64,000 bases of DNA, from positions 1-64,000 of the forward strand of contig NZ_FYEZ01000003.1 of assembly GCF_900187395.1 (NCBI RefSeq). The letters are read 5' to 3'. The translations under genes were made by a program, and so were the position numbers. Of this stretch, positions 1 through 64,000 are shown one piece after another. How positions within the stretch are numbered: the first letter of the stretch is position 1; every line of letters begins with the position of its first letter. The notes beneath the pieces are model-generated. The model was not told the origin of the DNA, made no database searches, and was given only the letters and a program-made list of their open reading frames with translations. The stretch is from Kytococcus aerolatus (GTDB taxonomy: Bacteria > Actinomycetota > Actinomycetes > Actinomycetales > Dermatophilaceae).

Positions 1-148
1 AACTCTCGGGGGTAGGGCTTAGGCACAGTGCACGTCCTTCCAGCAGCACCTCTCGGCACCACAGATCAGATGTCACCTATCCGTGCAGCAGTCCCGGCCG
101 CCGACCTGCTCACTTGCCCGCCCGTGGTCCGCCACGCAGGCTGGGCGC

Positions 149-700
149 ATGGACGACATCAGCAGTACGGCCGGGGCCCGGGTGCGCATCGAGTGCGTGC
201 AGGGCGACATCACGACCCAGGAGGTCGACGCGATCGTCAACGCGGCGAACTCCTCGCTCTTGGGCGGGGGTGGCGTGGACGGGGCGATCCACCGGGCTGC
301 CGGGCCCGCGCTGCTCGCCGAGTGCCGCGAGCTGCGTGCCTCCTCCTTTCCCGGCGGGCTGGCGGTCGGTGAGGCCGTGGCCACCGGTGCGGGTGATCTG
401 CCGGCCCGGTGGGTGGTCCACACCGTCGGCCCGAACCGGGGCGCGGGGCAGACCGACCCGGCCCTGCTGCGGGCGGCGTTCGCCAGCTCCCTGCGCGTGG
501 CCGACGGGCTCGGGGCGACGAGCGTGGCGCTGCCGGCGGTGGGGGCGGGGGTGTACGGCTGGTCCGCCGAGGACGCCGCCCGCGAGGCGATGACAGCTAC
601 CCGGGAGTTCGTAGCGGCCGGTCCGGTGTCGGTGCACCTGGTGCGCTTCGTGCTCTTCAGCCCGGAGCTCCTGGCGGCGTTCGAGGCGGCACAGGGCTGA
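149..700 (+). CDS. Macrodomain (O-acetyl-ADP-ribose deacetylase-like) protein
   Basis: A 183-residue single macrodomain, the size of stand-alone bacterial MacroD/YmdB-type enzymes that hydrolyse O-acetyl-ADP-ribose or mono-ADP-ribosyl esters in the cytoplasm. Seen: GDIT at residues 19-22 (adenine-contacting Asp), NAAN at 31-34, the glycine-rich loop GGGGVDGAIH at 39-48, and a later GAGVYGWS loop that holds the diphosphate. I chose the ATG at 149 because it sits just before the conserved N-terminal strand; an in-frame ATG at 83 would only add a poorly conserved leader. It converges on a sirtuin, whose by-product O-acetyl-ADP-ribose is a known substrate of this family; the functional pairing is inference. 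Confidence 0.9.
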   Translation: MDDISSTAGARVRIECVQGDITTQEVDAIVNAANSSLLGGGGVDGAIHRAAGPALLAECRELRASSFPGGLAVGEAVATGAGDLPARWVVHTVGPNRGAGQTDPALLRAAFASSLRVADGLGATSVALPAVGAGVYGWSAEDAAREAMTATREFVAAGPVSVHLVRFVLFSPELLAAFEAAQG

Positions 701-718
701 CCCCATCCCCCGCCCCAC

Positions 719-847
719 GAGGTGTGCACCGGTCCGCATCTGGCGTGCGCCTCACAGCGAAACGCGCACCGGTCCGCACACCGACTGTCGAGATGCGCAC
801 CGGTGCGTACCTGGCGACTGGCAGACACGTGAGACGCGTACCGATGC
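719..847. repeat. Composite ACCGGT palindrome element, copy A
   Basis: Four boxes start at 728, 768, 799 (all ACCGGT) and 840 (ACCGAT), giving spacings of 40, 31 and 41 bp. Midway between boxes 2 and 3 lies CGACTGTCG (centre 786), so 758-814 forms an imperfect inverted repeat. The element fills the gap between the convergent macrodomain and sirtuin genes and ends about 13 bp from the sirtuin stop codon. Confidence 0.85.
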
Positions 848-859
848 GCACCTCTGCTG

Positions 860-1624
860 TCAGAGGTTGCCCACCAGATCCGGCAGCGCCTCCCCGGCCG
901 GTGCCGCGATGACGTGGTCCGCCCCGTCGGGCAGCGTGGACCCGGCGGGGTTCACCTCGACCACGGGAGTCCCCAGGTCCCGCGCGATGCCCGGCACGGC
1001 TGCCGCCGGGTAGACCATGCCCGAGGTGCCCACCACCACAACGAGCTCGGCCCGCTCGGCGGCCGTCACCGTGGCCTCCAGCTCGGCCTCGGGGAGCATC
1101 TCCCCGAACCACACGATGCCCGGGCGCACCCAGCCACCGCAGGCCTCGCAGCGGGGCGGGTCGATCCGCTCGACCGGCTCCGGCACCGGCGGGAACTCCG
1201 CAGCGGACGGTGCCTCGCAGTCGGCGCACCACAGGTCGAACAGGTTGCCGTGCACGTGCGCCATCACCTCGGTGCCGGCCCGCTCGTGGAGGTCGTCGAT
1301 GTTCTGCGTGCTCACCCGCAGGTCCACCCCCGGCCGCTGCTGCCAGGTGGTGATCGCCCGGTGCCCCGGGTTCGGCTCGGCGATACGGATGAGGTGCGCC
1401 CGCCAGCCGTACCAGGCCCAGCACATCGCCGGATCGGCCGCCCAGGCCTCCGGGGTGGCCAGCTGCATCGGGTCGAAGCGGGACCACAGGCCGGTCACCG
1501 CGTCACGGAAGGTGGGCACCCCGGACTCCGCCGAGGCACCGGCACCGGTGAGCACGAGCACCCGCCGGGCAGATCGGGCGAGGTCCAGGACCTCCTCCGG
1601 GACGAGCGCGGGGTCGGCGCTCAC
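860..1624 (-). CDS. NAD-dependent protein deacylase, sirtuin (class III-like)
   Basis: A 254-residue sirtuin that removes acyl groups from lysines using NAD+, yielding nicotinamide and O-acyl-ADP-ribose. Seen: NAD motif GAGASAESG at 27-35 followed by PTFRD, TQNIDD at 106-111, catalytic His125 in HVHGN, a zinc pair C133/C136 with a second CEAC pair about 25 residues later, and GTSG plus VEVNP near the C-terminus. A Tyr72-x-x-Arg75 motif matches the acyl-pocket YxxR of CobB/SIRT5 desuccinylases, so preference for succinyl or malonyl lysine is plausible. The GTG start at 1624 overlaps the upstream GNAT stop by 4 bp (GTGA), implying translational coupling of an acetyltransferase and a deacylase. 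Confidence 0.93.
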   Translation of the reverse strand: MSADPALVPEEVLDLARSARRVLVLTGAGASAESGVPTFRDAVTGLWSRFDPMQLATPEAWAADPAMCWAWYGWRAHLIRIAEPNPGHRAITTWQQRPGVDLRVSTQNIDDLHERAGTEVMAHVHGNLFDLWCADCEAPSAAEFPPVPEPVERIDPPRCEACGGWVRPGIVWFGEMLPEAELEATVTAAERAELVVVVGTSGMVYPAAAVPGIARDLGTPVVEVNPAGSTLPDGADHVIAAPAGEALPDLVGNL

Positions 1625-2178
1625 AGGGCCCCCTCCCCCGGCTGGACGTCCGCCGGCCGGTCCAGGACGAAGAGCCGCACCGTCTCGTCGTAGTAGTCGC
1701 CCGTGAGGCCCTCGTCGCGCAGGCCGAGGCGGGCACACACCCGCTGCGATGCGGTGTTCTCCGGGTCGGTCACGGCGATCACCCGGGGCAGCCCGGAGTC
1801 CCACGCGTGCTGCAGGACCCGCTCGGCCGCCTCGGTGACATACCCGCGGCCCTCGTGACCGGGGTGGACCCGCCACCCGATCTCCACGTCGGGCTCTCCC
1901 TCGGCGCGTGGGCTGCCGGCGGAGAAGGGGATCTCCTTGAGCATGAGCAGCCCGACCGGGGTCCCGTCGCTCCGGGTGATGCACCACATGCCCTGGACCG
2001 GGTGGTCGGCGTAGGACAGGAAGCGCTCGAGCTGGGCACGGGTGCGCTCCGGGGTGGTGGTGGCCTGGTCCGGGAGAAACCGGACGATGCCGGGGTGCCG
2101 GTGCAGGTCGGCGACGAACTGCTCGTCCTCCGCGGTGAAGGGGCGCAGCACGAGGCGCTCGGTGGTGAGGACGTCCAT
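1621..2178 (-). CDS. GNAT family N-acetyltransferase (RimJ/RimL-like)
   Basis: A 185-residue GNAT acyl-CoA transferase of the Acetyltransf_3 (RimJ/RimL) type. It opens with the typical TERLVLRPF strand, has VEIGWRVHP as the central strand, then an acetyl-CoA loop HEGRGYVTEA, and closes with NTASQRVCARLGL, the usual helix before the last strands. The ATG at 2178 is chosen because the reading frame further upstream lacks similarity to the fold. Its stop overlaps the sirtuin GTG. The substrate cannot be told from sequence; members modify ribosomal proteins, small amines or antibiotics. Confidence 0.85.
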   Translation of the reverse strand: MDVLTTERLVLRPFTAEDEQFVADLHRHPGIVRFLPDQATTTPERTRAQLERFLSYADHPVQGMWCITRSDGTPVGLLMLKEIPFSAGSPRAEGEPDVEIGWRVHPGHEGRGYVTEAAERVLQHAWDSGLPRVIAVTDPENTASQRVCARLGLRDEGLTGDYYDETVRLFVLDRPADVQPGEGAL

Positions 2179-2368
2179 GGCCACGAGCCTAGTGAAAGCC
2201 GGACAGTCCCACTGCCACAGCACCCAAGGGCGTTGACGCCCCTCTGAGAGCGTTACTTTGGTCACATGAGGAAAAGATGAGGAATGACTCTGGGGGCGGT
2301 TTTGACACTCACTCATGCCACACCGGGGTGGGCCGACTACCCCCAACGAACCCGGTGAGCAGAGCGCC

Positions 2369-2455
2369 ATGATCAGCGGTGAGGTCCCCTCCACGCACTG
2401 GGTGTGGAGGTCGTACAGCCCCGAAGACCGCCGCGACATCAACCGAGTCTTCTGA
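2369..2455 (+). CDS. Possible 28-residue small ORF ahead of the lipoprotein
   Basis: An ATG-to-TGA frame of 28 codons ends 10 bp before the start of the lipoprotein gene, in a different frame. Its codons are mostly G/C at third positions and it carries two Trp residues and a charged tail, unlike the AT-richer sequence just upstream (about 2240-2340). It could be a leader peptide, a gene remnant or chance. No clear ribosome binding site or recognisable similarity. Confidence 0.25.
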   Translation: MISGEVPSTHWVWRSYSPEDRRDINRVF

Positions 2456-2465
2456 GGAGCAGACC

Positions 2466-3077
2466 ATGATCACCAAGAAGTCAATGACAGCGCTCATCGT
2501 CACGTCCTGTTGTGCACTCTCTGCCTGCGGCGACTCCTCCGAGAAGGAAGTGGGCTCCCTCCACGATCTCAAGAACCCTCCAGGGGTCTCGGTGGACTAC
2601 GACCCCACCAACACACCTGAGGCTGTCTCCTCCAGGGCAAAGGGAGCAGCGGTCGTGCGCCTCCTGGATGTCGAGCCTGGCCACGTGCAGGAGACTGATG
2701 GAGGCCAGCCTTTTGAATTTGTCTCGATCGCTGCGGAGATCGTCGAACCCCTCCATGGTTCCGGCACGGCGGGCGAGACGATCCACCTGGAGATGATGCT
2801 CCCGAATGGCGGCAACCTCGAGGACGTGAAGTCAAGCCTTCCGGAAGGGGACGTCGTGGCGATCTGGGGAGACCATGATGCGGAGGGTCTGGCACTCGCC
2901 GAGGGCGCACAGGTCGACGACCCGCCGAAGTTCCTCTTCGTGGACGGCCTGGTCTACGAGGACCCCGAGTCGGGGGACCTGGAGAATCCCATGGTCGCCG
3001 CGTCTGAACCGGGCTCCCCGTGGCCGGGCGCCAAGACGGTCGACGAGGTCGCACAGGACATCCGCGACAACGCCTGA
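2466..3077 (+). CDS. Hypothetical secreted lipoprotein
   Basis: A 203-residue predicted lipoprotein of unknown function. The start has a short basic N-terminus (MITKK), a hydrophobic stretch and a lipobox LSAC ending at about Cys20, so it should be diacylglyceryl-anchored outside the membrane. The mature part is acidic, with beta-rich segments (AAVVRLLDVEPG, FVSIAAEIVEPL, GDVVAIWGDHD) suggesting a small beta-barrel-like domain. A GAGGAG Shine-Dalgarno lies a few bases before the ATG. Base composition is lower in GC than the neighbours, a possible sign of transfer. It stands alone, divergent from the GNAT gene. Confidence 0.75.
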   Translation: MITKKSMTALIVTSCCALSACGDSSEKEVGSLHDLKNPPGVSVDYDPTNTPEAVSSRAKGAAVVRLLDVEPGHVQETDGGQPFEFVSIAAEIVEPLHGSGTAGETIHLEMMLPNGGNLEDVKSSLPEGDVVAIWGDHDAEGLALAEGAQVDDPPKFLFVDGLVYEDPESGDLENPMVAASEPGSPWPGAKTVDEVAQDIRDNA

Positions 3078-3112
3078 CCGGCGCTGAGTCCGCCAGCCCC
3101 GTCGGCCCCCCC

Positions 3113-3216
3113 CGAGGTCCGCACCGGTGCTGACTTCGCCTGTCACCCCTCGCCGAGGACCGCACCGGCGCCGATTTCGACAGTCGAGATCCGCACCGGT
3201 GCGGTTCTCGCGTGTT
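3113..3216. repeat. Composite ACCGGT palindrome element, copy B (three boxes)
   Basis: Boxes start at 3123 (ACCGGT), 3164 (ACCGGC) and 3195 (ACCGGT), spacings 41 and 31 bp. The inner 57-nt palindrome runs 3154-3210, centred on A3182 in CGACAGTCG, with outer arms CGAGGACCGC and GCGGTTCTCG. A fourth box is expected near 3236 but only a degenerate CTCCGG is present. It follows the lipoprotein stop by about 35 bp and precedes helD. Confidence 0.8.
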
Positions 3217-3302
3217 CAGGCACCCGCAGACGCTCCGGCCCCGCGCCCACCACGCCCCGTAAACTTGCGCGTTCCCCGTCCCAGCAGGTCCCAGGAGCGC
3301 GC

Positions 3303-5606
3303 GTGAGCGACCCCACCACCCCCAAGAACGCCACCCCCGCCCAGCAGCCCACCGCCGCCGAGCGGGTGGCCGCCGAGCAGCTGGCGATCGAGCAGGCCCA
3401 TGTCGACCGGGTCCACACCGAGCTGGCCAAGGCCACCGACCGCGCCTCCCTCGTGGAGGCCGAGGGCCTGGCCCGCGGCCGCACGATGAGGACCGGTGAC
3501 GTCCGGGACGAGGAGATGTCCGGCCTCTTCGAGCGCGACGCCCTGGTCTTCTCCTCCCACAAGCGCCGCGCCTCCCTGGAGATGGAGCACGAGGGCCTCG
3601 TCTTCGGACGCCTCGACCTCGACCACTCGATGCCCGACGACGGCCCCGCCGCGGGCGAGGTCCCGCAGGTCGACGAGGTCCGCTACATCGGCCGCCTCGG
3701 TGTCCGCGACGACGACTACGAGCCCCTCGTCGTCGACTGGCGCGCCCCGGCCGCCAGCGCCTTCTACCGCGCCACCCCGGTGCAGCCGCACAAGGTGGTC
3801 CGCCGCCGGGTGCTGCGCTCCCGCGCCGAGCAGGTCATCGGCATCGAGGACGACCTCATGGTCCCCGAGCCCCCGGAGGACCTGCCCGTGGTCGGTGACG
3901 GCGCCCTCATGGCCGCCCTCACCCGCTCCCGCGGGGGCCGGATGCGCGACATCGTCGCCACCATCCAGCAGCACCAGGACGAGGCGATCCGTGCCGAGGC
4001 CCGCGGCGTCACCCTCATCACCGGTGGCCCGGGGACCGGCAAGACCGTGGTGGCCCTGCACCGTGCGGCCTACCTGCTGTACACCGACCGCCGCCGCTAC
4101 GAGCGGGGCGGCGTCCTGGTCATCGGCCCGAGCGCTGCGTACACGGCGTACATCGAGCGCGTGCTGCCCACCCTCGGCGAGGACTCGGTGGCTCTCCGCG
4201 CCGCCGGCGACGTGGTGGACGGCCTGACCGGCACCCGCCTGGACTCCCCCGCCGCCGCGCACGTCAAGGGCATGCTGCGGATCCGCAAGGTCCTGGCCCG
4301 CGCCGCGAAGGCCCCCGCCCCCGACGCCCCGGAGGAGCTGCGCTGCTTCGTCTCCGGGCACGCCCTGCGCATCGGCACCGCCGAGCTCCAGCGCATCCGC
4401 AACACGGTGCTGCGCGGGGTGCGTCGCAACGACGGCGCGAAGGCCGCCCGCGAGGCCCTGGCCCAGGCGGCGTGGACGCAGGCCCGCTCGCAGATGCAGG
4501 GCGAGATCCTCCGCGAGGACCGGGAGCGCTTCTTCGACCGCTTCGAGGACTCCCGCGAGGTGGACGCCTTCATGGAGTCCTGGTGGCGCCAGGTCGACCC
4601 CCGCGAGGTGGTCCTCTGGCTGGCCGACGCCGAGCGGCTCGCCGCGTGGGCGCGGGGCGTGCTCTCGCTGGAGGAGCAGGAGGCCCTGTCCGCCTCGATG
4701 CAGGTGGCCCTGGACACCGGCACCTGGTCGGTGGCCGACGCGGCCCTGGTGGACGAGGTCCTCGCCCGCATCGGGCTGCCGCAGGTGGAGGTGGACACCG
4801 AGCGCGGCTTCTACGAGATCGAGGAGCTGGAGGACGCCAGCCAGTACGGGGTCTCGGCGCTCAAGGGCGGGCAGGGGCGCGAGGAGACGGCGTACCACCA
4901 GGTCACCCCGACCACCGCCTGGGAGAAGCTGCTCCACGGCTCGATGGAGGCCCCGGAGACCTACGCCCACCTGCTGGTGGACGAGGCGCAGGACCTCTCC
5001 CCGATGCAGTGGCGCATGCTCGGGCGCCGCGGCCGGACCGCCTCGTGGACCGTGGTGGGCGACGCCGCGCAGGCCTCCTGGCCGGACGCCGAGGAGGCCC
5101 TGGCAGCCCGCGACGAGGCCTTCGGCTCGTTGCCGCGCCGCAGCTTCCACATGGACACGAACTACCGCAACGCCTCGGAGATCTTCGCCTACGCCGCGGA
5201 GTACATCCGCCGCCACGAGGCCGAGGCGGACATCCCGCAGGCCGTCCGGGAGACGGGCATCGAGCCCGAGGAGCACACGGTGGCCGTCAGCGGGGCGGAG
5301 TCCGGGGCCTGGGCCACGGCCGCCACGGAGTCCGCGACCGAGCTGCTCGACGCGGTCGAGGGCGCCATCGCGGTCATCACCCCCGAGGCGCACCGACTCG
5401 ACGTGGAGGCCGCCACGCAGGAGCTGCGCGAGCAGAACCCGCGGGTCATCGTCATCGACCCGATGAGCACCAAGGGTCTGGAGTACGACGCGACCGTGGT
5501 GGTGGACCCCGAGGAGATCGTGGCCGAGTCCCCCGGCGGCGCGCGCGTGCTCTACGTGGTGTTCACCCGCGCCGCCCACCGGATGGTGGTGCTCACCGAG
5601 GGCTGA
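3303..5606 (+). CDS. helD: HelD-type superfamily 1 helicase-like ATPase (RNA polymerase recycling factor)
   Basis: A 767-residue SF1 (UvrD/Rep-like) ATPase of the HelD group. Known members bind RNA polymerase and use ATP to release it from stalled or post-termination DNA complexes; Streptomyces HelR also displaces rifamycins. Seen: a charged coiled N-terminus (residues about 15-75), Walker A GGPGTGKT at about 241-248, Walker B LLVDEAQD at 557-564, and a C-terminal VLYVVFTRAAHRMVV resembling motif VI. Length and the insertion between the two ATPase halves fit HelD better than UvrD. GTG start at 3303; no other ATG/GTG fits. It is a single-gene unit ending 6 bp before a convergent lipoprotein gene. 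Confidence 0.88.
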   Translation: MSDPTTPKNATPAQQPTAAERVAAEQLAIEQAHVDRVHTELAKATDRASLVEAEGLARGRTMRTGDVRDEEMSGLFERDALVFSSHKRRASLEMEHEGLVFGRLDLDHSMPDDGPAAGEVPQVDEVRYIGRLGVRDDDYEPLVVDWRAPAASAFYRATPVQPHKVVRRRVLRSRAEQVIGIEDDLMVPEPPEDLPVVGDGALMAALTRSRGGRMRDIVATIQQHQDEAIRAEARGVTLITGGPGTGKTVVALHRAAYLLYTDRRRYERGGVLVIGPSAAYTAYIERVLPTLGEDSVALRAAGDVVDGLTGTRLDSPAAAHVKGMLRIRKVLARAAKAPAPDAPEELRCFVSGHALRIGTAELQRIRNTVLRGVRRNDGAKAAREALAQAAWTQARSQMQGEILREDRERFFDRFEDSREVDAFMESWWRQVDPREVVLWLADAERLAAWARGVLSLEEQEALSASMQVALDTGTWSVADAALVDEVLARIGLPQVEVDTERGFYEIEELEDASQYGVSALKGGQGREETAYHQVTPTTAWEKLLHGSMEAPETYAHLLVDEAQDLSPMQWRMLGRRGRTASWTVVGDAAQASWPDAEEALAARDEAFGSLPRRSFHMDTNYRNASEIFAYAAEYIRRHEAEADIPQAVRETGIEPEEHTVAVSGAESGAWATAATESATELLDAVEGAIAVITPEAHRLDVEAATQELREQNPRVIVIDPMSTKGLEYDATVVVDPEEIVAESPGGARVLYVVFTRAAHRMVVLTEG

Positions 5607-5612
5607 CCCGCC

Positions 5613-6505
5613 TCAGCGGCCGGTGGGCCCGGCCGGGACGCGCACCCCCGGCACCCCGCCGTCCTCGTCCGGCACGCCGTTGAGGTAGTAGCTGTCCACG
5701 TACTGCGAGAGCGGCACGTCGCCCTCGGTCACGAGGGCGACGTGCTCGTCGGACGGCGTCACGTCCTCACCGGGAACGACCAGGTAGGCCTCGCGCCGTG
5801 CCTGCGTGACCGTGACGCCCAGGGCCTCCCACGGGTCCGGCAGCTCGTCGATGGCGTCGACGACCGCCTCGACCTGGCCCGCGGGCACCGTGGCCGTGTC
5901 GAAGCTCAGCCCGACGGGCTCGTCCCCGCCGACCGCCGAGGCACTCAGCTCACAGCCCACGGTGACGCCTCCCTGGACCGAGCGCAGGGCACGGTCCAGC
6001 TGCGCCACCTGCTCCCGGGCGACCTGGTCGATCTCCGCATCGGGTACGAGGAGCGAGACGCGCGACGAGGTCACCATGGCCACCTGGCTCTCGCCGGGCT
6101 CGACCGGCTGGGCGTCGGGGGCCGCTGCCTCGAGGGCGGAGACCGTCCGCAGGGTGCGCCGGTCGTCCGCCTCGTCGCTGCTCAGCAGGAAGGTCACGCC
6201 GTCCCGCTCACCCACGACGTCCGCGGGCTCCTCTCCAGCAGGCCTGGCCGCGCCCATCCCGTCCGACACGGCCAGGACCTCCCCGTCCGACGTGCCGGGG
6301 GCGAAGTGCAGGGTCGTCAGGGCCACCGGCCGGGTGCCCCCGAACAACCGGTCCGGCTTCTCGCGCACCTCCGAGTCGACGGCCTCCACACCGGGCTGGT
6401 CGCGAGCCCACGCCTCGAACTCCTCGACCTGGCCCTCGTCCACACCCGAGCCGCAGGCCGTGAGCAGCACGAGCCCCGCCACCGCCAGGAGAACAGACGT
6501 GCGCC

Positions 6506-6509
<4 letters not shown>
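5613..6509 (-). CDS. Hypothetical lipoprotein, translationally coupled to purA
   Basis: A 298-residue predicted lipoprotein: basic MRR start, hydrophobic segment and lipobox LTAC ending at Cys19, followed by an acidic mature chain. The mature region has alternating beta and helix segments ([36 protein letters not shown]) seen in other actinobacterial putative lipoproteins but no domain I can name. Its ATG overlaps the purA stop (ATGA), so it is likely translated from the same transcript. A role in purine synthesis is not implied by sequence; the coupling may be positional only. Confidence 0.75.
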
Positions 6510-7900
<1,391 letters not shown>

Positions 7901-8051
7901 GCCGGCTCCCTTCGTCCGCGCTGGTACGGGTGCCCGGCGGCGCTCCCGCCGGACGTACCGGCCGACAGTGCCCCGGTGCCGCCGTGCAGGGCGGTCGGGT
8001 GCGGCGCGGGGCCGGTACCGGTCGAGTCTATCGGGGTGTCCAGCGCTCACC

Positions 8052-8102
8052 GGGGGCAACCGGTTGCTCCCACGACCGTCACAGGGGCAACCGGTTGCCC
8101 CC
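8052..8102. repeat. Two-box GCAACCGGTTGC palindrome pair between SLC13 gene and purA
   Basis: Two perfect 12-bp palindromes GCAACCGGTTGC are centred at 8061.5 and 8092.5, exactly 31 bp apart, flanked by G- and C-runs. The midpoint is C8077 inside CGACCGTC, so the whole 51 nt is one near-perfect inverted repeat. This repeats the architecture of the inner part of elements A-E. An additional ACCGGT starts at 8017, 42 bp before the first box. It begins 8 bp after the transporter stop and about 150 bp before the purA start, so it could be a 3' hairpin or a purA operator. Confidence 0.75.
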
Positions 8103-8109
8103 GGTGGGC

Positions 8110-9456
8110 TCAGGCCGTGGGAACCACGAGCACCGCCCAGGAGAGCACCGGGGCGAGCAGGACGATGGCCCCGCCCCACTGCATGAGGCGCTTGAACACG
8201 AGCTCGCGCTGGTCGGCCTCCGCATTGGCCACCACCAGGGCACCGTTCGTGGAGAAGGGGCTGCAGTCCACCACCGAGCTCGAGATGGCCAGGGCCGCCA
8301 CCAGCCCCACCGCCGACACCTGGTCGGTGAGCAGGAAGGGCACCGCCAGCGGGATGAGCGCCCCGATGATGCCGGTCGTCGAGGCCAGGGCGGAGACCAC
8401 GGCCCCGATGAGGCAGATGAGGAAGGCGGCCAGCAGCGGCGCACCCACCCCGGCCACGCCCTCGCCCAGCCAGTCCACGACGCCCTGGTTCTGCAGGAGC
8501 GACACGTAGGTGACGATGCCGGCAATGAGCAGCACCGTGCCCCAGCTGATCTGCTCCACCGCTCCCTTGGCGGCCTCGGGGAAGACCAGGGTGAGGGCGA
8601 CGGCGATGGTCAGCGCGGTGAAGCCGACATCCAGGTCGAAGCCCAGCGCCCCGACGAGCAGGACCAGCATGCCGACCAGGGTCAGGACCCGCTGCGGGTT
8701 CAGCCGGGTGGCGTCGTCGCCGGCCTCGTCGGCCCGGGTGGAGCGGTGCGCCTCGACCGCGGAGTGAGGCTCGCCGGAGGCACTGCGCCGCCACGGTGTC
8801 ACCCCATCACCGCCGGGCAGGCCGGTCACCTCGTCGAACTCGCGCCCCCGGGCCACGAGCTGGCGTCCGCCGAAGGCCACGTAGGCGACGGCGGCGATGA
8901 GGGTGGAGGCCAGGAAGGTGGTGGCGAACAGGACCCCCTGGTTGCCGGGGATGCCGTTGCTCTCCACCACCCCGTTGGTGATGGAGCCGAAGATGCCGAT
9001 CGGCGAGAAGCTGCCCGCCGTGGCGCCCTGCACCACCATCATCCCCATCATGAGCGGGTTGATGCGGTAGCGCAGCGCGAAGCCCATGGCCACCGGGGCG
9101 ACGATCGCCACCGCTGCCGGGCTCACCGCCCCCATGGCGGTGACCGCGGCGCAGACGAGGAACATGGCCCACGGGACCAGCGCCACACGCCCACCGACCG
9201 CGCGGACCGCCGAGTGGACGATCCAGTCGACCGTGCCGTTGTTCTTGGCCAGGGCGAACAGGTAGGTGACACCCACCAGGATCACGAAGAGGTCGGCCGG
9301 GAAACCGTCCAGGACGTCGTCGACGGTCACGCCGTAGATCGTGAGCCCGACGACGAAGCTCGCCACCAGCGCCAGGGCACCCATGTTCACGCCGCGCAGG
9401 GTCGCCACCAGGAACACGACGGCGAGCACGAGCAGGGCGATGATCTCGTGGGACAT
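8110..9456 (-). CDS. SLC13/DASS permease with MatC-like N-terminus (dicarboxylate carrier)
   Basis: A 448-residue inner-membrane permease with about ten to twelve hydrophobic segments. The N-terminal half ([15 protein letters not shown], then [25 protein letters not shown] and a [17 protein letters not shown] helix) resembles the MatC N-terminal domain of malonate/dicarboxylate carriers. A hydrophilic cytoplasmic loop of about 50 residues (about 210-260) splits the two repeats, and a [16 protein letters not shown] loop near the end fits the substrate-binding SxT-type loop of the family. Divergent from a GntR regulator across a 121-bp promoter with a candidate operator. The exact dicarboxylate is not readable. 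Confidence 0.82.
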
Positions 9457-9515
9457 GCTGCCTCCTTGGATCGCGCGAGCCAGCTGTGACCCACGTCATG
9501 GATTCCCGGAGTCTG

Positions 9516-9530
9516 CCAGTGGACTAGCCA
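9516..9530. promoter_or_regulatory. Candidate GntR operator, SLC13/GntR divergent promoter
   Basis: CCAGTGGACTAGCCA contains inverted half-sites CCAGT/ACTAG. The same 15-mer with one change is at 11741-11755 in the carboxyltransferase/TSUP divergent promoter. GntR/FadR proteins bind short palindromes of this size; the assignment is by position and recurrence only. Confidence 0.5.
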
Positions 9531-9577
9531 CCTGACAACCACTCCACGAAGGCCGCCCCCGGCGCTACCATCCCGAC

Positions 9578-10261
9578 ATGGCCAGCGCCCCCGACCGCCC
9601 CGCACTCCCGCCCGTCCGGCGGGAGCGTCTCCACGACCGCCTGGCCACCCACATCGCCGACTTCATCGACGCCCAGGGGCTCTCCGCCGGCGACCGCCTC
9701 CCCTCCGAGCGACAGCTGGCCGCCGAGCTCGGCGTCAGCCGGGCCACCCTCTCCCGCGCCCTCGCCTCCCTGGAGACCCAGGGGCGCATCGAGGTGCGCC
9801 ACGGCGTCGGCGCGCTCGTCCGCTCCCCCGAGGAGGGCGGGGCGGCCACCGCGCTGGCCAGCACCCTCGCCCGGAGCACGCAGGAGGAGTCCGCGGCCGC
9901 CCGCGAGGCGATCCTCGCCGGCCTGGCCCGCGCCGCCGCCAGCAACCCCCGCGACGCGCTGCGCATCGCGATGCTGGCCCCCGACGGCACCGCCCGGGAC
10001 TTTGGCGAGACCTGGCGCTGCATCCGTCACCTGGCGGGCTCCGAGCTGCTCGGGGGACTGGACGACCTGCTGGCGGAGAGCGCTCCCGCCCCCACCGACT
10101 CGCCGGCCCTCCGCTCCACCCTGGGGGAGCTGGCCGAGGCCGTGGTCCGCGGTGACGCGAGCGCCGCCGCCACCCTGTGCGACGGCCTGCTCAGCGCCGG
10201 GCGCGCCCCGGCCGCCCCGCCGACCGCCTCGACCTCACCCGCGGCCGGAGCGGACGCCTAG
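9578..10261 (+). CDS. GntR family transcriptional regulator (FadR-like)
   Basis: A 227-residue regulator. Residues about 15-80 form the GntR winged helix: LHDRLATHIADFI, then GDRLPSERQLAAELGVSRATLSRALASLETQGRI split over the recognition helix, and a wing IEVRHGVGALV. The rest is a helical, Ala-rich effector domain of FCD/FadR type, though the metal-binding Asp/His set is not obvious. It is divergent from the dicarboxylate carrier and its last 27 bp overlap the 3' end of the convergent carboxyltransferase gene. The shared operator suggests it controls transporter, carboxyltransferase, TSUP permease and itself. Confidence 0.88.
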   Translation: MASAPDRPALPPVRRERLHDRLATHIADFIDAQGLSAGDRLPSERQLAAELGVSRATLSRALASLETQGRIEVRHGVGALVRSPEEGGAATALASTLARSTQEESAAAREAILAGLARAAASNPRDALRIAMLAPDGTARDFGETWRCIRHLAGSELLGGLDDLLAESAPAPTDSPALRSTLGELAEAVVRGDASAAATLCDGLLSAGRAPAAPPTASTSPAAGADA

Positions 10262-11692
10262 CCGGGCCACGACCTCCGCGGCCAGGCCCCGGGCCAGCTC
10301 CTCCTCGGAGAGGCTCGCCTCGGGGACGACGCCGTGGACCAGCCCGGCCTCGAGCATCGCCCCGGCCCCCACCTGCTGCCGGCGCGCCATCTCTGCGGCG
10401 TGCTCGACGTCCCCGTGCACGATGAGGCTGGCCCCCTCGGGCGGGAGCGGCGAGAGCCAGGCGTTCTCCAGCGCGAGGACCTCGTCGGCCGCCATGAGCG
10501 CCAGCGCGCCCCCACCGCACCCCTGGCCGAGGACGACCGCCAGCGTGGGCACGCTCAACGTGGCCAGCCGGCCGATGCAGCGCGCGATCTCCCCGGCCAT
10601 GGCCCGCTCCTCGGCCTCCTGGCTCAGCTCCGCCCCGGGGGTGTCGATGACGGTCACCACCGGAAGCCCCATCTCCTCGGCGAGGTTCATGGCCCGGTGC
10701 GCCTGCCGCAGGGCGGCGGGCCCCATGGCCGAGGTGGGCGTCTGCCGCGAGCGGTCCTGACCGATGACGACGCAGGGCATCCCGTCGAGACGCGTGAGGG
10801 CTACGAGGATCGAGTCGTCGAGCTCCCCCCGCTTGGTCCCCCGGAGGGTCAGCGTGCCGCTGGCGGCGTGCTCGAGCAGACCCCGCACCCCCATCCGGTC
10901 GGCCCGGCGGGTGGCCTGGATGGCCTCCCAGGGGTCCGTCGGCGGCTGGGCCGGGGACTGCGGGCGCTCGAGACGCGGCTCACCCGCGGGGTCGGTGAGC
11001 ACACCGAGCGCCAGCCCGACGAGGGTGCGCAGGTCCTCGGTGGCCACCACCCGGTCGATGACCCCGTGCCGCGCCAGGTTCTCCGACTGCTGCACCCCCT
11101 CGGGGAAGGGCTCGCCGTGCAACCCCTCGTACACGCTCGGCCCGAGGAAGCCCACGAGGGCGCCCGGCTCGGCGACGGTGACGTGACCCAGCGAGCCCCA
11201 GGAGGCGAAGACGCCCCCCGTGGTGGGGTGGCGCAGGTGCACCAGGTAGGGCAGGCCGGCCCGGCGGTGCTCCATGATCGCCCGGGAGATGGAGACCATC
11301 TCCACGAAGGCGGGGGTGCCCTCCTGCATGCGCGTGCCCCCGGAGGCGGTGCTGGCCAGCAGCGGGAGCCCCTCGGCGGTGGCCCGACGGACCGCGTCGA
11401 CGAGCCGCTGGGCCGCCACCCGGCCGATGGACCCGCCGAGGAAGGAGAACTCACCCACCATGACGGCCACGGGGCGGCCGTCGACGGCTCCCCGACCGGT
11501 GAGGACCGACTCGTCCTCCCCGGAGCGCGCGCGGGCCCGCTGAAGGGAGGCGGCGTACTCGGGGTCGATCTCGCCGGGGTCGGCCGGGCGGTCCCAGCTC
11601 GTGAACGAACCGGGGTCCAGCACGAGCTCGATGAGCTCGCGGGCCCCGTACCGGCGTGGGCGGGTGGTCTCGGTGGTCGGGACAGCGTTCAT
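10235..11692 (-). CDS. Fused acetyl-CoA carboxylase carboxyltransferase (beta/alpha) homologue
   Basis: A 485-residue protein in which an AccD-like N-terminal half and an AccA-like C-terminal half are joined. Crotonase-fold landmarks seen: ARELIELVLDPGSF near residue 15, FLGGSIG, ASGGTRMQEG, TTGGVFASWGSLGH and GFLGPSVYE in the first half; VVTVIDTPGAE, GQGCGGGALAL and a final helical segment in the second. The zinc ribbon of E. coli AccD is absent. Such proteins transfer CO2 from biotin to acetyl- or related CoA; the biotin carboxylase and carrier are not in this window. Start at 11692 follows a weak purine-rich site. The 3' end overlaps the convergent GntR gene by 27 bp. Confidence 0.85.
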   Translation of the reverse strand: MNAVPTTETTRPRRYGARELIELVLDPGSFTSWDRPADPGEIDPEYAASLQRARARSGEDESVLTGRGAVDGRPVAVMVGEFSFLGGSIGRVAAQRLVDAVRRATAEGLPLLASTASGGTRMQEGTPAFVEMVSISRAIMEHRRAGLPYLVHLRHPTTGGVFASWGSLGHVTVAEPGALVGFLGPSVYEGLHGEPFPEGVQQSENLARHGVIDRVVATEDLRTLVGLALGVLTDPAGEPRLERPQSPAQPPTDPWEAIQATRRADRMGVRGLLEHAASGTLTLRGTKRGELDDSILVALTRLDGMPCVVIGQDRSRQTPTSAMGPAALRQAHRAMNLAEEMGLPVVTVIDTPGAELSQEAEERAMAGEIARCIGRLATLSVPTLAVVLGQGCGGGALALMAADEVLALENAWLSPLPPEGASLIVHGDVEHAAEMARRQQVGAGAMLEAGLVHGVVPEASLSEEELARGLAAEVVARLGVRSGRG

Positions 11693-11740
11693 GGCACCTC
11701 CGCATCGGGCCCGGGCCCTGTCACGGCGTGGCCAGGTGGA

Positions 11741-11755
11741 CCAGTGGACTGGCCA
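11741..11755. promoter_or_regulatory. Candidate GntR operator, carboxyltransferase/TSUP promoter
   Basis: CCAGTGGACTGGCCA, 14 of 15 identical to the site at 9516-9530, lies between the divergent carboxyltransferase and TSUP genes. It is embedded in a run of overlapping half-sites (CCAGGTGG, CCAGTGG, CCAGTGGG) over 11732-11760, which could allow more than one dimer to bind. Confidence 0.5.
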
Positions 11756-11821
11756 GTGGGCTGCTGCCACTATGGCACCCCACCTGCACCACGTCCAGAC
11801 CCCGGACCCCGGAGGAGCCCC

Positions 11822-12592
11822 ATGACCCTCGGCACTGCCCTGCTGGTCGTGCTCACCGGCCTCGTGGCCGGCGGCCTGACGGCGACGGTCGGCGTGGCCT
11901 CCCTGGTGAGCTTCCCCGTGCTCGTGGCGCTGGGGATGCCGCCGGTGCTGGCCAACATGACCAACGCGGTGGGGCTGGTGCCCTCCGGCCTGGGCAGCGG
12001 CTGGGGCCTGCGCCGGGAGATCCGCCGCCACCCCCGGCTCAACGCCTGGACGCTCGGCCTCACCGGCCTCGGCGGGGCCCTGGGCGCCCTGCTCCTCATG
12101 CGGCTGCCGGCGGGCGTCTTCGAGGCGATCGCCCCCTGGCTCATCCTGTTCACCTGCGGCCTGGTGGCCGCCCAGCCCCGGATCTCGGCCTTCCTGCGCC
12201 AGCGCCGCGAGGAGCAGGGGCAGACGGGCCACCGGCAGCAGCTCACCCCGTCGAGCATGCTCATCACCCTGGCCATCGGGGTCTACGGCGGGTACTTCGG
12301 GGCGGGGGCCGGGGTCATGATGCTGGCCCTGCTGGTGCTGAGCCTGGACGTGGGGCTGCAGGAGCTCAACGCCACCCGGTCGCTGTCGATGCTGGCCTCC
12401 AAGCTCACGGCTGCGGCCCTCTTCGTCACCGTGGCCGAGGTGGACTGGGCCGTGGCCGGGCTGCTCGCGGCTGGCTCCCTGGTGGGCGGGTACGCCGGGG
12501 CCCGCGTGGCACGCCGCCTGCCGGATGCCGTGCTGCGCGGCGCGGTCATCGCCGGGGGCACCGCCGCGGCACTGGGGCTGCTGCTCTCGTGA
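11822..12592 (+). CDS. TSUP (TauE/SafE) family membrane permease
   Basis: A 256-residue membrane protein with about eight hydrophobic helices arranged as two repeats, the TauE/SafE pattern: GGLTATVGVASLVSFPVLVALG in repeat one and GVYGGYFGAGAGVMML in repeat two, each followed by an amphipathic segment with conserved Asn (NMTNAVGL, NATRSLSML). Family members export or import sulfite, sulfoacetate and other small organic anions. It is transcribed away from the carboxyltransferase gene through a promoter with a GntR-like site, so an organic-acid role in that regulon is plausible but unproven. Confidence 0.88.
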   Translation: MTLGTALLVVLTGLVAGGLTATVGVASLVSFPVLVALGMPPVLANMTNAVGLVPSGLGSGWGLRREIRRHPRLNAWTLGLTGLGGALGALLLMRLPAGVFEAIAPWLILFTCGLVAAQPRISAFLRQRREEQGQTGHRQQLTPSSMLITLAIGVYGGYFGAGAGVMMLALLVLSLDVGLQELNATRSLSMLASKLTAAALFVTVAEVDWAVAGLLAAGSLVGGYAGARVARRLPDAVLRGAVIAGGTAAALGLLLS

Positions 12593-12648
12593 GCACCGGG
12601 GGGGGGGACGGTGGGGCGGGACGGGGCGGGTGCGGTCAGACTGGGCCG

Positions 12649-13188
12649 GTGCCCGACCTCCACCCACCCCACGTCCTCTACGAGGCACGCCTGGCCACGT
12701 GGAGCCGGGTGCTCGGACTCGTGCTCGTGGGCGCCTCGCTCCTGGGGGCGGCTGCCTGCGTGGCCGCGGCGCTCACCGCGGAGCAGGGCGGGGTCCGGCT
12801 GGCCTTCGTGCTCCTGACCCTGGCCTGGCTCGCCGTGGCCGCCGCCGCGGCGAGGGCCACCGGCCAACGGTTCACCGTGACGTCCCAGGGCCTGGAGATG
12901 CGCGGCATCCTGCGCACGGTGCGGCTGGCCTGGGCGGAGGTCCACCGCATCGAGGCCGATCGGCGCTTCTGGGCGCACGGCGGGGTGCTCGTCCACGCGA
13001 CGAACGGCCGTCGCCACCGGCCCGCCATCACCCGGTCCCGGTACGCCGTCCACCGCGGGGAATCGGTGCGGGAGGCCTTCGAGCCCGCCGGGCCGCGGCC
13101 GCTGCGAGCCGCCGTCGCCGCGCACCAGCAGTACCTGGCGTGGGCGACGCGGCCTCCCCGGCAGGGCGTCCCACCGCACGGTCGCTGA
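12649..13188 (+). CDS. Membrane protein with bacterial PH domain
   Basis: A 179-residue protein. After a short cytoplasmic start (GTG at 12649, VPDLHPPHVLYEARL) come two adjacent membrane helices (VLGLVLVGASLLGAAACV and FVLLTLAWLAVAAAA), then a soluble domain opening RFTVTSQGLEMRGILRTVRLAWAEV, the pattern of the bacterial PH-like domain found in small actinobacterial membrane proteins of unknown role. A run of ten G residues (12598-12607) lies between the TSUP stop and this start. The downstream gap holds palindrome element C. Confidence 0.78.
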   Translation: MPDLHPPHVLYEARLATWSRVLGLVLVGASLLGAAACVAAALTAEQGGVRLAFVLLTLAWLAVAAAAARATGQRFTVTSQGLEMRGILRTVRLAWAEVHRIEADRRFWAHGGVLVHATNGRRHRPAITRSRYAVHRGESVREAFEPAGPRPLRAAVAAHQQYLAWATRPPRQGVPPHGR

Positions 13189-13291
13189 CCCCCTGCGGCG
13201 ACCAGGCCGGCCGCGGCCGTCTCCCCCGCAGACCCCGGGCACCCGGGACACCCGGGGTCGCTGCACCCTGTGATCGCCCCGCGCGCCCCGG

Positions 13292-13441
13292 ACACCCGAG
13301 ATGCGCACCGGTGCCGCCCGGGCCCGACGCCCGACGCGAGAACCGCACCGGTACGCACGCCGACTGTCGAGGTGCGTACCGGTGCGGTTCTCGGTCAGGG
13401 GTGACACATGGGATGCGCACCGGTGCGCATCTCGCGTGTTG
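13292..13441. repeat. Composite ACCGGT palindrome element, copy C (complete)
   Basis: Four exact ACCGGT boxes start at 13307, 13347, 13378 and 13419: spacings 40, 31 and 41 bp, identical to copy A. The inner palindrome 13337-13393 has 28-nt arms around T13365 with two adjacent mismatches (arms begin CGAGAACCGC / end GCGGTTCTCG). Outer boxes also mirror each other, and the last is a perfect 20-bp palindrome GATGCGCACCGGTGCGCATC (13412-13431). The gap 13189-13479 separates convergent genes and holds nothing else recognisable. Confidence 0.9.
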
Positions 13442-13479
13442 GGGTCGGGGCGGCCCCGCGGATCGTGGGCGGGCCGGCC

Positions 13480-13887
13480 TCAGAGGCCGAGGGCCTCGTA
13501 CGCCTCCGCGCTGGAGTCCTTGAGGAACTCGCGGCAGCGGTGCTCCTCCTCGGTCTCGCCGATCTCCCCGGCGGCCCGGCTCAGCGCGGCCACGCAGCGC
13601 AGGAAGCCACGGTTCGGCACGTGCGCCCACGGGATCGGCCCCTGCCCGCGCCAGCCCGACCGGCGCAGCGCGTCGAGCCCACGGTGGTAACCGGTCCGGG
13701 CGAAGGCGTAGCCCTCCACGGTCAGCCCGTCCTCCAGCGCCGCCTCGGCCAGCTCGGCCCAGGCCGCGGACGAGGTCGGCGCGGCGGAGACCACGGCACG
13801 GGCGTCCTGACCACCCTCCAGGGCGGTCACGGCCGGGTCCTCCGGCAGCTCGGTGGCGGGGATGCCCAGCAGGTTCTCGCCGGCCAT
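13480..13887 (-). CDS. DUF3151 family protein
   Basis: A 135-residue soluble protein of the actinobacteria-specific DUF3151 family, of unknown function. Seen: an N-terminal LLGIPATELPEDPAV, an Ala-rich helical middle (SAAWAELAEAALE), then GRTGYHRGLDALRRSGWRGQG-like core (here ARTGYHRGLD, RRSGWRGQGPIPW) and a C-terminal FLKDSSAEAYEALGL. It starts within the stop codon of the aldolase gene (TGATG overlap), an arrangement common in this phylum, so it is probably co-translated with glycolytic aldolase. Confidence 0.88.
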   Translation of the reverse strand: MAGENLLGIPATELPEDPAVTALEGGQDARAVVSAAPTSSAAWAELAEAALEDGLTVEGYAFARTGYHRGLDALRRSGWRGQGPIPWAHVPNRGFLRCVAALSRAAGEIGETEEEHRCREFLKDSSAEAYEALGL

Positions 13888-14915
13888 CAGCGGTGGGTCC
13901 CAGCGGAGTTGAGGTCCTCGCAGGCCTCGACGACGCGCTTGGCCATGGCCTCCTCGGCCACCTTGCCCCAGGAGCGCGGGTCGTACTTCTTCTTGTTGCC
14001 GACCTCGCCGTCGACCTTCAGCACCTCGGAGTAGTTCTCCATCATGTAGCCGGCGATCGGGCGGGTGAAGGCGTACTGGGTGTCGGTGTCCACGTTCATC
14101 TTCACCACGCCGTAGCTCACCGCGTCGGCGATCTCCTGCTCGGTGGAGCCCGAGCCGCCGTGGAAGACCAGGTCCAGCGGCCGGTCGCCAGCGGCGGCAC
14201 CGAACTCGGCGACGATGGCCTCCTGCGCCTGCTTGAGGATCTCCGGGCGCAGCTTGACGTTGCCCGGCTTGTACACGCCGTGCACGTTCCCGAAGGTCAG
14301 GGCGGCCATGTAGCGGCCCTTCTCCCCCAGCCCGAGGGCCTTGACCATGTCGATGGCATCCTGCGGGGAGGTGTACAGCTTGTCGTTGATCTCGTTCGCG
14401 ACGCCGTCCTCCTCACCGCCGACGATGCCGATCTCGACCTCGAGGATGATGTCCGCCGCCGCGCAGCGCTCCAGGAGCTCGGCGCCGATCTGCAGGTTCT
14501 CGTCCAGCGGCACCGCGGAGCCGTCCCACATGTGCGACTGGAAGATCGGCGTGCCGTTCTTCTTGACCTCCTCGGCGGAGGCCTCCAGCAGCGGGCGCAC
14601 GAAGCCGTCGAGCTTGTCCTTCGGGCAGTGGTCGGTGTGCAGGGCGATGTTCACGTCGTAGTTCTTCGCGACCTCGCGGGCGAAGGCGGCGAAGGCCTTG
14701 GCGCCGGTGACCATGTCCTTGATCGTCGGGCCGGAGAAGTACTCCGAGCCACCGGTGGAGACCTGGATGATGCCGTCGGAACCGGCCTCGGCGAAGCCGC
14801 GGATGGCAGCGTTCAGGGTCTGGGAGGAGCTGACGTTGATGGCCGGGTAGGCGAACTTCTCCGCCTTGGCCCGGTCCAGCATGTCGCGGTAGACCTCGGG
14901 GGTTGCGATGGGCAT
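13887..14915 (-). CDS. fbaA: Class II fructose-bisphosphate aldolase
   Basis: Zinc-dependent cleavage of fructose 1,6-bisphosphate to the two triose phosphates, in glycolysis and gluconeogenesis. 342 residues, the usual class IIA length. Seen: NVSSSQTLNAAI, GGSEYFSG, zinc ligands in ALHTDHCPKDKL, LEVEIGIVGGEEDG, FGNVHGVYKPG with a zinc His, FHGGSGST binding phosphate, and KMNVDTDTQ with the catalytic/cleft Asp. I chose the ATG at 14915 (MPIATPEVYRDML). Upstream 14943 carries one isolated ACCGGT. The gene precedes and overlaps DUF3151. Confidence 0.97.
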   Translation of the reverse strand: MPIATPEVYRDMLDRAKAEKFAYPAINVSSSQTLNAAIRGFAEAGSDGIIQVSTGGSEYFSGPTIKDMVTGAKAFAAFAREVAKNYDVNIALHTDHCPKDKLDGFVRPLLEASAEEVKKNGTPIFQSHMWDGSAVPLDENLQIGAELLERCAAADIILEVEIGIVGGEEDGVANEINDKLYTSPQDAIDMVKALGLGEKGRYMAALTFGNVHGVYKPGNVKLRPEILKQAQEAIVAEFGAAAGDRPLDLVFHGGSGSTEQEIADAVSYGVVKMNVDTDTQYAFTRPIAGYMMENYSEVLKVDGEVGNKKKYDPRSWGKVAEEAMAKRVVEACEDLNSAGTHR

Positions 14916-15035
14916 GTGCGTCTCCTGTCGAGTCCGTCCTGTACCGGTGCACGGCGCGGCTCGCCCCACGGGCGCGGCCGGCACCGTTGCCGTCCGCCAG
15001 CCATCTTGTCAGACGCCGTCAGGCGGCCGTGACTC

Positions 15036-15707
15036 TCAGGCGGGCAGGCCGTGGACGTGCTGGCGCACCCAGGCGTGCATCGCGATGGCGGCCGCCGCCC
15101 CGGCGTTGATCGACCGCGTGGAGCCGAACTGCTCGATGTGCAGCACCGCCTCGCAGTGCGCCAGAACCTCGGGGGTGAGCCCCGGCCCCTCCTGCCCGAA
15201 GACCATCACACACTCGACGGGCAGCGCGTGTCCCTCGATCCCCACCGAGCCCGGCAGGTTGTCGATGCCGACGAGCGGCAGGCCCACGCCCCCGTCCCGA
15301 CGGGGCGCGGAGCCGGCCCACCGCGCGAGCGCCGCGGCGTCGGGGTGGTGGTGCTCGTGCTGGTAGCGGTCGGTGACCATCGCCCCCCGCCGGTTCCACC
15401 GCCGCCTCCCGACGATGTGGAAGGCCGCCGCGTTGAACGCGTTAGCGGTGCGGATCACCGAGCCGATGTTGAAGTCGTGCCCCCAGTTCTCCACCGCCAC
15501 GTGCAGGCCGTGACGCCGGGTGTCCAGCTCGGCCACGATCGCCTCGTGCCGCCAGTAGCGGTACTGGTCGAGCACGTTGCGGCGGTCGCCCTCGCGCAGG
15601 AGCTGCGGGTCCAGGTGGGCGGGCAGCGCCCCGTCGGCGTCGGTGGGCCAGAGACCCTCCCACGGGCCGACACCGATCTCACGCTCGGGTGGGGTCTGGT
15701 CGGTCAC
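15036..15707 (-). CDS. SpoU/TrmH family RNA 2'-O-methyltransferase
   Basis: A 223-residue SPOUT-fold methyltransferase acting on tRNA or rRNA ribose 2'-OH with S-adenosylmethionine. Motifs: motif 1 around VENWGHDFNIGSVIRTANAF (Asn and Arg), motif 2 VMVFGQEGPGLTPE, motif 3 FGSTRSINAGAAAAIAMHAW, which forms the trefoil knot. A short N-terminal extension (about 55 residues) precedes the domain. GTG start at 15707 chosen because upstream sequence in frame is the tail of the reverse frame of the MFS gene. The specific RNA target is not evident. Confidence 0.88.
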   Translation of the reverse strand: MTDQTPPEREIGVGPWEGLWPTDADGALPAHLDPQLLREGDRRNVLDQYRYWRHEAIVAELDTRRHGLHVAVENWGHDFNIGSVIRTANAFNAAAFHIVGRRRWNRRGAMVTDRYQHEHHHPDAAALARWAGSAPRRDGGVGLPLVGIDNLPGSVGIEGHALPVECVMVFGQEGPGLTPEVLAHCEAVLHIEQFGSTRSINAGAAAAIAMHAWVRQHVHGLPA

Positions 15708-15744
15708 CCGGCCATCCTGCCAAGGCCGCACCGCCGCCCGTGCG

Positions 15745-17166
15745 TCAGGCCGCGGCGGCCACCGGCGCGGGAGCTCCTGCCTGCTCCTCCCGCTGAGCGG
15801 CCTCCTGGCGGGCGAGCTCCCGGGAGATGCCCGGCAGCCGCCACCCGGTGGCCGCGAGCAGCACGAGGGCAGCCGTGCCCAGCACGAGGAAGGCCGTGCG
15901 CGGCTCCAGCAGGCTCCCCACCACCGCACCGGTGCACAGGGCGCACACCGTGCCCATCTTGGTGACGCCGCTGAACCCGGCGAGGACCGCCCCCCGACGC
16001 TCCTCCGGGGCACTGGTGATGGTCACCGTGACCGCGCTGGAGACCACCATCGCCTGCATGACGCCGAGGGCGACCTGCCCGGCGGCGTAGAACCAGAAGC
16101 TGGGTGCCATCCCGATCCAGAGCAGGGTGAAGCCGCCCAGCGCCAGGCCAGCCACCAGCACGTGGACCCGCTTGGACGGGCTGACGACCTTCGCCGTCGC
16201 CCACGCGCCGGCGACACCACCGATCGCCGCGAAGGCCTCGCTGATGCCGTACTCGGCCTCGCTGGCCCCGATGGGGCCGCGCACCAGGAAGACCTCGACC
16301 ACGTTCGAGGCCCCCTGCGCGACGATGAAGGCGAAGAGCGTGGTCGCGATGACGGCGGCGGCCGGCACGGTGCGCAGGACCCCCACTCCGCGGGAGACCT
16401 GCCCGAAAGGGGTCCGCCGCCAGAAGCGCGCCCAGGGGCCGTGCTCCGCGGCAGCCCGGCGGGCCTCCTCCCGGGACTCGCGCAGCAGCTCGTCGGCCGG
16501 GCCGCCGCGACGCGTCCGCAGCAGGAGGGCGGGGACCAGGATGGACGCCGTGAGGGCCGTGGTCATCCCCAGCGCCGCCGCCCCGGAGACCAGACCGAAG
16601 ACGACCCCGCCGATGCCGGCACCCAGCGGGCCGGAGATGCTGGACGCCCCCTGCTGCCAGGAGAACACGGCCCCCACGCGCTCCTCCCCCACGATGCGGG
16701 GCACGAGGGCGTCCCACACGGGCTGGCTGAAGGTGGACCCGGTCTGGAAGAGGAAGGCCATCGCCACCACGAGCGGCACGGCGAGCTCGCGGGGCGCCCA
16801 GAGCACGGCGGCCGTCACCGCCAGCGCCCCCACCACCTGGACCGCCGTCCCCAGCACCAGGACACGCCGGGAGTCGTACTGGTCCGCGGTGTCCCCGGCG
16901 GTCGCCATGAAGAAGAGCGGCGGCAGGGCGACGCTCACCATGACGGCCGCCATGGCGACGGCGCCGAAGCCGGCCCCCTCGACCCAGAGCATGAGGGCAA
17001 CCATGAGCATGCGAGACGCCCCGACGGTCAGGGCCCGACCGGTGATGACGCGGCGCACGTCGGGCACGCGGAGGATCCGCTCGGTGGAACCGGGTGCCCA
17101 CTCCTCGTCCGCCCCCTCGACGGACTCCACCCCGGGCGGGGGCAGGGCAGCGCGCGTCGAGGACAT
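15745..17166 (-). CDS. Major facilitator superfamily transporter (probable exporter)
   Basis: A 473-residue MFS protein with about twelve hydrophobic segments, a central charged loop (RGGPADELLRESREEARRAAAEHG) between halves, and MFS signature-like D-x-Y-x-x-R (DQYDSRRVLVLG) after the second helix. Overall layout fits the MFS_3/enterobactin-exporter or multidrug branch rather than sugar uptake. The 97-bp upstream region carries two copies of a CGGTCAAGAC repeat, suggesting regulation by a local or distant repressor; no regulator gene is adjacent. Substrate unknown. Confidence 0.85.
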   Translation of the reverse strand: MSSTRAALPPPGVESVEGADEEWAPGSTERILRVPDVRRVITGRALTVGASRMLMVALMLWVEGAGFGAVAMAAVMVSVALPPLFFMATAGDTADQYDSRRVLVLGTAVQVVGALAVTAAVLWAPRELAVPLVVAMAFLFQTGSTFSQPVWDALVPRIVGEERVGAVFSWQQGASSISGPLGAGIGGVVFGLVSGAAALGMTTALTASILVPALLLRTRRGGPADELLRESREEARRAAAEHGPWARFWRRTPFGQVSRGVGVLRTVPAAAVIATTLFAFIVAQGASNVVEVFLVRGPIGASEAEYGISEAFAAIGGVAGAWATAKVVSPSKRVHVLVAGLALGGFTLLWIGMAPSFWFYAAGQVALGVMQAMVVSSAVTVTITSAPEERRGAVLAGFSGVTKMGTVCALCTGAVVGSLLEPRTAFLVLGTAALVLLAATGWRLPGISRELARQEAAQREEQAGAPAPVAAAA

Positions 17167-17187
17167 GCGCGCACCGTAGGTCGCGTT

Positions 17188-17225
17188 CGGTCAAGACCAG
17201 GTCGGACGCCGGTCAAGACTTGGTC
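17188..17225. promoter_or_regulatory. Tandem CGGTCAAGAC repeats upstream of the MFS gene
   Basis: CGGTCAAGACCAGGTC (17188-17203) and CGGTCAAGACTTGGTC (17210-17225) lie 22 bp apart start to start, about two helical turns, within 60 bp of the MFS start codon. The second copy is also a near palindrome (CAAG-A-CTTG). This is the layout of a repressor or activator binding two dimers on one DNA face. Confidence 0.5.
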
Positions 17226-17263
17226 AGGATGCTGCGAAGGGTTCGGATCCCCTCCAGGACGGG

Positions 17264-17842
17264 TCAGGCCAGGCCGATGTCGGCCAGCCCCAGCGCGGCC
17301 CGGTACTCCAGGCCGGCGTCGGCGATGACCCGGTCGGCCCCCGAGGAGCGATCCACGATGACGGCCACGGCCACCACCTCGGCGCCCTCCTCCCGCAGGG
17401 CCTCCACGGCGGTGAGCGGAGAGCCACCGGTGGTGGAGGTGTCCTCGACGACGAGCACCCGGCGCCCCTTCACCTCCGGGCCCTCGATGCGCTTCTGCAG
17501 GCCGTGGGCCTTGCCGGCCTTGCGGACCACGAAGGCGTCCAGCTCGCGACCGCGCGCGTGGGCGGCGTGCAGCATCGCGGTGGCCACCGGGTCGGCGCCC
17601 ATGGTGAGCCCACCCACGGCGTCGAACTCGAGGTCCTCGGTGAGGTCGAGCATGACCTCACCGACCAGCGGGGCGGTCCCGGCGGCGAGGGTGACGCGGC
17701 GCAGGTCCACGTAGTAGTCCGCCTCCGCACCGGAGGAGAGCGTCACCTTCCCGTGCACGACGGCGGCGGCGGCCACGCGGCGGGCGAGCTCGCGGGCGGC
17801 ATCGGTGGTGGCGCGGGGGGCGGGGGCGGGCTGCGAGGTCAT
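17264..17842 (-). CDS. pyrE: Orotate phosphoribosyltransferase
   Basis: Converts orotate and PRPP to OMP in pyrimidine synthesis. 192 residues, normal for actinobacterial PyrE. Seen: GKVTLSSGAEADYYVDLR at the N-terminal orotate loop, VGGLTMGADPVA, VRKAGKAHG flexible loop with catalytic Lys residues, and the PRPP motif VLVVEDTSTTGGS. Start ATG at 17842. It is codirectional with the SDR gene upstream (20 bp gap), so the two may share a transcript. Confidence 0.95.
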   Translation of the reverse strand: MTSQPAPAPRATTDAARELARRVAAAAVVHGKVTLSSGAEADYYVDLRRVTLAAGTAPLVGEVMLDLTEDLEFDAVGGLTMGADPVATAMLHAAHARGRELDAFVVRKAGKAHGLQKRIEGPEVKGRRVLVVEDTSTTGGSPLTAVEALREEGAEVVAVAVIVDRSSGADRVIADAGLEYRAALGLADIGLA

Positions 17843-17861
17843 GGGCGGCAGGGTATCGCCG

Positions 17862-18677
17862 TCAGGGCTCCAGCCGCCGCCGACCGGAGGCACCCCGCGC
17901 CTCGGCGGCGGCGAAGCCCGCCATCACCAGACGACGGGGCAGGCGTGGGAGGAGGGCCGTCGCCACCCGGTAGAGGCGGCCCGGCACGCAGCGGCCCTCG
18001 CCACGCTCCAGGCCGGCGAGGGACTCGGCCACGACCTGCTGCGGGGTGAGCCAGAGAGCCCCGGGCAGCGCATCGATCTCCTGCCCGGAACGCTCGTGGA
18101 ACTCGGTGCGGGTCAGCCCCGGGAGCGCCGCCTGCACGGTGACCCCGGTGCCCTGCAGCTCGACCTCCAGACCCTCGGAGAAGCGGGCCACCCAGGCCTT
18201 GTGCGCGCCGTAGGTGGAGTAGGGCAGGAGGGATGCGACCGAGGAGATGTTGACGATCGCACCGTGCCCGCGCTCGCGCATGGAGCGCGCCGCGGCCTGG
18301 CAGAGCACCATCACCGCCCGGACCATGACGGCCAGGCTGTCCTCCTCGGCGGCGAGGTCGGCCTCGAGGAAGGTGGTGCCCAGTCCGTACCCGGCATTGT
18401 TCACGAGCAGGTCGACCGGGTTCTCGGCCTGGCACAGGCGCTCGGCCACCCGCTCCACCTGGGCGCGGTCGGAGAGGTCGGCCGGGAGCACCTCGACCGG
18501 CACCCCGTGGCGCGAGCCGAGGTGGACGGCGAGCGCCTCGAGCCGCTGCACGTCGCGGGCCACGAGCACCAGGCCGTACCCCCGCGCCGCCAGCTGTCGG
18601 GCGTACTCGGCCCCGATGCCGGAGGAGGCCCCGGTGACCAGGGCGGTGGGGCGGGCGGAGTCCGGGGCGTCGGTCAT
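17862..18677 (-). CDS. Short-chain dehydrogenase/reductase
   Basis: A 271-residue classical SDR. NAD(P) motif TGASSGIG at about 15-22, NNAG at the middle, catalytic Ser in NISSVASLLPYS and YxxxK in YGAHK, then PG/TRTEF after the active site. An Arg following the glycine motif (LVARDVQRLE) favours NADPH. The C-terminal tail (LYRVATALLPRLPRRLVM) is basic and amphipathic, as in acyl- or lipid-modifying SDRs, which might associate with membrane. Substrate unknown. Divergent from the exonuclease III gene over a 64-bp gap. Confidence 0.85.
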   Translation of the reverse strand: MTDAPDSARPTALVTGASSGIGAEYARQLAARGYGLVLVARDVQRLEALAVHLGSRHGVPVEVLPADLSDRAQVERVAERLCQAENPVDLLVNNAGYGLGTTFLEADLAAEEDSLAVMVRAVMVLCQAAARSMRERGHGAIVNISSVASLLPYSTYGAHKAWVARFSEGLEVELQGTGVTVQAALPGLTRTEFHERSGQEIDALPGALWLTPQQVVAESLAGLERGEGRCVPGRLYRVATALLPRLPRRLVMAGFAAAEARGASGRRRLEP

Positions 18678-18741
18678 GGGACCACTGTGGCATCGCCACG
18701 GGGTCCGTGCGCCGGGTCACACCGCCACCTACAGTGGCCCC

Positions 18742-19596
18742 GTGCGCATCGCTACCTGGAACGTCAACTCCCTCCGTGCCCGCCTCGACCGGGTGACGGA
18801 CTTCCTCGAGCGCCACGACGTGGACGTGCTGGCCATCCAGGAGACGAAGGTCAAGGACGAGAAGTTCCCCCGCGAACGCTTCGACGAGCTGGGCTACGAG
18901 ATCGCCTTCCACGGCCTCAACCAGTGGAACGGCGTCGCGATCGCCTCCCGGGTGGGGCTGGAGGACGTGACCGTGGCCTTCCCCGACCAGCCCGGCTTCG
19001 GCGCCGACGAGCCGGTCGTCGAGGCCCGCGCGCTCGGCGCCACGGTGGGCGGGCAGCCGCGCCCGGACGGCAGCCCCACCGCCCCGCTCCGCCTGTGGAG
19101 CCTCTACGTGCCCAACGGCCGGGAGATCGACCACCCCCACATGCAGTACAAGCTCGAGTGGCTCGAGAGGCTCGCCGGGCACGCCCGCCAGTGGGCCGCC
19201 GAGGAGCTCCCGCTCGCCCTGGTCGGTGACTTCAACGTGGCCCCGCTGGACACCGACGTGTGGGACATGGCCGCCTTCGAGGGCGCCACGCACGTCACCG
19301 AGCCCGAGCGTGCCGCCTTCAACGCCTTCCTCGAGGCCGGTCTGGTGGACGTGGTGCGTCCCTTCACCGAGACCGACACGTACACCTACTGGGACTACCA
19401 GCAGCTGCGCTTCCCCAAGCGCCAGGGGATGCGCATCGACTTCGTGCTCGCTTCCGCCGGCCTGGCCGGGCAGGTGACCCACGCCTTCGTGGACCGGGAG
19501 GAGCGAAAGGGCAAGGGCGCCAGCGACCACGCCCCGGTCGTCGTCGACCTCACCGACCCGACCGGCACCGGGGATCCTGCGGAGCCCGGCGCATGA
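18742..19596 (+). CDS. xthA: Exodeoxyribonuclease III / AP endonuclease
   Basis: Mg-dependent base-excision repair nuclease (AP endonuclease, 3'-5' exonuclease) of the EEP superfamily. 284 residues. Seen: ATWNVNSLRAR, metal-binding Glu in AIQETKVKDEKFP, NQWNGVAI, SLYVPNGR with the catalytic Tyr, GDFNVAPLDTDVWD, and MRIDFVLAS plus SDHAPVVVD at the C-terminus. GTG at 18742 gives the canonical (V)RIATWNVNS. It overlaps the next gene by 4 bp (ATGA). Confidence 0.95.
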   Translation: MRIATWNVNSLRARLDRVTDFLERHDVDVLAIQETKVKDEKFPRERFDELGYEIAFHGLNQWNGVAIASRVGLEDVTVAFPDQPGFGADEPVVEARALGATVGGQPRPDGSPTAPLRLWSLYVPNGREIDHPHMQYKLEWLERLAGHARQWAAEELPLALVGDFNVAPLDTDVWDMAAFEGATHVTEPERAAFNAFLEAGLVDVVRPFTETDTYTYWDYQQLRFPKRQGMRIDFVLASAGLAGQVTHAFVDREERKGKGASDHAPVVVDLTDPTGTGDPAEPGA

Positions 19597-21035
19597 CCGC
19601 CCACGCGGTCGCGATCATCGGCGCCGGCTTCCAGGGGTTGACCGTCGCCGACGCCCTGCTGCGCCGCGGCATCCGGGACGTGGTGCTCCTCGACGAGCGC
19701 GGTGAGGCGGGGGGATGTTGGCTGGACCGCCGCGACCCGGGAGCCCGCACCCGCGCCTCGGTGAGCGAGTCGACCCTCCCGCACCGGCCCCGGCTGGAGG
19801 GCGAGGCCGGCCCCAGCGCCCACGCCATGCGGCAGTACCTCCGCCGGCTCGCGAGCTTCAGCGGGGCCACCGAACGCCTCGTCCCGGCCCGGGTGGTGGC
19901 CGCCGACCAGGGGGCCGACCACGTCTGGACCCTCCGGCTCGCCGACGGGGGCACGGTGCGCGCCCGCCAGCTCGTCCTGGCGACCGGCTCCGACGGGGAC
20001 CCGGTGGTCCCGGACCTGCGGGGGGTCGACTCCTTCGGCGGCGAGCTCGCACACACGCACCTGTGGGACGCCGGGCTGGAGACCGCCGGGCGGCACGTCG
20101 TCGTCCTCGGCGAGCCGGGCGCCCGCGGGGGGATCGACCACGTGAACCTGGCCGCTGCCCTGGCCGACGAGGCGGCCTCGGTCACCGTCTTCGCCCCGGA
20201 CCACCCGTGGATCCTCCCCGAGGTCCCCGCCGGGGAGTCGGTGGACGCCGTGGACGTGCTCGGCGCCAACCGCCGCGTGCAGCGCACCGGGGCGATCGCC
20301 CGGACCATGGGCCGGGTCGTGCGCGAGGCCACCCGCCCCGACGACCAGCCCGCCGGGGCGCCGGAGCCCCCGCCAGCCGGTCGGCCTGCGCGCTGGCAGC
20401 GGGCGATGGCGGCCTCAGCCCACCTGGCGGCCCGGGACCTTCCCCGCGAGCTGTGGGAGGACCACCTGTCCTCGCTTCCGCTGCACGCCGGGACCGTGCG
20501 GAGCGAGGAGTGGTTCCGGGCGGCCGGCGAGGGCCGGGTGCGACTGCTCCGCTGGGGCGTGCACCGGGTGCGGCCCGACGCCGTCGTCGACGTGCACGGC
20601 ACCCGGCACCGCGCGGACCTCCTCGTGCTGACCACCGGCACCGCACCGCTGCCCCCCGGCGCGGGAATCCAGGGGCTCGACGCCGCCGACGGAGGGCGCC
20701 TCGCCGGGTGGGCACCCCACCTGGGCACCCTCGGCCAGGTCCCCAACCTCCATGTGGTCGGCGGCCCCGCCTCCGACCTCCCGGTGGGCGGGGACGCCGT
20801 CGTCGCCGCCGCCCGGGCCGGCCTCGTCGCCCAGCTCGTGCAGGCCACCGAGAGCGCGGGCGCCGCCGCCGTGGTGGCCTCCCCGGACGCCTTCGACCGG
20901 TGGGAGCACACCGTCCACCGCCTCCAGCGCGCCACCGGGGCGGCCCGGGACGTCCACGCCCCGATGTGGTCGGGGCGACGCCGCGACCTCGTCCGCCTGC
21001 TGCGGGGGCGCCCCGGGGACTTCCTCCTGCGCTGA
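19593..21035 (+). CDS. FAD-dependent oxidoreductase (flavin monooxygenase-like)
   Basis: A 480-residue flavoprotein. FAD motif IIGAGFQG at about 8-15 with DERGEAGGCW after the first beta-alpha-beta unit, an LVLATGSDGDP segment, a second nucleotide motif VVVLGEPGARGG where GxGxxG is not canonical, and NLHVVGGPASDLPVGGDAV near the end. The pattern recalls flavin-containing/Baeyer-Villiger monooxygenases, but the altered second motif leaves NADPH use uncertain. Its ATG overlaps the exonuclease III stop; an ABC exporter follows 46 bp later. No partner identifies the substrate. Confidence 0.72.
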   Translation: MTAHAVAIIGAGFQGLTVADALLRRGIRDVVLLDERGEAGGCWLDRRDPGARTRASVSESTLPHRPRLEGEAGPSAHAMRQYLRRLASFSGATERLVPARVVAADQGADHVWTLRLADGGTVRARQLVLATGSDGDPVVPDLRGVDSFGGELAHTHLWDAGLETAGRHVVVLGEPGARGGIDHVNLAAALADEAASVTVFAPDHPWILPEVPAGESVDAVDVLGANRRVQRTGAIARTMGRVVREATRPDDQPAGAPEPPPAGRPARWQRAMAASAHLAARDLPRELWEDHLSSLPLHAGTVRSEEWFRAAGEGRVRLLRWGVHRVRPDAVVDVHGTRHRADLLVLTTGTAPLPPGAGIQGLDAADGGRLAGWAPHLGTLGQVPNLHVVGGPASDLPVGGDAVVAAARAGLVAQLVQATESAGAAAVVASPDAFDRWEHTVHRLQRATGAARDVHAPMWSGRRRDLVRLLRGRPGDFLLR

Positions 21036-21081
21036 GTCCGGCCCCGGCCCCCGGCAGGCAGGCGTGGGAGCATCACCCACT

Positions 21082-22923
21082 GTGCGCTCGCTCCTCCGCC
21101 TCCTGGGCTCCACCCGCCAGCTGACCCCCTACTACGTGGGGATCCTGCTCAGCTCGGTCCTCATCACGGCCACGGCCCTGTCGGTGCCCTTCATCATCAA
21201 GGCCGCCACCGACCGGATCGTCGAGGTCGTGGGCTCCGGCGGGCACACCGGCGCGGACGTGCGCGCCATCCTCTGGCTGGCCGTGGCCCTCCTGGCGGTC
21301 GACCTCACGAACACGCTGGTCTCGAACGTCGGCGGCTACTGGGGAGATCTCGCCGCCGCCCGCATGCGACGCATCCTCTCCAGCCGGTACTACGAGAAGC
21401 TGCTCGCCCTGCCGCAGCGCTACTTCGACACCGAGCTCACCGGCACCATCATCAACCGGCTCTCGCGCAACATCGCCGAGACCACGCAGTTCCTCAACGC
21501 CTTCGCGAACAACTTCCTGCCGACGCTCATGACCACCCTGGCGGTGCTCGTGATCTCGGCCTGGTACTCGTGGCCGCTGGCCCTCCTGCTCATCACGATC
21601 TTCCCGCTCTACCTGTGGCTCACGGCCCTGACCTCCACCCGGTGGCAGAAGCTGGAGGGGGAGAAGAACACGCAGTACGACATCGCCGGCGGACGCTTCG
21701 CCGAGGTGATCGGGCAGATCAAGGTGGTGAAGTCCTTCGGCCGCGAGGAGAGCGAGCTGCGCGCCTTCGACGAGCGCTATGCCCGCACCATCCGCACCAC
21801 CCACCACCAGTCCCGCTACTGGCACGGGATGGACGCCCTCCGCCGCGGTGCGCTGAACGTCGTCTTCTTCGGCGTCTACGCGATCATCTTCGTGCAGACC
21901 GTGCGGCACGTCTTCAGCGTCGGCGAGATGGTGCTGCTCATCCAGCTGGTGAACCTCGCCCGCCAGCCGGTCACGATGATGAGCTATCTCATCGACTCCG
22001 CCCAGCGCGCCATCGCCGGCAGCAAGGACTACTGGACTGTCATGGAGGAGGTCCCCGAGCAGGTGGCCCTCGAGGCGCCGCGCAGCGGCGGGGCCGCGGA
22101 CGGCTCCCCCATGGCCGCCCCGTCCGGGAGCGCCCCGGTCCCCCCGGACGTCCCGGCGGTGGAGTTCGTCGACGCCCGCTTCGGCTACGTCGAGGACCCG
22201 GACGTCCTGCAGGACGTGGACCTCACGATCCGGCAGGGCGAGCGGGTGGCCCTCGTGGGTGAGTCCGGTGGGGGCAAGACGACCCTGATCTCCCTCCTGC
22301 TCGGCCTGTACCGCCTCCGCGAGGGCGAGCTGCGGGTCCTCGGGCAGGACACCCAGCGCATGAGCCTGGCCGAGCTGCGCTCCCGCTTCGGCGTGGTCTT
22401 CCAGGACGCCTCGCTGTTCAGCGGCACCGTCCGGGAGAACATCGCCTACGGGCACCCGGAGGCCACCGACGCCGAGGTGGAGGCCGTGGCGCGCCGTGCC
22501 AACGCGCACGCGTTCATCCAGCGATTCGAGGACGGGTACGAGACCGTGGTCGGCGAGCGGGGGCTCAAGCTCTCCGGCGGGCAGAAGCAGCGCATCGCCA
22601 TCGCCCGGGCGCTGCTCAAGGACGCCCCGATCCTCGTCCTCGACGAGGCCACCAGCGCCCTGGACACCCGCAGCGAGCGGGCGGTGCAGGCAGGCCTGGC
22701 CGAGCTCATGGAGGGGCGGACGTCGATCATCATCGCCCACCGGCTCTCGACGATCAGCACCGTGGACCGCATCATCACGCTGAAGGACGGGCGGATCGAC
22801 GAGGTGGGCACCCCGGCCGAGCTCTCCCGGACCGGGGGCCTCTACGCCCAGCTCCTGGAGCTGCAGGAGTCCGGGGAGGCCGCCCACCGCAAGCGGCTGC
22901 GGGAGCTCGACATCTCCGGCTGA
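21082..22923 (+). CDS. ABC exporter, fused membrane and ATPase domains (MsbA/MDR-like)
   Basis: A 613-residue half-transporter: six membrane helices in residues about 15-330, then the nucleotide-binding domain with Walker A GESGGGKTT, Q-loop VVFQDASLF, signature LSGGQKQ, Walker B ILVLDEATS and H-loop IIAHRLS. It should dimerise to pump lipids, peptides or drugs outward. GTG start at 21082 (VRSLLRLLG). Linker of about 35 residues rich in Ala/Pro between domains. Follows the flavoprotein gene by 46 bp; cargo unknown. Confidence 0.92.
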   Translation: MRSLLRLLGSTRQLTPYYVGILLSSVLITATALSVPFIIKAATDRIVEVVGSGGHTGADVRAILWLAVALLAVDLTNTLVSNVGGYWGDLAAARMRRILSSRYYEKLLALPQRYFDTELTGTIINRLSRNIAETTQFLNAFANNFLPTLMTTLAVLVISAWYSWPLALLLITIFPLYLWLTALTSTRWQKLEGEKNTQYDIAGGRFAEVIGQIKVVKSFGREESELRAFDERYARTIRTTHHQSRYWHGMDALRRGALNVVFFGVYAIIFVQTVRHVFSVGEMVLLIQLVNLARQPVTMMSYLIDSAQRAIAGSKDYWTVMEEVPEQVALEAPRSGGAADGSPMAAPSGSAPVPPDVPAVEFVDARFGYVEDPDVLQDVDLTIRQGERVALVGESGGGKTTLISLLLGLYRLREGELRVLGQDTQRMSLAELRSRFGVVFQDASLFSGTVRENIAYGHPEATDAEVEAVARRANAHAFIQRFEDGYETVVGERGLKLSGGQKQRIAIARALLKDAPILVLDEATSALDTRSERAVQAGLAELMEGRTSIIIAHRLSTISTVDRIITLKDGRIDEVGTPAELSRTGGLYAQLLELQESGEAAHRKRLRELDISG

Positions 22924-23033
22924 CCCCTCGGGCAGCGCCTGCGTGGCGGGGTGGCTGATCTCACCCCTCCTCGGCAGGACAGGCCCCGCCCTTCGTGCCC
23001 AGACTGGTGGGGAAGCCCATCCAAGGAGGAGTC

Positions 23034-23918
23034 ATGAGCCACCTGATCGACCCCCGCAGCCGCTACGCGCGGCTCGACGCCCCGGAGCAGGACCAGGACT
23101 TCCCCGGCCTGGACGCCGAGCTCCAGCCGAAGGCCGACCTCGGGGAGGAGAGCTATCGCGGGTCCGGGCGCCTGGAGGGTCTGCGGGCGCTGATCACCGG
23201 CGGCGACTCGGGCATCGGGGCGGCCACCGCCATCGCCTACGCCCGGGAGGGGGCCGACGTGGCGATCGCCCACCTGCCCGAGGAGCAGCGCGACGCGGAC
23301 CGCATCGTGGCCCTGGTGGAGGAGGCCGGGCGCAGAGCCGTCTCGCTCCCGGTGGACCTCACCACCCGAGAGGCCTGCGACGAGCTCGTGGAGCAGGCGG
23401 TGGCGGAGCTCGGCGGGCTGGACGTGCTGGTGAGCAACGCCGGCAAGCAGGTCTCGGTGCCCGACATCACGGAGATCACCGACGAGCAGTTCGACCTCAC
23501 GATGCGCACGAACGTCTACGCGATGTTCTGGCTCTGCCGCGCCGCGGTGCCGCACCTGCAGCCGGGGAGCTCGATCATCATCACCACCTCGGTGCAGGCG
23601 TACTCCCCCAGCGACCACCTGCTCGACTACGCCACGACCAAGGCCGCCGAGAACGGGTTCGGCAAGGCCCTGGCCAAGCAGCTGGCGCCGAAGGGGATCC
23701 GGGTGAACCTCGTGGCGCCGGGCCCGATCTGGACGCCCCTGCAGGTGGTGGAGGGGCAGCCCAAGGAGAAGCTGCCGATGTTCGGCGACAAGCAGCCGCT
23801 GGCCCGTGCCGGCCACCCGGCGGAGCTGGCCCCGGCGTACGTTTTCCTCGCGAGCCAGGAGGCGAGCTACGTGGTGGGCGAGACGCTGAACGTCAACGGC
23901 GGGGCCGACAGCCCCTGA
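23034..23918 (+). CDS. SDR oxidoreductase, general-stress YhdF/YhxC-like
   Basis: A 294-residue SDR with the long N-terminal extension typical of this stress-related group: DFPGLDAELQPKADLGEESYRGSGRLEG precedes the Rossmann motif TGGDSGIGAATA at about 55-65. Later NAGKQ, SIIITTSVQAYSPS with the catalytic Ser, YATTKAA as YxxxK, and a C-terminal NVNGGADSP. A perfect AAGGAGGA ribosome-binding site (23023-23030) precedes the ATG, unusual among neighbours and predictive of strong translation. Single-gene unit followed by palindrome element D. Confidence 0.9.
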   Translation: MSHLIDPRSRYARLDAPEQDQDFPGLDAELQPKADLGEESYRGSGRLEGLRALITGGDSGIGAATAIAYAREGADVAIAHLPEEQRDADRIVALVEEAGRRAVSLPVDLTTREACDELVEQAVAELGGLDVLVSNAGKQVSVPDITEITDEQFDLTMRTNVYAMFWLCRAAVPHLQPGSSIIITTSVQAYSPSDHLLDYATTKAAENGFGKALAKQLAPKGIRVNLVAPGPIWTPLQVVEGQPKEKLPMFGDKQPLARAGHPAELAPAYVFLASQEASYVVGETLNVNGGADSP

Positions 23919-23984
23919 GCCGGCGGGTGGCGGACGACGGCGGGCACCCGGCGTGGGGCGGACGGCGGGCGGTGGCGGTGGCGG

Positions 23985-24226
23985 CCAGATGCACACCGGT
24001 CCGCATTTCAGCCGCCACCTCCCCGAGAGCGGCACCGGTCCGCATCCCGACAGTCGAGATGCGGACCAGTGCCGCTCTCGCCCTTTCACGACACCCCGTG
24101 TGCGCACCGGTGCGCACACGGGGTGTCCACGCGTCGGCACCGACGCGTGAGATGCGGACCGGTGCGCATGTGGACTGCTGCCCGCTCGGGCCACCACACG
24201 AGATGCGGACCGGTGCGCATCTCGGG
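23985..24226. repeat. Composite ACCGGT palindrome element, copy D (extended)
   Basis: Boxes start at 23995, 24034, 24065 (ACCAGT), 24106, 24158 and 24209; spacings 39, 31, 41, 52 and 51 bp. The inner palindrome 24024-24080 is centred on A24052 in CGACAGTCG and its arms (CGAGAGCGGC / GCCGCTCTCG) differ from copy C by paired changes. Box 4 sits in a perfect 36-bp palindrome, 24091-24126. CGCGTCGGCACCGACGCG lies between boxes 4 and 5. The 417-bp gap 23919-24335 holds this element and no recognisable gene. Confidence 0.88.
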
Positions 24227-24335
24227 GTCGCGTCGTCCACAACCCTCACCCACGCCCCTCGCCGAACCGCCCCGTCCAGGCCTCCCTGTGGACGAGCTCG
24301 ACCCCCTCCACCCCCGGGCACGTCACCGTGGCCCT

Positions 24336-25232
24336 ATGACCCAGCCCCCAGCTCCTTGGTACCTGACCGGACGAGGCCGCCTGGTCCCCACACCCCACGG
24401 CCCCACGACGCGCGACCGCCTCCGCCGCGAGGGTGCGTGGAGCCCCACGCAGGGCGTGATCGTCGCCCCGCACGCCTCCCCACCGGAGATCGTCCAGGCC
24501 GTCCTCGCCGTGCTCCCGGCCCACGCATCTGTGAGCCACCTGACGGCCGCCCGCTTCCACCGCATCCCCCTCCCGCACCCGTGGTCCCGCGAGGAGCCGA
24601 TCCACGTCTCGGTGCCTCCGGACCGTTCCCTGCCCCGTCGCCGCGGTGTCCTCGCCCACCGGGACGACCAACTCACGACGGTGGAGGTCGGTGGGGTCCG
24701 CTGCACGAGCCTCGCCACGACCTGGCGGCAGCTCTGCTCCACGCTCCGGGAGGAAGACCTGGTGGCCGCCACCGATGCGGTGCTCGGCCGGGTGTGCCCG
24801 GTGCAGGGTCCACTCGACAAAGAAGCGCTGGCGGCAGCCATCGTCCCGGGCGCTCGCGGGGCGACCCGCGCCAGGTGGGCGCTGGCGCTCGCCGAAGCCG
24901 CCGCGGCCTCCCTCCCGGAGACCCGCCTGCGCCTCCTGGTCCGGGAGTGGGGTCTGCCCCAGCCCGCGGTCAACGCGGACGTCCTCAACGAGGAGGGTGA
25001 GTGGCTGGCGACCTCGGACCTGGTCTGGAAGACGCAGCGGGTCGTGGCCGAGTACGAGGGGGACCACCACCGCACGGACCCCGCCCAGTGGCACGCGGAC
25101 ATCGAACGGGTGCGACTCATCGAGTCGGCCGGATGGGTGGTGGTCCGGGTGACCCGCCAGGACCTCCGACGGCCGGCCGGCCTTCGCCAGGCCCTGCAGG
25201 CTGCCCTTCGACGGGGTGCGGGTCCGAGCTGA
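24336..25232 (+). CDS. DUF559-like protein with C-terminal restriction-endonuclease fold
   Basis: A 298-residue protein of a type frequent and variable in actinobacteria. The N-terminal half (GRLVPTPHG, then VSHLTAARFHRIPLP and RRGVLAHRD) resembles the AbiEi-like region often found with this family. The C-terminal half fits a Vsr/DUF559 PD-(D/E)XK-like fold: ETRLRLLVREWGLP, then SDLVWKTQRVVAEYEGDHH carrying acidic residues, and IERVRLIESAGWVVVRVT. Nuclease activity has not been shown for this subfamily. It lies between two palindrome elements, D and E, with no partner gene. Confidence 0.75.
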   Translation: MTQPPAPWYLTGRGRLVPTPHGPTTRDRLRREGAWSPTQGVIVAPHASPPEIVQAVLAVLPAHASVSHLTAARFHRIPLPHPWSREEPIHVSVPPDRSLPRRRGVLAHRDDQLTTVEVGGVRCTSLATTWRQLCSTLREEDLVAATDAVLGRVCPVQGPLDKEALAAAIVPGARGATRARWALALAEAAAASLPETRLRLLVREWGLPQPAVNADVLNEEGEWLATSDLVWKTQRVVAEYEGDHHRTDPAQWHADIERVRLIESAGWVVVRVTRQDLRRPAGLRQALQAALRRGAGPS

Positions 25233-25264
25233 GTGCCGCGGATGCGGAGGCGCTGCATCACTGC

Positions 25265-25456
25265 GCGAGATGCGTACCGGTCCGCGCCTCACCTGCCCGT
25301 CCCTCACAGCCAGACACCCCAGATGCGCACCGGTACGCATCTGGGGTGTCTGGCCGTGTCGAGGAAGGCGCCGGTCCGCACCCCGACAGTCGAGATGCGG
25401 ACCGGTGCGACCGTGGGGGCTGACGGGCCAGATGCGGACCGGTGCGCATCTCGACT
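25265..25456. repeat. Composite ACCGGT palindrome element, copy E (extended)
   Basis: Boxes start at 25276, 25329, 25370 (GCCGGT), 25401 and 25438; spacings 53, 41, 31 and 37 bp. CGACAGTCG is centred on A25388 between boxes 3 and 4. Box 2 sits in a 46-bp inverted repeat, 25309-25354, with one mismatched pair. The element occupies the gap between the convergent DUF559-like gene and clpB, about 50 bp from the clpB stop. Confidence 0.88.
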
Positions 25457-25505
25457 GCCCGGGTCGGCCCGCGCCTGCCGGTGGTTCACCGGTCCCGCGG
25501 GCCGA

Positions 25506-28100
25506 TCAGGCCAGGCGCAGCCCCGTGACCTCTCCGGTGCCGGAGTCCGACGGCTCGGCCCGGTCGACGTCCACGGTGACCGTCTCCCCGTCGCGGACCT
25601 CCCCGGCCAGCAGCGCCCGGGCGAGGGTGTCCCCCACCTCGGTCTGCACCAGCCGGCGCAGCGGACGGGCACCGAAGGCCGGGTCGTACCCAGCCTCGGC
25701 CAGCCAGGCCCGCGCGGCGTCGGTGACCTCCAGCGTGATCCGGCGGTCCGCCAGCCGGGCGGCCAGCGCGTCCACCTGCAGGTCCACGATCCGCGTCAGC
25801 TCGTCCCGGCTCAGCGGCTCGAAGACCACCATGTCGTCGAGCCGGTTGAGGAACTCCGGCTTGAAGTGCGCCCGCACGGCAGCCATCACCGACTCACGCC
25901 GCGCGTCCCCGTCGACCGTCGGGTCCACGAGGAACTGCGAGCCCAGGTTGCTGGTCATGATGAGGATGACGTTGCGGAAGTCCACCGTGCGGCCCTGGCC
26001 GTCGGTGAGGCGTCCGTCGTCGAGCACCTGCAGCAGGATGTCGAAGGTCTCCGGGTGGGCCTTCTCCACCTCGTCGAGCAGCACCACCGAGTAGGGGCGG
26101 CGCCGCACGGCCTCGGTGAGCTGGCCGCCCTCGTCGTGGCCGACGTAGCCCGGAGGGGCACCCACCAGCCGGGCGACCGAGTGCCGCTCGGAGTACTCCG
26201 ACATGTCGATGCGGACCATCGCCCGCTCGTCGTCGAAGAGGAAGTCCGCCAGCGACTTGGCGAGCTCGGTCTTGCCCACACCGGTCGGGCCGAGGAAGAG
26301 GAAGGACCCGGTCGGCCGGTCCGGGTCGGCCAGGCCGGCCCGGGAGCGCCGCACCGCGTCGGACACCGTGCGCACGGCCTCGGTCTGGCCGATGAGACGC
26401 CCGCCGAGGTGCTCCTCCATGCGCAGGAGCTTCTCGGTCTCGCCCTCCAGCAGGCGCCCGGCGGGGATGCCGGTCCAGGAGGCGATGACCTCGGCGATGT
26501 CGTCGGCGGTCACGGCCTCGGAGACCATCGGCCCGTCCTCGCCCGCAGATGTGGCACCGCCGGCACCGGCCTCGCTGTCCTCGACGCTCGCGAGCTCGGC
26601 CTCCAGGGCGGGGATGTCGCCGTAGAGGAGCTTCGAGGCGCCCTCGTAGTCGCCCTCGCGCTGCATCCGGTCGGCCTGGGTGCGGGCCTCGTCGATGCGG
26701 GCCTTGAGCTCACCCACCCGGTTGAGTCCCTGCTTCTCGGCCTCCCACCGCGCGGTGAGGGCGGAGAGCTTCTCCTGCTGGGCGGCCATCTCCTCCCGCA
26801 GGGCGGCGAGTCGCTCGGCGGAGGCCTCGTCGGTCTCCGCGGCCAGGTGCATCTCCTCCATCTTCAACCGGTCCACCGAGCGGCGCAGGGTGTCGATCTC
26901 CACCGGGGAGGAGTCGATCTCCATGCGCAACCGGCTGGCGGCCTCGTCGATGAGATCGATCGCCTTGTCCGGCAGCTGGCGGTGGGTGATGTACCGGTCG
27001 CTCAGGGTGGCGGCCGCCACCAGGGCGGCGTCCTCGATGGTCACCTTGTGGTGCGCCTCGTAGCGCTCCTTGAGACCACGCAGGATGGCGATGCTGTCGA
27101 CCACCGAGGGCTCCCCGACGAACACCTGCTGGAAGCGGCGCTCCAGGGCGGCGTCCTTCTCGATGTTCTCCCGGTACTCGTCGAGCGTGGTGGCACCCAC
27201 GAGGCGCAGCTCGCCGCGGGCGAGCATCGGCTTGAGCATGTTGCCGGCGTCCATGGAGCCGTCACCGGTCGCGCCGGCGCCGACCACGGTGTGGATCTCG
27301 TCGATGAAGGTGACGATCTCCCCCTCGGAGGCGCGGATCTCCTCCAGGACGCTCTTGAGGCGCTCCTCGAACTCGCCCCGGTACTTGGCCCCGGCGATCA
27401 TCGCGCCCAGGTCGAGGCTGATGAGGCGCTTGCCGCGGAGGGACTCCGGCACGTCCCCGTCGACGATGCGCTGCGCCAGCCCCTCGACGACGGCGGTCTT
27501 GCCGACGCCCGGCTCGCCGATGAGCACCGGGTTGTTCTTGGTGCGCCGCGAGAGCACCTGCACGACCCGGCGGATCTCCGAGTCGCGGCCGATCACCGGG
27601 TCCAGGCGCCCCTCGCGGGCAGCCTCGGTGAGGTCGGTGCCGTACTGCTCGAGCGACTCCGAGCCGGCCTGCGGGTTCTCACTGGTGACCTTCTGGCCGC
27701 CGCGCAGGGTGTCGAGCTGCTGGGCGACCGCGTCGGCGTCGGCACTGATGGTGCCGGTCTCCACCAGGGCGAGGGTGAGCACGTCGAGCGCGAGGTGGGT
27801 GTCGCCGCGGGCGGTCATGATGGTGTGCGCGTGCTGCAGCACCTTGGCCGCGGCTTGCCCGATGCTCGGGGTCTGCCCGGTGGCGCTCGGCTGCTTTGCC
27901 AGCGCCTCGCGGCTGGCACGCTCGACGGCCTCGGGGGTGGTCCCACCGGCCTGCAGCAGCGCAGTCACGGCGGAGTCGCCAACGGCCACGAGGGCGGCGG
28001 CGAGGTGGGCGGGGGCGATCTCGGGGTGGCCGGCGGACTGCGCCTCGCGCTGGGCGATGGCGAGCACCTCGGCCACGAGGGCGGTGGGCTGAAGATCCAT
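25506..28100 (-). CDS. clpB: ATP-dependent disaggregase ClpB
   Basis: Hexameric Hsp100 chaperone that, with DnaK/DnaJ/GrpE, extracts proteins from aggregates. 864 residues. Order: N-domain (two Clp_N repeats, about 1-150), NBD1 with Walker A GEPGVGKT (Lys201), coiled-coil middle domain (about 410-530), NBD2 with Walker A GPTGVGKT (Lys610), then the D2-small domain. No ClpP-loop tripeptide expected for ClpB was looked for beyond this. ATG at 28100 gives [13 protein letters not shown]. Upstream carries a HAIR operator and a GGAAT-N18-GTT promoter. Confidence 0.97.
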
Positions 28101-28159
28101 GGGACTCCTTGGCTCGGTCGGGGACCCCACGGCCGGGGTCGCTGGCATCTGTCCTGTTC

Positions 28160-28192
28160 AACACCTCCAGAGTTGAGCGCATTCCACTCAAC
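28160..28192 (-). promoter_or_regulatory. clpB promoter: HAIR operator overlapping SigR/SigH-type promoter
   Basis: The HspR-associated inverted repeat occupies 28172-28192 (GTTGAGC, 7 bp, ACTCAAC), close to consensus CTTGAGT-N7-ACTCAAG. On the minus strand GGAAT (28181-28185), an 18-bp spacer and GTT (28160-28162) match the GGAAT-N18-GTT consensus of SigR/SigH ECF factors. The operator covers the -35 element, so HspR binding should block it. Distance to the clpB ATG is about 60-90 bp. Confidence 0.78.
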
Positions 28193-28333
28193 CCTGACCC
28201 GGGGCGGAGGTCACGGGGTGGTCACGGGGACCCGGTCGTCGGTCACGTTTCGGCACCAATCCCCGGTGGGAGCTGGCCCACCCACCCCCGCCATGTGACT
28301 GTGACCCCACTCACTCACCCTGAAGGAGATCCC

Positions 28334-31300
28334 ATGACCGTGCCCTCGCACCTCACCCGAGTGGGCCTGGCCTCCACGATGGCCATCGCCCTCGCCGGGA
28401 GCCTGCTGCCGGCCACCGCCACCGGCCCCGCCCCCGACCAGGAGGCGACGGACAGGAGCCAGCGCCAGTCCGCCACCGTTCAGCAGGCCCAGGCCAAGCA
28501 GGCCGCGGCCTCCCAGGACTTCACCCACGGCACCTACCTGGTGACCTTCGCCGACCAGCCGGCCATCGCCTACGACGGCCACGTCGAGGGCTACCCCGCC
28601 ACCCAGCCCGGGCAGGGCGCCAAGCTCAACGCCTCCTCCTCGGCCGTCCAGCGCTACGCCGGACTGCTGCACGCGCGCCAGGACCGCGTGCTGGCCAGCG
28701 TCGGCGCAGGCAAGCCCTCGCAGCGCTACACGAACGCCCTCTCCGGTGTCGCCGTCGACCTGACGGCGGACCAGGCCAAGCGCCTCGCGTCCAGCCCGCG
28801 CGTCCTGTCGGTGGTCAAGGAGCGCATCGACCAGCTCGACACCCATCTCTCCCCCGACTTCCTGGGCCTCACCGGCCCAGACGGCGTGTGGAACGCCGGC
28901 ACCGGCTACCAGGGCGAGGGGATGGTCGTCGGCGTCATCGACTCCGGCATCTCCTGGCACAACCCCTCCTTCAGCCCCGAGGGCATGCCGGCCGCCCCGG
29001 CCGACTGGGAGGGCGCCTGCGCCCCGGCCACGAACGACTTCCCGGCCGAGGCCTGCAACAACAAGATCGTGGGCGCCCGCCACTTCGTCGACGGGTTCGG
29101 CGCCGACCGGATCGCCGAGCACGAGTCCCTCTCCCCGCTCGACGTGGGTGGCCACGGCTCGCACACGGCCAGCACCGCAGCGGGCAACAGGGACGTCCCG
29201 GCGATCGCCCAGGACCGCGAGCTCGGTCAGGTCTCCGGAGTGGCCCCGAAGGCCCACGTCGCCGCCTACAAGGTCTGCTGGGACGAGAAGGACGGTGACG
29301 GCGGCTGCGCCAACACCGACTCGGTCGCCGCCATCGACCAGGCGGTCGCCGACGGTGTGGACGTGCTCAACTACTCGATCTCCGGCACCCGCGAGAACTA
29401 CCTCGACCCGGTGGAGATCGCCTTCATGAACGCCTCCGCGAACGGCATCTTCGTGGCGGCGTCCTCGGGCAACAGCGGCCCGGCGGAGTCCACGACGGCG
29501 CACCCCTCCCCGTGGCTCACCACGGTGGCCGCCTCGACCCACGCCATCTCCGAGCAGACCCTCGTGACCGGAGACGGCCGGCGCTACATCGGCGCCTCGG
29601 TCACTGAGGACCTGCCGGACGGTGCCCCGATGATCCTCGCCGACCAGGCGGTCGCCGCCGGCCGCACCGTCGAGGAGGCGCTGCTGTGCCTGCCGGGCTC
29701 ACTGGACGCCGCGAAGGTGGCGGGCAAGATCGTGGTCTGCGACCGCGGGGAGAACGCCCGCACCGAGAAGTCCGACACCGTGGCCGAGGCCGGCGGCGTG
29801 GGCATGGTGCTCGTGAACACCAGCGAGAGCTCCCTGGACTCCGACCTTCACGTGATCCCGACGGTCCACCTCTCTCACACCCACCGGGACGCGGTCCGCG
29901 CCTACGTGGAGGGAGCGGGGCCGGAGGCGACCGGCACGATCCTCGACAGCAACGAGGGCACCACCACCGAGGTCCCTGAGATCGCCGGGTTCTCCTCGCG
30001 CGGCCCGTCGCTGGCCGGGTCCGGCGACGTCCTCAAGCCCGACATCTCCGCCCCGGGAGTGGGCGTCCTCGCTGCCAGCGCCAGCCCGGAGCGGGGGGCG
30101 GACGTGTTCGAGTACATGTCCGGCACCTCGATGAGCTCCCCGCACATCGCGGGTCTGGCCGCCCTGGTCAAGCAGGCCAACCCCAGCTGGACCCCGATGG
30201 CGGTGAAGTCCGCCCTCATGACCAGCGCGCGGGACCACGCCAGCGCGGCGAGCAACGATCCCTTCGCCACCGGTGCCGGGTTCGTGGAGCCGCGCCGCAT
30301 GCTCAACCCGGGTCTGGTGTACGACGCGAACCAGTCGGACTGGTTCGACTTCCTCGCCGGCCAGGGGGCCACCTACTCCGACGGCTCCCCCGTCTCGGAG
30401 AACCCGATCGACGCCTCCGACCTCAACCAGGCCTCCATCGCCATCGGTGAGCTGCTGGGGGACCAGACGGTCACCCGCACCATCACCAACGTGAGCGGGA
30501 GGGCCACCACCTGGGAGGCCTCCTTCTCCGGGCTGGAGGGCGTGGAGGCGACCGTCTCCCCGTCGACCGTGGACCTCGGCCCGGGCGAGTCGGCCGAGGT
30601 GGAGGTGACCTTCACCGACGTGGGCCTCGCCGACGGCGCCTGGTCCAAGGGGCACCTGATCTGGTCGGCCACCGGCCAGAGCGACGTGCGCTCCCCCATC
30701 GCCCTGCGCGCCCGGGACATCTCCGCCCCGGCGATCGTCCACGAGTCGGCCGCCGCCCCCTCGGTGGACATCCCGATCACCAGCTCCGACGACCGCAGCG
30801 TGGACATGGAGGTCAAGGGCCTGGTGCCGGGCGAGGACGTCGCGGCCTCGGTGGGCATGCCCGCGGACAACTCGGACCTCATCGTCGACGACCCGAACAA
30901 CCTGCGGTACGACGTCACGATCACCGAGGGCGAGCAGCTCTGGTCGGAGATCATCCCGGCCGACACCTCGACGGACCTCGACCTGTTCGTCACGCCCAAG
31001 GGCAGCGACCAGCTGGTGGGCATGTCGGCCGCGGCCGGAGCCGAGGAGCAGGTGCTGCTGCCGGACCTGGAGCCGGGCGAGTACACCGTGCACGTCCAGG
31101 CGTGGAACCTCAACGGCCAGGCGAGCACCGACCTCACCCTGCGCACCTTCGAGGTGCCGGACGAGGACCAGGGCAATCTGACTTTCGACGACCCCGTGCA
31201 GCTGCCGCGCAAGACCGAGACGGACGTCACGGGCGCCATCGGCGTCGACGACGTGACGCGGGCCTGGCTGGGTGAGGCCGTCGTCACCGAGAACGGTCAG

Positions 31301-32275
31301 GAGCTCGACTCGACCTACGTGTACCTGGACCCCGCCGAGGGCGGTCCGGTGGATCCCTCGCTGACCCGCCTGTGGGGCTCGGACCGCTACGGCACGGCGG
31401 CTGACGTGGCCTCCGAGTTCGGCGCCTCCGACACCGTCTACATCGCCTCCGGCGAGGGCTTCGCGGACGCGATGTCGGGTTCGGCCGGCGCCGCCGCGGG
31501 TGTGCGTTCGACCAAGGGCCTGCCCTCCGTGAACGGCGAGGACCTGCCACTGCTGCTGACCCGCAGCGACCGTGTGCCGGCTGCGACCTCGGAGACCCTG
31601 GCCGAGCTGGGGGCGAAGAAGGTCATCCTCATCGGTGGTGAGACCGCGATCAGCCCGGCCGTGGCCGACGAGCTGGCGGCGCAGGGCCTCACCGTCGAGC
31701 GCATCGGCGGCGCCACCCGGTACGAGACCAGCGCCAACGTGGCCATGCGCTTCGAGCCCGGCGTCGAGACGGTCTACCTGGCCTCCGGCGAGGGGTACGC
31801 GGATGCCGTGACCGGCACCGCTCTGGCCGGTTCGCAGAACACCCCGGTGCTGCTCACCGACCCGGACGAGCTGCGCCCGGAGACCGCGGCGGCCCTCGAG
31901 GCCCTGCAGCCGCAGAGGGTCGTGGTGCTCGGCGGGCCGGCGGCGGTGTCCGACGCCGTCCACCAGGCCGCCGGGGCCTCGGAGCGGCTGGCCGGTTCGG
32001 ACCGCTACGAGACCTCCGTGAAGATCTCCGAGGCCTTCGGTGAGCGGGACCTCTCGTCCTTCGCCAGCGGCCTGGACTTCCCGGACGCCCTGGCCGGTGC
32101 GGCCCTCGCTTCGAGGAACGACGGCCCTGTGCTGCTGACCCGCCCGGACCGCGTGCCGGCCCCGGTGGCCGAGCACGTGGCGGCGAACCAGACGTCGGAG
32201 AACTACCTCTTCGGTGGGACCACCGCGGTGTCGGAGCAGGTCGAGAACGAGCTGCGCGCACTGCTCGGTCTCTGA
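28334..32275 (+). CDS. Secreted S8 subtilase with PA domain and three CWB2 cell-wall-binding repeats
   Basis: A 1313-residue pre-pro-protease. Signal peptide about 1-30; I9-type propeptide (about 60-170, GTYLVTFADQP, RYTNALSGVAVDLT); subtilisin catalytic domain with Asp203 (VIDSGI), His274 (GGHGSH), oxyanion Asn380 (SGNSGP) and Ser599 (SGTSMSSPH). A PA domain (GKIVVCDRGENARTEK) is inserted before the Ser. Fibronectin-like C-domains follow, then three CWB2 (PF04122-type) repeats from about residue 1010 (LWGSDRYGTAADVAS). CWB2 repeats bind secondary wall polymers, so the enzyme should stay on the cell surface. A 17-bp terminator follows. Confidence 0.93.
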   Translation: MTVPSHLTRVGLASTMAIALAGSLLPATATGPAPDQEATDRSQRQSATVQQAQAKQAAASQDFTHGTYLVTFADQPAIAYDGHVEGYPATQPGQGAKLNASSSAVQRYAGLLHARQDRVLASVGAGKPSQRYTNALSGVAVDLTADQAKRLASSPRVLSVVKERIDQLDTHLSPDFLGLTGPDGVWNAGTGYQGEGMVVGVIDSGISWHNPSFSPEGMPAAPADWEGACAPATNDFPAEACNNKIVGARHFVDGFGADRIAEHESLSPLDVGGHGSHTASTAAGNRDVPAIAQDRELGQVSGVAPKAHVAAYKVCWDEKDGDGGCANTDSVAAIDQAVADGVDVLNYSISGTRENYLDPVEIAFMNASANGIFVAASSGNSGPAESTTAHPSPWLTTVAASTHAISEQTLVTGDGRRYIGASVTEDLPDGAPMILADQAVAAGRTVEEALLCLPGSLDAAKVAGKIVVCDRGENARTEKSDTVAEAGGVGMVLVNTSESSLDSDLHVIPTVHLSHTHRDAVRAYVEGAGPEATGTILDSNEGTTTEVPEIAGFSSRGPSLAGSGDVLKPDISAPGVGVLAASASPERGADVFEYMSGTSMSSPHIAGLAALVKQANPSWTPMAVKSALMTSARDHASAASNDPFATGAGFVEPRRMLNPGLVYDANQSDWFDFLAGQGATYSDGSPVSENPIDASDLNQASIAIGELLGDQTVTRTITNVSGRATTWEASFSGLEGVEATVSPSTVDLGPGESAEVEVTFTDVGLADGAWSKGHLIWSATGQSDVRSPIALRARDISAPAIVHESAAAPSVDIPITSSDDRSVDMEVKGLVPGEDVAASVGMPADNSDLIVDDPNNLRYDVTITEGEQLWSEIIPADTSTDLDLFVTPKGSDQLVGMSAAAGAEEQVLLPDLEPGEYTVHVQAWNLNGQASTDLTLRTFEVPDEDQGNLTFDDPVQLPRKTETDVTGAIGVDDVTRAWLGEAVVTENGQELDSTYVYLDPAEGGPVDPSLTRLWGSDRYGTAADVASEFGASDTVYIASGEGFADAMSGSAGAAAGVRSTKGLPSVNGEDLPLLLTRSDRVPAATSETLAELGAKKVILIGGETAISPAVADELAAQGLTVERIGGATRYETSANVAMRFEPGVETVYLASGEGYADAVTGTALAGSQNTPVLLTDPDELRPETAAALEALQPQRVVVLGGPAAVSDAVHQAAGASERLAGSDRYETSVKISEAFGERDLSSFASGLDFPDALAGAALASRNDGPVLLTRPDRVPAPVAEHVAANQTSENYLFGGTTAVSEQVENELRALLGL

Positions 32276-32303
32276 TTCATCGGCTGGTCCCCCCAGCCGC
32301 CCT

Positions 32304-32341
32304 CCCGAGGGCCCCGGTCGAGAGCGACCGGGGCCCTCGGG
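32304..32341 (+). terminator. Rho-independent-type terminator after the PA-domain subtilase
   Basis: Perfect 17-bp stem (32304-32320 with 32325-32341), loop AGAG, starting CCCGAGGGCC, about 30 bp after the stop codon. Followed by CC TTCG rather than a T tract. Confidence 0.8.
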
Positions 32342-32431
32342 CCTTCGCCCGGGAAGCCCCCACGAAGAGCAGGGACGTGTCACCGTTCTCCGGGCCTCCG
32401 GGGACCCCCCGGCACGAACCTCCCCGGTGAC

Positions 32432-32460
32432 TTGTCTCACCACCGTTCCCCGGTTAGATT
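32432..32460 (+). promoter_or_regulatory. Promoter of the second subtilase gene
   Basis: TTGTCT (32432-32437), 17 bp, TAGATT (32455-32460): a good sigma-70-like pair for a high-GC actinobacterium. It lies about 100 bp ahead of the GTG start, leaving a roughly 95-nt leader. Confidence 0.6.
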
Positions 32461-32559
32461 CCGAGGGCAGGCACGGGGGGACGGGCCTCTCGTGTTACCC
32501 GGAGGTCCCTACTGCTGGTGGGACCGAGGATCGACTGCTCTCATACGAAGGGGAACACC

Positions 32560-34746
32560 GTGAAGAACACCGCCACCCGCGCGCTCACTGCCGCTGGGGT
32601 CGTCGGCCTGTCGCTGGGCATGATGCCCGGCGCCGTCGCCGCCACCGACACCGTCGCCGCCCAGGCCGAGAAGGCCGAGTACATCGTCATGCTCGAGCAG
32701 CCGTCCTCGGTCAAGACCGCCGGCGGGCTCGACAGCGCCCGAGGCAAGGCCTCCGCCCAGGCCTTCACGACCAAGGCCGTGAAGGCCTACGAGGCCCAGG
32801 GCATCGAGGTCTCCTCCACCTACAAGACCCTCAGCGGCTTCGCCGCCGAGCTCACCCCGGCCCAGGTCGCCCAGCTCGAGGCCGACCCCTCGGTCTCCTC
32901 GATCGCCAAGAACGAGAAGATGCAGGCCGCCGACACCCAGGAGAACCCGCCTTCGTGGGGCATCGACCGCATCGACCAGCAGGACCTCCCGCTGGACGCC
33001 TCCTACACCTACCCCACCACCGGCGCCGGTGTGACCGCCTACGTGCTCGACACCGGCATCAACGCCGCCCACCAGGACTTCGGTGGCCGCGTGCAGGCCG
33101 GGACCGACACCACGGGTGAGGGCACCGATGGTCGCCTGGACTGCCAGGGTCACGGCAGCCACGTCGGCGGCACCGTGGGCGGCGCCACCGCCGGCGTCGC
33201 CAAGGGTGCCTCCATCGTCCCTGTCCGCGTTCTGGACTGCAGCGGCTTCGGCAGCGACGCGAACATCATCGGCGGCATCGACTGGGTGACCGCCAACGCG
33301 CAGGGCCCCTCTGTCGCCAACCTCAGCCTCGGCGGCATCTCCCCGGGTGAGAACCCGGCCCAGGACGAGGCCCTCCTCCGCATGGAGGACGCTGGCGTCC
33401 TGGCCGTGCTCGCCGCGGGCAACGAAAGCGACGACGCGTGCAACTGGTACCCCGGCAACGGTGAGGCCGGCATCAACGTGGGCGCCACCGCCCCGGACGA
33501 CGCCCTCGCCGGGTACTCGAACTACGGCTCCTGCGTCGACATCCTCGCTCCGGGCAGCGACATCATGTCCGCCTCCCACGAGAACAACACCGAACTGGTC
33601 CCGATGTCGGGCACGTCGATGGCTGCCCCGCACGTGGCTGGCGCCGCGGCCCTGTACCTGGAGCAGAACCCCCAGGCCACCCCGGCCGAGACCAAGCAGG
33701 CTCTCCTGGACGCTGCTGCGGTCGACAAGATCAGCAACCCGCTGGGATCCCCGAACCTGCTGCTGAACATCGAGAACCTCATCGAGGAGCCGGAGCCCGA
33801 GCCGGAGCCCGAGCCGGAGCCCACCCCGGAGCCCGGGCTGGAGCGTTGGTGGGGTGCTGACCGGTACGGCACCGCCGCCGAGACCGCCGTGAAGTCCGGC
33901 CAGGCCGACACCGTCTACATCGCCTCCGGCCAGGGCTTCGCCGACGCCGTCACCGGCGGCACCGCCGCCCAGGCCCGCGTCATGTCCATGCCCGACGGCA
34001 GCAACGACGACCCGATCCTGCTCACCAAGCGCGACACCATCCCGGCCGACACCACCGCCGCCCTGCAGCAGCTGGGCACCCAGAAGGTCGTCCTGGTCGG
34101 CGGCACCGAGGCCATCTCGACCCAGGTCGAGAACCAGCTCGCCGACATGGGCCTGACCATCGAGCGCATCGACGGCTCCGACCGCTACGAGACCAGCGCC
34201 AACGTCACCAAGGAGTTCGGCCAGACCGACACCCTCTACATCGCCTCCGGCGAGGACTCGGCCTACGCCGACGCCCTCTCCGGCTCCGCCCTGGCCGGCG
34301 CCCAGGACGTCCCGATCCTGCTCACCCAGCCCGACCAGGTCCTCCCGACCACCCAGGACGCCATCGACGCCGTCAACCCCAAGAACGTCGTGGTCCTCGG
34401 TGGCGAGAACGCAATCACCCCGGCCGTGGCCAACCAGCTCGGCGCCACCAAGCGCATCGCCGGCGCCGACCGCTACGCCACCAGCGTGGAGATCGCCAAG
34501 GAGTTCGACGGCAACGAGTGGACCTTCTTCGCCACCGGCCTGGACTACCCCGACGCCCTCACCGGCGGCGCCGCCGCCGCGGCCCAGGACAGCCCCCTGC
34601 TCCTGACCCGCGACAACAAGCTGCCGTCCGTCGTCAACGAGTACGTCGCGGCCAACCCCACCGAGAAGAACGTCATCATCGGTGGCATCGACGCCATCTC
34701 CCAGGGCGTCGAGGACACCCTCAAGGGCACCCTCGGCATCGCCTGA
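32560..34746 (+). CDS. Secreted S8 subtilase with I9 propeptide and three CWB2 repeats
   Basis: A 728-residue surface protease. Signal peptide 1-28 (MPGAVAA), I9 propeptide about 43-125 (YIVMLEQP, GFAAELTPAQ), proteinase-K-like catalytic domain with Asp164 (VLDTGI), His198 (GHGSH), Asn288 (AAGNES) and Ser353 (SGTSMAAPH), a repeated Glu-Pro linker (about 410-425), and three CWB2 repeats from 427 (LERWWGADRYGTAAET). I used the GTG at 32560, preceded by GAAGGGGAA, because it gives a normal signal peptide. It shares 136 identical bases with the decayed paralogue downstream. Confidence 0.93.
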   Translation: MKNTATRALTAAGVVGLSLGMMPGAVAATDTVAAQAEKAEYIVMLEQPSSVKTAGGLDSARGKASAQAFTTKAVKAYEAQGIEVSSTYKTLSGFAAELTPAQVAQLEADPSVSSIAKNEKMQAADTQENPPSWGIDRIDQQDLPLDASYTYPTTGAGVTAYVLDTGINAAHQDFGGRVQAGTDTTGEGTDGRLDCQGHGSHVGGTVGGATAGVAKGASIVPVRVLDCSGFGSDANIIGGIDWVTANAQGPSVANLSLGGISPGENPAQDEALLRMEDAGVLAVLAAGNESDDACNWYPGNGEAGINVGATAPDDALAGYSNYGSCVDILAPGSDIMSASHENNTELVPMSGTSMAAPHVAGAAALYLEQNPQATPAETKQALLDAAAVDKISNPLGSPNLLLNIENLIEEPEPEPEPEPEPTPEPGLERWWGADRYGTAAETAVKSGQADTVYIASGQGFADAVTGGTAAQARVMSMPDGSNDDPILLTKRDTIPADTTAALQQLGTQKVVLVGGTEAISTQVENQLADMGLTIERIDGSDRYETSANVTKEFGQTDTLYIASGEDSAYADALSGSALAGAQDVPILLTQPDQVLPTTQDAIDAVNPKNVVVLGGENAITPAVANQLGATKRIAGADRYATSVEIAKEFDGNEWTFFATGLDYPDALTGGAAAAAQDSPLLLTRDNKLPSVVNEYVAANPTEKNVIIGGIDAISQGVEDTLKGTLGIA
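33838..33973 (+). repeat. 136-bp block identical to 36883-37018
   Basis: The start of CWB2 repeat 1 is identical base for base in the intact protease and in the decayed paralogue. A further block of about 115 bp from 34529 is also essentially identical there. This degree of identity, with the catalytic domains much more diverged, indicates recent gene conversion or recombination. Confidence 0.85.
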
Positions 34747-34788
34747 ACCACCCCGTGACGCAGACTCCTCAGGGAGTCCGCAACACCA

Positions 34789-34826
34789 CCGAGGCCCCCT
34801 CTCCCACCCAGGAGAGGGGGCCTCGG
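34789..34826 (+). terminator. Terminator after the second subtilase gene
   Basis: Perfect 16-bp stem (34789-34804 with 34811-34826) beginning CCGAGGCCCCC, loop of six, then CATTCC. Located 43 bp past the stop codon. Confidence 0.8.
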
Positions 34827-34875
34827 CATTCCCCACGCCCCCACGCCAGCGGTCGGCCCTCCGTGGCGGTGCCCC

Positions 34876-34904
34876 TTGTGGCGGGCACCAGGGAGAGATA
34901 CGGT
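34876..34904 (+). promoter_or_regulatory. Candidate promoter of the free I9 gene
   Basis: TTGTGG (34876-34881), 17 bp, TACGGT (34899-34904). Acceptable actinobacterial spacing, about 75 bp before the ATG, just after the preceding terminator, implying independent expression of the small gene. Confidence 0.4.
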
Positions 34905-34980
34905 CAAGGGCGAGCAGGGTCCTGGGAAAGCCCCTCAGGACACGGCCGATCTGCGGTGTCGGGACCCTGGACAGGGAGGG

Positions 34981-35391
34981 ATGATCGTGGCCAAGTGGTG
35001 GTGGGTGCTGCTGCTCCTGGGCGGGATCGCACTGGCAGTGAGCCTGGCGGGAGGCACGAAGGGCGGCTCGGCGCCCGAGCCGGAGGCGGAGCAGACCAAG
35101 TACATCGTGATGCTCAAGGACCCGGAGTCCCTGCCCGCGGACAGTGGACGCACCACCGCCGAGGGCAAGAAGGCGATTCGGGAGAACACCGAGTCCGTCG
35201 TCCGCGAGATGGAGGAGCAGGGGATCGAGGTGACCCACACCTACGCCACGATCGGTGGTTTCGCTGCCCTCCTCACCGAGGACCAGAAGAAGACCCTCGA
35301 GGACGACCCGCGGGTGTTCACGATCTCCGAGGACATGGAGGTGCGTGCCAGCACGCCGACGGTCTCGGCGTCGCGGCCCTCTGCTTCCTGA
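34981..35391 (+). CDS. Free-standing I9-type protease propeptide/inhibitor with N-terminal membrane segment
   Basis: A 136-residue protein with no catalytic domain. An N-terminal hydrophobic segment (WWWVLLLLGGIALAVSLAGG, about 6-25) serves as signal or anchor, then a full Inhibitor_I9 fold: TKYIVMLKDPESL, an acidic helix, GIEVTHTYATIGGFAALLT, and DDPRVFTISEDMEV. The same elements occur in the propeptides of both flanking subtilases. Stand-alone I9 proteins elsewhere (fungal IA-1/POIA1) inhibit subtilisins or act as folding chaperones in trans. ATG at 34981 follows CAGGGAGGG. Its own promoter and terminator frame it. Alternative: remnant of a truncated protease, but the frame stops cleanly. 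Confidence 0.78.
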   Translation: MIVAKWWWVLLLLGGIALAVSLAGGTKGGSAPEPEAEQTKYIVMLKDPESLPADSGRTTAEGKKAIRENTESVVREMEEQGIEVTHTYATIGGFAALLTEDQKKTLEDDPRVFTISEDMEVRASTPTVSASRPSAS

Positions 35392-35404
35392 CACGGCTGC
35401 TCGA

Positions 35405-35445
35405 CGCTGCTGGGGACCCACCGTGATGGTGGGTCCCCAGCAGCG
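35405..35445 (+). terminator. Terminator after the I9 gene
   Basis: Perfect 18-bp stem (35405-35422 with 35428-35445), beginning CGCTGCTGGGGACC, loop GTGAT, followed by TTCTC. Fourteen bases past the stop. Confidence 0.82.
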
Positions 35446-35484
35446 TTCTCCGAGCCGGCACATCGCGGGGCGACTTGCCGTGGT

Positions 35485-35496
35485 CCCCCCCCCCCC
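35485..35496 (+). repeat. Twelve-C homopolymer in the promoter region of the decayed protease
   Basis: A run of 12 C lies between TTGCCG (35475-35480) and TTGTCT (35505-35510), the counterparts of the -35 and -10 of the intact paralogue. The spacer is 24 bp here versus 17 bp there. Confidence 0.7.
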
Positions 35497-35615
35497 GGAT
35501 GGGGTTGTCTGAGGGCAGCGGGCCCGGGGGATGGGCCCTCGGCACGGGGGCCGGGATCTGAGGCAGATCACGGGAAGCACGCCGTGCGCCGCCCGCACGC
35601 ACGAAGGGGGACACC

Positions 35616-37274
35616 ATGAAGAAGATCGCCAGCCACACGTTGAGCGCAGCCTGCATCGCCGGGCTGTCGATGGGGATGGCGCCCGGCGCCGTCGCCGCCG
35701 GGCAGAGCGTTGCCACCCAGGCCGAGAAGTCCGAGTACATCGTCGTTCTGAAGCAGCCGTTGACCGTGCGGTCCGCCGGGGGGGGCTGGACGCCGCGAAG
35801 GGCAAGGCCGCCGCACAGGCCCACACCACCCGGACCGTCTCCGCCTACGAGGCCCAGGGCATCCAGGTGACCAACACCTACAAGACGCTCGGTGGCTTCG
35901 CCGCCGAGCTCACCCCGGCCCAGGTGGCCCAGCTGAAGGCCGACCCGACCGTCGCCTCCATCGCCGAGAACGGGGAGATCCGCCCGGCCGACGTGCAGGA
36001 GCCCACGCCGTCGTGGGGCATCGACCGGATCGACCAGCAGGACCTCCCGCTGGACGACCGCTACAGCTACGGCGCGACCGGAGCCGGCGTCAACGCCTAC
36101 CTCCTCGACACGGGCATCTGGGGCAGCCACCAGGAGTTCGGTGGCCGGGTCCTCCCCGGTTTCGACGCCGCGGGCGAGGGGACGGACGGTCTGACGGACT
36201 GTGGGGGGCACGGCACCCACGTGGCCGGCACCATCGCCGGCGAGACGGTCGGCGTGGCCAAGGACGTGAACCTCACCTCGGTCAAGGTGTTCAGTTGCGC
36301 CGGTGAGGGCACCTGGGAGTGGGCCTGGGCTGGCATGGACTGGGTGGCCGAGAACGCCGAGGGGCCGGCTGTCGCCCACCTGAGCCTGTACAGCACCGGA
36401 CAGTCCCCCACCACCGACGAGGGGTGGCGCGTCTCGAGCAGGCGGGCATCACGGTCACGAAGGCCGCTGGCAACGACGCAGAGGACGCCTGCGGGTTCAT
36501 GCCCGGCAACTCCCCGGGCGGGATCACGGTGGGCGCGACCGGCAGCTACGCCGGCGAGGTCGACGTTCAGGCCGACTACTCGAACTTCGGGTCCTGCGTG
36601 GACATCATGGCGCCGGGCACCGGGATCAACTCCGCCTCCAACGCCGACGACTCCAGCCTGCTGCTCATGGATGGCACCTCCATGTCCACGCCGCACGTGA
36701 CCGGAGCCGCCGCCCTGTACCTCGAGCAGCACCCGGACGCAGCTCCGGACGAGGTCTACCAGGCCCTCCTGGACGCCGCCGCGGTGGACAAGCTGAGCGG
36801 TCTGAACGGTTCCCCGAACCTGCTGCTGAACATCGAGAACCTCATCGAGGAGCCGGAGCCCGAGCCCACCCCGGAGCCGGGGCTGGAGCGTTGGTGGGGT
36901 GCTGACCGGTACGGCACCGCCGCCGAGACCGCCGTGAAGTCCGGCCAGGCCGACACCGTCTACATCGCCTCCGGCCAGGGCTTCGCCGACGCCGTCACCG
37001 GCGGCACCGCCGCCCAGGACGTCCCGGTCCTGCTCACCCAGCCCGACCAGGCTTCTTCGCCACCGGCCTGGACTACCCCGACGCCCTCACCGGCGGCGCC
37101 GCCGCCGCGGCCCAGGACAGCCCCCTGCTCCTGACCCGCGACAACAAGCTGCCGTCCGTCGTCAACGAGTACGTCACGGCCAACCCCACCGACAAGAACG
37201 TCATCATCGGTGGCACCGCCGCCATCTCGGCCGGTGTCGAGGAAACCCTCAAGAACATCCTCGGCATCGCCTGA
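35616..37274 (+). pseudogene. Decayed S8 subtilase/CWB2 gene (two frameshifts, collapsed repeat array)
   Basis: Closely parallels the intact gene at 32560. Signal peptide and I9 start are intact (MKKIASHTLSAAC, YIVVLKQP), then the frame shifts in an 8-G run at 35778-35785 (6 or 9 G would restore it). The catalytic Asp (LLDTGI) and His (GHGTHVAG) follow. A second shift at the GGGG near 36421-36424 needs one more G. The oxyanion Asn (KAAGND) and Ser (DGTSMSTPH) are present. In the CWB2 region about 517 bp are missing relative to the paralogue, not a multiple of three, joining repeat 1, 2 and 3 fragments and shifting the frame again at about 37050. The G-run shifts could be sequencing errors; the deletion cannot easily be. 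Confidence 0.85.
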
Positions 37275-37281
37275 ACCACCC

Positions 37282-37363
37282 CGCTCGGGATGGGTAGTGC
37301 CCTGCCCATCCCGAGCGCTCGGCCACCCGTGATGGCCCCACCCATCCGGGGAGGGGCCATCAC
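37282..37363. terminator. Two tandem terminator hairpins between protease and two-component genes
   Basis: First stem 13 bp (37282-37294 with 37305-37317), second 11 bp (37329-37339 with 37353-37363). They lie between convergent transcripts and probably stop both. Confidence 0.72.
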
Positions 37364-37394
37364 CCCTTCCTCGGCAGGGGGTCCGGGTCCGGCC

Positions 37395-38066
37395 CTACCG
37401 GCTCCCCGCATCGTGGACGCGGATCGCCACCTGCACGCGATTCTCCGCCCCGAGCTTGGCCATGACCCGGGAGACATGCGCCTTGACCGTGGGCACCGAA
37501 AGGAACAGGCGATGCGCGATCTCGGCGTTCGAGAGACCGTCGGCAACCGCATCGGCCACGTCACGCTCGCGGGGAGTCAGTGCGGCGAGGGCGCTCTGCG
37601 CCGCCTGCACCCGGGCGTCGTGGGGTGAGCAGGCCGCCACCTGGCTCACCAGGAGCGCGGTCACCGCCGGGGAGAGGGCGTGCACGCCCGAGGCCACGTC
37701 ACGCACCGCGGAGACGAGCTGCTCCGGCGGGGTGTCCTTGAGCAGGAAGCCACGCGCCCCCGCCCGGAGCGCCTCCACCACCAGGTCGTCGGCGTCGAAG
37801 GTCGTGAGCACCAGGACGACCAGCTCGGGCCACCGGGCCAGGAGGTCACGGGTGGCGGTGATGCCGTCGCGCTGCGGCATCCGGATGTCCATGAGGACCA
37901 CGTCCGGGTGGTGCCGGTGGACGAGCTCCACGACGTCGAGGCCGTCCGCGCCCTCCCCCACCACCTCGAGGCCGGAGGCACCACCCAGCAGCAGCCGCAG
38001 CCCGGTGCGCACCATCGGGTCGTCGTCGACCAGGACCACGCGCAGGGGGCGCTCACCGTCGGTCAC
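37395..38066 (-). CDS. LuxR-family response regulator (NarL type)
   Basis: A 223-residue two-domain regulator. Receiver with acidic pair VLVDDDP, phospho-acceptor Asp60 (LMDIRMP), Thr in LVLTTF and Lys in LLKDTPP; C-terminal LuxR helix-turn-helix LTPRERDVADAVADGLSNAEIA and VKAHVSRVMAKLG. Its GTG overlaps the kinase stop (GTGA), so the two are co-translated. Likely target is the divergent ABC transporter operon at 39546, a common arrangement for this pair in actinobacteria (inference). Confidence 0.93.
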   Translation of the reverse strand: MTDGERPLRVVLVDDDPMVRTGLRLLLGGASGLEVVGEGADGLDVVELVHRHHPDVVLMDIRMPQRDGITATRDLLARWPELVVLVLTTFDADDLVVEALRAGARGFLLKDTPPEQLVSAVRDVASGVHALSPAVTALLVSQVAACSPHDARVQAAQSALAALTPRERDVADAVADGLSNAEIAHRLFLSVPTVKAHVSRVMAKLGAENRVQVAIRVHDAGSR

Positions 38067-39382
38067 CGTTCCTCCTCCTCGTGCCCTGCGGTCGGGCGGC
38101 CGTCCGTGCTGGGTCGGTCCTGCTCGTCCGCCTCGACCCTGCCCCACGGCAGCCAGGCGTCCACCACGAAGTCTGCACCGGCGTCGCGCACCGCCAGCCG
38201 GCCGCCCGCGAGGTCGACCCGCTCGCCCATCCCCGCCAGCCCGAAGCCCGAGCCGTCACCCCGGGGGGCACCCGGGACCCGCGGGTTGGCGATGCGGAGC
38301 GTCAGGCCACGTGCCTCATCCCCGTCCACCACCACGTCGACCACTGCGCCGGGAGCGTGCTTGCGCGCGTTGGTGAGCGCCTCCTGCACCACCCGGTAGG
38401 CGTGGCGGCCGGTGCGGGCGGGCAGGCCCACCGCCCGGGGCCAGAAGTCCTCGGGCACGCGGAGGCGGACCGGGGTGCCGGCTCGCTCGGTCTCGGCCAC
38501 CAGGTCCGGCAGGGCCAGCAGGTCCGGCTGGGGTGCCTCCCGGGGCCCCTCGGTGATGTCCTCCGCGCGCAGCACACCCAACGTGGCCCGGAGCTCCTCC
38601 AGGGCGGTGTGGCCGTTGCGGCGGATCGTCTCGGCCGCCTCGCGCACCTCCTGCGGGCTGAGGTCCTCCCGGTAGGACAGGGCCCCGGCGTGCATGGTCA
38701 TCACCGAGATGCGGTGGGCCAGAACATCGTGCATCTCGCGGGCGATGCGGGTGCGCTCGGCCAGCCGGGCCTGGGCGGTGCGGGCGCCCTGCTCGCGCCG
38801 GGCCGTCTCGGCCTGGATCCGCCAGGACTCGGTGAGCTGGCGCCGTCCGCCGAGGTTCCACCCCCACAGGGCCGCCACCGCCAGCATCAGCCCGGACGTC
38901 ACCACCACGACCAGGAGCCAGATCCCGCGGCTGGCGTCCGGGGAGAGCACCGGTGCCACGAGTGCCTCGTAGAGGGTCACCGTCAGCAGGCTGCTGACGC
39001 CCACGCCCAGCACCGGGCGCCACCGGCGGTGCGCGGCCAGGGAGACCAGGCACAGCAGCGCCGCCGGTGAGGCGAACACCGAGAGGCTCGTGAGGGCGGC
39101 CGTCAGCAAGGCGATGACGACCGGCCTCCGACGACGCCACCCCGCCAGCACCACGGCCACCTGGCCGAGCAGCAGGTCGACGGCCAGGAGCCCGTCGACG
39201 ATCCCGAGCGGGGTGTCACCGGCCAGGTGGTCCGGATGGGCGGCAGGGCTCGTGCCGAAGGTGGACAGCCACAGGATCGCGCCGAGCACCCAGACCACGA
39301 CGAGCCGCCAGGCGTGCCCCAGCCACGGCAGTGGCCAGGGAGCGGGAGTGGCGGCAGGATCGGGGCCGGCGGTGGCGCTCAT
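38063..39382 (-). CDS. Sensor histidine kinase (HisKA_3 type)
   Basis: A 439-residue membrane kinase. N-terminal half has about four to five hydrophobic helices without an obvious extracellular domain, suggesting sensing within the membrane. A linker helix (RIQAETARREQGARTAQARLAERTRIARE) leads to the HisKA_3 motif EMHDVLAHRIS with phospho-His218, followed by ATPase boxes VVQEALTNARKHAPG and GFGLAGMGERV. I chose the ATG at 39382 over an Arg-rich upstream extension. Partner of the overlapping response regulator. Confidence 0.92.
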   Translation of the reverse strand: MSATAGPDPAATPAPWPLPWLGHAWRLVVVWVLGAILWLSTFGTSPAAHPDHLAGDTPLGIVDGLLAVDLLLGQVAVVLAGWRRRRPVVIALLTAALTSLSVFASPAALLCLVSLAAHRRWRPVLGVGVSSLLTVTLYEALVAPVLSPDASRGIWLLVVVVTSGLMLAVAALWGWNLGGRRQLTESWRIQAETARREQGARTAQARLAERTRIAREMHDVLAHRISVMTMHAGALSYREDLSPQEVREAAETIRRNGHTALEELRATLGVLRAEDITEGPREAPQPDLLALPDLVAETERAGTPVRLRVPEDFWPRAVGLPARTGRHAYRVVQEALTNARKHAPGAVVDVVVDGDEARGLTLRIANPRVPGAPRGDGSGFGLAGMGERVDLAGGRLAVRDAGADFVVDAWLPWGRVEADEQDRPSTDGRPTAGHEEEER

Positions 39383-39545
39383 GCGCCGCAGCGTATGGGG
39401 CACGCACCGGCGGCGACAGCGTCGTCGGCAGGGGGTCACCCCCTCCTTTGGTCAGGGTGCACTCCTCCGGCCGCCGACCGACGGACCGCGCGCTCGATGC
39501 CTCTGGCCGATGTGTCGACCCCGCAGCCCTCGACACGCTGCGGCC

Positions 39546-40439
39546 ATGATCCAGATCGAGAATCTCACCAAGCGCTACGGGCGCTTCACCGCCGTCGACG
39601 GCATCAGCCTCACCGCCGAGCCGGGGCGCATCACGGGCTTTCTCGGCCCCAACGGGGCGGGCAAGTCCACCGCGATGCGGATGCTCGTGGGTCTCACCCC
39701 GCCCACCTCCGGCACCGCCACCGTGCTGGGCCGCCGCTACGTGGATCTCACCAACCCGGCAGCCCAGGTGGGCACGATGCTCGACGCCAGCGCCCAGCAC
39801 GCCGGCCGCACCGGGCGGGAGGTCCTCACGCTGGCCGCGATGATGGCCGGCGTCGGCCGGGCCGAGGTGGACCGCGCCCTGGAGCGGGTCGCGCTGACCC
39901 CGGCCGAGGCGGACCGCCGAGTGGGCAGGTACTCGCTGGGCATGCGGCAGCGGCTCGGACTGGCCGGCGCCCTGGTGGGTGACCCGGAGGTCCTCGTCCT
40001 CGATGAGCCGGCCAACGGCCTCGACCCCGCGGGCATCCGATGGATGCGCAGCCTGCTCCAGGAGTTCGCCGACGAGGGCGGCACCGTCCTGCTCAGCTCG
40101 CACCTCCTCCACGAGGTGGAGCAGGTGGCCGACGACCTCGTGGTGATCGGCCGGGGCCGGATCGTGGCCCGGGGGACGAAGGAGGAGCTCCTGCGCAGCA
40201 GCAGCACCTTGGTGGACTCCCCCGAACGGGCCCGCCTCGGCCAAGCCCTCGCCCGCGCCGGGCTCCCCGCGGAGGCCCACCCCACCGGTGGCTTCCTGGT
40301 GGAGGCCGGGCCCGAGCCGCTGGCCCGCCTGGCGCTGGCCGAGCAGCTGCCGCTCACCGAGGTGCGCCCCGGCGACCAACGCCTGGAGGAGCTCTTCCTC
40401 TCCCTGACGGCCGACGACGCCCGGGAGCACAGCGCATGA
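39546..40439 (+). CDS. ABC transporter ATP-binding protein
   Basis: A 297-residue ABC ATPase of the CcmA/BcrA drug- or bacteriocin-resistance type. Walker A GPNGAGKST at about 34-42, signature YSLGMRQRLGLA, Walker B VLVLDEPANGLDP, and H-loop LLSSHLLHEVE. A C-terminal extension of about 80 residues resembles the DUF4162-like tail. It overlaps the following permease gene by 4 bp and is divergent from the two-component pair that probably controls it. Confidence 0.93.
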   Translation: MIQIENLTKRYGRFTAVDGISLTAEPGRITGFLGPNGAGKSTAMRMLVGLTPPTSGTATVLGRRYVDLTNPAAQVGTMLDASAQHAGRTGREVLTLAAMMAGVGRAEVDRALERVALTPAEADRRVGRYSLGMRQRLGLAGALVGDPEVLVLDEPANGLDPAGIRWMRSLLQEFADEGGTVLLSSHLLHEVEQVADDLVVIGRGRIVARGTKEELLRSSSTLVDSPERARLGQALARAGLPAEAHPTGGFLVEAGPEPLARLALAEQLPLTEVRPGDQRLEELFLSLTADDAREHSA

Positions 40440-41323
40440 ACACCCCGTCCGTCCAGACCACCCCGCTGACCACACACGACCCCGCAAAGGAAGCCATGCC
40501 CAGCGCCACCGCCCCGTCCACCCCGCAGCCCGTCGCCGCGCCCGCCGACGCAACCACCGCGCCGAAGGACCGCTTCGCGCCCCGGCCCGTCTCCTTCACC
40601 CGTCTGGTCCGGGTGGAGCTCCGCAAGGCTCTGGACACCCGGGCCGGCCAGGGACTCCTGGTGGCGATCGCCCTGCTCTCGGCCCTGTCCCTCGGGCTCG
40701 TCCTGTGGTTCTCCCGGGAGCAGGGCGCCGGTTTCGGCGCCCTGCTGGGCGCGGTGGCCGTGCCGCAGGGGGTGCTCCTGCCCGTGCTGGGCATCCTCAC
40801 CGCGTGCAGCGAGTGGAGTCAGCGCACGGCGCTGGTGACCTTCACCCAGGAGCCGCGCCGGCTGCGGGTGATGGCCGCCAAGTCCGTCGCAGCCGTCCTC
40901 ATCGGTCTCGGCGTGCTGGCGCTCACCATCGCGGTCTCGGCCGGGGCGCACGTCCTCTCGGCGGGCCTGGCCGACACCCCGGTCTCGGTGGACCTGGGCG
41001 CGGCCCGACTGGTCAACCTCACCCTCCTGCAGACGGCCAACGTGCTGCTGGGCGTCGCCTTCGGCGCCCTCTTCCTCAACACCCCTGCCGCGGTGGTGGC
41101 CTTCTTCCTCATCCCGTCGATCCTGCCGATCGCCCTGACCTTCGTGCCCTTCCTGCGGGAGCACGCCCCGTGGTTCGACATGGACGTCTTCGCCGTCGAG
41201 CTGGCCGGAGGAGAGTGGCTGACGCGGCAGGACTGGCTGCACCTGGCCTCGAACCTGGGGATCTGGCTGGTGCTGCCCCTGGTGGTCGGGCTGATCCGGG
41301 TGAGCCGCAAGGAGATCGGCTGA
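40436..41323 (+). CDS. ABC-2 type transporter permease
   Basis: A 295-residue membrane protein with six hydrophobic segments after a Pro/Ala-rich cytoplasmic N-terminus of about 55 residues. The first helix follows VRVELRKALDTRAGQG, the usual opening of ABC-2 permeases; TACSEWSQRTALVTFTQEPRR is the conserved elbow between helices. Start overlaps the ATPase stop (ATGA). Acts with the ATPase to export or resist an envelope-active compound (inference). Its stop is 7 bp from the convergent hspR stop. Confidence 0.9.
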   Translation: MNTPSVQTTPLTTHDPAKEAMPSATAPSTPQPVAAPADATTAPKDRFAPRPVSFTRLVRVELRKALDTRAGQGLLVAIALLSALSLGLVLWFSREQGAGFGALLGAVAVPQGVLLPVLGILTACSEWSQRTALVTFTQEPRRLRVMAAKSVAAVLIGLGVLALTIAVSAGAHVLSAGLADTPVSVDLGAARLVNLTLLQTANVLLGVAFGALFLNTPAAVVAFFLIPSILPIALTFVPFLREHAPWFDMDVFAVELAGGEWLTRQDWLHLASNLGIWLVLPLVVGLIRVSRKEIG

Positions 41324-41330
41324 GCCCCGC

Positions 41331-41770
41331 TCAATCGCGGCGGGCGGGGTGGCGGGCAGGGCGCCAGAGGACCAGCTCCCCGGCGGTGACCCGCCGGCTG
41401 GGTCGGCGCCCGTGGGCCACCATCTCGGCGGCGCCCTCCCGCCCGGCGGCGAAGACCCGGTCCCGCACGGCGGCCTGCTGGCGGAGCCGCTCGACCTCCT
41501 CGGTGAGCTCCTCCAGGCGGTCCTCCAGCCGGGACGTGGCGCGCTGCAGCTCCATGATCCGGCGGATACCGGCCAGCGAGATGCCCTCCTCGTGGGAGAG
41601 GCGCTGCACCTCGCGGAGCTGCTCGACATCGGCCTCCGAGTAGCGCCGCCCGCCGCCGCGGGCCCGCGAGGGCGTCACGAGCCCGAGGCGGTCGTACTGG
41701 CGGAGCGTCTGCGCGTGCATGCCGGTGAGCTCCGCCGCCACGGAGATCACGTACACCGGCCGCGTGTCGC

Positions 41771-41774
<4 letters not shown>
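41331..41774 (-). CDS. hspR: Heat-shock repressor HspR (MerR family)
   Basis: A 147-residue MerR-type repressor: winged helix YVISVAAELTGMHAQTLRQYDRLGLV and RRYSEADVEQLREVQRLSHEEGISLAGIRRIMEL, then a coiled-coil ELTEEVERLRQQ, and a basic C-terminal tail. HspR binds HAIR sites and represses dnaK and clpB with DnaK as co-repressor. It is the last gene of its own operon, starting inside the dnaJ stop (ATGA). HAIR sites occur before dnaK and clpB in this window. Confidence 0.96.
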
Positions 41775-42832
<1,058 letters not shown>

Positions 42833-42877
42833 GTCGCCTCCTTGCGAGATCTGGGGTCAGGGTCTCGTGGTCGCCCC

Positions 42878-43489
42878 TCAGCTGGGGTCGGCCACGGCAA
42901 CGCGTGCGGCGCGCACGATGCGCTTGTTCACGCGGAATCCGGGCTGGAGCACCTGGACCACGGTGGTCTCGGTCGCCCCCTCCGGCAGGTCGCCCTCGGT
43001 GTGCAGGAGGGCCTCGTGGTGGTTGGGGTCGAAGGTCTCGCCGACCTCGCCGATGGACTCGACGCCGTAGCGCTCCAGCACGCCCTCGAGCTTGGTGGCG
43101 ATGGCGGCGAAGGGGCCGCCCTCCAGGTCACCGGCCTGGCGGGCCATGTGGATGTCGTCGAGCACCGGGATGAGCGCCTCGACCACGCCGGCGATGGTGT
43201 TGTCCTTGTCCTGGGCGCGCAGCCGCTCCATGCGGTTGCGGTAGTTCACGAGGTCGGCCTGGGCGCGCTGCAGGTCGGCGAGCCGCTCGGCGGCGAGGAT
43301 CGTGTCCGGGTGCTCGGCACCCTCGGCGGCCGGCTCGCCGGTGGAGTCGTCGGCTTCCTCGGCCGGCTCACCCTCCGGGGCGTCCGGCTGGGCCTCGGCC
43401 GCACGGGGCGCGTCCTGGTCCTCCGGTCGGGCCTGCTGTGCCGTCTCGTCGGTCTGCTGGGTCGGGTCCTGCGTCGTCTCGTCGGCCAT
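42878..43489 (-). CDS. grpE: Nucleotide exchange factor GrpE
   Basis: A 203-residue DnaK ADP/ATP exchange factor. An acidic, Glu/Pro-rich tail (1-60), a coiled-coil (AERLADLQRAQADLVNYRNRMERL), the four-helix segment and the beta-wing with GVESIGEVGETFDPNHHEALLHTEG and VVQVLQPGFRVNKRIVRAARVAV. Separated from dnaK by 140 bp with two long hairpins and followed by dnaJ after 45 bp. Confidence 0.96.
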   Translation of the reverse strand: MADETTQDPTQQTDETAQQARPEDQDAPRAAEAQPDAPEGEPAEEADDSTGEPAAEGAEHPDTILAAERLADLQRAQADLVNYRNRMERLRAQDKDNTIAGVVEALIPVLDDIHMARQAGDLEGGPFAAIATKLEGVLERYGVESIGEVGETFDPNHHEALLHTEGDLPEGATETTVVQVLQPGFRVNKRIVRAARVAVADPS

Positions 43490-43518
43490 CGGGCCACCTC
43501 CTGGGTTCCGGGTGTGGG

Positions 43519-43623
43519 CGTGGGGCGGGGCGTGCTGCCCCGCCCCACGCGCTCACGGCATCAACCACGTGCCCCGCGCACGGGGCGTCCGGGTGGCCGC
43601 CGGGGAGACCGGCGGCCACCCGG
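43519..43623 (-). terminator. Twin hairpins in the dnaK-grpE gap
   Basis: Two perfect stems: 15 bp (43589-43603 with 43609-43623) immediately after the dnaK stop, and 13 bp (43519-43531 with 43537-43549). Inside an operon these would cut or stabilise the message, favouring dnaK over grpE-dnaJ-hspR. Confidence 0.65.
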
Positions 43624-43629
43624 TGGGAC

Positions 43630-45504
<1,875 letters not shown>

Positions 45505-45527
45505 TGAGGAACCTCCTGTGCGTCGTG

Positions 45528-45548
45528 GTTGATGCGTTCGGGCTCAAC
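45528..45548 (-). promoter_or_regulatory. HAIR operator proximal to dnaK
   Basis: GTTGATG, 7 bp, GCTCAAC: 21 bp with spacing identical to the clpB HAIR, 24 bp before the dnaK start. A sigma-70-like pair on the minus strand (TTGACA at 45571-45576, 18-bp spacer, CAGGGT at 45547-45552) overlaps its edge. Confidence 0.72.
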
Positions 45549-45592
45549 CCTGCGAGGCGGCCCGACCCGTTGTCAAAGCGCGGCTCTGCAAA

Positions 45593-45636
45593 GTTGCGTC
45601 TGCTTGGCTCAACCTCGAGCGATGGCGGATCATTCC
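45593..45636 (-). promoter_or_regulatory. Distal HAIR-like site and SigR/SigH-type promoter of dnaK
   Basis: GTTGCGT, 7 bp, GCTCAAC (45593-45613) has one good and one weak arm. On the minus strand GGAAT (45632-45636), 18 bp, GTT (45611-45613) matches the GGAAT-N18-GTT ECF consensus, and its -10 lies in the HAIR arm. Same arrangement as clpB. Confidence 0.68.
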
Positions 45637-45705
45637 GCCCGCTTCATGTGACCTGTGCCACAGTCGCCTCCGTGTGACGAACCCCAGACGACGGAGACGC
45701 AGCCC

Positions 45706-46044
45706 ATGAACCGACCCACCCATCTCCTGGCCACCGCCACCGTCGGCCTGCTCCTCTCCACCGGGTGCGGCACCGCGACGGACGACACCCCCGAGGGCAC
45801 GCCGTTCAGCCTCTACACGCACTGCGGCATCCACGAGCTGAAGCACGACGGCACCCGGTACGTCCGCGAGGGAGGCCGCCTGGACGACGGCCAGGGGAAT
45901 CCGCCCGACGGCTGGGACAACCCCTACCACGAGGGGTACATCACCGTGGAGGACGACACCGCCGTCTTCCGCGACGACGCCGGCCACGAGGAGACCTTCG
46001 TCGAGCGCGTGGGCGCCACCGGGCCGCTCGACACCTGCTCCTGA
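45706..46044 (+). CDS. Small hypothetical lipoprotein
   Basis: A 112-residue protein with a signal peptide and lipobox LSTGC (Cys at about 21). The mature part (FSLYTHCGIHELKHDGTRYVREGG ... VEDDTAVFRDDAGHEETFVER) contains two further Cys (in THCG and at DTC near the end) that may form a disulfide. Similar short extracytoplasmic proteins with a CGI-like motif recur in actinobacteria without assigned function. Starts ATG at 45706 after weak GGAG. Convergent with the QueC-like gene, 21 bp apart. Confidence 0.68.
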   Translation: MNRPTHLLATATVGLLLSTGCGTATDDTPEGTPFSLYTHCGIHELKHDGTRYVREGGRLDDGQGNPPDGWDNPYHEGYITVEDDTAVFRDDAGHEETFVERVGATGPLDTCS

Positions 46045-46065
46045 ATCAGGCCGTGGCGCCTGGCC

Positions 46066-47526
46066 TCAGCACCCGGCGCGACGCTCCCGCGCCCGCCGCG
46101 GCCACGCGAGGAGGCGCGGACGCCGCGCCCCGGACGCCGCGGGGCCGACCGACGGCTCCCCCACCGTGAACGCCAGGTCCTGGCTGGGGGCGAGGGACTG
46201 CGGGTCGAAGTCGTCCAGACCCGTCGGGTTCCGCTCCGGGTCGAGCGCCGCGGCGAGCGCGGAGCGCGCCTTCTTGCGCTCCGGCTCCCCGCCGTGCTGC
46301 TCGATCGTCCAGTCCCGCACCCACTGCTCCTCCGCGGGCGACATCACCTCCAGGTGGCGCCGCAGCGCGGCAACGGCCGGCTCCCGCAGTCGGGCGGGCA
46401 TCGGGTCCACCGCGGGCAGGAACACCTTGGTGAGCGGGGAGGCGTCCACGCCCTTCGTCAGCTCGTGCAGGGCCTGCATGACCCGCGACCGACCGTCGGC
46501 CGTCGTGGAGCGGGCATAGGCTCCCGCGGCCCAGGCCAGGGCGAGCTCGACCCGGATCGGGCGACGCCGCAGGTTCCAGGCGATCGCCCGCTGCTGCAGG
46601 AAGCGGTCGAGCACAGGCCCCTCGGGCCACTGGTCGGCCAGACCCCAGACCGAGAGCGTCTTGCGGCCGCACTTCCAGCACTCCATGCACGGCTGCCCCG
46701 GCCGGCCCCGCTGGCAGGAGGAGGCCACCGCCCCGTACCGGGAGCGCTCGGCGATGAGGTGGGTGCCCATCTCGGAGACCCCGGCGATGACATTGGCCAC
46801 CGGCATGCCCACGGCCTGGAAGGCCGGACCGAAGCCGGCCACGAAGGCGCTCTCCTCGTAGGGGCGGTAGGCCGTGGCCCCCAGCAGGGTGGCGGAGGTC
46901 AGGACGGTCCCCCAGCACACGGCCGAGGTGCCGTCGGCGTCCGCCCACAGCAGGGCCGGCGCGATGTTCACCAGGTCGTGGGGGAAGCCCACCGGCTCCC
47001 GGAGGAGCTCCAGGTCCGTCCGGACGGTGCGGGCCTGTACACCCAGCTGCTGGATGTGCTTCACCGCCGCCACGGCGGCCGAGGTGTCGAAGGGCCCTTC
47101 GAGGGGCTGGCCGTCGAAGCGGTGCCGCTGCTGGTAGTAGCACCGGGTGCCCTCCCCCAGCACCTCCAGCGCGGCGGTGCAGTCCACGCCGCCGCTGTAC
47201 GCCAGCGCGACCGGACCACCCTCGGTGCGGGTGCGGGGCTCGACCGCCGGGTCCACCGGCCCCAGCTCGACGCCCTCACCGGCGAGCACCGACGCGGCGA
47301 ACACCTGGGAGACGGGCCGGTCCATCTCCAGCTGCCCGTCGAGCCACGGCCTGACGCACAGCAGGGCCACCAGGGCGACGACGTCCGGGTGGAGGGGCGA
47401 CTCCGGCACCGGCTCGAGGACGGTCTCGGACCGGGCCATGCTCGCGCCGGCCTGCCGGGGCTCCTCGCCCTGCGGGGTGAACCGCAGGGTCAACCGGTCG
47501 CCCTCGTGGCTGGCCTCGACGCGCAT
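46066..47526 (-). CDS. QueC-like PP-loop protein with zinc site (function unknown)
   Basis: A 486-residue protein. A PP-loop ATP motif SGGVDC at 111-116 (usual form SGGxDS) begins the HUP-type Rossmann domain; C271, C280, C283 and C286 have the same 9-3-3 spacing as the zinc site of QueC (7-cyano-7-deazaguanine synthase). About 105 residues precede the domain and about 200 follow it, so it is roughly twice the length of QueC. No queD, queE, queF or tgt lies nearby. QueC-type enzymes activate a carboxylate with ATP; homologues occur in defence systems (QatC, Cap9). Substrate is not readable. ATG at 47526; divergent from copZ. Confidence 0.65.
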
Positions 47527-47666
47527 CCCCTGCTCCTCAGCTGTAGGTCCTCGACTGCTTCGCGCCACGGTACGGCAGCCGCCGGGCGCCGGCCCTCCCG
47601 CAGCCGCACCACGCCCCGGCCTCTCCCTCCTCGAAGCCGCCCCCTTCCCCGGAACACCTCGAAGGA

Positions 47667-47683
47667 ATACCCTGAGGGGGTAT
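47667..47683 (+). promoter_or_regulatory. CsoR-type operator upstream of copZ
   Basis: ATACCC-TGAG-GGGGTAT, a 17-bp near-palindrome of the TACCC/GGGTA class bound by copper-sensing CsoR, centred about 80 bp before the copZ ATG. The csoR gene is at the end of the same operon, giving autoregulation. Confidence 0.75.
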
Positions 47684-47755
47684 CCCTGTTGACCGGGATG
47701 CCACCCGCGAGTGCGGGCGCCACGAGAACGCGACGAACCATCCCGAGGAGTCACC

Positions 47756-47965
47756 ATGACCACCACCGAGTACACCGTCACCGGCATGACCTGCGGCCAC
47801 TGCGAGATGTCCGTCCGCGAGGAGGTCTCCGAGGTCGACGGCGTCACCGAGGTCGCCGTGAGCCACGAGACCGGCCGCCTGACCGTCACCTCCGAGGGTC
47901 CGCTCGACGACGCCGCCGTGCTCGCCGCCGTGGACGAGGCGGGCTACACCGCCTCCCGCGCATGA
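47756..47965 (+). CDS. copZ: Copper chaperone CopZ (HMA domain)
   Basis: A 69-residue heavy-metal-associated domain: beta-alpha-beta ferredoxin-like fold with the metal motif GMTCGHC at about 10-16 and a C-terminal AVDEAGY strand. Carries Cu(I) to CopA and to CsoR. Start at 47756 after GAGGAG; overlaps the copA start by 4 bp. Confidence 0.93.
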
Positions 47966-50277
47966 CGGCCGGCACCACGCAGCCCGACACCCCCACCGCT
48001 CCCTCGGCCACGCAGGCGGTCCAGCTCGACATCACGGGCATGACCTGCGCCTCGTGCGCGAACCGGATCGAGCGGAAGCTCAACAAGCTCGACGGGGTCA
48101 CCGCCTCGGTGAACTACGCCACCGAGCAGGCCTCCGTCGAGGCCCCGCCGGAGCTCGACCCCGCCACCCTCCTGGAGACCGTCGAGAAGGCCGGCTACGG
48201 CGCGACGCTCCCCACCCCGGAGCCGGAGCCCGGTACCGGGCGGGACGGAGCCGCCACGGCGGAGGACACGGAGCCCGACGCGCTCGACCCCGAGACCGCG
48301 GCCCTACGTCAGCGGCTGCTCGTCAGCGCGGTCCTCACCATCCCGGTGATCCTCATGGCGATGGTGCCGCCGCTGCAGTTCACCCACTGGCAGTGGCTCT
48401 CCCTCACCCTCGCCGCCCCGGTCGTGGTGTGGGGCGGCTGGCCCTTCCACAAGGCGGCCTGGACGAACCTGCGCCACGGCAGCGCCACGATGGACACGCT
48501 GGTCTCGATGGGCACCATCGCGGCCTTCGCGTGGTCGCTCTACGCCCTGTTCTGGGGACACGCCGGCATGCCTGGCATGAAGCACCCCTTCGACCTCTCG
48601 ATCAGCCGCTCCGACGGCGCCGGGAACATCTACCTCGAGACCGCCGCCGGAGTGACCCTGTTCATCCTCGCCGGCCGGTACTTCGAGAAGCGCGCCAAGC
48701 GCCAGGCCGGGGCCGCCCTGCGCGCCCTGCTGGAGATGGGCGCTCGGGAGGTGACCATCCTGCGCGACGGCGCCGAGGTGCAGCTCCCGGTCGGGGAGCT
48801 GGCCGTGGGCGACGAGTTCGTCGTGCGCCCCGGGCAGACCATCGCCACCGACGGCCAGGTCGTCTCCGGACGCTCCGCCGTCGACGCCTCGATGCTCACC
48901 GGCGAGCCCGTCCCGGTCGACGTCACCCCGGGTGACACGGTGACCGGCGCGACGGTGAACACCTCCGGGCGGCTCGTCGTGCGGGCCACCCGGGTCGGCG
49001 CCGACACCCAGCTGGCGCGGATGGCCCGGATGGTCGAGGAGGCGCAGTCCGGCAAGGCCGCCGTGCAGCGGCTCGCCGACCGGATCTCGGGCGTCTTCGT
49101 GCCGATCGTGCTGGTCATCGCCGCCGGCACGCTCGTCGCCTGGCTGGCCACCGGGCACTCGGCGAACATGGCCTTCACCGCCGCCGTGGCGGTCCTGGTC
49201 ATCGCCTGCCCGTGCGCGCTCGGTCTGGCCACCCCGACGGCCCTGCTCGTGGGCACCGGGCGCGGCGCGCAGATGGGCGTGCTCATCAAGGGCCCCGAGG
49301 TGCTCGAGTCGACCCGCCAGGCGGACACGATCGTGCTGGACAAGACCGGCACCGTGACCACCGGCACGATGACGCTCACCGGCACCGTGCCGACCCCCGG
49401 CACCGACGCCGCCGAGCTCCTCCGCGTCGCCGGCGCCCTGGAGGCCGCCTCGGAGCACCCGATCGCCCGGGCGGTGGCACAGGCCGCCACCGAGGCCGGT
49501 CCCCTGCCAGCCGTGGAGGAGTTCACGAACCTCGAGGGCCGCGGTGTGCGCGGGACCGTCGAGGGACGGCAGGTCGTCGTCGGTCGGGAGGCGCTCATCG
49601 CCGAGGAGGCCGGCCCGCTGCCGACCGGGCTCGCCACGGCGAAGGCCACCGCCGAGGCCGAGGGCGCGACCGTCGTGTGCGTCGGCTGGGACGGTTCCGC
49701 CCGCGGGCTGCTCGTGGTGGCCGACGCGCTGAAGTCCTCCAGCGCCCGGGCCGTCTCCGAGCTGCGGGCCCTGGGCCTGCGCCCGGTGCTCCTCACCGGG
49801 GACAACGAGGGCGCGGCCCGCACCATCGCCGCCGAGGTCGGCATCGACGAGGTGATCGCCGAGGTCCTGCCGCAGGACAAGGTGGACGTCGTCCGCCGGC
49901 TGCAGGACGAGGGCCGCACGGTCGCGATGGTCGGCGACGGCGTCAACGACGCACCCGCCCTGGCCACCGCCGATCTCGGCCTGGCGATGGGCACCGGCAC
50001 CGACGCGGCCATCGAGGCCGCCGACCTCACCCTGGTGCGCGGCGACCTGATGGGCGCGGTGGACGCCATCCGCCTCTCCCGCCGGACGCTGAGCACCATC
50101 AAGGGCAACCTGTTCTGGGCCTTCGCCTACAACGTGGCCGCGATCCCGCTGGCCGCGCTGGGGCTGCTCAACCCGATGCTGGCCGGCGCCGCGATGGCCT
50201 TCTCCAGCGTCTTCGTGGTCGGCAACAGCCTGCGCCTGCGGGGCTTCCGCAGCATCGACCCGGAGGTGACCCGATGA
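47962..50277 (+). CDS. copA: Copper-exporting P1B-type ATPase CopA
   Basis: A 771-residue P-type ATPase. One N-terminal HMA domain (GMTCASC at about 25-31), eight membrane helices, CPC motif at 416-418 in [15 protein letters not shown], phosphorylated Asp460 in DKTGTVT, ATP-binding HP dipeptide in ASEHPIA, and [10 protein letters not shown] hinge. The CPC plus later transmembrane Asn/Ser residues indicate Cu(I)/Ag(I) export. Middle of copZ-copA-csoR, overlapping both neighbours. Confidence 0.96.
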
Positions 50278-50645
50278 GCGAGCGGACCGGCCGGGCCGTG
50301 GACGCCGAGACTCCGGCCGGGAGCCCGAGCGAGGGGTCGGCCGACGCATGCGAGCACGCCCACCACGGTTACATGGGCGACAAGGACGCCTACCTGCGGC
50401 GGATGCGGCGGATCGAGGGCCAGGCCCGCGGCATCACCCGGATGATCGACGAGGAGCAGTACTGCATCGACATCCTCACCCAGGTGACCGCCCTGACCCG
50501 GGCCCTGCAGACGGTGGCCACCGGACTGGTGGAGGACCACCTGCGGCACTGCGTCATGGACGCCGCCCGATCCGGGAACGACGGGGAGGCCGCGGCCAAG
50601 CTCGCCGAGGCCACCGCGGCCATCAACCGCCTCGTGCGCTCCTGA
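50274..50645 (+). CDS. csoR: Copper-sensing repressor CsoR
   Basis: A 123-residue all-helical DUF156 repressor that leaves DNA when it binds Cu(I). Ligands C64 (EEQYCID), H89 and C93 (DHLRHC) have the spacing (25 and 4) of Mycobacterium CsoR C36/H61/C65. An acidic, His-containing N-terminal tail of about 40 residues precedes the fold. Starts inside the copA stop (ATGA). The operator at 47667 is the likely target. Confidence 0.95.
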
Positions 50646-50672
50646 CCACCGCCGGCACCCCGGCCCCGACGC

Positions 50673-50706
50673 ACCGCCCGCCCCACCCCGGGGCGGGCGG
50701 TGGTGC
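50673..50706 (+). terminator. Terminator after csoR
   Basis: Long GC stem (CACCGCCCGCCCC with GGGGCGGGCGGTG), with little loop, followed by CTTC. Ends the copper operon. Confidence 0.7.
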
Positions 50707-50724
50707 TTCACCGGCGGCATCCGT

Positions 50725-52215
50725 TCACCGCTCGAGCTCCTCGCTGGCCGCGTCCCGCTCCTCCCGGGCCGCGTCGCGCCCCGCCCGGCGCTCGATGATT
50801 CCGTCCACCTCGGCCCGGTTCACCGCCTGCCGCTCGGCGTCCTCCACGGCATGGCGCATCCGGTCGTGCCGCTGGGCCAGGTCGTTGCGCAGGCCGTCCA
50901 GCAGCTCGGCGTCGGTAGCGCTCTCCGCGGCGAGGGCGTCGACCACGGCGAGCGCGCGCTCCTCCTGGGCGTCGACCTCGCGGCGCAGGTCGGTGGCCAG
51001 CTCCCGCGCACCGGCGGTGAGGGTCTCCACCTGGCCCTCCACCCCGGCAGCCGCGTCCGCACCGGCCTCCCAACGCAGCTCCTCGAGCAGCTCGCGCTGG
51101 TCGGCGAGCAGGTTCGCCAGCTCGTCCCCCGTCCCCACCGAGGTGTACTCACCGCGCCCCGCCTCGGCGACGTCCTCCAGCAGCTGCCAGTCCCCCTCGG
51201 CGAGCCCGAAGCCGATGACGTGGACGTCCGGCCCCCCCGGGCCGCGCGAGAGCTCCGTGGCCGCCGCCACCGGGTCGCCCCCGCAGGTCTCCAGGCCGTC
51301 GGTGACGACGTAGACGACCGAGCGCCCCGCGGTGGGCAGGTCCTTCCCCGCGGCCTCGAGGCCACGGGCCAGCGGCGTCCACCCGGTGGGCTCCACCCTG
51401 GCGAGCTCGCCGGCGAGGTCCAGCTGCCGTGCCCTCCCCTCGGCCACCCGTTGGGTGGACCGGCAGGAGTCGGCCCTGCCGGAGCGCGAGGCGTCGCCGC
51501 CCTGCCCGTAGGTGCGGACGCTCAGCGTGGCGTCCCGGGGCAGGCCGGCCGCGAACCCGTCGAGGGCCTGCCGGGCCGCCTCCATCCGGGTCCGACCCCC
51601 ACCGGCCGACTCCCGCATGGACCCGCTGGCGTCGAGCACCACCGCCACGTGGAGCGGCGGCAGGTCGAGCTCCCCCACCTCGGGGGCCGCAACGCCCTCC
51701 CCGGCACCGAGGAGATCGACCATGGGTCCGGAGAGATCCCCCTGCACCTGGGCCATCACCGCGTCCTCCCACTCCCGCGGACCGGGCTCCGCGGCCACCA
51801 CCGCCGCCGCGGCCCGCTCGGCGTCGAGATCCTTCCCGGAGCGCTCCCCCGAGGCGAGCAGGAAGGTGGACTCCACGAGGTGGTCGGCCTCCAGGCCGGC
51901 CGGAGTCTCCACCGGTTGCGGTGCGGCGGGCCCGGGCGCCACCCCGCCGGAGGACGCGGCGGAGGTGCCCGCCCCCGGGCCCGCCGCACCGTCCTGCGAC
52001 GCCCCGGACCCCGGCGTGCTGCTGACCGGAGCCGACGGAGCGGTGTCCTGCGTGGGCCCGGCCTCGGCCGCGCACCCGGCCAGGGCGAGGGCCAGCGGCA
52101 CCGCCAGGAGACGGGGGACCCTCCGCCCCCGCTGGCGCGGGCCACCATCACCGGTGGTGGACGGGGCGACGGGCTGGGCAGGGGCGGGCCGGACGAGGGC
52201 GGGCTGGGTCTTCAC
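50725..52215 (-). CDS. Lipoprotein with von Willebrand factor A domain
   Basis: A 496-residue secreted protein. The N-terminus is 35 cytoplasmic residues before the hydrophobic stretch and lipobox LAGC (Cys about 48), unusually long; a shorter start was not found. A Ser/Thr/Pro/Gly linker follows, then a VWA domain with MIDAS DASGSM, and TDGLETCGGDP toward its end, and a C-terminal coiled-coil of about 140 residues (LAAESATDAELLDGLR ... REERDAASEELER). VWA domains bind protein or metal-linked ligands. GTG at 52215 after GGGAGAA. Divergent from the NFGAH operon. Confidence 0.82.
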   Translation of the reverse strand: MKTQPALVRPAPAQPVAPSTTGDGGPRQRGRRVPRLLAVPLALALAGCAAEAGPTQDTAPSAPVSSTPGSGASQDGAAGPGAGTSAASSGGVAPGPAAPQPVETPAGLEADHLVESTFLLASGERSGKDLDAERAAAAVVAAEPGPREWEDAVMAQVQGDLSGPMVDLLGAGEGVAAPEVGELDLPPLHVAVVLDASGSMRESAGGGRTRMEAARQALDGFAAGLPRDATLSVRTYGQGGDASRSGRADSCRSTQRVAEGRARQLDLAGELARVEPTGWTPLARGLEAAGKDLPTAGRSVVYVVTDGLETCGGDPVAAATELSRGPGGPDVHVIGFGLAEGDWQLLEDVAEAGRGEYTSVGTGDELANLLADQRELLEELRWEAGADAAAGVEGQVETLTAGARELATDLRREVDAQEERALAVVDALAAESATDAELLDGLRNDLAQRHDRMRHAVEDAERQAVNRAEVDGIIERRAGRDAAREERDAASEELER

Positions 52216-52286
52216 GAGTTCTCCCTGGGCAGTGGTCGGTGGCTGTCCGCCGACCGTAGGGAGATCCGGATCACAGGTGCCCCGAG

Positions 52287-52338
52287 TTGTCCACAGGCCA
52301 CGTGGCCGATCCCACAGAACCGCAGGATTCCGCGGAAT
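52287..52338. promoter_or_regulatory. Palindrome and DnaA-box-like motif in the VWA/NFGAH divergent promoter
   Basis: ATTCCGCGGAAT (52327-52338) is a perfect 12-bp palindrome, and TTGTCCACA (52287-52295) equals an actinobacterial DnaA box. Both lie in the 206-bp gap 52216-52421, otherwise empty. The palindrome is a candidate operator; a single DnaA box is not an origin. Confidence 0.4.
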
Positions 52339-52421
52339 AACACAGCACACAGTCCTCCTGGAGCACCATCTCGGGGCTTGCCGGCGTGCCGCTCGCCCTC
52401 CACCCGGGTAGACAGGGAGGC

Positions 52422-53216
52422 ATGACTGACAGGCCCACGCACGAGTTCCGCGGCGACTGGTCCGAGCAGCTGGTCGCCACCGCCATCCACGGCGGCCACG
52501 ACCTCCGCCCGCAGGTGGCCGAGGCGATGGTGCTCGCCGAGGACGTCCGGCGCCGTGAGGAGGACCCGTACACCGACGTGATCGGCGCCGGCACCCCCAC
52601 CCAGGTGCTGGTGCACCGTTCCCGCTTCGAGATGGACCTCAACCGGCCCCGCGAGTCGGCGATCTACCGCCGCCCCGAGGATGCCTGGGACCTGGAGATC
52701 TGGCGCGACACCGAGCTGGCCCCCGAGCTCGTCGAGGAGAGCCTGGCGCAGTACGACGCCTTCTACGCCGAGCTCGGCGAGCAGCTGGACCGGCTCGCCG
52801 CCCGCGGTCCCTTCGTGGTCTACGACGTGCACTCCTACAACCACCGCCGCGAGGGCGCCGACGCCGAGCCGGCCCCTGCCGACGAGAACCCCGAGGTGAA
52901 CCTCGGCACCGGCACCGTCGACGCCCGCTGGCGCAGCGTGGTGGACGCCTTCACCCGCTCCCTGGCGGCCCAGGAGGTGGGTGGGCACCAGCTCGACGTG
53001 CGCGAGAACGTGAAGTTCGAGGGGCGCGCGCTCTCCTGGTTCGTCCACGAGCGCTACCCCGAGACCGGCGTCTGCCTCGCCCTGGAGTTCAAGAAGACCT
53101 TCATGGACGAGTGGACCGACACCCCGGACCACGCGCACCTCGAGCAGCTGCAGCGCGCGCTGACCGCCACCCACGAGCCGGTGCTGGCGGCCCTGCAGGA
53201 GGTGACCCACCGGTGA
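52422..53216 (+). CDS. N-formylglutamate amidohydrolase-family protein
   Basis: A 264-residue zinc hydrolase-fold protein related to HutG (NFGAH). Seen: IHGGHDLRP as the metal-binding opening, RSRFEMDLNRPRE with the substrate Arg/Asn motif, VYDVHSYNHRREG containing the second metal His, and LEFKKTFMDEW as the C-terminal Glu ligand. In histidine breakdown this removes formate from N-formylglutamate, but no hut genes are present here. It heads an overlapping three-gene operon with a QEGLA metallopeptidase and an ATP-grasp ligase, so a role in a peptide-like pathway is more likely (inference). Confidence 0.85.
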   Translation: MTDRPTHEFRGDWSEQLVATAIHGGHDLRPQVAEAMVLAEDVRRREEDPYTDVIGAGTPTQVLVHRSRFEMDLNRPRESAIYRRPEDAWDLEIWRDTELAPELVEESLAQYDAFYAELGEQLDRLAARGPFVVYDVHSYNHRREGADAEPAPADENPEVNLGTGTVDARWRSVVDAFTRSLAAQEVGGHQLDVRENVKFEGRALSWFVHERYPETGVCLALEFKKTFMDEWTDTPDHAHLEQLQRALTATHEPVLAALQEVTHR

Positions 53217-54403
53217 GCACCGAACCCACCGCCCAGGAGGCCGCCCAGACGCTGGCCCCTGCGGACCTCGCGGTCGACCACACCCTCTCCCTGCTGTCCG
53301 GGACGCTGCGCTTCCTGCTCGGCATCACCCCGGTGAACGCCGACGAGGAGCGCGAGCGCTTCCTGGCCGGGGACACCGACGAGCCGGCCTTCGTCTACCG
53401 CGACCTGGAGACCGACCCGGCCGTCCTGGCCGCGCAGATCGACCAGATCCCGGTGGACGACCTGCAGGACGAGACCCTGCACCACCTGCTGGGGGCCAAG
53501 CACCGCGAGCTGGCCCTGCAGGTGCAGATGCTGGCCAGCCGGGGCGGCACCGAGTTCCGGGAGCTGTCGGCCGAGCTCTACGGCGCCGTCGACCCCGAGC
53601 TGCGCTCCGCCGCCGACGGGCTCGTGGCCCGGCTGGACGCCCGCTCGAGCAGGTCCGGCCGGGTCGACGCCGCGACCTTCCTGGCCGCCGCGCAGGAGGA
53701 GATCGACCGCTACCGCGAGATCGACGCCGACGTGAGCATCCACGCCGAGGTCCGCGACGACGTCTCCGGCGTGCTCGTCGAGGGCGACACCCTGCTCATC
53801 AGCGACCGGGCCAGCATCCCGGAGAACCGTGTGCGGCCGCTGATCATGCACGAGGTCGGCACCCACCTGGTCACCCAGGTGAACGGCGTCGGCCAGCCGC
53901 TGAAGACCCTCGGCACGGGTCTGGCCGGCTACGACGAGACCCAGGAGGGGCTGGCCGTGCTCGGCGAGATCGCCGTCGGCGGACTGACCCCCTTCCGGCT
54001 GCGCCAGCTCGCGCTGCGCGTGCTCACCGTGGACCGGATGCTCTCCGGCGCCAGCTTCCGCGAGTCCTTCGACGCGATGCGGGAGATCGGCGTGCCCGAG
54101 CGCCCGGCCTTCACCACGACGATGCGCGTCTACCGCGCCGGGGGCCACACCAAGGACGCCATGTACCTGCGGGGACTGCTCGACATCCTCGCCCACCTGC
54201 GCGAGGGCGGCCGGCTGGACCGGCTCTTCCTCGGCAAGTTCGCCCTGCACGACCTGCCGCACGTCCGGGAGCTCGACGAACGCGGCCTGCTGCGGCCACC
54301 CCGCCTGACCTCCCACTGGCTGCTCGACCCCGGCGCGACCGAGCGCATCGAGCACGCCGCCCGCACCAACGACCTGACCACCCTCACCCAGGAGTCCGCA
54401 TGA
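53213..54403 (+). CDS. QEGLA-motif (DUF1704/MATCAP-superfamily) metallopeptidase-like protein
   Basis: A 396-residue member of the group named flavohemoglobin expression-modulating QEGLA proteins. HEVGTH at 213-218 (HExxxH) supplies zinc ligands and the general base, and QEGLA at 244-248 the third ligand Glu245. Related eukaryotic enzymes are tyrosine carboxypeptidases of tubulin (MATCAP/vasohibin-like activity). N-terminal helices of about 130 residues precede the active site. GTG overlaps the NFGAH stop; its own stop overlaps the ATP-grasp start. Confidence 0.85.
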   Translation: MSTEPTAQEAAQTLAPADLAVDHTLSLLSGTLRFLLGITPVNADEERERFLAGDTDEPAFVYRDLETDPAVLAAQIDQIPVDDLQDETLHHLLGAKHRELALQVQMLASRGGTEFRELSAELYGAVDPELRSAADGLVARLDARSSRSGRVDAATFLAAAQEEIDRYREIDADVSIHAEVRDDVSGVLVEGDTLLISDRASIPENRVRPLIMHEVGTHLVTQVNGVGQPLKTLGTGLAGYDETQEGLAVLGEIAVGGLTPFRLRQLALRVLTVDRMLSGASFRESFDAMREIGVPERPAFTTTMRVYRAGGHTKDAMYLRGLLDILAHLREGGRLDRLFLGKFALHDLPHVRELDERGLLRPPRLTSHWLLDPGATERIEHAARTNDLTTLTQESA

Positions 54404-55443
54404 AGATCGCCTTCGTCGTCAACGACATCGCCACCGAGCGGGCCGTCTACACGACCGTCCGTCTGGCCATGCAGGCCACCAACATGGGCCACGAGGCCCA
54501 CCTGCTCGGCATGGGGGACTTCGGCTACGAGCCGGACGGCACCCTGACGGCCACCGCCAGCAGCGGCAAGGACAAGGGCTACCGCTCGCTGGAGCGCTAT
54601 CTCGCCGACGTCCAGAAGCCGGAGAGCCGCGAGCACATCGCCGTCAGCGAGTTCGACGTCGTCATGCTCCGTGCCGACCCGGCCGACGAGGGCGAGACCG
54701 GGGCCTGGGCGAACAACGCCGGCATCGCCTTCGGTGAGCTCATCGCCATGCAGGGCGTGCTCGTGGTGAACGACCCGCGCTCGCTGAGCCGTGCCCTGTC
54801 CAAGGCCTACTTCCAGCACTTCCCGGAGGCCGTGCGCCCCAAGACACTCATCTCCCGCGACGGGGAGCGCATCGAGGAGTTCGTCGAGGAGCTCGGCGGC
54901 AAGGCCGTGCTCAAGCCCCTCCAGGGCTCCGGCGGCTCCGGCGTCTTCCTCGTCAACGAGGAGGAGTCGCCGAACCTCAGCCAGATCATCGAGGCCGTCT
55001 CCCGCGACGGCTACGTGGTGGCCCAGGAGTTCCTGCCGGAGGCCAAGGACGGTGACGTCCGCATGTTCGTCGTGAACGGCCAGCCGCTCACCGTCGACGG
55101 CCGGGTGGCCGCCTTCCGCCGCCGCAGCGGGGGCAGCGACATCCGCTCCAACATGTCCGCCGGCGGCAAGGCCGAGAAGGTCGAGATCACCGACACGATG
55201 CGGGAGATGGTGGACGCCGTCCGCCCCAAGCTCATCGCCGACGGGATGTTCATGGTGGGTCTGGACATCGTGGGCGACAAGCTCATGGAGGTGAACGTGT
55301 TCAGCCCCGGCGGCCTGGGCACCGCCGAGTCCCTGTACGGCGTCGACTTCGCCCCGGCCGTCATCGAGAACCTCGAGCACAAGGTCTCGATGCGCCGCCA
55401 CTACGGCCGCCAGCTGCCGAACACGGCGGTGGCCACGCTCTGA
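54400..55443 (+). CDS. ATP-grasp ligase, glutathione synthetase (GshB)-like
   Basis: A 347-residue ATP-grasp protein with the GshB layout: N-terminal FVVNDIATERAVYTTVRLAMQA, a central VVMLRADPADEG, then the ATP-binding domain with AVLKPLQGSGGSGVFLV, VVAQEFLPEAKDGDVRMFVVNG, and metal motif MEVNVFSPGG. The Asp/Arg loop and EVN fit peptide-bond or carboxylate-amine ligation. Actinobacteria normally use mycothiol and lack gshA here, so true glutathione synthesis is unlikely. Its neighbours suggest it joins an amino acid or peptide later trimmed by the QEGLA enzyme. Confidence 0.86.
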   Translation: MKIAFVVNDIATERAVYTTVRLAMQATNMGHEAHLLGMGDFGYEPDGTLTATASSGKDKGYRSLERYLADVQKPESREHIAVSEFDVVMLRADPADEGETGAWANNAGIAFGELIAMQGVLVVNDPRSLSRALSKAYFQHFPEAVRPKTLISRDGERIEEFVEELGGKAVLKPLQGSGGSGVFLVNEEESPNLSQIIEAVSRDGYVVAQEFLPEAKDGDVRMFVVNGQPLTVDGRVAAFRRRSGGSDIRSNMSAGGKAEKVEITDTMREMVDAVRPKLIADGMFMVGLDIVGDKLMEVNVFSPGGLGTAESLYGVDFAPAVIENLEHKVSMRRHYGRQLPNTAVATL

Positions 55444-55456
55444 GCGGGCGCACGGT

Positions 55457-55496
55457 GCGGGCGGCCCAGCACCTCCCCGGGTGCCTGGCCGCCCGC
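55457..55496 (+). terminator. Terminator of the NFGAH operon
   Basis: GCGGGCGGCC with GGCCGCCCGC, plus an inner GCACC/GGTGC pair, 14 bp past the stop. No T tract. Confidence 0.72.
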
Positions 55497-55522
55497 GTAC
55501 CGTCGCTCACTAGGCTAGGGCC

Positions 55523-55945
55523 ATGACCTGCGAGAACGCCGCCTCCTGCCACCCCTCCCGCCGCCAGGTCGTGACCGGCGCGGGGGCCGCTGCCGCCTTC
55601 GCCGTCCCGGGCCTCTCCGCCTGCGGGGCGGGCGACGACGGCGCCGCGGCCCCGAGCGGCCCGCCGATCACCGTCCAGGCCGCCGACGTGCCGGTCGGCG
55701 GTGGCCTCATCGAGGGCGAGTACGTGGTGACCCAGCCGGAGGAGGGCACCTACAAGGCGTTCAGCTCGACCTGCACCCACCAGGGCTGCAAGGTCACCCG
55801 GGTGGAGTCCGAGCAGATCGTCTGCGACTGCCACGGCAGCTACTTCTCCATGACCGACGGGTCGGTGCAGACCGGCCCGGCCCGCGACGCGCTGCCCGAG
55901 GTGGGCGTGAAGGACGCCGACGGGGAGCTCACCGTCGGCGGCTGA
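55523..55945 (+). CDS. Secreted Rieske [2Fe-2S] protein (Tat substrate)
   Basis: A 140-residue exported Rieske protein. The N-terminus SRRQVVTGAGAAAAFAVPG is a Tat signal, followed by a lipobox-like LSAC. Cluster ligands C84, H86 (CTHQGC) and C101, H104 (CDCHGSYF), with C89/C103 placed for the structural disulfide, as in cytochrome bc1 Rieske domains. Fold-complete but without a membrane anchor helix or bc1 neighbours, so it is a stand-alone electron carrier at the envelope. Convergent with the Mrp operon. Confidence 0.88.
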   Translation: MTCENAASCHPSRRQVVTGAGAAAAFAVPGLSACGAGDDGAAAPSGPPITVQAADVPVGGGLIEGEYVVTQPEEGTYKAFSSTCTHQGCKVTRVESEQIVCDCHGSYFSMTDGSVQTGPARDALPEVGVKDADGELTVGG

Positions 55946-55965
55946 CGGGAGGCCTCCGGCCCCGC

Positions 55966-56346
55966 TCAGGCGCTGTGCGGACCCCCGTCGCTCCCCTCGT
56001 CGCCCAGGCCCGACCGGCGCTCCCAGTCCCGGGCGACCTCCTTGCTGCCGCACGTGTGCCCCGTGCGCAGGGCGGCACGACCGATCATCTGGGCGGCCAC
56101 CGGCACGGTGACCATGTGGAAGAGCGCCACCAGCGCCAGCCCGCCCCAGACCGCAGGCTCCCGGACCCGCAGGGCGATCCCGAGGACCACGAGGACGACG
56201 CCCAGCACCTGCGGCTTGCTGCTGGCGTGCATGCGGGTGAAGAGGTCCGGGAAGCGGACCAGCCCCACCGCCGCCGACAGGCACAGCACCGCCCCGGCCA
56301 GCAGCAGGGCCAGGCCCAGCAGGTCCGCCAGCTGCCCGCCGGTCAT
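55966..56346 (-). CDS. mnhG: Mrp antiporter subunit G
   Basis: A 126-residue subunit with three membrane helices: LLGLALLLAGAVLCLSAAVGLV, then RFPDLFTRMHASSKPQVLG, the signature of MnhG/PhaG, and GVVLVVLGIALRV. A hydrophilic tail of about 35 residues is longer than in most homologues. Last gene of the operon; starts in the mnhF stop (ATGA). Confidence 0.93.
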   Translation of the reverse strand: MTGGQLADLLGLALLLAGAVLCLSAAVGLVRFPDLFTRMHASSKPQVLGVVLVVLGIALRVREPAVWGGLALVALFHMVTVPVAAQMIGRAALRTGHTCGSKEVARDWERRSGLGDEGSDGGPHSA

Positions 56347-56639
56347 CGCCGCACCTCGATCGTCGTGGTCGTCGTGTCCTCCACCCGGGTGAAGCGGGCC
56401 ACGGTCACCGCGCCCACGAAGCCCACCAGGGAGAGCGAGAGCAGCACCGGCACGCCCGTGGTCTGCCGCGCGACCGCTGCCTGCACGCCGATCGCGCAGA
56501 TCACGATCCCCACGAGCACCTCGAGGGCCACCACCCGGTCGAGCACCGAGGGGCCGGTCACGATGCAGTAGACCACCACCCCGGCCGACAGGGCCAGGAG
56601 GGCACCGACCAGCCACACCACCACGGTCACCACGCTCAT
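56343..56639 (-). CDS. mnhF: Mrp antiporter subunit F
   Basis: A 98-residue subunit with three helices and the MnhF landmark GPSVLDRVVALEVLVGI (Asp and Arg of the second helix), ending in a Thr/Glu tail. Overlaps both neighbours. Confidence 0.93.
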   Translation of the reverse strand: MSVVTVVVWLVGALLALSAGVVVYCIVTGPSVLDRVVALEVLVGIVICAIGVQAAVARQTTGVPVLLSLSLVGFVGAVTVARFTRVEDTTTTTIEVRR

Positions 56640-57268
56640 CGCGTCTCCTCCTTCACGGTGTCGAGGGGGGTGCTCCCCACGGCCTCGGACTGCAGCATGC
56701 TGTCGTCGTCCAGCGGACCCCCCGGCCCGGAGGCCAGGGTGCGCTCGGCGTCCCGGTCGAAGGCCCGCAGGATGCGCTCCTCCTGACGCAGCACCTTCTG
56801 CCGGAAGTCCGCCTGCTCCTCGGCGGTGTAGACGTCCAGCGCATGGAGCAGGAGCACGCTGCGGGTCCGGTCGATGTCGACCACCACGCTGCCCGGCACC
56901 AGCGTGGTGAACCCTGCCGTGGTCGTCACGAAGAGCTCCTCGGTGCTGCGCAGCGGGACCTCGAAGAGGCTCCCCCCGTGGCGCTCGCGGGAGAACAGGG
57001 CCATCCACAGCACCTGGGCGCTGGCGACCACGAGATCCCGCAGGAAGAGCAGCAGCAGGCGGAGCAGGGCGGTCGGCCGGAGGGTGACCGCGACCTGCAG
57101 GCGCGGCATCGGGAAGACCAGGACGAGCACCAGCGCCAGGAGGAGCCCGGCGGCCAGGTCCACCCACCCGAAGGACCCCCACAGGAGCATCCACACGAGG
57201 GTCAACCAGACGACGGACCACGCGCTCACGCGGCTCCGGACGGTGTCCCAGGGGCTCGGTCGGCTCAT
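56636..57268 (-). CDS. mnhE: Mrp antiporter subunit E
   Basis: A 210-residue MnhE: two N-terminal helices (WLTLVWMLLWGSFGWVDL, LLLALVLVLVFPM), then a soluble region with LFVTTTAGFTTLVPGSVVVDID, the conserved loop of the family, and an acidic C-terminal tail longer than usual. Overlaps mnhD and mnhF. Confidence 0.92.
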   Translation of the reverse strand: MSRPSPWDTVRSRVSAWSVVWLTLVWMLLWGSFGWVDLAAGLLLALVLVLVFPMPRLQVAVTLRPTALLRLLLLFLRDLVVASAQVLWMALFSRERHGGSLFEVPLRSTEELFVTTTAGFTTLVPGSVVVDIDRTRSVLLLHALDVYTAEEQADFRQKVLRQEERILRAFDRDAERTLASGPGGPLDDDSMLQSEAVGSTPLDTVKEETR

Positions 57269-58830
57269 CGCGGCACCCCCTCGGGGAAGACCGCGTCCAC
57301 GTAGGTCTCCTGGCCGATGAGATCCGCGGCGGCCCGGTCGGTGTAGGCGAAGAGCGGCCCGGCCACCACCGTGATCAGCAGCCCGACGACCACCATGAGC
57401 ACGGTCGGCACGACCACGCCCGGGGTCATCGCCTCGGCGGCGTACTCGTCCGAGGGGCCCTCCTCCTCGCGCTCGGTGCCCCCCTCGTCGAAGGGGCCGC
57501 GCCAGAAGGCCCGCGCCCACACCCGGGTGAGGGCGTAGAGGGTGAGCAGCGAGGTGACCGCCGACCCGGCGACCAGGAGCAGCGAGAGCCAGTCACCGGC
57601 CGCGACACCGGCCCGCATGAGGCCGATCTTGCCGATGAAGCCCGAGAAGGGAGGCACGCCCGCCAGGTTGAGGGCGGGCACGAAGAACAGGGCCGCGAGG
57701 AGCGGCGAACCCGCCGCGAGACGGTTCAGACGCATCGAGGAGGTCGTGCCGCCCCGGCGCTCGATGAGGCCCGCCACGAGGAAGAGCGCGGACTGGATGA
57801 GGATGTGGTGGACCACGTAGAAGATCGCCGCGCTGAGCCCCAGCACCCCACCGACGGCGATGCCGAAGATCATGTAGCCGATGTGGCTCACGAGCGTGAA
57901 GGACAGGAGCCGCTTGATGTCGTCCTGCACCAGCGCGCCCAGGATGCCGGTGACCATCGTGAGCAGGGCCGCCCCGAGCAGCATCGGGCTGACGCGGTCG
58001 TCCGGGAAGAGCAGCACCTCGGTGCGGATGATCGCGTAGACACCGACCTTCGTGAGCAGACCCGCGAAGACGGCCGTCACCGATGCCGGGGCGGTCGGGT
58101 AGGACTCCGGCAGCCAGCCGGCCATCGGGAAGATCGCGGCCTTCACCCCGAAGCCGAGCAGCAGCACCAGCTCGATCGTCAGCCGCGTGCCGGGGTCGAT
58201 CTCCTGCATCCGGGCCCCCAGATGGGCGAGGTTCACGGTGCCCGCCGCGGCGTAGACCAGGGCGATGCCGGTGAGGAAGACCAGCGAGGAGAGCAGGCTG
58301 ACCGCCACGTAGGTGACACCGGCGCGCACCCGGGGCCGGGTGCCCCCGAGGGTGAGCAGCACGAACGAGGCGGCCAGCAGCATCTCGAAGCCGACGTAGA
58401 GGTGGAAGAGGTCACCGGAGAGGAAGGTCGTGGACACCCCGGCCGAGAGCACCAGGAGGGTGGGGTGGAAGACCGGCAGCGGGGACTGGCCGTCGCTCTC
58501 GTCGTCGAAGGAGGAGCGGCCCTCCCCGATCGAGTAGAGCACCACCCCGAGGGTGACGATCGCGCTCACCAGGAGCATGAGCGCACCGAGCCGGTCGGCC
58601 ACGAGCACGATGCCCTCGTGCGGCATCCACCCACCGACGTTGACGACCTGGGGGCCGTGGCGGTCGCTCACCCCGACGAGCAGGGCGGCCACGACGACGG
58701 TCGTGGCCAGGGCGCTCACGGTGAACACGCGCTGCAGGGTGGTCCGGCGGGAGGCCACCAGCGTCGCCCCGGCCGCGATGAGCGGGACCACCACCGGCAG
58801 CGGCACGAGGTGGGCGGCGGTAAAGCTCAT
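57265..58830 (-). CDS. mnhD: Mrp antiporter subunit D (Na+/H+, NADH dehydrogenase ND4-like)
   Basis: A 521-residue proton-translocating subunit with about fourteen helices, homologous to complex I NuoM/ND4. Seen: LFHLYVGFEMLLAASF with the key Glu on helix 5, and PMAGWLPESYPTAPASVTAVFAGLLTKVGVY-like core in helices 7-8 with Lys (here GWLPESYPTAPASV and LLTKVGVYAI). C-terminus has a charged loop before the last helix. Operon member, overlapping mnhC and mnhE. Confidence 0.95.
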   Translation of the reverse strand: MSFTAAHLVPLPVVVPLIAAGATLVASRRTTLQRVFTVSALATTVVVAALLVGVSDRHGPQVVNVGGWMPHEGIVLVADRLGALMLLVSAIVTLGVVLYSIGEGRSSFDDESDGQSPLPVFHPTLLVLSAGVSTTFLSGDLFHLYVGFEMLLAASFVLLTLGGTRPRVRAGVTYVAVSLLSSLVFLTGIALVYAAAGTVNLAHLGARMQEIDPGTRLTIELVLLLGFGVKAAIFPMAGWLPESYPTAPASVTAVFAGLLTKVGVYAIIRTEVLLFPDDRVSPMLLGAALLTMVTGILGALVQDDIKRLLSFTLVSHIGYMIFGIAVGGVLGLSAAIFYVVHHILIQSALFLVAGLIERRGGTTSSMRLNRLAAGSPLLAALFFVPALNLAGVPPFSGFIGKIGLMRAGVAAGDWLSLLLVAGSAVTSLLTLYALTRVWARAFWRGPFDEGGTEREEEGPSDEYAAEAMTPGVVVPTVLMVVVGLLITVVAGPLFAYTDRAAADLIGQETYVDAVFPEGVPR

Positions 58831-59258
58831 CGGCCCTCCTCCTCGGGGTGCGCGGTGTCGGTGGAGGCCTCGCTGAAGACCTCGTCGGGATAGTCGTTGT
58901 CCACGGAACGGCGCGAGATGCGGAGGTTCTCCGGGTCGGCCTCCACGAGGTCGCTGCGGGAGATCTGCCACGAGCGGTGCGCCAGGGCCAGCACGAAGGC
59001 GCTCATGGCCAGACTGATGACGATCGCGGTGAGCACCATCGCCTGCGGGAGCGGATCGGCCATGGTCGAGGGGTCGTTCTCCCCGCTGATCGGGGGACGC
59101 CCCGCCGGCCCGCCGGCGACGAGGAACAGGATGTTCACACCGTTGCCGAAGAGCAGCATGCCGAAGAGCACGCGGACCAGGCTCCGGGAGAGGAAGAGGT
59201 AGACGCCGCAGGCCGACAGCACGCCGGCCACCAGGCAGAGGGTCAGGTTCGGGATCAT
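58827..59258 (-). CDS. mnhC: Mrp antiporter subunit C (NuoK-like)
   Basis: A 143-residue MnhC with three helices homologous to NuoK; FGMLLFGNGVNILFLVAGG and QAMVLTAIVISLAMSAFVLAL carry the family features. A cytoplasmic acidic tail follows. Overlaps mnhA and mnhD. Confidence 0.95.
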   Translation of the reverse strand: MIPNLTLCLVAGVLSACGVYLFLSRSLVRVLFGMLLFGNGVNILFLVAGGPAGRPPISGENDPSTMADPLPQAMVLTAIVISLAMSAFVLALAHRSWQISRSDLVEADPENLRISRRSVDNDYPDEVFSEASTDTAHPEEEGR

Positions 59259-62122
59259 GCGCGGGCCTCCCGCTCCACGTCGATCTCCCGGTCCAGGGAG
59301 GCCCCCAGCGAGGTGAGGATGTCCAGCAGCAGACCGACCACCACCAGGTAGACGCCGACGTCGAAGACGACCGAGGTGACCACGTGCACCTCACCGAGGG
59401 GTCCCAGCGGCAGGTCGTGGACCCAGGTCTGCAGGACCTCGCCCCCGACCAGCATGGAGAACAGCCCGGTGCCGGCCGAGAGGAACAGGCCCAGTCCGAG
59501 GAGCACACCGGGGACCACCGGCAGGGCGGCCTGCATCTCCTCGCGGCCCCCGGCCAGGTAGCGGACGAAGATCGCCAGGCCGGCCACCAGGCCGGCGGCG
59601 AAGCCACCGCCGGGCGCGTTGTGCCCGGCGAGGAGCAGGTAGACCGACCAGACCATGATCGTGTGGAAGAGCAGGCGGGTCACCACCTCGAGCATCAGCG
59701 AGCGGCGACGCTGCGGCATGGCGGTCGGGGCGGGGATCCAGCGGGACCAGTCCTCGGCGGCCAGCGCGTGCCGACGCCGCTGCCCCAGCACCCTCCGGAT
59801 GTGCTGGACGTTGCTGCTGGTGCGCTCGGCGTGCAGGAAGACCAGGCTGGCCACACCGGTGGCAGCCACGAGCACCACGGAGAGCTCACCCATCGTGTCC
59901 CAGGCGCGGATGTCCACGAGGATCACGTTGACGACGTTGTGCCCACCCCCGAACTCGTAGGCGCTCTCCGCCATGCCGACGGACGCCGGAGGGGCCACGC
60001 GCGCCCCGGAGGCGACGATGCCCAGACCGGTGACGGTGGCGCCGACCAGCACCCCCAGCGCAGCCCGCAGGCGACGGTCGTGCCGGGTGGACTCGTCCAC
60101 GAACCGGGTCGGCAGGCGGCGCAGGACGAGCACGAACACCGCGATGGAGACCGTCTCCACCAGGATCTGGGTGAGGGCCAGGTCGGGTGCGCCGTGCAGC
60201 AGGAAGAGCAGGGCCACGCCGTACCCGGTGACACCCAGCAGGAAGACACCGCGCAGACGACGCCGCGACCGGGCGGCCGCCACGGCGGCCACGGCCACGG
60301 CCACGGCGACCGGGAACTGGGCGGGGACGTCCCACGGCCGGACCTGCTCCGGCCAGGCCGCGTGGACCAGCAGGGAGCCACCGGGCAGCAGCACGAGCAT
60401 GCCGAAGACGAGGGCGAGGTTGAGCTCCAGCGAACCACGCTGCAGGAAGCCGGTGACCTCCGTGGCCCCCCTTTCGATCTGGCGGATCATCCGCCGGTAG
60501 ACATCCTGGGCGGTGGGCAGGTCCGGCGCCGCCACCTGCACGGCGGTCACCGTTCGCCGCCCCAGGACGAGCAGGGCACCGAGCGTGATGGTCAGGACGG
60601 TGAGGAGGAGCGGCATCGTCAGGCCGTGCCACAGCCCCAGGTGGACCGGGTGCCGGCTGGCCGGCCAGGTGCCTCCGGCGGCCGCCAGGGCCGGCTCGAG
60701 GCGTCCGGCGAGGGGTGCGGCCACCAGCCCGGCGAGGGCCAGCGCACCGGGCACGGCCACGAGCAGCGGCGGGACCTGCTTGACCGGCGTGCGCTGGCCG
60801 ACCTCCACCTCGGGGTCCCGGGAGCCCAGGCCGACCACGAGGAAGCGGCCGCTGTAGGCCAGGGTCAGGGCCGAGCCGAGCACCGCGACGGCCAGCACGG
60901 CCCACTGCAGGGGGTCGCCCCCGTGGGGTCCGCCGTGCCAGAGCGCCCCGTAGACCGCCTCCTTGGCCACGAAGCCGAGGAAGGGCGGGATCCCGGCCAT
61001 GGAGGCCAGCGCCAGCAGGCAGGTCCACCAGGTGACGGGCAGGGAGTGGCGCAGGCCGCGCAGGAGGCGCACGTCGCGGGTGCCGGTGGCCTGGTCGATG
61101 ACGCCGACCGCCATGAAGAGCGCGGACTTGAACAGGGCGTGGGAGAGCAGCAGCGTCAGCCCGGCCAGGGCAGCGTCCGCCGTCCCCAGACCGAGCACGA
61201 GCACGAGGAAGCCGAGCTGGCTCACCGTCCCGTAGGCCAGGAGGAGCTTGAGATCGTACTGGCGCAGGGCCCGCCACGCGCCGAGCAGCATCGTGGTGCC
61301 ACCGAGGACCAGGACGGTCCAGCGCCAGACGGGGAGCTCGGCGAAGGTCGGCGCCAGGCGGGCGACGAGGTAGACACCGGCCTTCACCATGGCGGCGGAG
61401 TGCAGGAAGGCGCTCACCGGGGTGGGGGCCGCCATCGCGCCGGGCAGCCAGAAGTGGAAGGGGACGATCGCCGACTTGCTCAGTGCCCCGACGAGGACGA
61501 GGAGCACCCCGCCGGTGGTCACCGGACCGCTCGGCGACGCGGCGAGGATGTCCGAGAGGCGCGTCGAGCCCACCTCGTGCGCCAGCAGCAGCAGGCCCAC
61601 GAGCATGGCCAGACCGCCGAAGGTCGTGACGATCAGCGCCTGGCTGGCCGCCACCCGGCTGGCCTTGGCGCGATAGGTGTGCGCCACGAGCAGGTAGGAC
61701 AGGACGGTGGTGATCTCCCAGAAGATGTAGAGCATCAGCACGTCGTCGCTGAGGACCAGCCCGACCATCGCCCCGGCGAAGACCGTGAGCGAGGCCGCGA
61801 AGGCACCCAGCCCCGGGTGCCCGCGGCGGAAGTAGGCCGAGCAGTAGAGCAGCACCAGGGTGCCCACCACGCCGACGACGACCGTCATCAACCAGCCGAG
61901 CGCGTCCAGCCGGAAGGACAGGTCCATCTGCAGGGTGGGGACCCAGCGGACGTCCTCGGTGGGTGGGGTGGCGGACAGCGCGGCGCGGGTCCGGGTCAGC
62001 GCCCAGCCGGCCGTGGCGGCCGGGGCCAGGGCGAGAGGCCAGAAGGCCCGGGGGCCCAGGAGACGGACCAGGAGGGGCGCGATCGCTCCGGCCACGAGAT
62101 GCAGCGTGACCAGCGCGATCAT
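59255..62122 (-). CDS. mnhA: Mrp antiporter subunit A fused to subunit B
   Basis: A 955-residue membrane protein, with an NuoL/ND5-like N-part (helix-5 WEITTVLSYLLVAH with Glu; HFWLPGAMAAPTPVSAFLHSAAMVKAGVYL), the MnhA-specific C-extension, and then a MnhB-like domain from about residue 810 (LFHTIMVWSVYLLLAGHNAPGGGFAAGLVAGLAI), the hallmark of MnhB. Fusion explains why no separate mnhB lies between this and mnhC. Start ATG at 62122; an upstream Arg-rich extension is ignored. The complex expels Na+ in exchange for H+. Confidence 0.95.
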   Translation of the reverse strand: MIALVTLHLVAGAIAPLLVRLLGPRAFWPLALAPAATAGWALTRTRAALSATPPTEDVRWVPTLQMDLSFRLDALGWLMTVVVGVVGTLVLLYCSAYFRRGHPGLGAFAASLTVFAGAMVGLVLSDDVLMLYIFWEITTVLSYLLVAHTYRAKASRVAASQALIVTTFGGLAMLVGLLLLAHEVGSTRLSDILAASPSGPVTTGGVLLVLVGALSKSAIVPFHFWLPGAMAAPTPVSAFLHSAAMVKAGVYLVARLAPTFAELPVWRWTVLVLGGTTMLLGAWRALRQYDLKLLLAYGTVSQLGFLVLVLGLGTADAALAGLTLLLSHALFKSALFMAVGVIDQATGTRDVRLLRGLRHSLPVTWWTCLLALASMAGIPPFLGFVAKEAVYGALWHGGPHGGDPLQWAVLAVAVLGSALTLAYSGRFLVVGLGSRDPEVEVGQRTPVKQVPPLLVAVPGALALAGLVAAPLAGRLEPALAAAGGTWPASRHPVHLGLWHGLTMPLLLTVLTITLGALLVLGRRTVTAVQVAAPDLPTAQDVYRRMIRQIERGATEVTGFLQRGSLELNLALVFGMLVLLPGGSLLVHAAWPEQVRPWDVPAQFPVAVAVAVAAVAAARSRRRLRGVFLLGVTGYGVALLFLLHGAPDLALTQILVETVSIAVFVLVLRRLPTRFVDESTRHDRRLRAALGVLVGATVTGLGIVASGARVAPPASVGMAESAYEFGGGHNVVNVILVDIRAWDTMGELSVVLVAATGVASLVFLHAERTSSNVQHIRRVLGQRRRHALAAEDWSRWIPAPTAMPQRRRSLMLEVVTRLLFHTIMVWSVYLLLAGHNAPGGGFAAGLVAGLAIFVRYLAGGREEMQAALPVVPGVLLGLGLFLSAGTGLFSMLVGGEVLQTWVHDLPLGPLGEVHVVTSVVFDVGVYLVVVGLLLDILTSLGASLDREIDVEREARA

Positions 62123-62257
62123 CGGGCTCCCTCGGGTCGTCGAACAGGCGGCGGCCCGCAACTCGGCCGAGCCGGCGCTCGAGGCCCGGTGGTGCGGGAT
62201 CACAGGATAGGGGGCCCCGTGGCCGGCCGCACCCGCCGGGGCCGGCCGGGGGGCTGG

Positions 62258-62905
62258 TCAGCCGATCAGGGCGAGGCCCAGGCCGAGGAAGGCCAGCGCC
62301 GCCGCGCCGTCGATCCAGCGGGCCGCCCGCCGGTAGAGGCGCACCATCGCCGGGCGACTGGCCGCCCAGGCCAGGAAGAGGAACCACGCGGTGCCGATGA
62401 CGAGCATCTCGGCCAGCACGACACCGTGGCCGGCCCACCCCGTCGAGGCCGGGATGAGCGAGCCGAAGAGGGCACCGAAGAAGACCAGTGCCTTGGGGTT
62501 GGCCACGTTCGTGAGGAGCCCCAGCCGGAAGGCACGGACCGCGGGGAGCTCGGCCGGGACGGGCGCTGCGCCGCCCGCGGCCTCCTCCCCGGCGGGCTCG
62601 GCGGGCTCGGCGGCGGAGCCCGGGCGCAGGACGCCCCACAGGCCGGTGACGCCCAGGGCGATGAGCACCAGCGCCCCGGCCACCCGCAGGGCCGTGCCGA
62701 GCAGGGGGTTGGCCTGGACGAGGGCGGTGAGGCCCAGCAGCGCCAGGACGATCCACACGGTGATGCCGGCCATGACCCCCACCGCCACCCAGGAGGCCGC
62801 CACCCGGCCGTGCCGCAGCCCGGTGCGCAGGATGGCCACGAAGTCCGGGCCGGGGGACATCACCCCGAGCAGCCAGACGGCGGCCAGCGAGAGGTAGACG
62901 TCCAT
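62258..62905 (-). CDS. LysE/RhtB family amino-acid exporter
   Basis: A 215-residue exporter with six helices. N-terminal motif SPGPDFVAILRTGLRHGRVAA is the LysE/RhtB signature; a hydrophilic loop of about 35 residues between helices 3 and 4 is rich in Ala, Pro and Glu; NVANPKALVFFGALF marks helix 4. Expels amino acids or homoserine-lactone-like compounds. ATG at 62905. Divergent from the DUF389 gene. Confidence 0.9.
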   Translation of the reverse strand: MDVYLSLAAVWLLGVMSPGPDFVAILRTGLRHGRVAASWVAVGVMAGITVWIVLALLGLTALVQANPLLGTALRVAGALVLIALGVTGLWGVLRPGSAAEPAEPAGEEAAGGAAPVPAELPAVRAFRLGLLTNVANPKALVFFGALFGSLIPASTGWAGHGVVLAEMLVIGTAWFLFLAWAASRPAMVRLYRRAARWIDGAAALAFLGLGLALIG

Positions 62906-62968
62906 GCACGGAGCGTAGGCACCTCCCCGCTCCCGGACCAGCCCCCGCGGTGGGGGATGCTGGCCGCC

Positions 62969-64000
62969 ATGAGCACCCAGCACGACACCACGCACGCTCC
63001 CCGCTGGACCGCCTCGAGCGCCGTGGCCCTGGCAGAGCTGGCCGCCCTGGCCGTGGTCCTGGGCGCTCTGGCCTCGGTGCCGGCCCGGCACAAGGATCTC
63101 GCCCTCGGGGCCGGTGCCGGCGCGGTGGCGGTGTGGGCGGCGCTCATGCTCTGGCGCGCCCTGCGTCGCGAGGCCAGCCTGGCCTGGACGGTCGGGCTGG
63201 CCCTGGGGGTCATGGGATCCCTCGTGGCCGGGCTGGGCCTGGCCACCTCCGTGCTGCCCGACGGCGCCTGGCCCGTGGGGGTACGGCTGCTCGGCCTGTG
63301 CCTGGTGCTGCTCACGGTCGCCGAGGTGCGCTGGCGGCACCGCGACCAGGGGGTCACCGGGCCGGGCCTCAACGAGATGGCCTTCGCCGCGCTGGCCACC
63401 ACCTGCCTGCTGACCCCGGGCATCGGCCTGCACGCCGTGCTCTTCAGCGGGATCTCCCTGCTGGGGCTGCACACGGTCATCGACGCCGCCGAGCGGGCCG
63501 GCCTGACCGACCTCTCCCCCGAGCAGGGCACCGAGAACCCGCCGGGTCGGCTCGAGCGCTGGCTGCGGATGAACGGGGCCTCCGGGGCGGACCGGGAGGA
63601 GGTCGTCGGCGCGCTCTACCTGGAGGGCCCGGACGCCCGCAGCCGCACCGCCCAGTTCCTCGTCCAGATGGCCCTGGCCACCGCGATCGCCACGCTCGGG
63701 GTGGTCACCGACTCCACCGCGGTGGTCATCGGCGCGATGGTCGTGGCGCCCCTCATGATCCCGATCATGGGGGTGGGCCTCAGCCTGGGCATGGGGTGGC
63801 CGCGACGCCTCGGCAACTCCCTCGCGGTCGCCGGCCTGGGGATCGCCGTGGCCCTCGCCTGCGCCTTCCTCATCGTCCGCGCCCTGGACCCGGGGCTGTC
63901 GGTGGTGGCGAACACGCAGATCGCCTCGCGGACCGCGCCGTCGGTGCCGGACCTGCTCATCGCCGTGGCCTCCGGGGCGGCGGGGGCGTTCGCCCTCTCC
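62969..64000 (+). CDS. DUF389 family membrane protein (partial; cut by window end)
   Basis: An open frame of 344 codons from ATG 62969 runs off the end without a stop. The N-terminal part has five or so hydrophobic helices, then a soluble stretch (ERWLRMNGASGADREEVVGALYLEGPDARSR) and a DUF389 core: QFLVQMALATAIATLGVVTDSTAVVIGAMVVAPLMIPIMG, split over two helices (here about residues 235-275), and SVVANTQIASRTAPSVPDLLIAVASG. Function of DUF389 proteins is unknown; they are inner-membrane proteins. Confidence 0.88.
   Translation, partial: MSTQHDTTHAPRWTASSAVALAELAALAVVLGALASVPARHKDLALGAGAGAVAVWAALMLWRALRREASLAWTVGLALGVMGSLVAGLGLATSVLPDGAWPVGVRLLGLCLVLLTVAEVRWRHRDQGVTGPGLNEMAFAALATTCLLTPGIGLHAVLFSGISLLGLHTVIDAAERAGLTDLSPEQGTENPPGRLERWLRMNGASGADREEVVGALYLEGPDARSRTAQFLVQMALATAIATLGVVTDSTAVVIGAMVVAPLMIPIMGVGLSLGMGWPRRLGNSLAVAGLGIAVALACAFLIVRALDPGLSVVANTQIASRTAPSVPDLLIAVASGAAGAFALS

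Follow-up and report, generated by a model that had tools for sequence, protein, structure and literature searches.

What does a subtilase propeptide do when it is encoded as a gene of its own among the subtilases of Kytococcus aerolatus? In the window, by which we mean the whole 64,000-nucleotide stretch of DNA analysed, an Inhibitor_I9 domain is encoded in a short frame that lies, just as a preliminary description had it, between an intact subtilase (32560) and a broken one (35616), each of which carries an I9 domain together with a protease. Inhibition in trans by I9 proteins is proven in fungi, plants and parasites, and we consider here whether this protein could act in the same way on subtilases of its own cell, could help them to fold, or is what remains of a lost protease gene.

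The free-standing I9 gene and its predicted fold

The frame at 34981–35391 on the forward strand encodes 136 residues, as previously described, with one amendment to its start. Judged from the sequence, GTG at 34987 is more likely to be the start codon than ATG at 34981, because a Shine-Dalgarno-like GGAGG (34975–34979) sits 7 nt from the former and 1 nt from the latter; the gene would then occupy 34987–35391 (+) and its product would be 134 residues long. This is genuine coding DNA, with GC contents by codon position of 0.63/0.49/0.91 that resemble those of the neighbouring genes, whereas the intergenic stretches on both sides have a flat GC content of about 0.7 and a between-gene GC3 of 0.69 compared with 0.91 in the gene.

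The sole domain of the frame is Pfam Inhibitor_I9 (PF05922), the subtilisin propeptide-like family, located at residues 40–123 (35098–35349, +) and covering profile positions 1–81 of 82 with an E-value of 2.9e-8. The score of 34.7 bits places it within the family (cut-off 21.2), beside 33.0 and 30.4 bits for the two intact neighbouring subtilases, and the earlier assertion that the domain is complete is thus borne out. An AlphaFold model built from a 4-row alignment has a pLDDT of about 85–92 across most of the domain and the topology of a propeptide, with both ends disordered. The best PDB matches to this model found with Foldseek are the prosegments of pro-subtilisin E and BPN' (3whi, 3cnq and 1spb), with other S8 propeptides and POIA1 bound to subtilisin BPN' (1v5i_B) also among the matches. 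The Foldseek probability is 1.00 to 1spb_P, 3cnq_P and 3whi, but with E-values no better than about 1e-3 and a TM-score of about 0.65 by prosegment length, the assignment of a predicted subtilisin-propeptide fold relies on sequence and structure jointly. When the single protein served as a sequence query against solved structures, polyubiquitins ranked at the top, a result that we rejected as a spurious effect of summed scores; the only sensible matches were the propeptide chains 8c4z and 8c4x.

The argument that the domain reflects more than chance draws on the profile E-value, the codon-position GC content and a simulation of neutral decay, in which the propeptide of 32560 was substituted until it showed an equal count of differences (108 of 264 bases; n = 1000). 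The I9 profile score of the drifted sequences had a mean of 0.3, a standard deviation of 5.9 and a maximum of 22.5, against 55 for the observed gene, and none of the 1000 runs scored as high, nor did any of 1000 with half the number of changes. The gene therefore did most of its diverging while selection maintained the I9 fold. This signal is not proof of selection after release as a free-standing form, and it could predate that event and stem from a fused stage. Pairwise dN/dS values are uninformative because the synonymous sites are saturated, and the intact propeptides also exceed 1 at a GC3 near 0.96.

A fused origin of the signal would suit the strongest rival to a functional gene, which is that deletion stripped a third tandem subtilase of its catalytic and wall-binding parts and left behind a functionless propeptide, complete with start, stop and terminator, that has so far escaped decay. 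We regard this as the less likely of the two. The frame, GC3 and I9 score of the free-standing gene are all intact, while the neighbouring copy at 35616 has frame changes at three places, and further evidence on both sides comes from the ends of the gene and from its neighbours.

The ends of the gene

The N-terminal hydrophobic segment WWWVLLLLGGIALAVSLAGG (34996–35050, +) has a highest 19-residue Kyte-Doolittle mean of 1.95, and the N-terminus as a whole, MAKWWWVLLLLGGIALAVSLAGG, differs from the neighbours' signal peptides, which are less hydrophobic. The hydrophobic stretch reported in the preliminary description is thus present, and it may be either a membrane anchor or a signal peptide cleaved at S-L-A|G-G.

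At the other end, alignments with the paralogues show the segment SEDMEVRAS-TPTVSASRPSAS after the domain, with a tail (35341–35391, +) in which V-R-A-S is followed by a low-complexity extension of 12 residues. V-R-A-S aligns with I-R-P-A of the broken neighbour and M-Q-A-A of 32560 at P4–P1, and it retains a hydrophobic P4 and a small P1 in a protein whose remainder has diverged to 42–46% identity. We take the processing site of the paralogues to lie just before the mature enzyme, as in the aqualysin-type subtilases. As a candidate ligand of the S4–S1 sites the tail therefore matches its paralogues in alignment, yet 12 further residues come after it, while in classic I9 inhibitors such as POIA1 the chain generally stops at this point. 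The propeptide of BPN' caps two helices of the protease with Glu69 and Asp71 (PMC6993865); in the alignment the I9 protein keeps the acid at the Asp71 position and has Ser at the Glu69 position.

No S8 catalytic remnant was found within the frame, nor in any frame of 35301–35620. This bears on two of the alternatives. An error of assembly or sequencing could in principle have split a normal subtilase here, and there are a C12 run at 35485–35496 and a G8 run at 35778–35785 nearby, with other short I9 frames in the databases being of this kind; but with no remnant in any frame, and with the next gene beginning with a signal peptide and an I9 domain of its own, we consider an error very improbable. 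The missing remnant also speaks against a stranded propeptide, as does the manner in which the gene ends: a break near the domain boundary, a 20-bp hairpin 11 nt past the stop codon and an N-terminus unlike that of the paralogues are together more than one plain deletion would produce.

That hairpin (35403–35447, +) is terminator-like with a perfect stem of 20 bp (MFE -55 kcal/mol for 73 nt, z -7.5), and a similar one with a perfect 16-bp stem follows the upstream subtilase (34789–34826, +; MFE -55.5 kcal/mol for 94 nt, z -7.9), so that the fold energies of the two flanking hairpins are 7.5–7.9 standard deviations below those of shuffled sequences. Both are omitted by a consensus terminator scan because they have no U tract, and the consensus scan found neither a promoter nor a U-tract terminator for the I9 gene; a weak TTGTGG-17-TACGGT pair at 34876–34904 was seen by eye only. 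Of the promoter and terminator attributed to the gene beforehand, the terminator is therefore well supported by the two perfect hairpins that flank the gene, and the promoter has no consensus match. The N-terminus that is unlike the paralogues and the gene's own 3' hairpin together suggest a separate expression unit.

The subtilase array and its origin

The gene order, with names inferred from sequence, is clpB (-), the subtilases 28325 and 32560, the I9 gene and the broken subtilase 35616, followed by a response regulator and sensor kinase (-), ABC transporter genes, a MerR gene (-) and a DnaJ-like gene (-). The large subtilase (28325–32275, +) is intact, with I9, S8, PA, fn3_6 and CW_binding_2 domains, and has a 62% identical orthologue in a congener. 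The intact subtilase at 32560–34746 (+) has a signal peptide, an I9 domain, a Peptidase_S8 domain with the D/H/S motifs present and three CW_binding_2 stretches. The broken one (35616 to about 37274, +) is a pseudogene that has lost the cell-wall repeats.

In patches, the DNA of the I9 gene is 69–80% identical to the parts of 35616 and 32560 that encode their propeptides, the I9 half of the broken subtilase being the closest. In an I9 tree, in which rows L010, L012 and L014 are on the wrong strand and are to be disregarded, the gene groups with these same two propeptides, a grouping that pairwise identity and DNA similarity bear out as well. Its branch, at 1.14, is the longest in the local clade, compared with 0.13–0.16.

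The congener sample is one genome (G008, 2,785,024 bp), in which the MerR and DnaJ-like genes come immediately after clpB, one other subtilase and the orthologue of 28325. Between the 28325 orthologue and MerR it has no 32560, no I9 gene, no broken subtilase and no two-component/ABC block, and DNA resembling 34747–35615 was not found in this genome. Its three I9 matches all lie in long frames. The catalytic domain of 32560 has its nearest counterpart there, at 49% identity, in the orthologue of a pair of subtilases on another contig of our genome (C5). Taken together, the patchy DNA identity, the tree grouping and the lack of an array in the congener indicate that the free-standing I9 gene is a derived paralogue of a lineage-specific subtilase array.

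As a separate observation, the segment missing between the syntenic neighbours in the congener amounts to a block of about 9 kb (32300–41330) that contains the two subtilases, the I9 gene, the two-component pair and the ABC genes.

On contig C5, an in-frame TAG interrupts the I9 domain (C5:917084–917353; L027, L033) of the subtilase C5:917105, which lies beside a second, uninterrupted subtilase, C5:919119, the I9 of which is in an open frame. On the strength of their sequences, the subtilase arrays of this genome are decaying at two places, the 35616 region and contig C5. These features count in favour of a propeptide stranded by deletion: a lineage-specific array with a pseudogene adjoining, a stop codon within the I9 of another subtilase, DNA similarity that places the origin of the gene in the array, and the longest branch of its clade. 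The evidence from the gene's ends and its intact frame, GC3 and I9 score counts against it.

Search for other free-standing I9 genes

When 188 family genomes and 399 phylum genomes were searched with PF05922, about 300 matches were listed, and among these there was no other free-standing short I9 frame in either sample; the other short I9 frames among them all run into S8, whether or not the frame changes, or end near a contig end. Short I9 frames elsewhere that could be mistaken for free-standing relatives (two in G175, and one each in G112, G658, G720, G804, G672, G838 and G963) were set aside, each being a frameshift, a truncation or the end of a contig. With the I9 protein as query against samples of the family, order and class, the matches listed were only subtilases and one non-I9 match; a 125-residue frame (L069) was rejected as a relative as it is without I9. 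A plasmid search gave no match, and in the open-licence literature we found no bacterial stand-alone I9 protein.

The expectation that relatives might keep the I9 gene beside intact subtilases was thus not upheld, in that the one congener has neither gene nor array and the searches elsewhere found no free-standing relative; conversely, none of the genomes examined has a full-length protease in place of the I9 gene. The free-standing gene may be unique to this one lineage. We do not claim uniqueness among bacteria, because the samples were drawn at the level of Actinomycetota and the matches were those listed, and because public databases name bacterial single-domain I9 proteins. With the gene seen in a single genome, there is no orthologue to show selection on the free-standing form.

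A proposed trans-acting inhibitor

By analogy with known systems, we propose as the likeliest reading that the free-standing I9 protein is a trans-acting inhibitor of the same cell's subtilases, either held at the surface or released, and we judge the chances for and against this to be evenly balanced. A duplicated subtilase propeptide would have become a separate gene, with its product on the outer face of the membrane or released from there. The I9 beta-sheet would lie against the two helices on the surface of a mature catalytic domain, while V-R-A-S would occupy the S4–S1 sites in the way that a bound product does. The likeliest target would be the cell-wall-bound 32560, the nearest intact paralogue, followed by 28325 and the paralogues on contig C5, and the purpose would be to shield the surface of the producing cell from its proteases once these have shed their built-in propeptide. 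Several points weigh against the proposal: occurrence in one genome only, the 12-residue extension, the retention of only one of the two BPN' acids, the lack of a consensus promoter and the setting in a decaying array.

There are precedents for such a role. Three well-characterised stand-alone I9 inhibitors, from a fungus, a yeast and a plant, are joined by apicomplexan ones; it has been suggested that stand-alone proteins of this sort may be products of convergent evolution, and potent inhibition is the property common to the characterised ones (PMC6993865). Bacillus subtilisin propeptides also inhibit heterologous subtilisins (PMC10580911). Pleurotus POIA1, the yeast proteinase B inhibitor and Arabidopsis SPI-1 resemble our protein in having a single protease-free I9 domain and, judging by the alignment, a substrate-like tail, and the same fold is predicted here; they differ in being small, stand-alone eukaryotic products, whereas ours is bacterial, with a hydrophobic N-terminus, a 12-residue C-terminal extension and a putative inhibitory activity. 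Plasmodium SUB1-ProM and Toxoplasma MIC5 are stand-alone propeptide mimics on the secretory route, as this protein may be, and the SUB1-ProM gene adjoins subtilase genes at a syntenic locus (PMC6993865), although it is conserved throughout its genus and its inhibition is demonstrated, while the I9 gene is in a single genome. The propeptides of bacterial subtilases (BPN'/E, 32560 and 35616), from the array members of which the I9 gene descends, share its Pfam family and predicted fold, but they are followed by a catalytic domain, which our protein lacks, and have a different N-terminus. Bacillus subtilis IPI is likewise bacterial and is reported to inhibit a same-cell subtilase, the intracellular subtilisin Isp1 (PMC3901451), but it is intracellular and has an Ig-like fold rather than I9.

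The same anatomy could serve a membrane-held propeptide that templates the folding of subtilases as they leave the Sec channel, for example those with damaged propeptides. Subtilisin propeptides are folding templates, the I9 of C5:917105 contains a stop codon and that of 35616 is split, and the Aeromonas sobria protease ASP uses a separate protein, ORF2, as external chaperone and inhibitor (PMC5638518). ASP is described as propeptide-deficient, which sets ORF2 apart, since the subtilases here retain I9. The two subtilases with damaged propeptides are broken as genes and so provide no expressible client, and because every intact subtilase here has its own I9, including 32560, 28325 and the open frame C5:919119, a chaperone is an unlikely reading. 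The anatomy, fold and coding signal fit a trans-acting I9 protein in general, and of the two roles first suggested for it, inhibitor or chaperone, the chaperone is the weaker.

More tentatively than we propose inhibition itself, and with less than even confidence, we suggest that this is a surface-anchored, self-protective bacterial I9 inhibitor recently released from a decaying array, a counterpart of SUB1-ProM and POIA1 caught early. The source is visible here, an I9 propeptide with its parent array still alongside, and if the protein is active it would be a small bacterial inhibitor of surface proteases and would offer a direct view of a protease's own propeptide becoming a separate regulator. 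A relative in the same genus is linked to skin keratin degradation.

Other features of the array

Over their last 232 bp the intact (34524–34755) and broken (37052–37283) subtilases share 94% identity, compared with about 75% elsewhere, a pattern that suggests gene conversion or recombination between the ends that bind the cell wall. The C12 run lies upstream of the broken subtilase and the G8 run at its first frame change, and these could be either phase-variation tracts or sites of sequencing error. Homopolymer runs of at least seven bases are rare in the window, with five in total, and among them a G10 run (12598–12607) lies away from the region studied.

Follow-up and report, generated by a model that had tools for sequence, protein, structure and literature searches.

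What might an ATP-grasp ligase and two putative zinc hydrolases do together when a bacterium encodes them in overlapping genes? The question is raised by a cassette of Kytococcus aerolatus in the 64,000-nucleotide stretch of DNA that we analyzed (the window, positions 1 to 64,000 of contig NZ_FYEZ01000003.1). Open reading frames and profile searches place three genes in tandem on the forward strand at 52422 to 55443, encoding an enzyme with the N-formylglutamate amidohydrolase (NFGAH) fold, a QEGLA peptidase, and an ATP-grasp ligase, in this order. The original prediction, which was of three genes with 4-bp overlaps coding for an NFGAH homologue, an HExxxH/QEGLA peptidase, and a GshB-like ligase, proved correct in every detail that we checked against the sequence and the profiles.

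Three overlapping genes for two putative hydrolases and a putative ligase

Gene 1 starts with the ATG at 52422, which has GGGAGG a short way upstream, and stops at 53216 (264 residues). Gene 2 (53213 to 54403, 396 residues) starts with GTG, while gene 3 (54400 to 55443, 347 residues) starts with ATG. As read from the sequence, start and stop codons share 4 bp at both junctions, as GTGA (53213 to 53216) between genes 1 and 2 and as ATGA (54400 to 54403) between genes 2 and 3, and a purine-rich ribosome-binding stretch lies shortly upstream of all three starts. Around the cassette, the window holds a large open reading frame on the reverse strand (50725 to 52350) that is VWA-like (DASGSM), likely encodes a lipoprotein, and diverges from the cassette across a very short gap. 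Just 3' of gene 3 and on the same strand is a gene for a small Rieske [2Fe-2S] protein (55523 to 55945), which elsewhere is not kept beside the cassette. It is followed on the reverse strand by genes that, judged by sequence, resemble those for subunits G, F, E, and D of Mrp/Mnh Na+/H+ antiporters (55966 to 59607).

The product of gene 1 belongs to PF05013 (FGase; 77.6 bits, cut-off 28.9, E = 2e-21) and is the only PF05013 protein in the host genome. It is not HutG. The protein has no match in NCBIfam, including none to TIGR02017 (HutG) at an E value of 0.01, and a rhizobial homologue scores 29.8 where the TIGR02017 cut-off is 278.75. A sequence search of the PDB returned no credible match, and its solved relatives came from fold comparison alone. 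The AlphaFold model (pLDDT 94) is closest to two NFGAH structures, 2q7s (Z 24.3) and 2odf (Z 22.9), followed by poly-gamma-glutamate hydrolases of phage and Bacillus (3a9l and 5onj, Z about 12) and by M14 carboxypeptidases (Z about 10 to 12). These NFGAHs and poly-gamma-glutamate hydrolases have the same fold as the gene 1 protein, at about 20% sequence identity or less; unlike them, the gene 1 protein is tied to a peptidase and a ligase in the loci that we saw. Seven residues (H23, R68, D72, N74, R75, D135, and H137) are identical in all 79 aligned homologues, and H23, the DLNR motif, and the DxHS motif are predicted to form the zinc- and carboxylate-binding sites of the superfamily.

The product of gene 2 is a homologue of the MATCAP/TMCP zinc carboxypeptidases (PF08014, formerly DUF1704/QEGLA; 275 bits, cut-off 27, E = 9e-82). 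It falls below the cut-off of TIGR02421, the QEGLA family named flavohemoglobin expression-modulating (303.8 versus 338.65 bits), which the peptidase of a rhizobial triad exceeds with 373.6. The catalytic motifs are intact. HExxxH is found at H213-E214-V-G-T-H218 and QEGLA at Q244 to A248. All 84 homologues in the alignment have H213, E214, H218, Q244, E245, G246, and L247, and 83 of them have A248. The model (pLDDT 93) superimposes on human MATCAP (7z5g/7z6s) with a Z score of 25.1 (rmsd 2.9, 290 residues, 23% identity), the next matches being DUF885 proteins and M32 carboxypeptidases. Besides the fold, which marks the family together with the HExxxH and EGL zinc-site motifs, the two proteins have HExGTH, EGLA, and KDxxYLxG in common, and HExG(T/V)H, the EGLA glutamate, and KDxxYLxG are essentially invariant across the 84 homologues. 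Since a shared fold is no proof of a shared reaction, the bacterial enzyme is best described as a putative carboxypeptidase. Its human relatives remove the C-terminal tyrosine and then a glutamate from tubulin tails, and deglutamylate tubulin (PMC10499314). The rhizobial QEGLA proteins (L009:5236-5950 and others) carry an N-terminal extension of ~240 residues that has no Pfam match, and one actinobacterial peptidase (L100) has a similar start.

The product of gene 3 is a GshB-like ATP-grasp carboxylate-amine ligase of the PRK12458 subfamily (NF009110; 456 bits, cut-off 408, E = 7e-137). Its closest solved relative in a PDB sequence search is Escherichia coli GshB (1gsa, E = 1.8e-35), and alpha-L-glutamate ligases come second. 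In 16 of 16 members, the ATP/Mg and arginine positions of GshB are conserved (R86, K125, K160, R210, R225, R233, N235, D273, E281, and N283), whereas its substrate loop T288-C289-I290-R291-E292 (TCIRE) is replaced by GG(L)xx. Because this replacement is found in all members, the ligase probably acts on a substrate that differs from that of GshB.

Linkage and distribution of the cassette

When 84,980 species genomes were scanned with a peptidase alignment, 412 relatives emerged, of which we kept the closest 80. In 78 of these 80 loci, the amidohydrolase gene lies directly upstream and the ligase gene directly downstream, in the same order and on the same strand, a near-universal linkage that is biased to one subtype since the loci are the nearest relatives of a single query. 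Of the two exceptions, one is cut off by the start of its contig, which falls within the cassette (L055), and the other is a decayed cassette of Tetrasphaera australiensis whose frames are broken (L091:8190-10060). A second decayed cassette was seen in Phyllobacterium zundukense (L107:1-3700), and relatives of both species have intact copies. The first junction also permits a 4-bp overlap in 66 of the 78 loci, and the second in 58. In Tessaracoccus sp. SD287, the NFGAH-fold enzyme and the peptidase are fused in one frame of 662 residues (L087:8185-10173). The pairwise distances of any one of the three proteins correlate with those of the others (r = 0.79 to 0.89), to which shared ancestry contributes.

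For a search of the neighborhoods, open reading frames of at least 110 residues around the 80 loci were clustered, shorter frames lying outside this search, and clusters produced by reading the three cassette genes in an opposite or shifted frame were left out of the count. Apart from the three genes, every family was limited to at most 8 of the 28 genus labels. Since no other family recurs, the module consists of the three genes alone, set in varied neighborhoods. The same triad is found on plasmids and megaplasmids of the rhizobia Shinella, Sinorhizobium, Mesorhizobium, and Aminobacter, where the peptidase has about 40% identity, one copy being that on pSymB of S. meliloti 1021; in one S. 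medicae strain, it is interrupted by group II intron genes. A contig labelled as an Acidobacteria metagenome-assembled genome (L019) encodes a cassette peptidase 63% identical to that of the window, which is as close as Ornithinimicrobium, and this contig is probably mis-binned.

The peptidase is patchily distributed, being present in 6 of 58 close relatives of the host and in 9 of 246 genomes sampled evenly across the phylum. The even sample contained four ligases of the PRK12458 class (E < 1e-90), all adjoining a peptidase gene; the amidohydrolase is present at two of these loci (the window and G236) and absent from the other two (G088 and G102). The peptidase and ligase also occur without the amidohydrolase in one genome of the family sample (G015), so that three lineages lack the amidohydrolase beside this pair. 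Ligases of the two-gene version (L011, L099, and L101) read NAESPGG (NAESAGG in L099) in place of NVFSPGG. In five of the nine peptidase-containing genomes of the even sample, the peptidase is divergent and neither partner adjoins it, two of the loci being clipped by contig or stretch ends. Such divergent, solitary QEGLA peptidases (L096 to L098 and L102 to L106) occur in some actinobacteria and in gammaproteobacteria (Pseudoalteromonas and Legionella); the one in Legionella adelaidensis lies near dapA and murI. Plasmids of Ensifer adhaerens encode a solitary PRK12458-type ligase with no peptidase or amidohydrolase within 5 kb (L113:5001-6047 and L114). Since the amidohydrolase is absent in some lineages and ligases mostly lie beside a peptidase, the peptidase and ligase are the core and the amidohydrolase is accessory, by a linkage that is strong but not absolute.

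Candidate functions

We propose, at a probability of roughly 0.4, that the cassette is a translationally coupled module that spends ATP to extend a peptide or metabolite at its carboxyl end and reverses this step by trimming. The ligase would convert a carboxylate to an acyl phosphate and link this to an amino acid through the amine of the latter, and the MATCAP-like zinc carboxypeptidase would take the C-terminal residue off again, as MATCAP/TMCP enzymes do on tubulin tails. The NFGAH-fold enzyme would hydrolyze a related (gamma-)glutamyl or N-acyl-glutamate amide, and might thereby dispose of a by-product or side branch or act in proofreading. Proteins, peptides, and small molecules are all candidate acceptors. 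Glutamate is our favored guess for the residue that would be added, by family resemblance: each of the three enzymes has relatives with known activities that involve glutamate.

A one-way pathway to a small peptide or amide, in which the ligase would form the bond while the peptidase and amidohydrolase strip protecting or carrier residues, is a strong rival, even if we consider it somewhat unlikely. A compact cassette of one ligase and two hydrolases that is found on megaplasmids and is as patchy as accessory metabolism would suit such a pathway, but genes for transporters, regulators, tailoring steps, or precursor peptides are not conserved beside it (open reading frames of at least 110 residues, 28 genus labels), and the amidohydrolase is dispensed with in three lineages. 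The original prediction had likewise cast the genes as a build-and-trim pathway for a small peptide or amide. Building and trimming fits one ligase accompanied by two enzymes with carboxypeptidases and gamma-glutamyl hydrolases as structural neighbors. A free small molecule would be only one possible product, since the genes could equally well modify the carboxyl end of a protein or peptide in a reversible manner. The amidohydrolase, moreover, is not core everywhere.

Metabolite repair or scavenging, with two hydrolases degrading unwanted glutamyl or N-acyl peptides and the ligase re-forming a useful one, appears distinctly improbable. It would account for the presence of two hydrolases of different zinc-enzyme folds per ligase and for the resemblance of the amidohydrolase to enzymes that free glutamate from amides. 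Yet a ligase that spends ATP is unexpected in a pure scavenging unit, and no uptake system recurs nearby among open reading frames of at least 110 residues in the 28 genus labels.

We rejected glutathione synthesis, or that of a glutathione analogue, as very unlikely because a gshA-type gene is lacking in the host and the substrate loop of the ligase is altered in every member. This reading follows the automatic name of PRK12458, glutathione synthetase, and draws on the high score of gene 3 against that model and on the ten conserved GshB residues. Against it, gene 3 stays below the cut-offs of both glutathione synthetase equivalogs (194.5 versus 299.05 for TIGR01380 and 209.1 versus 272 for PRK05246), and the entire host genome contains neither of the two glutamate-cysteine ligase families, PF04107 and PF04262, with which the pathway would begin. 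As had been predicted, no gshA or hut gene lies in the stretch examined around the cassette.

That gene 1 might perform the HutG step in an operon for histidine breakdown is the least credible reading, and we rejected it: although gene 1 encodes the sole PF05013 protein of a host that has hutH and hutU, it is not a HutG equivalog, the two hut genes lie 90 to 105 kb away on the same contig (L110:8502-10208 and L112:6786-8888, separated by about 13 kb and lacking a PF05013 gene in their vicinity), and no hut gene recurs beside the cassette (open reading frames of at least 110 residues, 80 loci, 28 genus labels). Genes for the third and fourth Hut steps were not located, but an arginase-family gene of the host (G000:C3:257149) could encode a formiminoglutamase. 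A constant association of homologous cassettes with histidine catabolism or glutathione synthesis, which the original prediction had named as evidence against itself, was not seen across the surveyed loci.

Known ligase–protease pairs and what the cassette may mean

The cycle of ligation and trimming that we favor has partial precedents. In the RimK/RimB (RimABK) system of Pseudomonas, an ATP-grasp ligase adds glutamates that a protease takes off again, and the two enzymes are encoded in one operon and sometimes in one polypeptide (PMC11957791). However, RimB is a retropepsin-like aspartic protease, whereas the cassette combines a MATCAP-type zincin with an NFGAH-fold hydrolase, and the GshB-like product of gene 3 does not reach the cut-off of the RimK family (TIGR00768, 93.3 versus 143.4). 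The Rlo operon of P. aeruginosa also pairs a protease with a cytosolic ATP-grasp protein, but its protease is secreted and retropepsin-like and is accompanied by a transglutaminase-like membrane protein (PMC12239564).

A further parallel is found in eukaryotes. MATCAP/TMCP enzymes were identified in animals only recently. Tubulin tyrosine ligase is not GshB-like, and its gene and that of MATCAP are unlinked. In that system, which acts on tubulin, an ATP-grasp ligase is opposed by a metallocarboxypeptidase of the MATCAP family (TMCP1 and TMCP2), which shares the HExxxH and EGL motifs and the fold with the gene 2 protein (PMC10499314). The cassette may therefore be a bacterial counterpart of tubulin tyrosination and detyrosination, in which a ligase and a MATCAP-family peptidase would run a C-terminal amino acid cycle on a bacterial protein or peptide from one mobile cassette, an idea that we regard as doubtful.

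Each of the three families has a name, and the idea of an ATP-grasp ligase working with a peptidase is known. The combination seems to be functionally undescribed. The searchable literature held no functional account of it (a 2009 amidoligase survey, which possibly lists the neighborhood, was outside this search), no paper on DUF1704, QEGLA, COG3930, COG3931, or PRK12458 in this role, and none on gshB2 of S. meliloti. The automatic label glutathione synthetase is misleading for organisms that apparently lack glutathione synthesis. For the peptidase family, the pairing of a ligase with a MATCAP relative in 78 of the 80 closest loci offers a direct route to the natural job of the bacterial enzymes, since the product of the ligase should be the substrate of the peptidase. 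If the parallel with tubulin were true, bacteria would be the likely source of the ligase/MATCAP logic.
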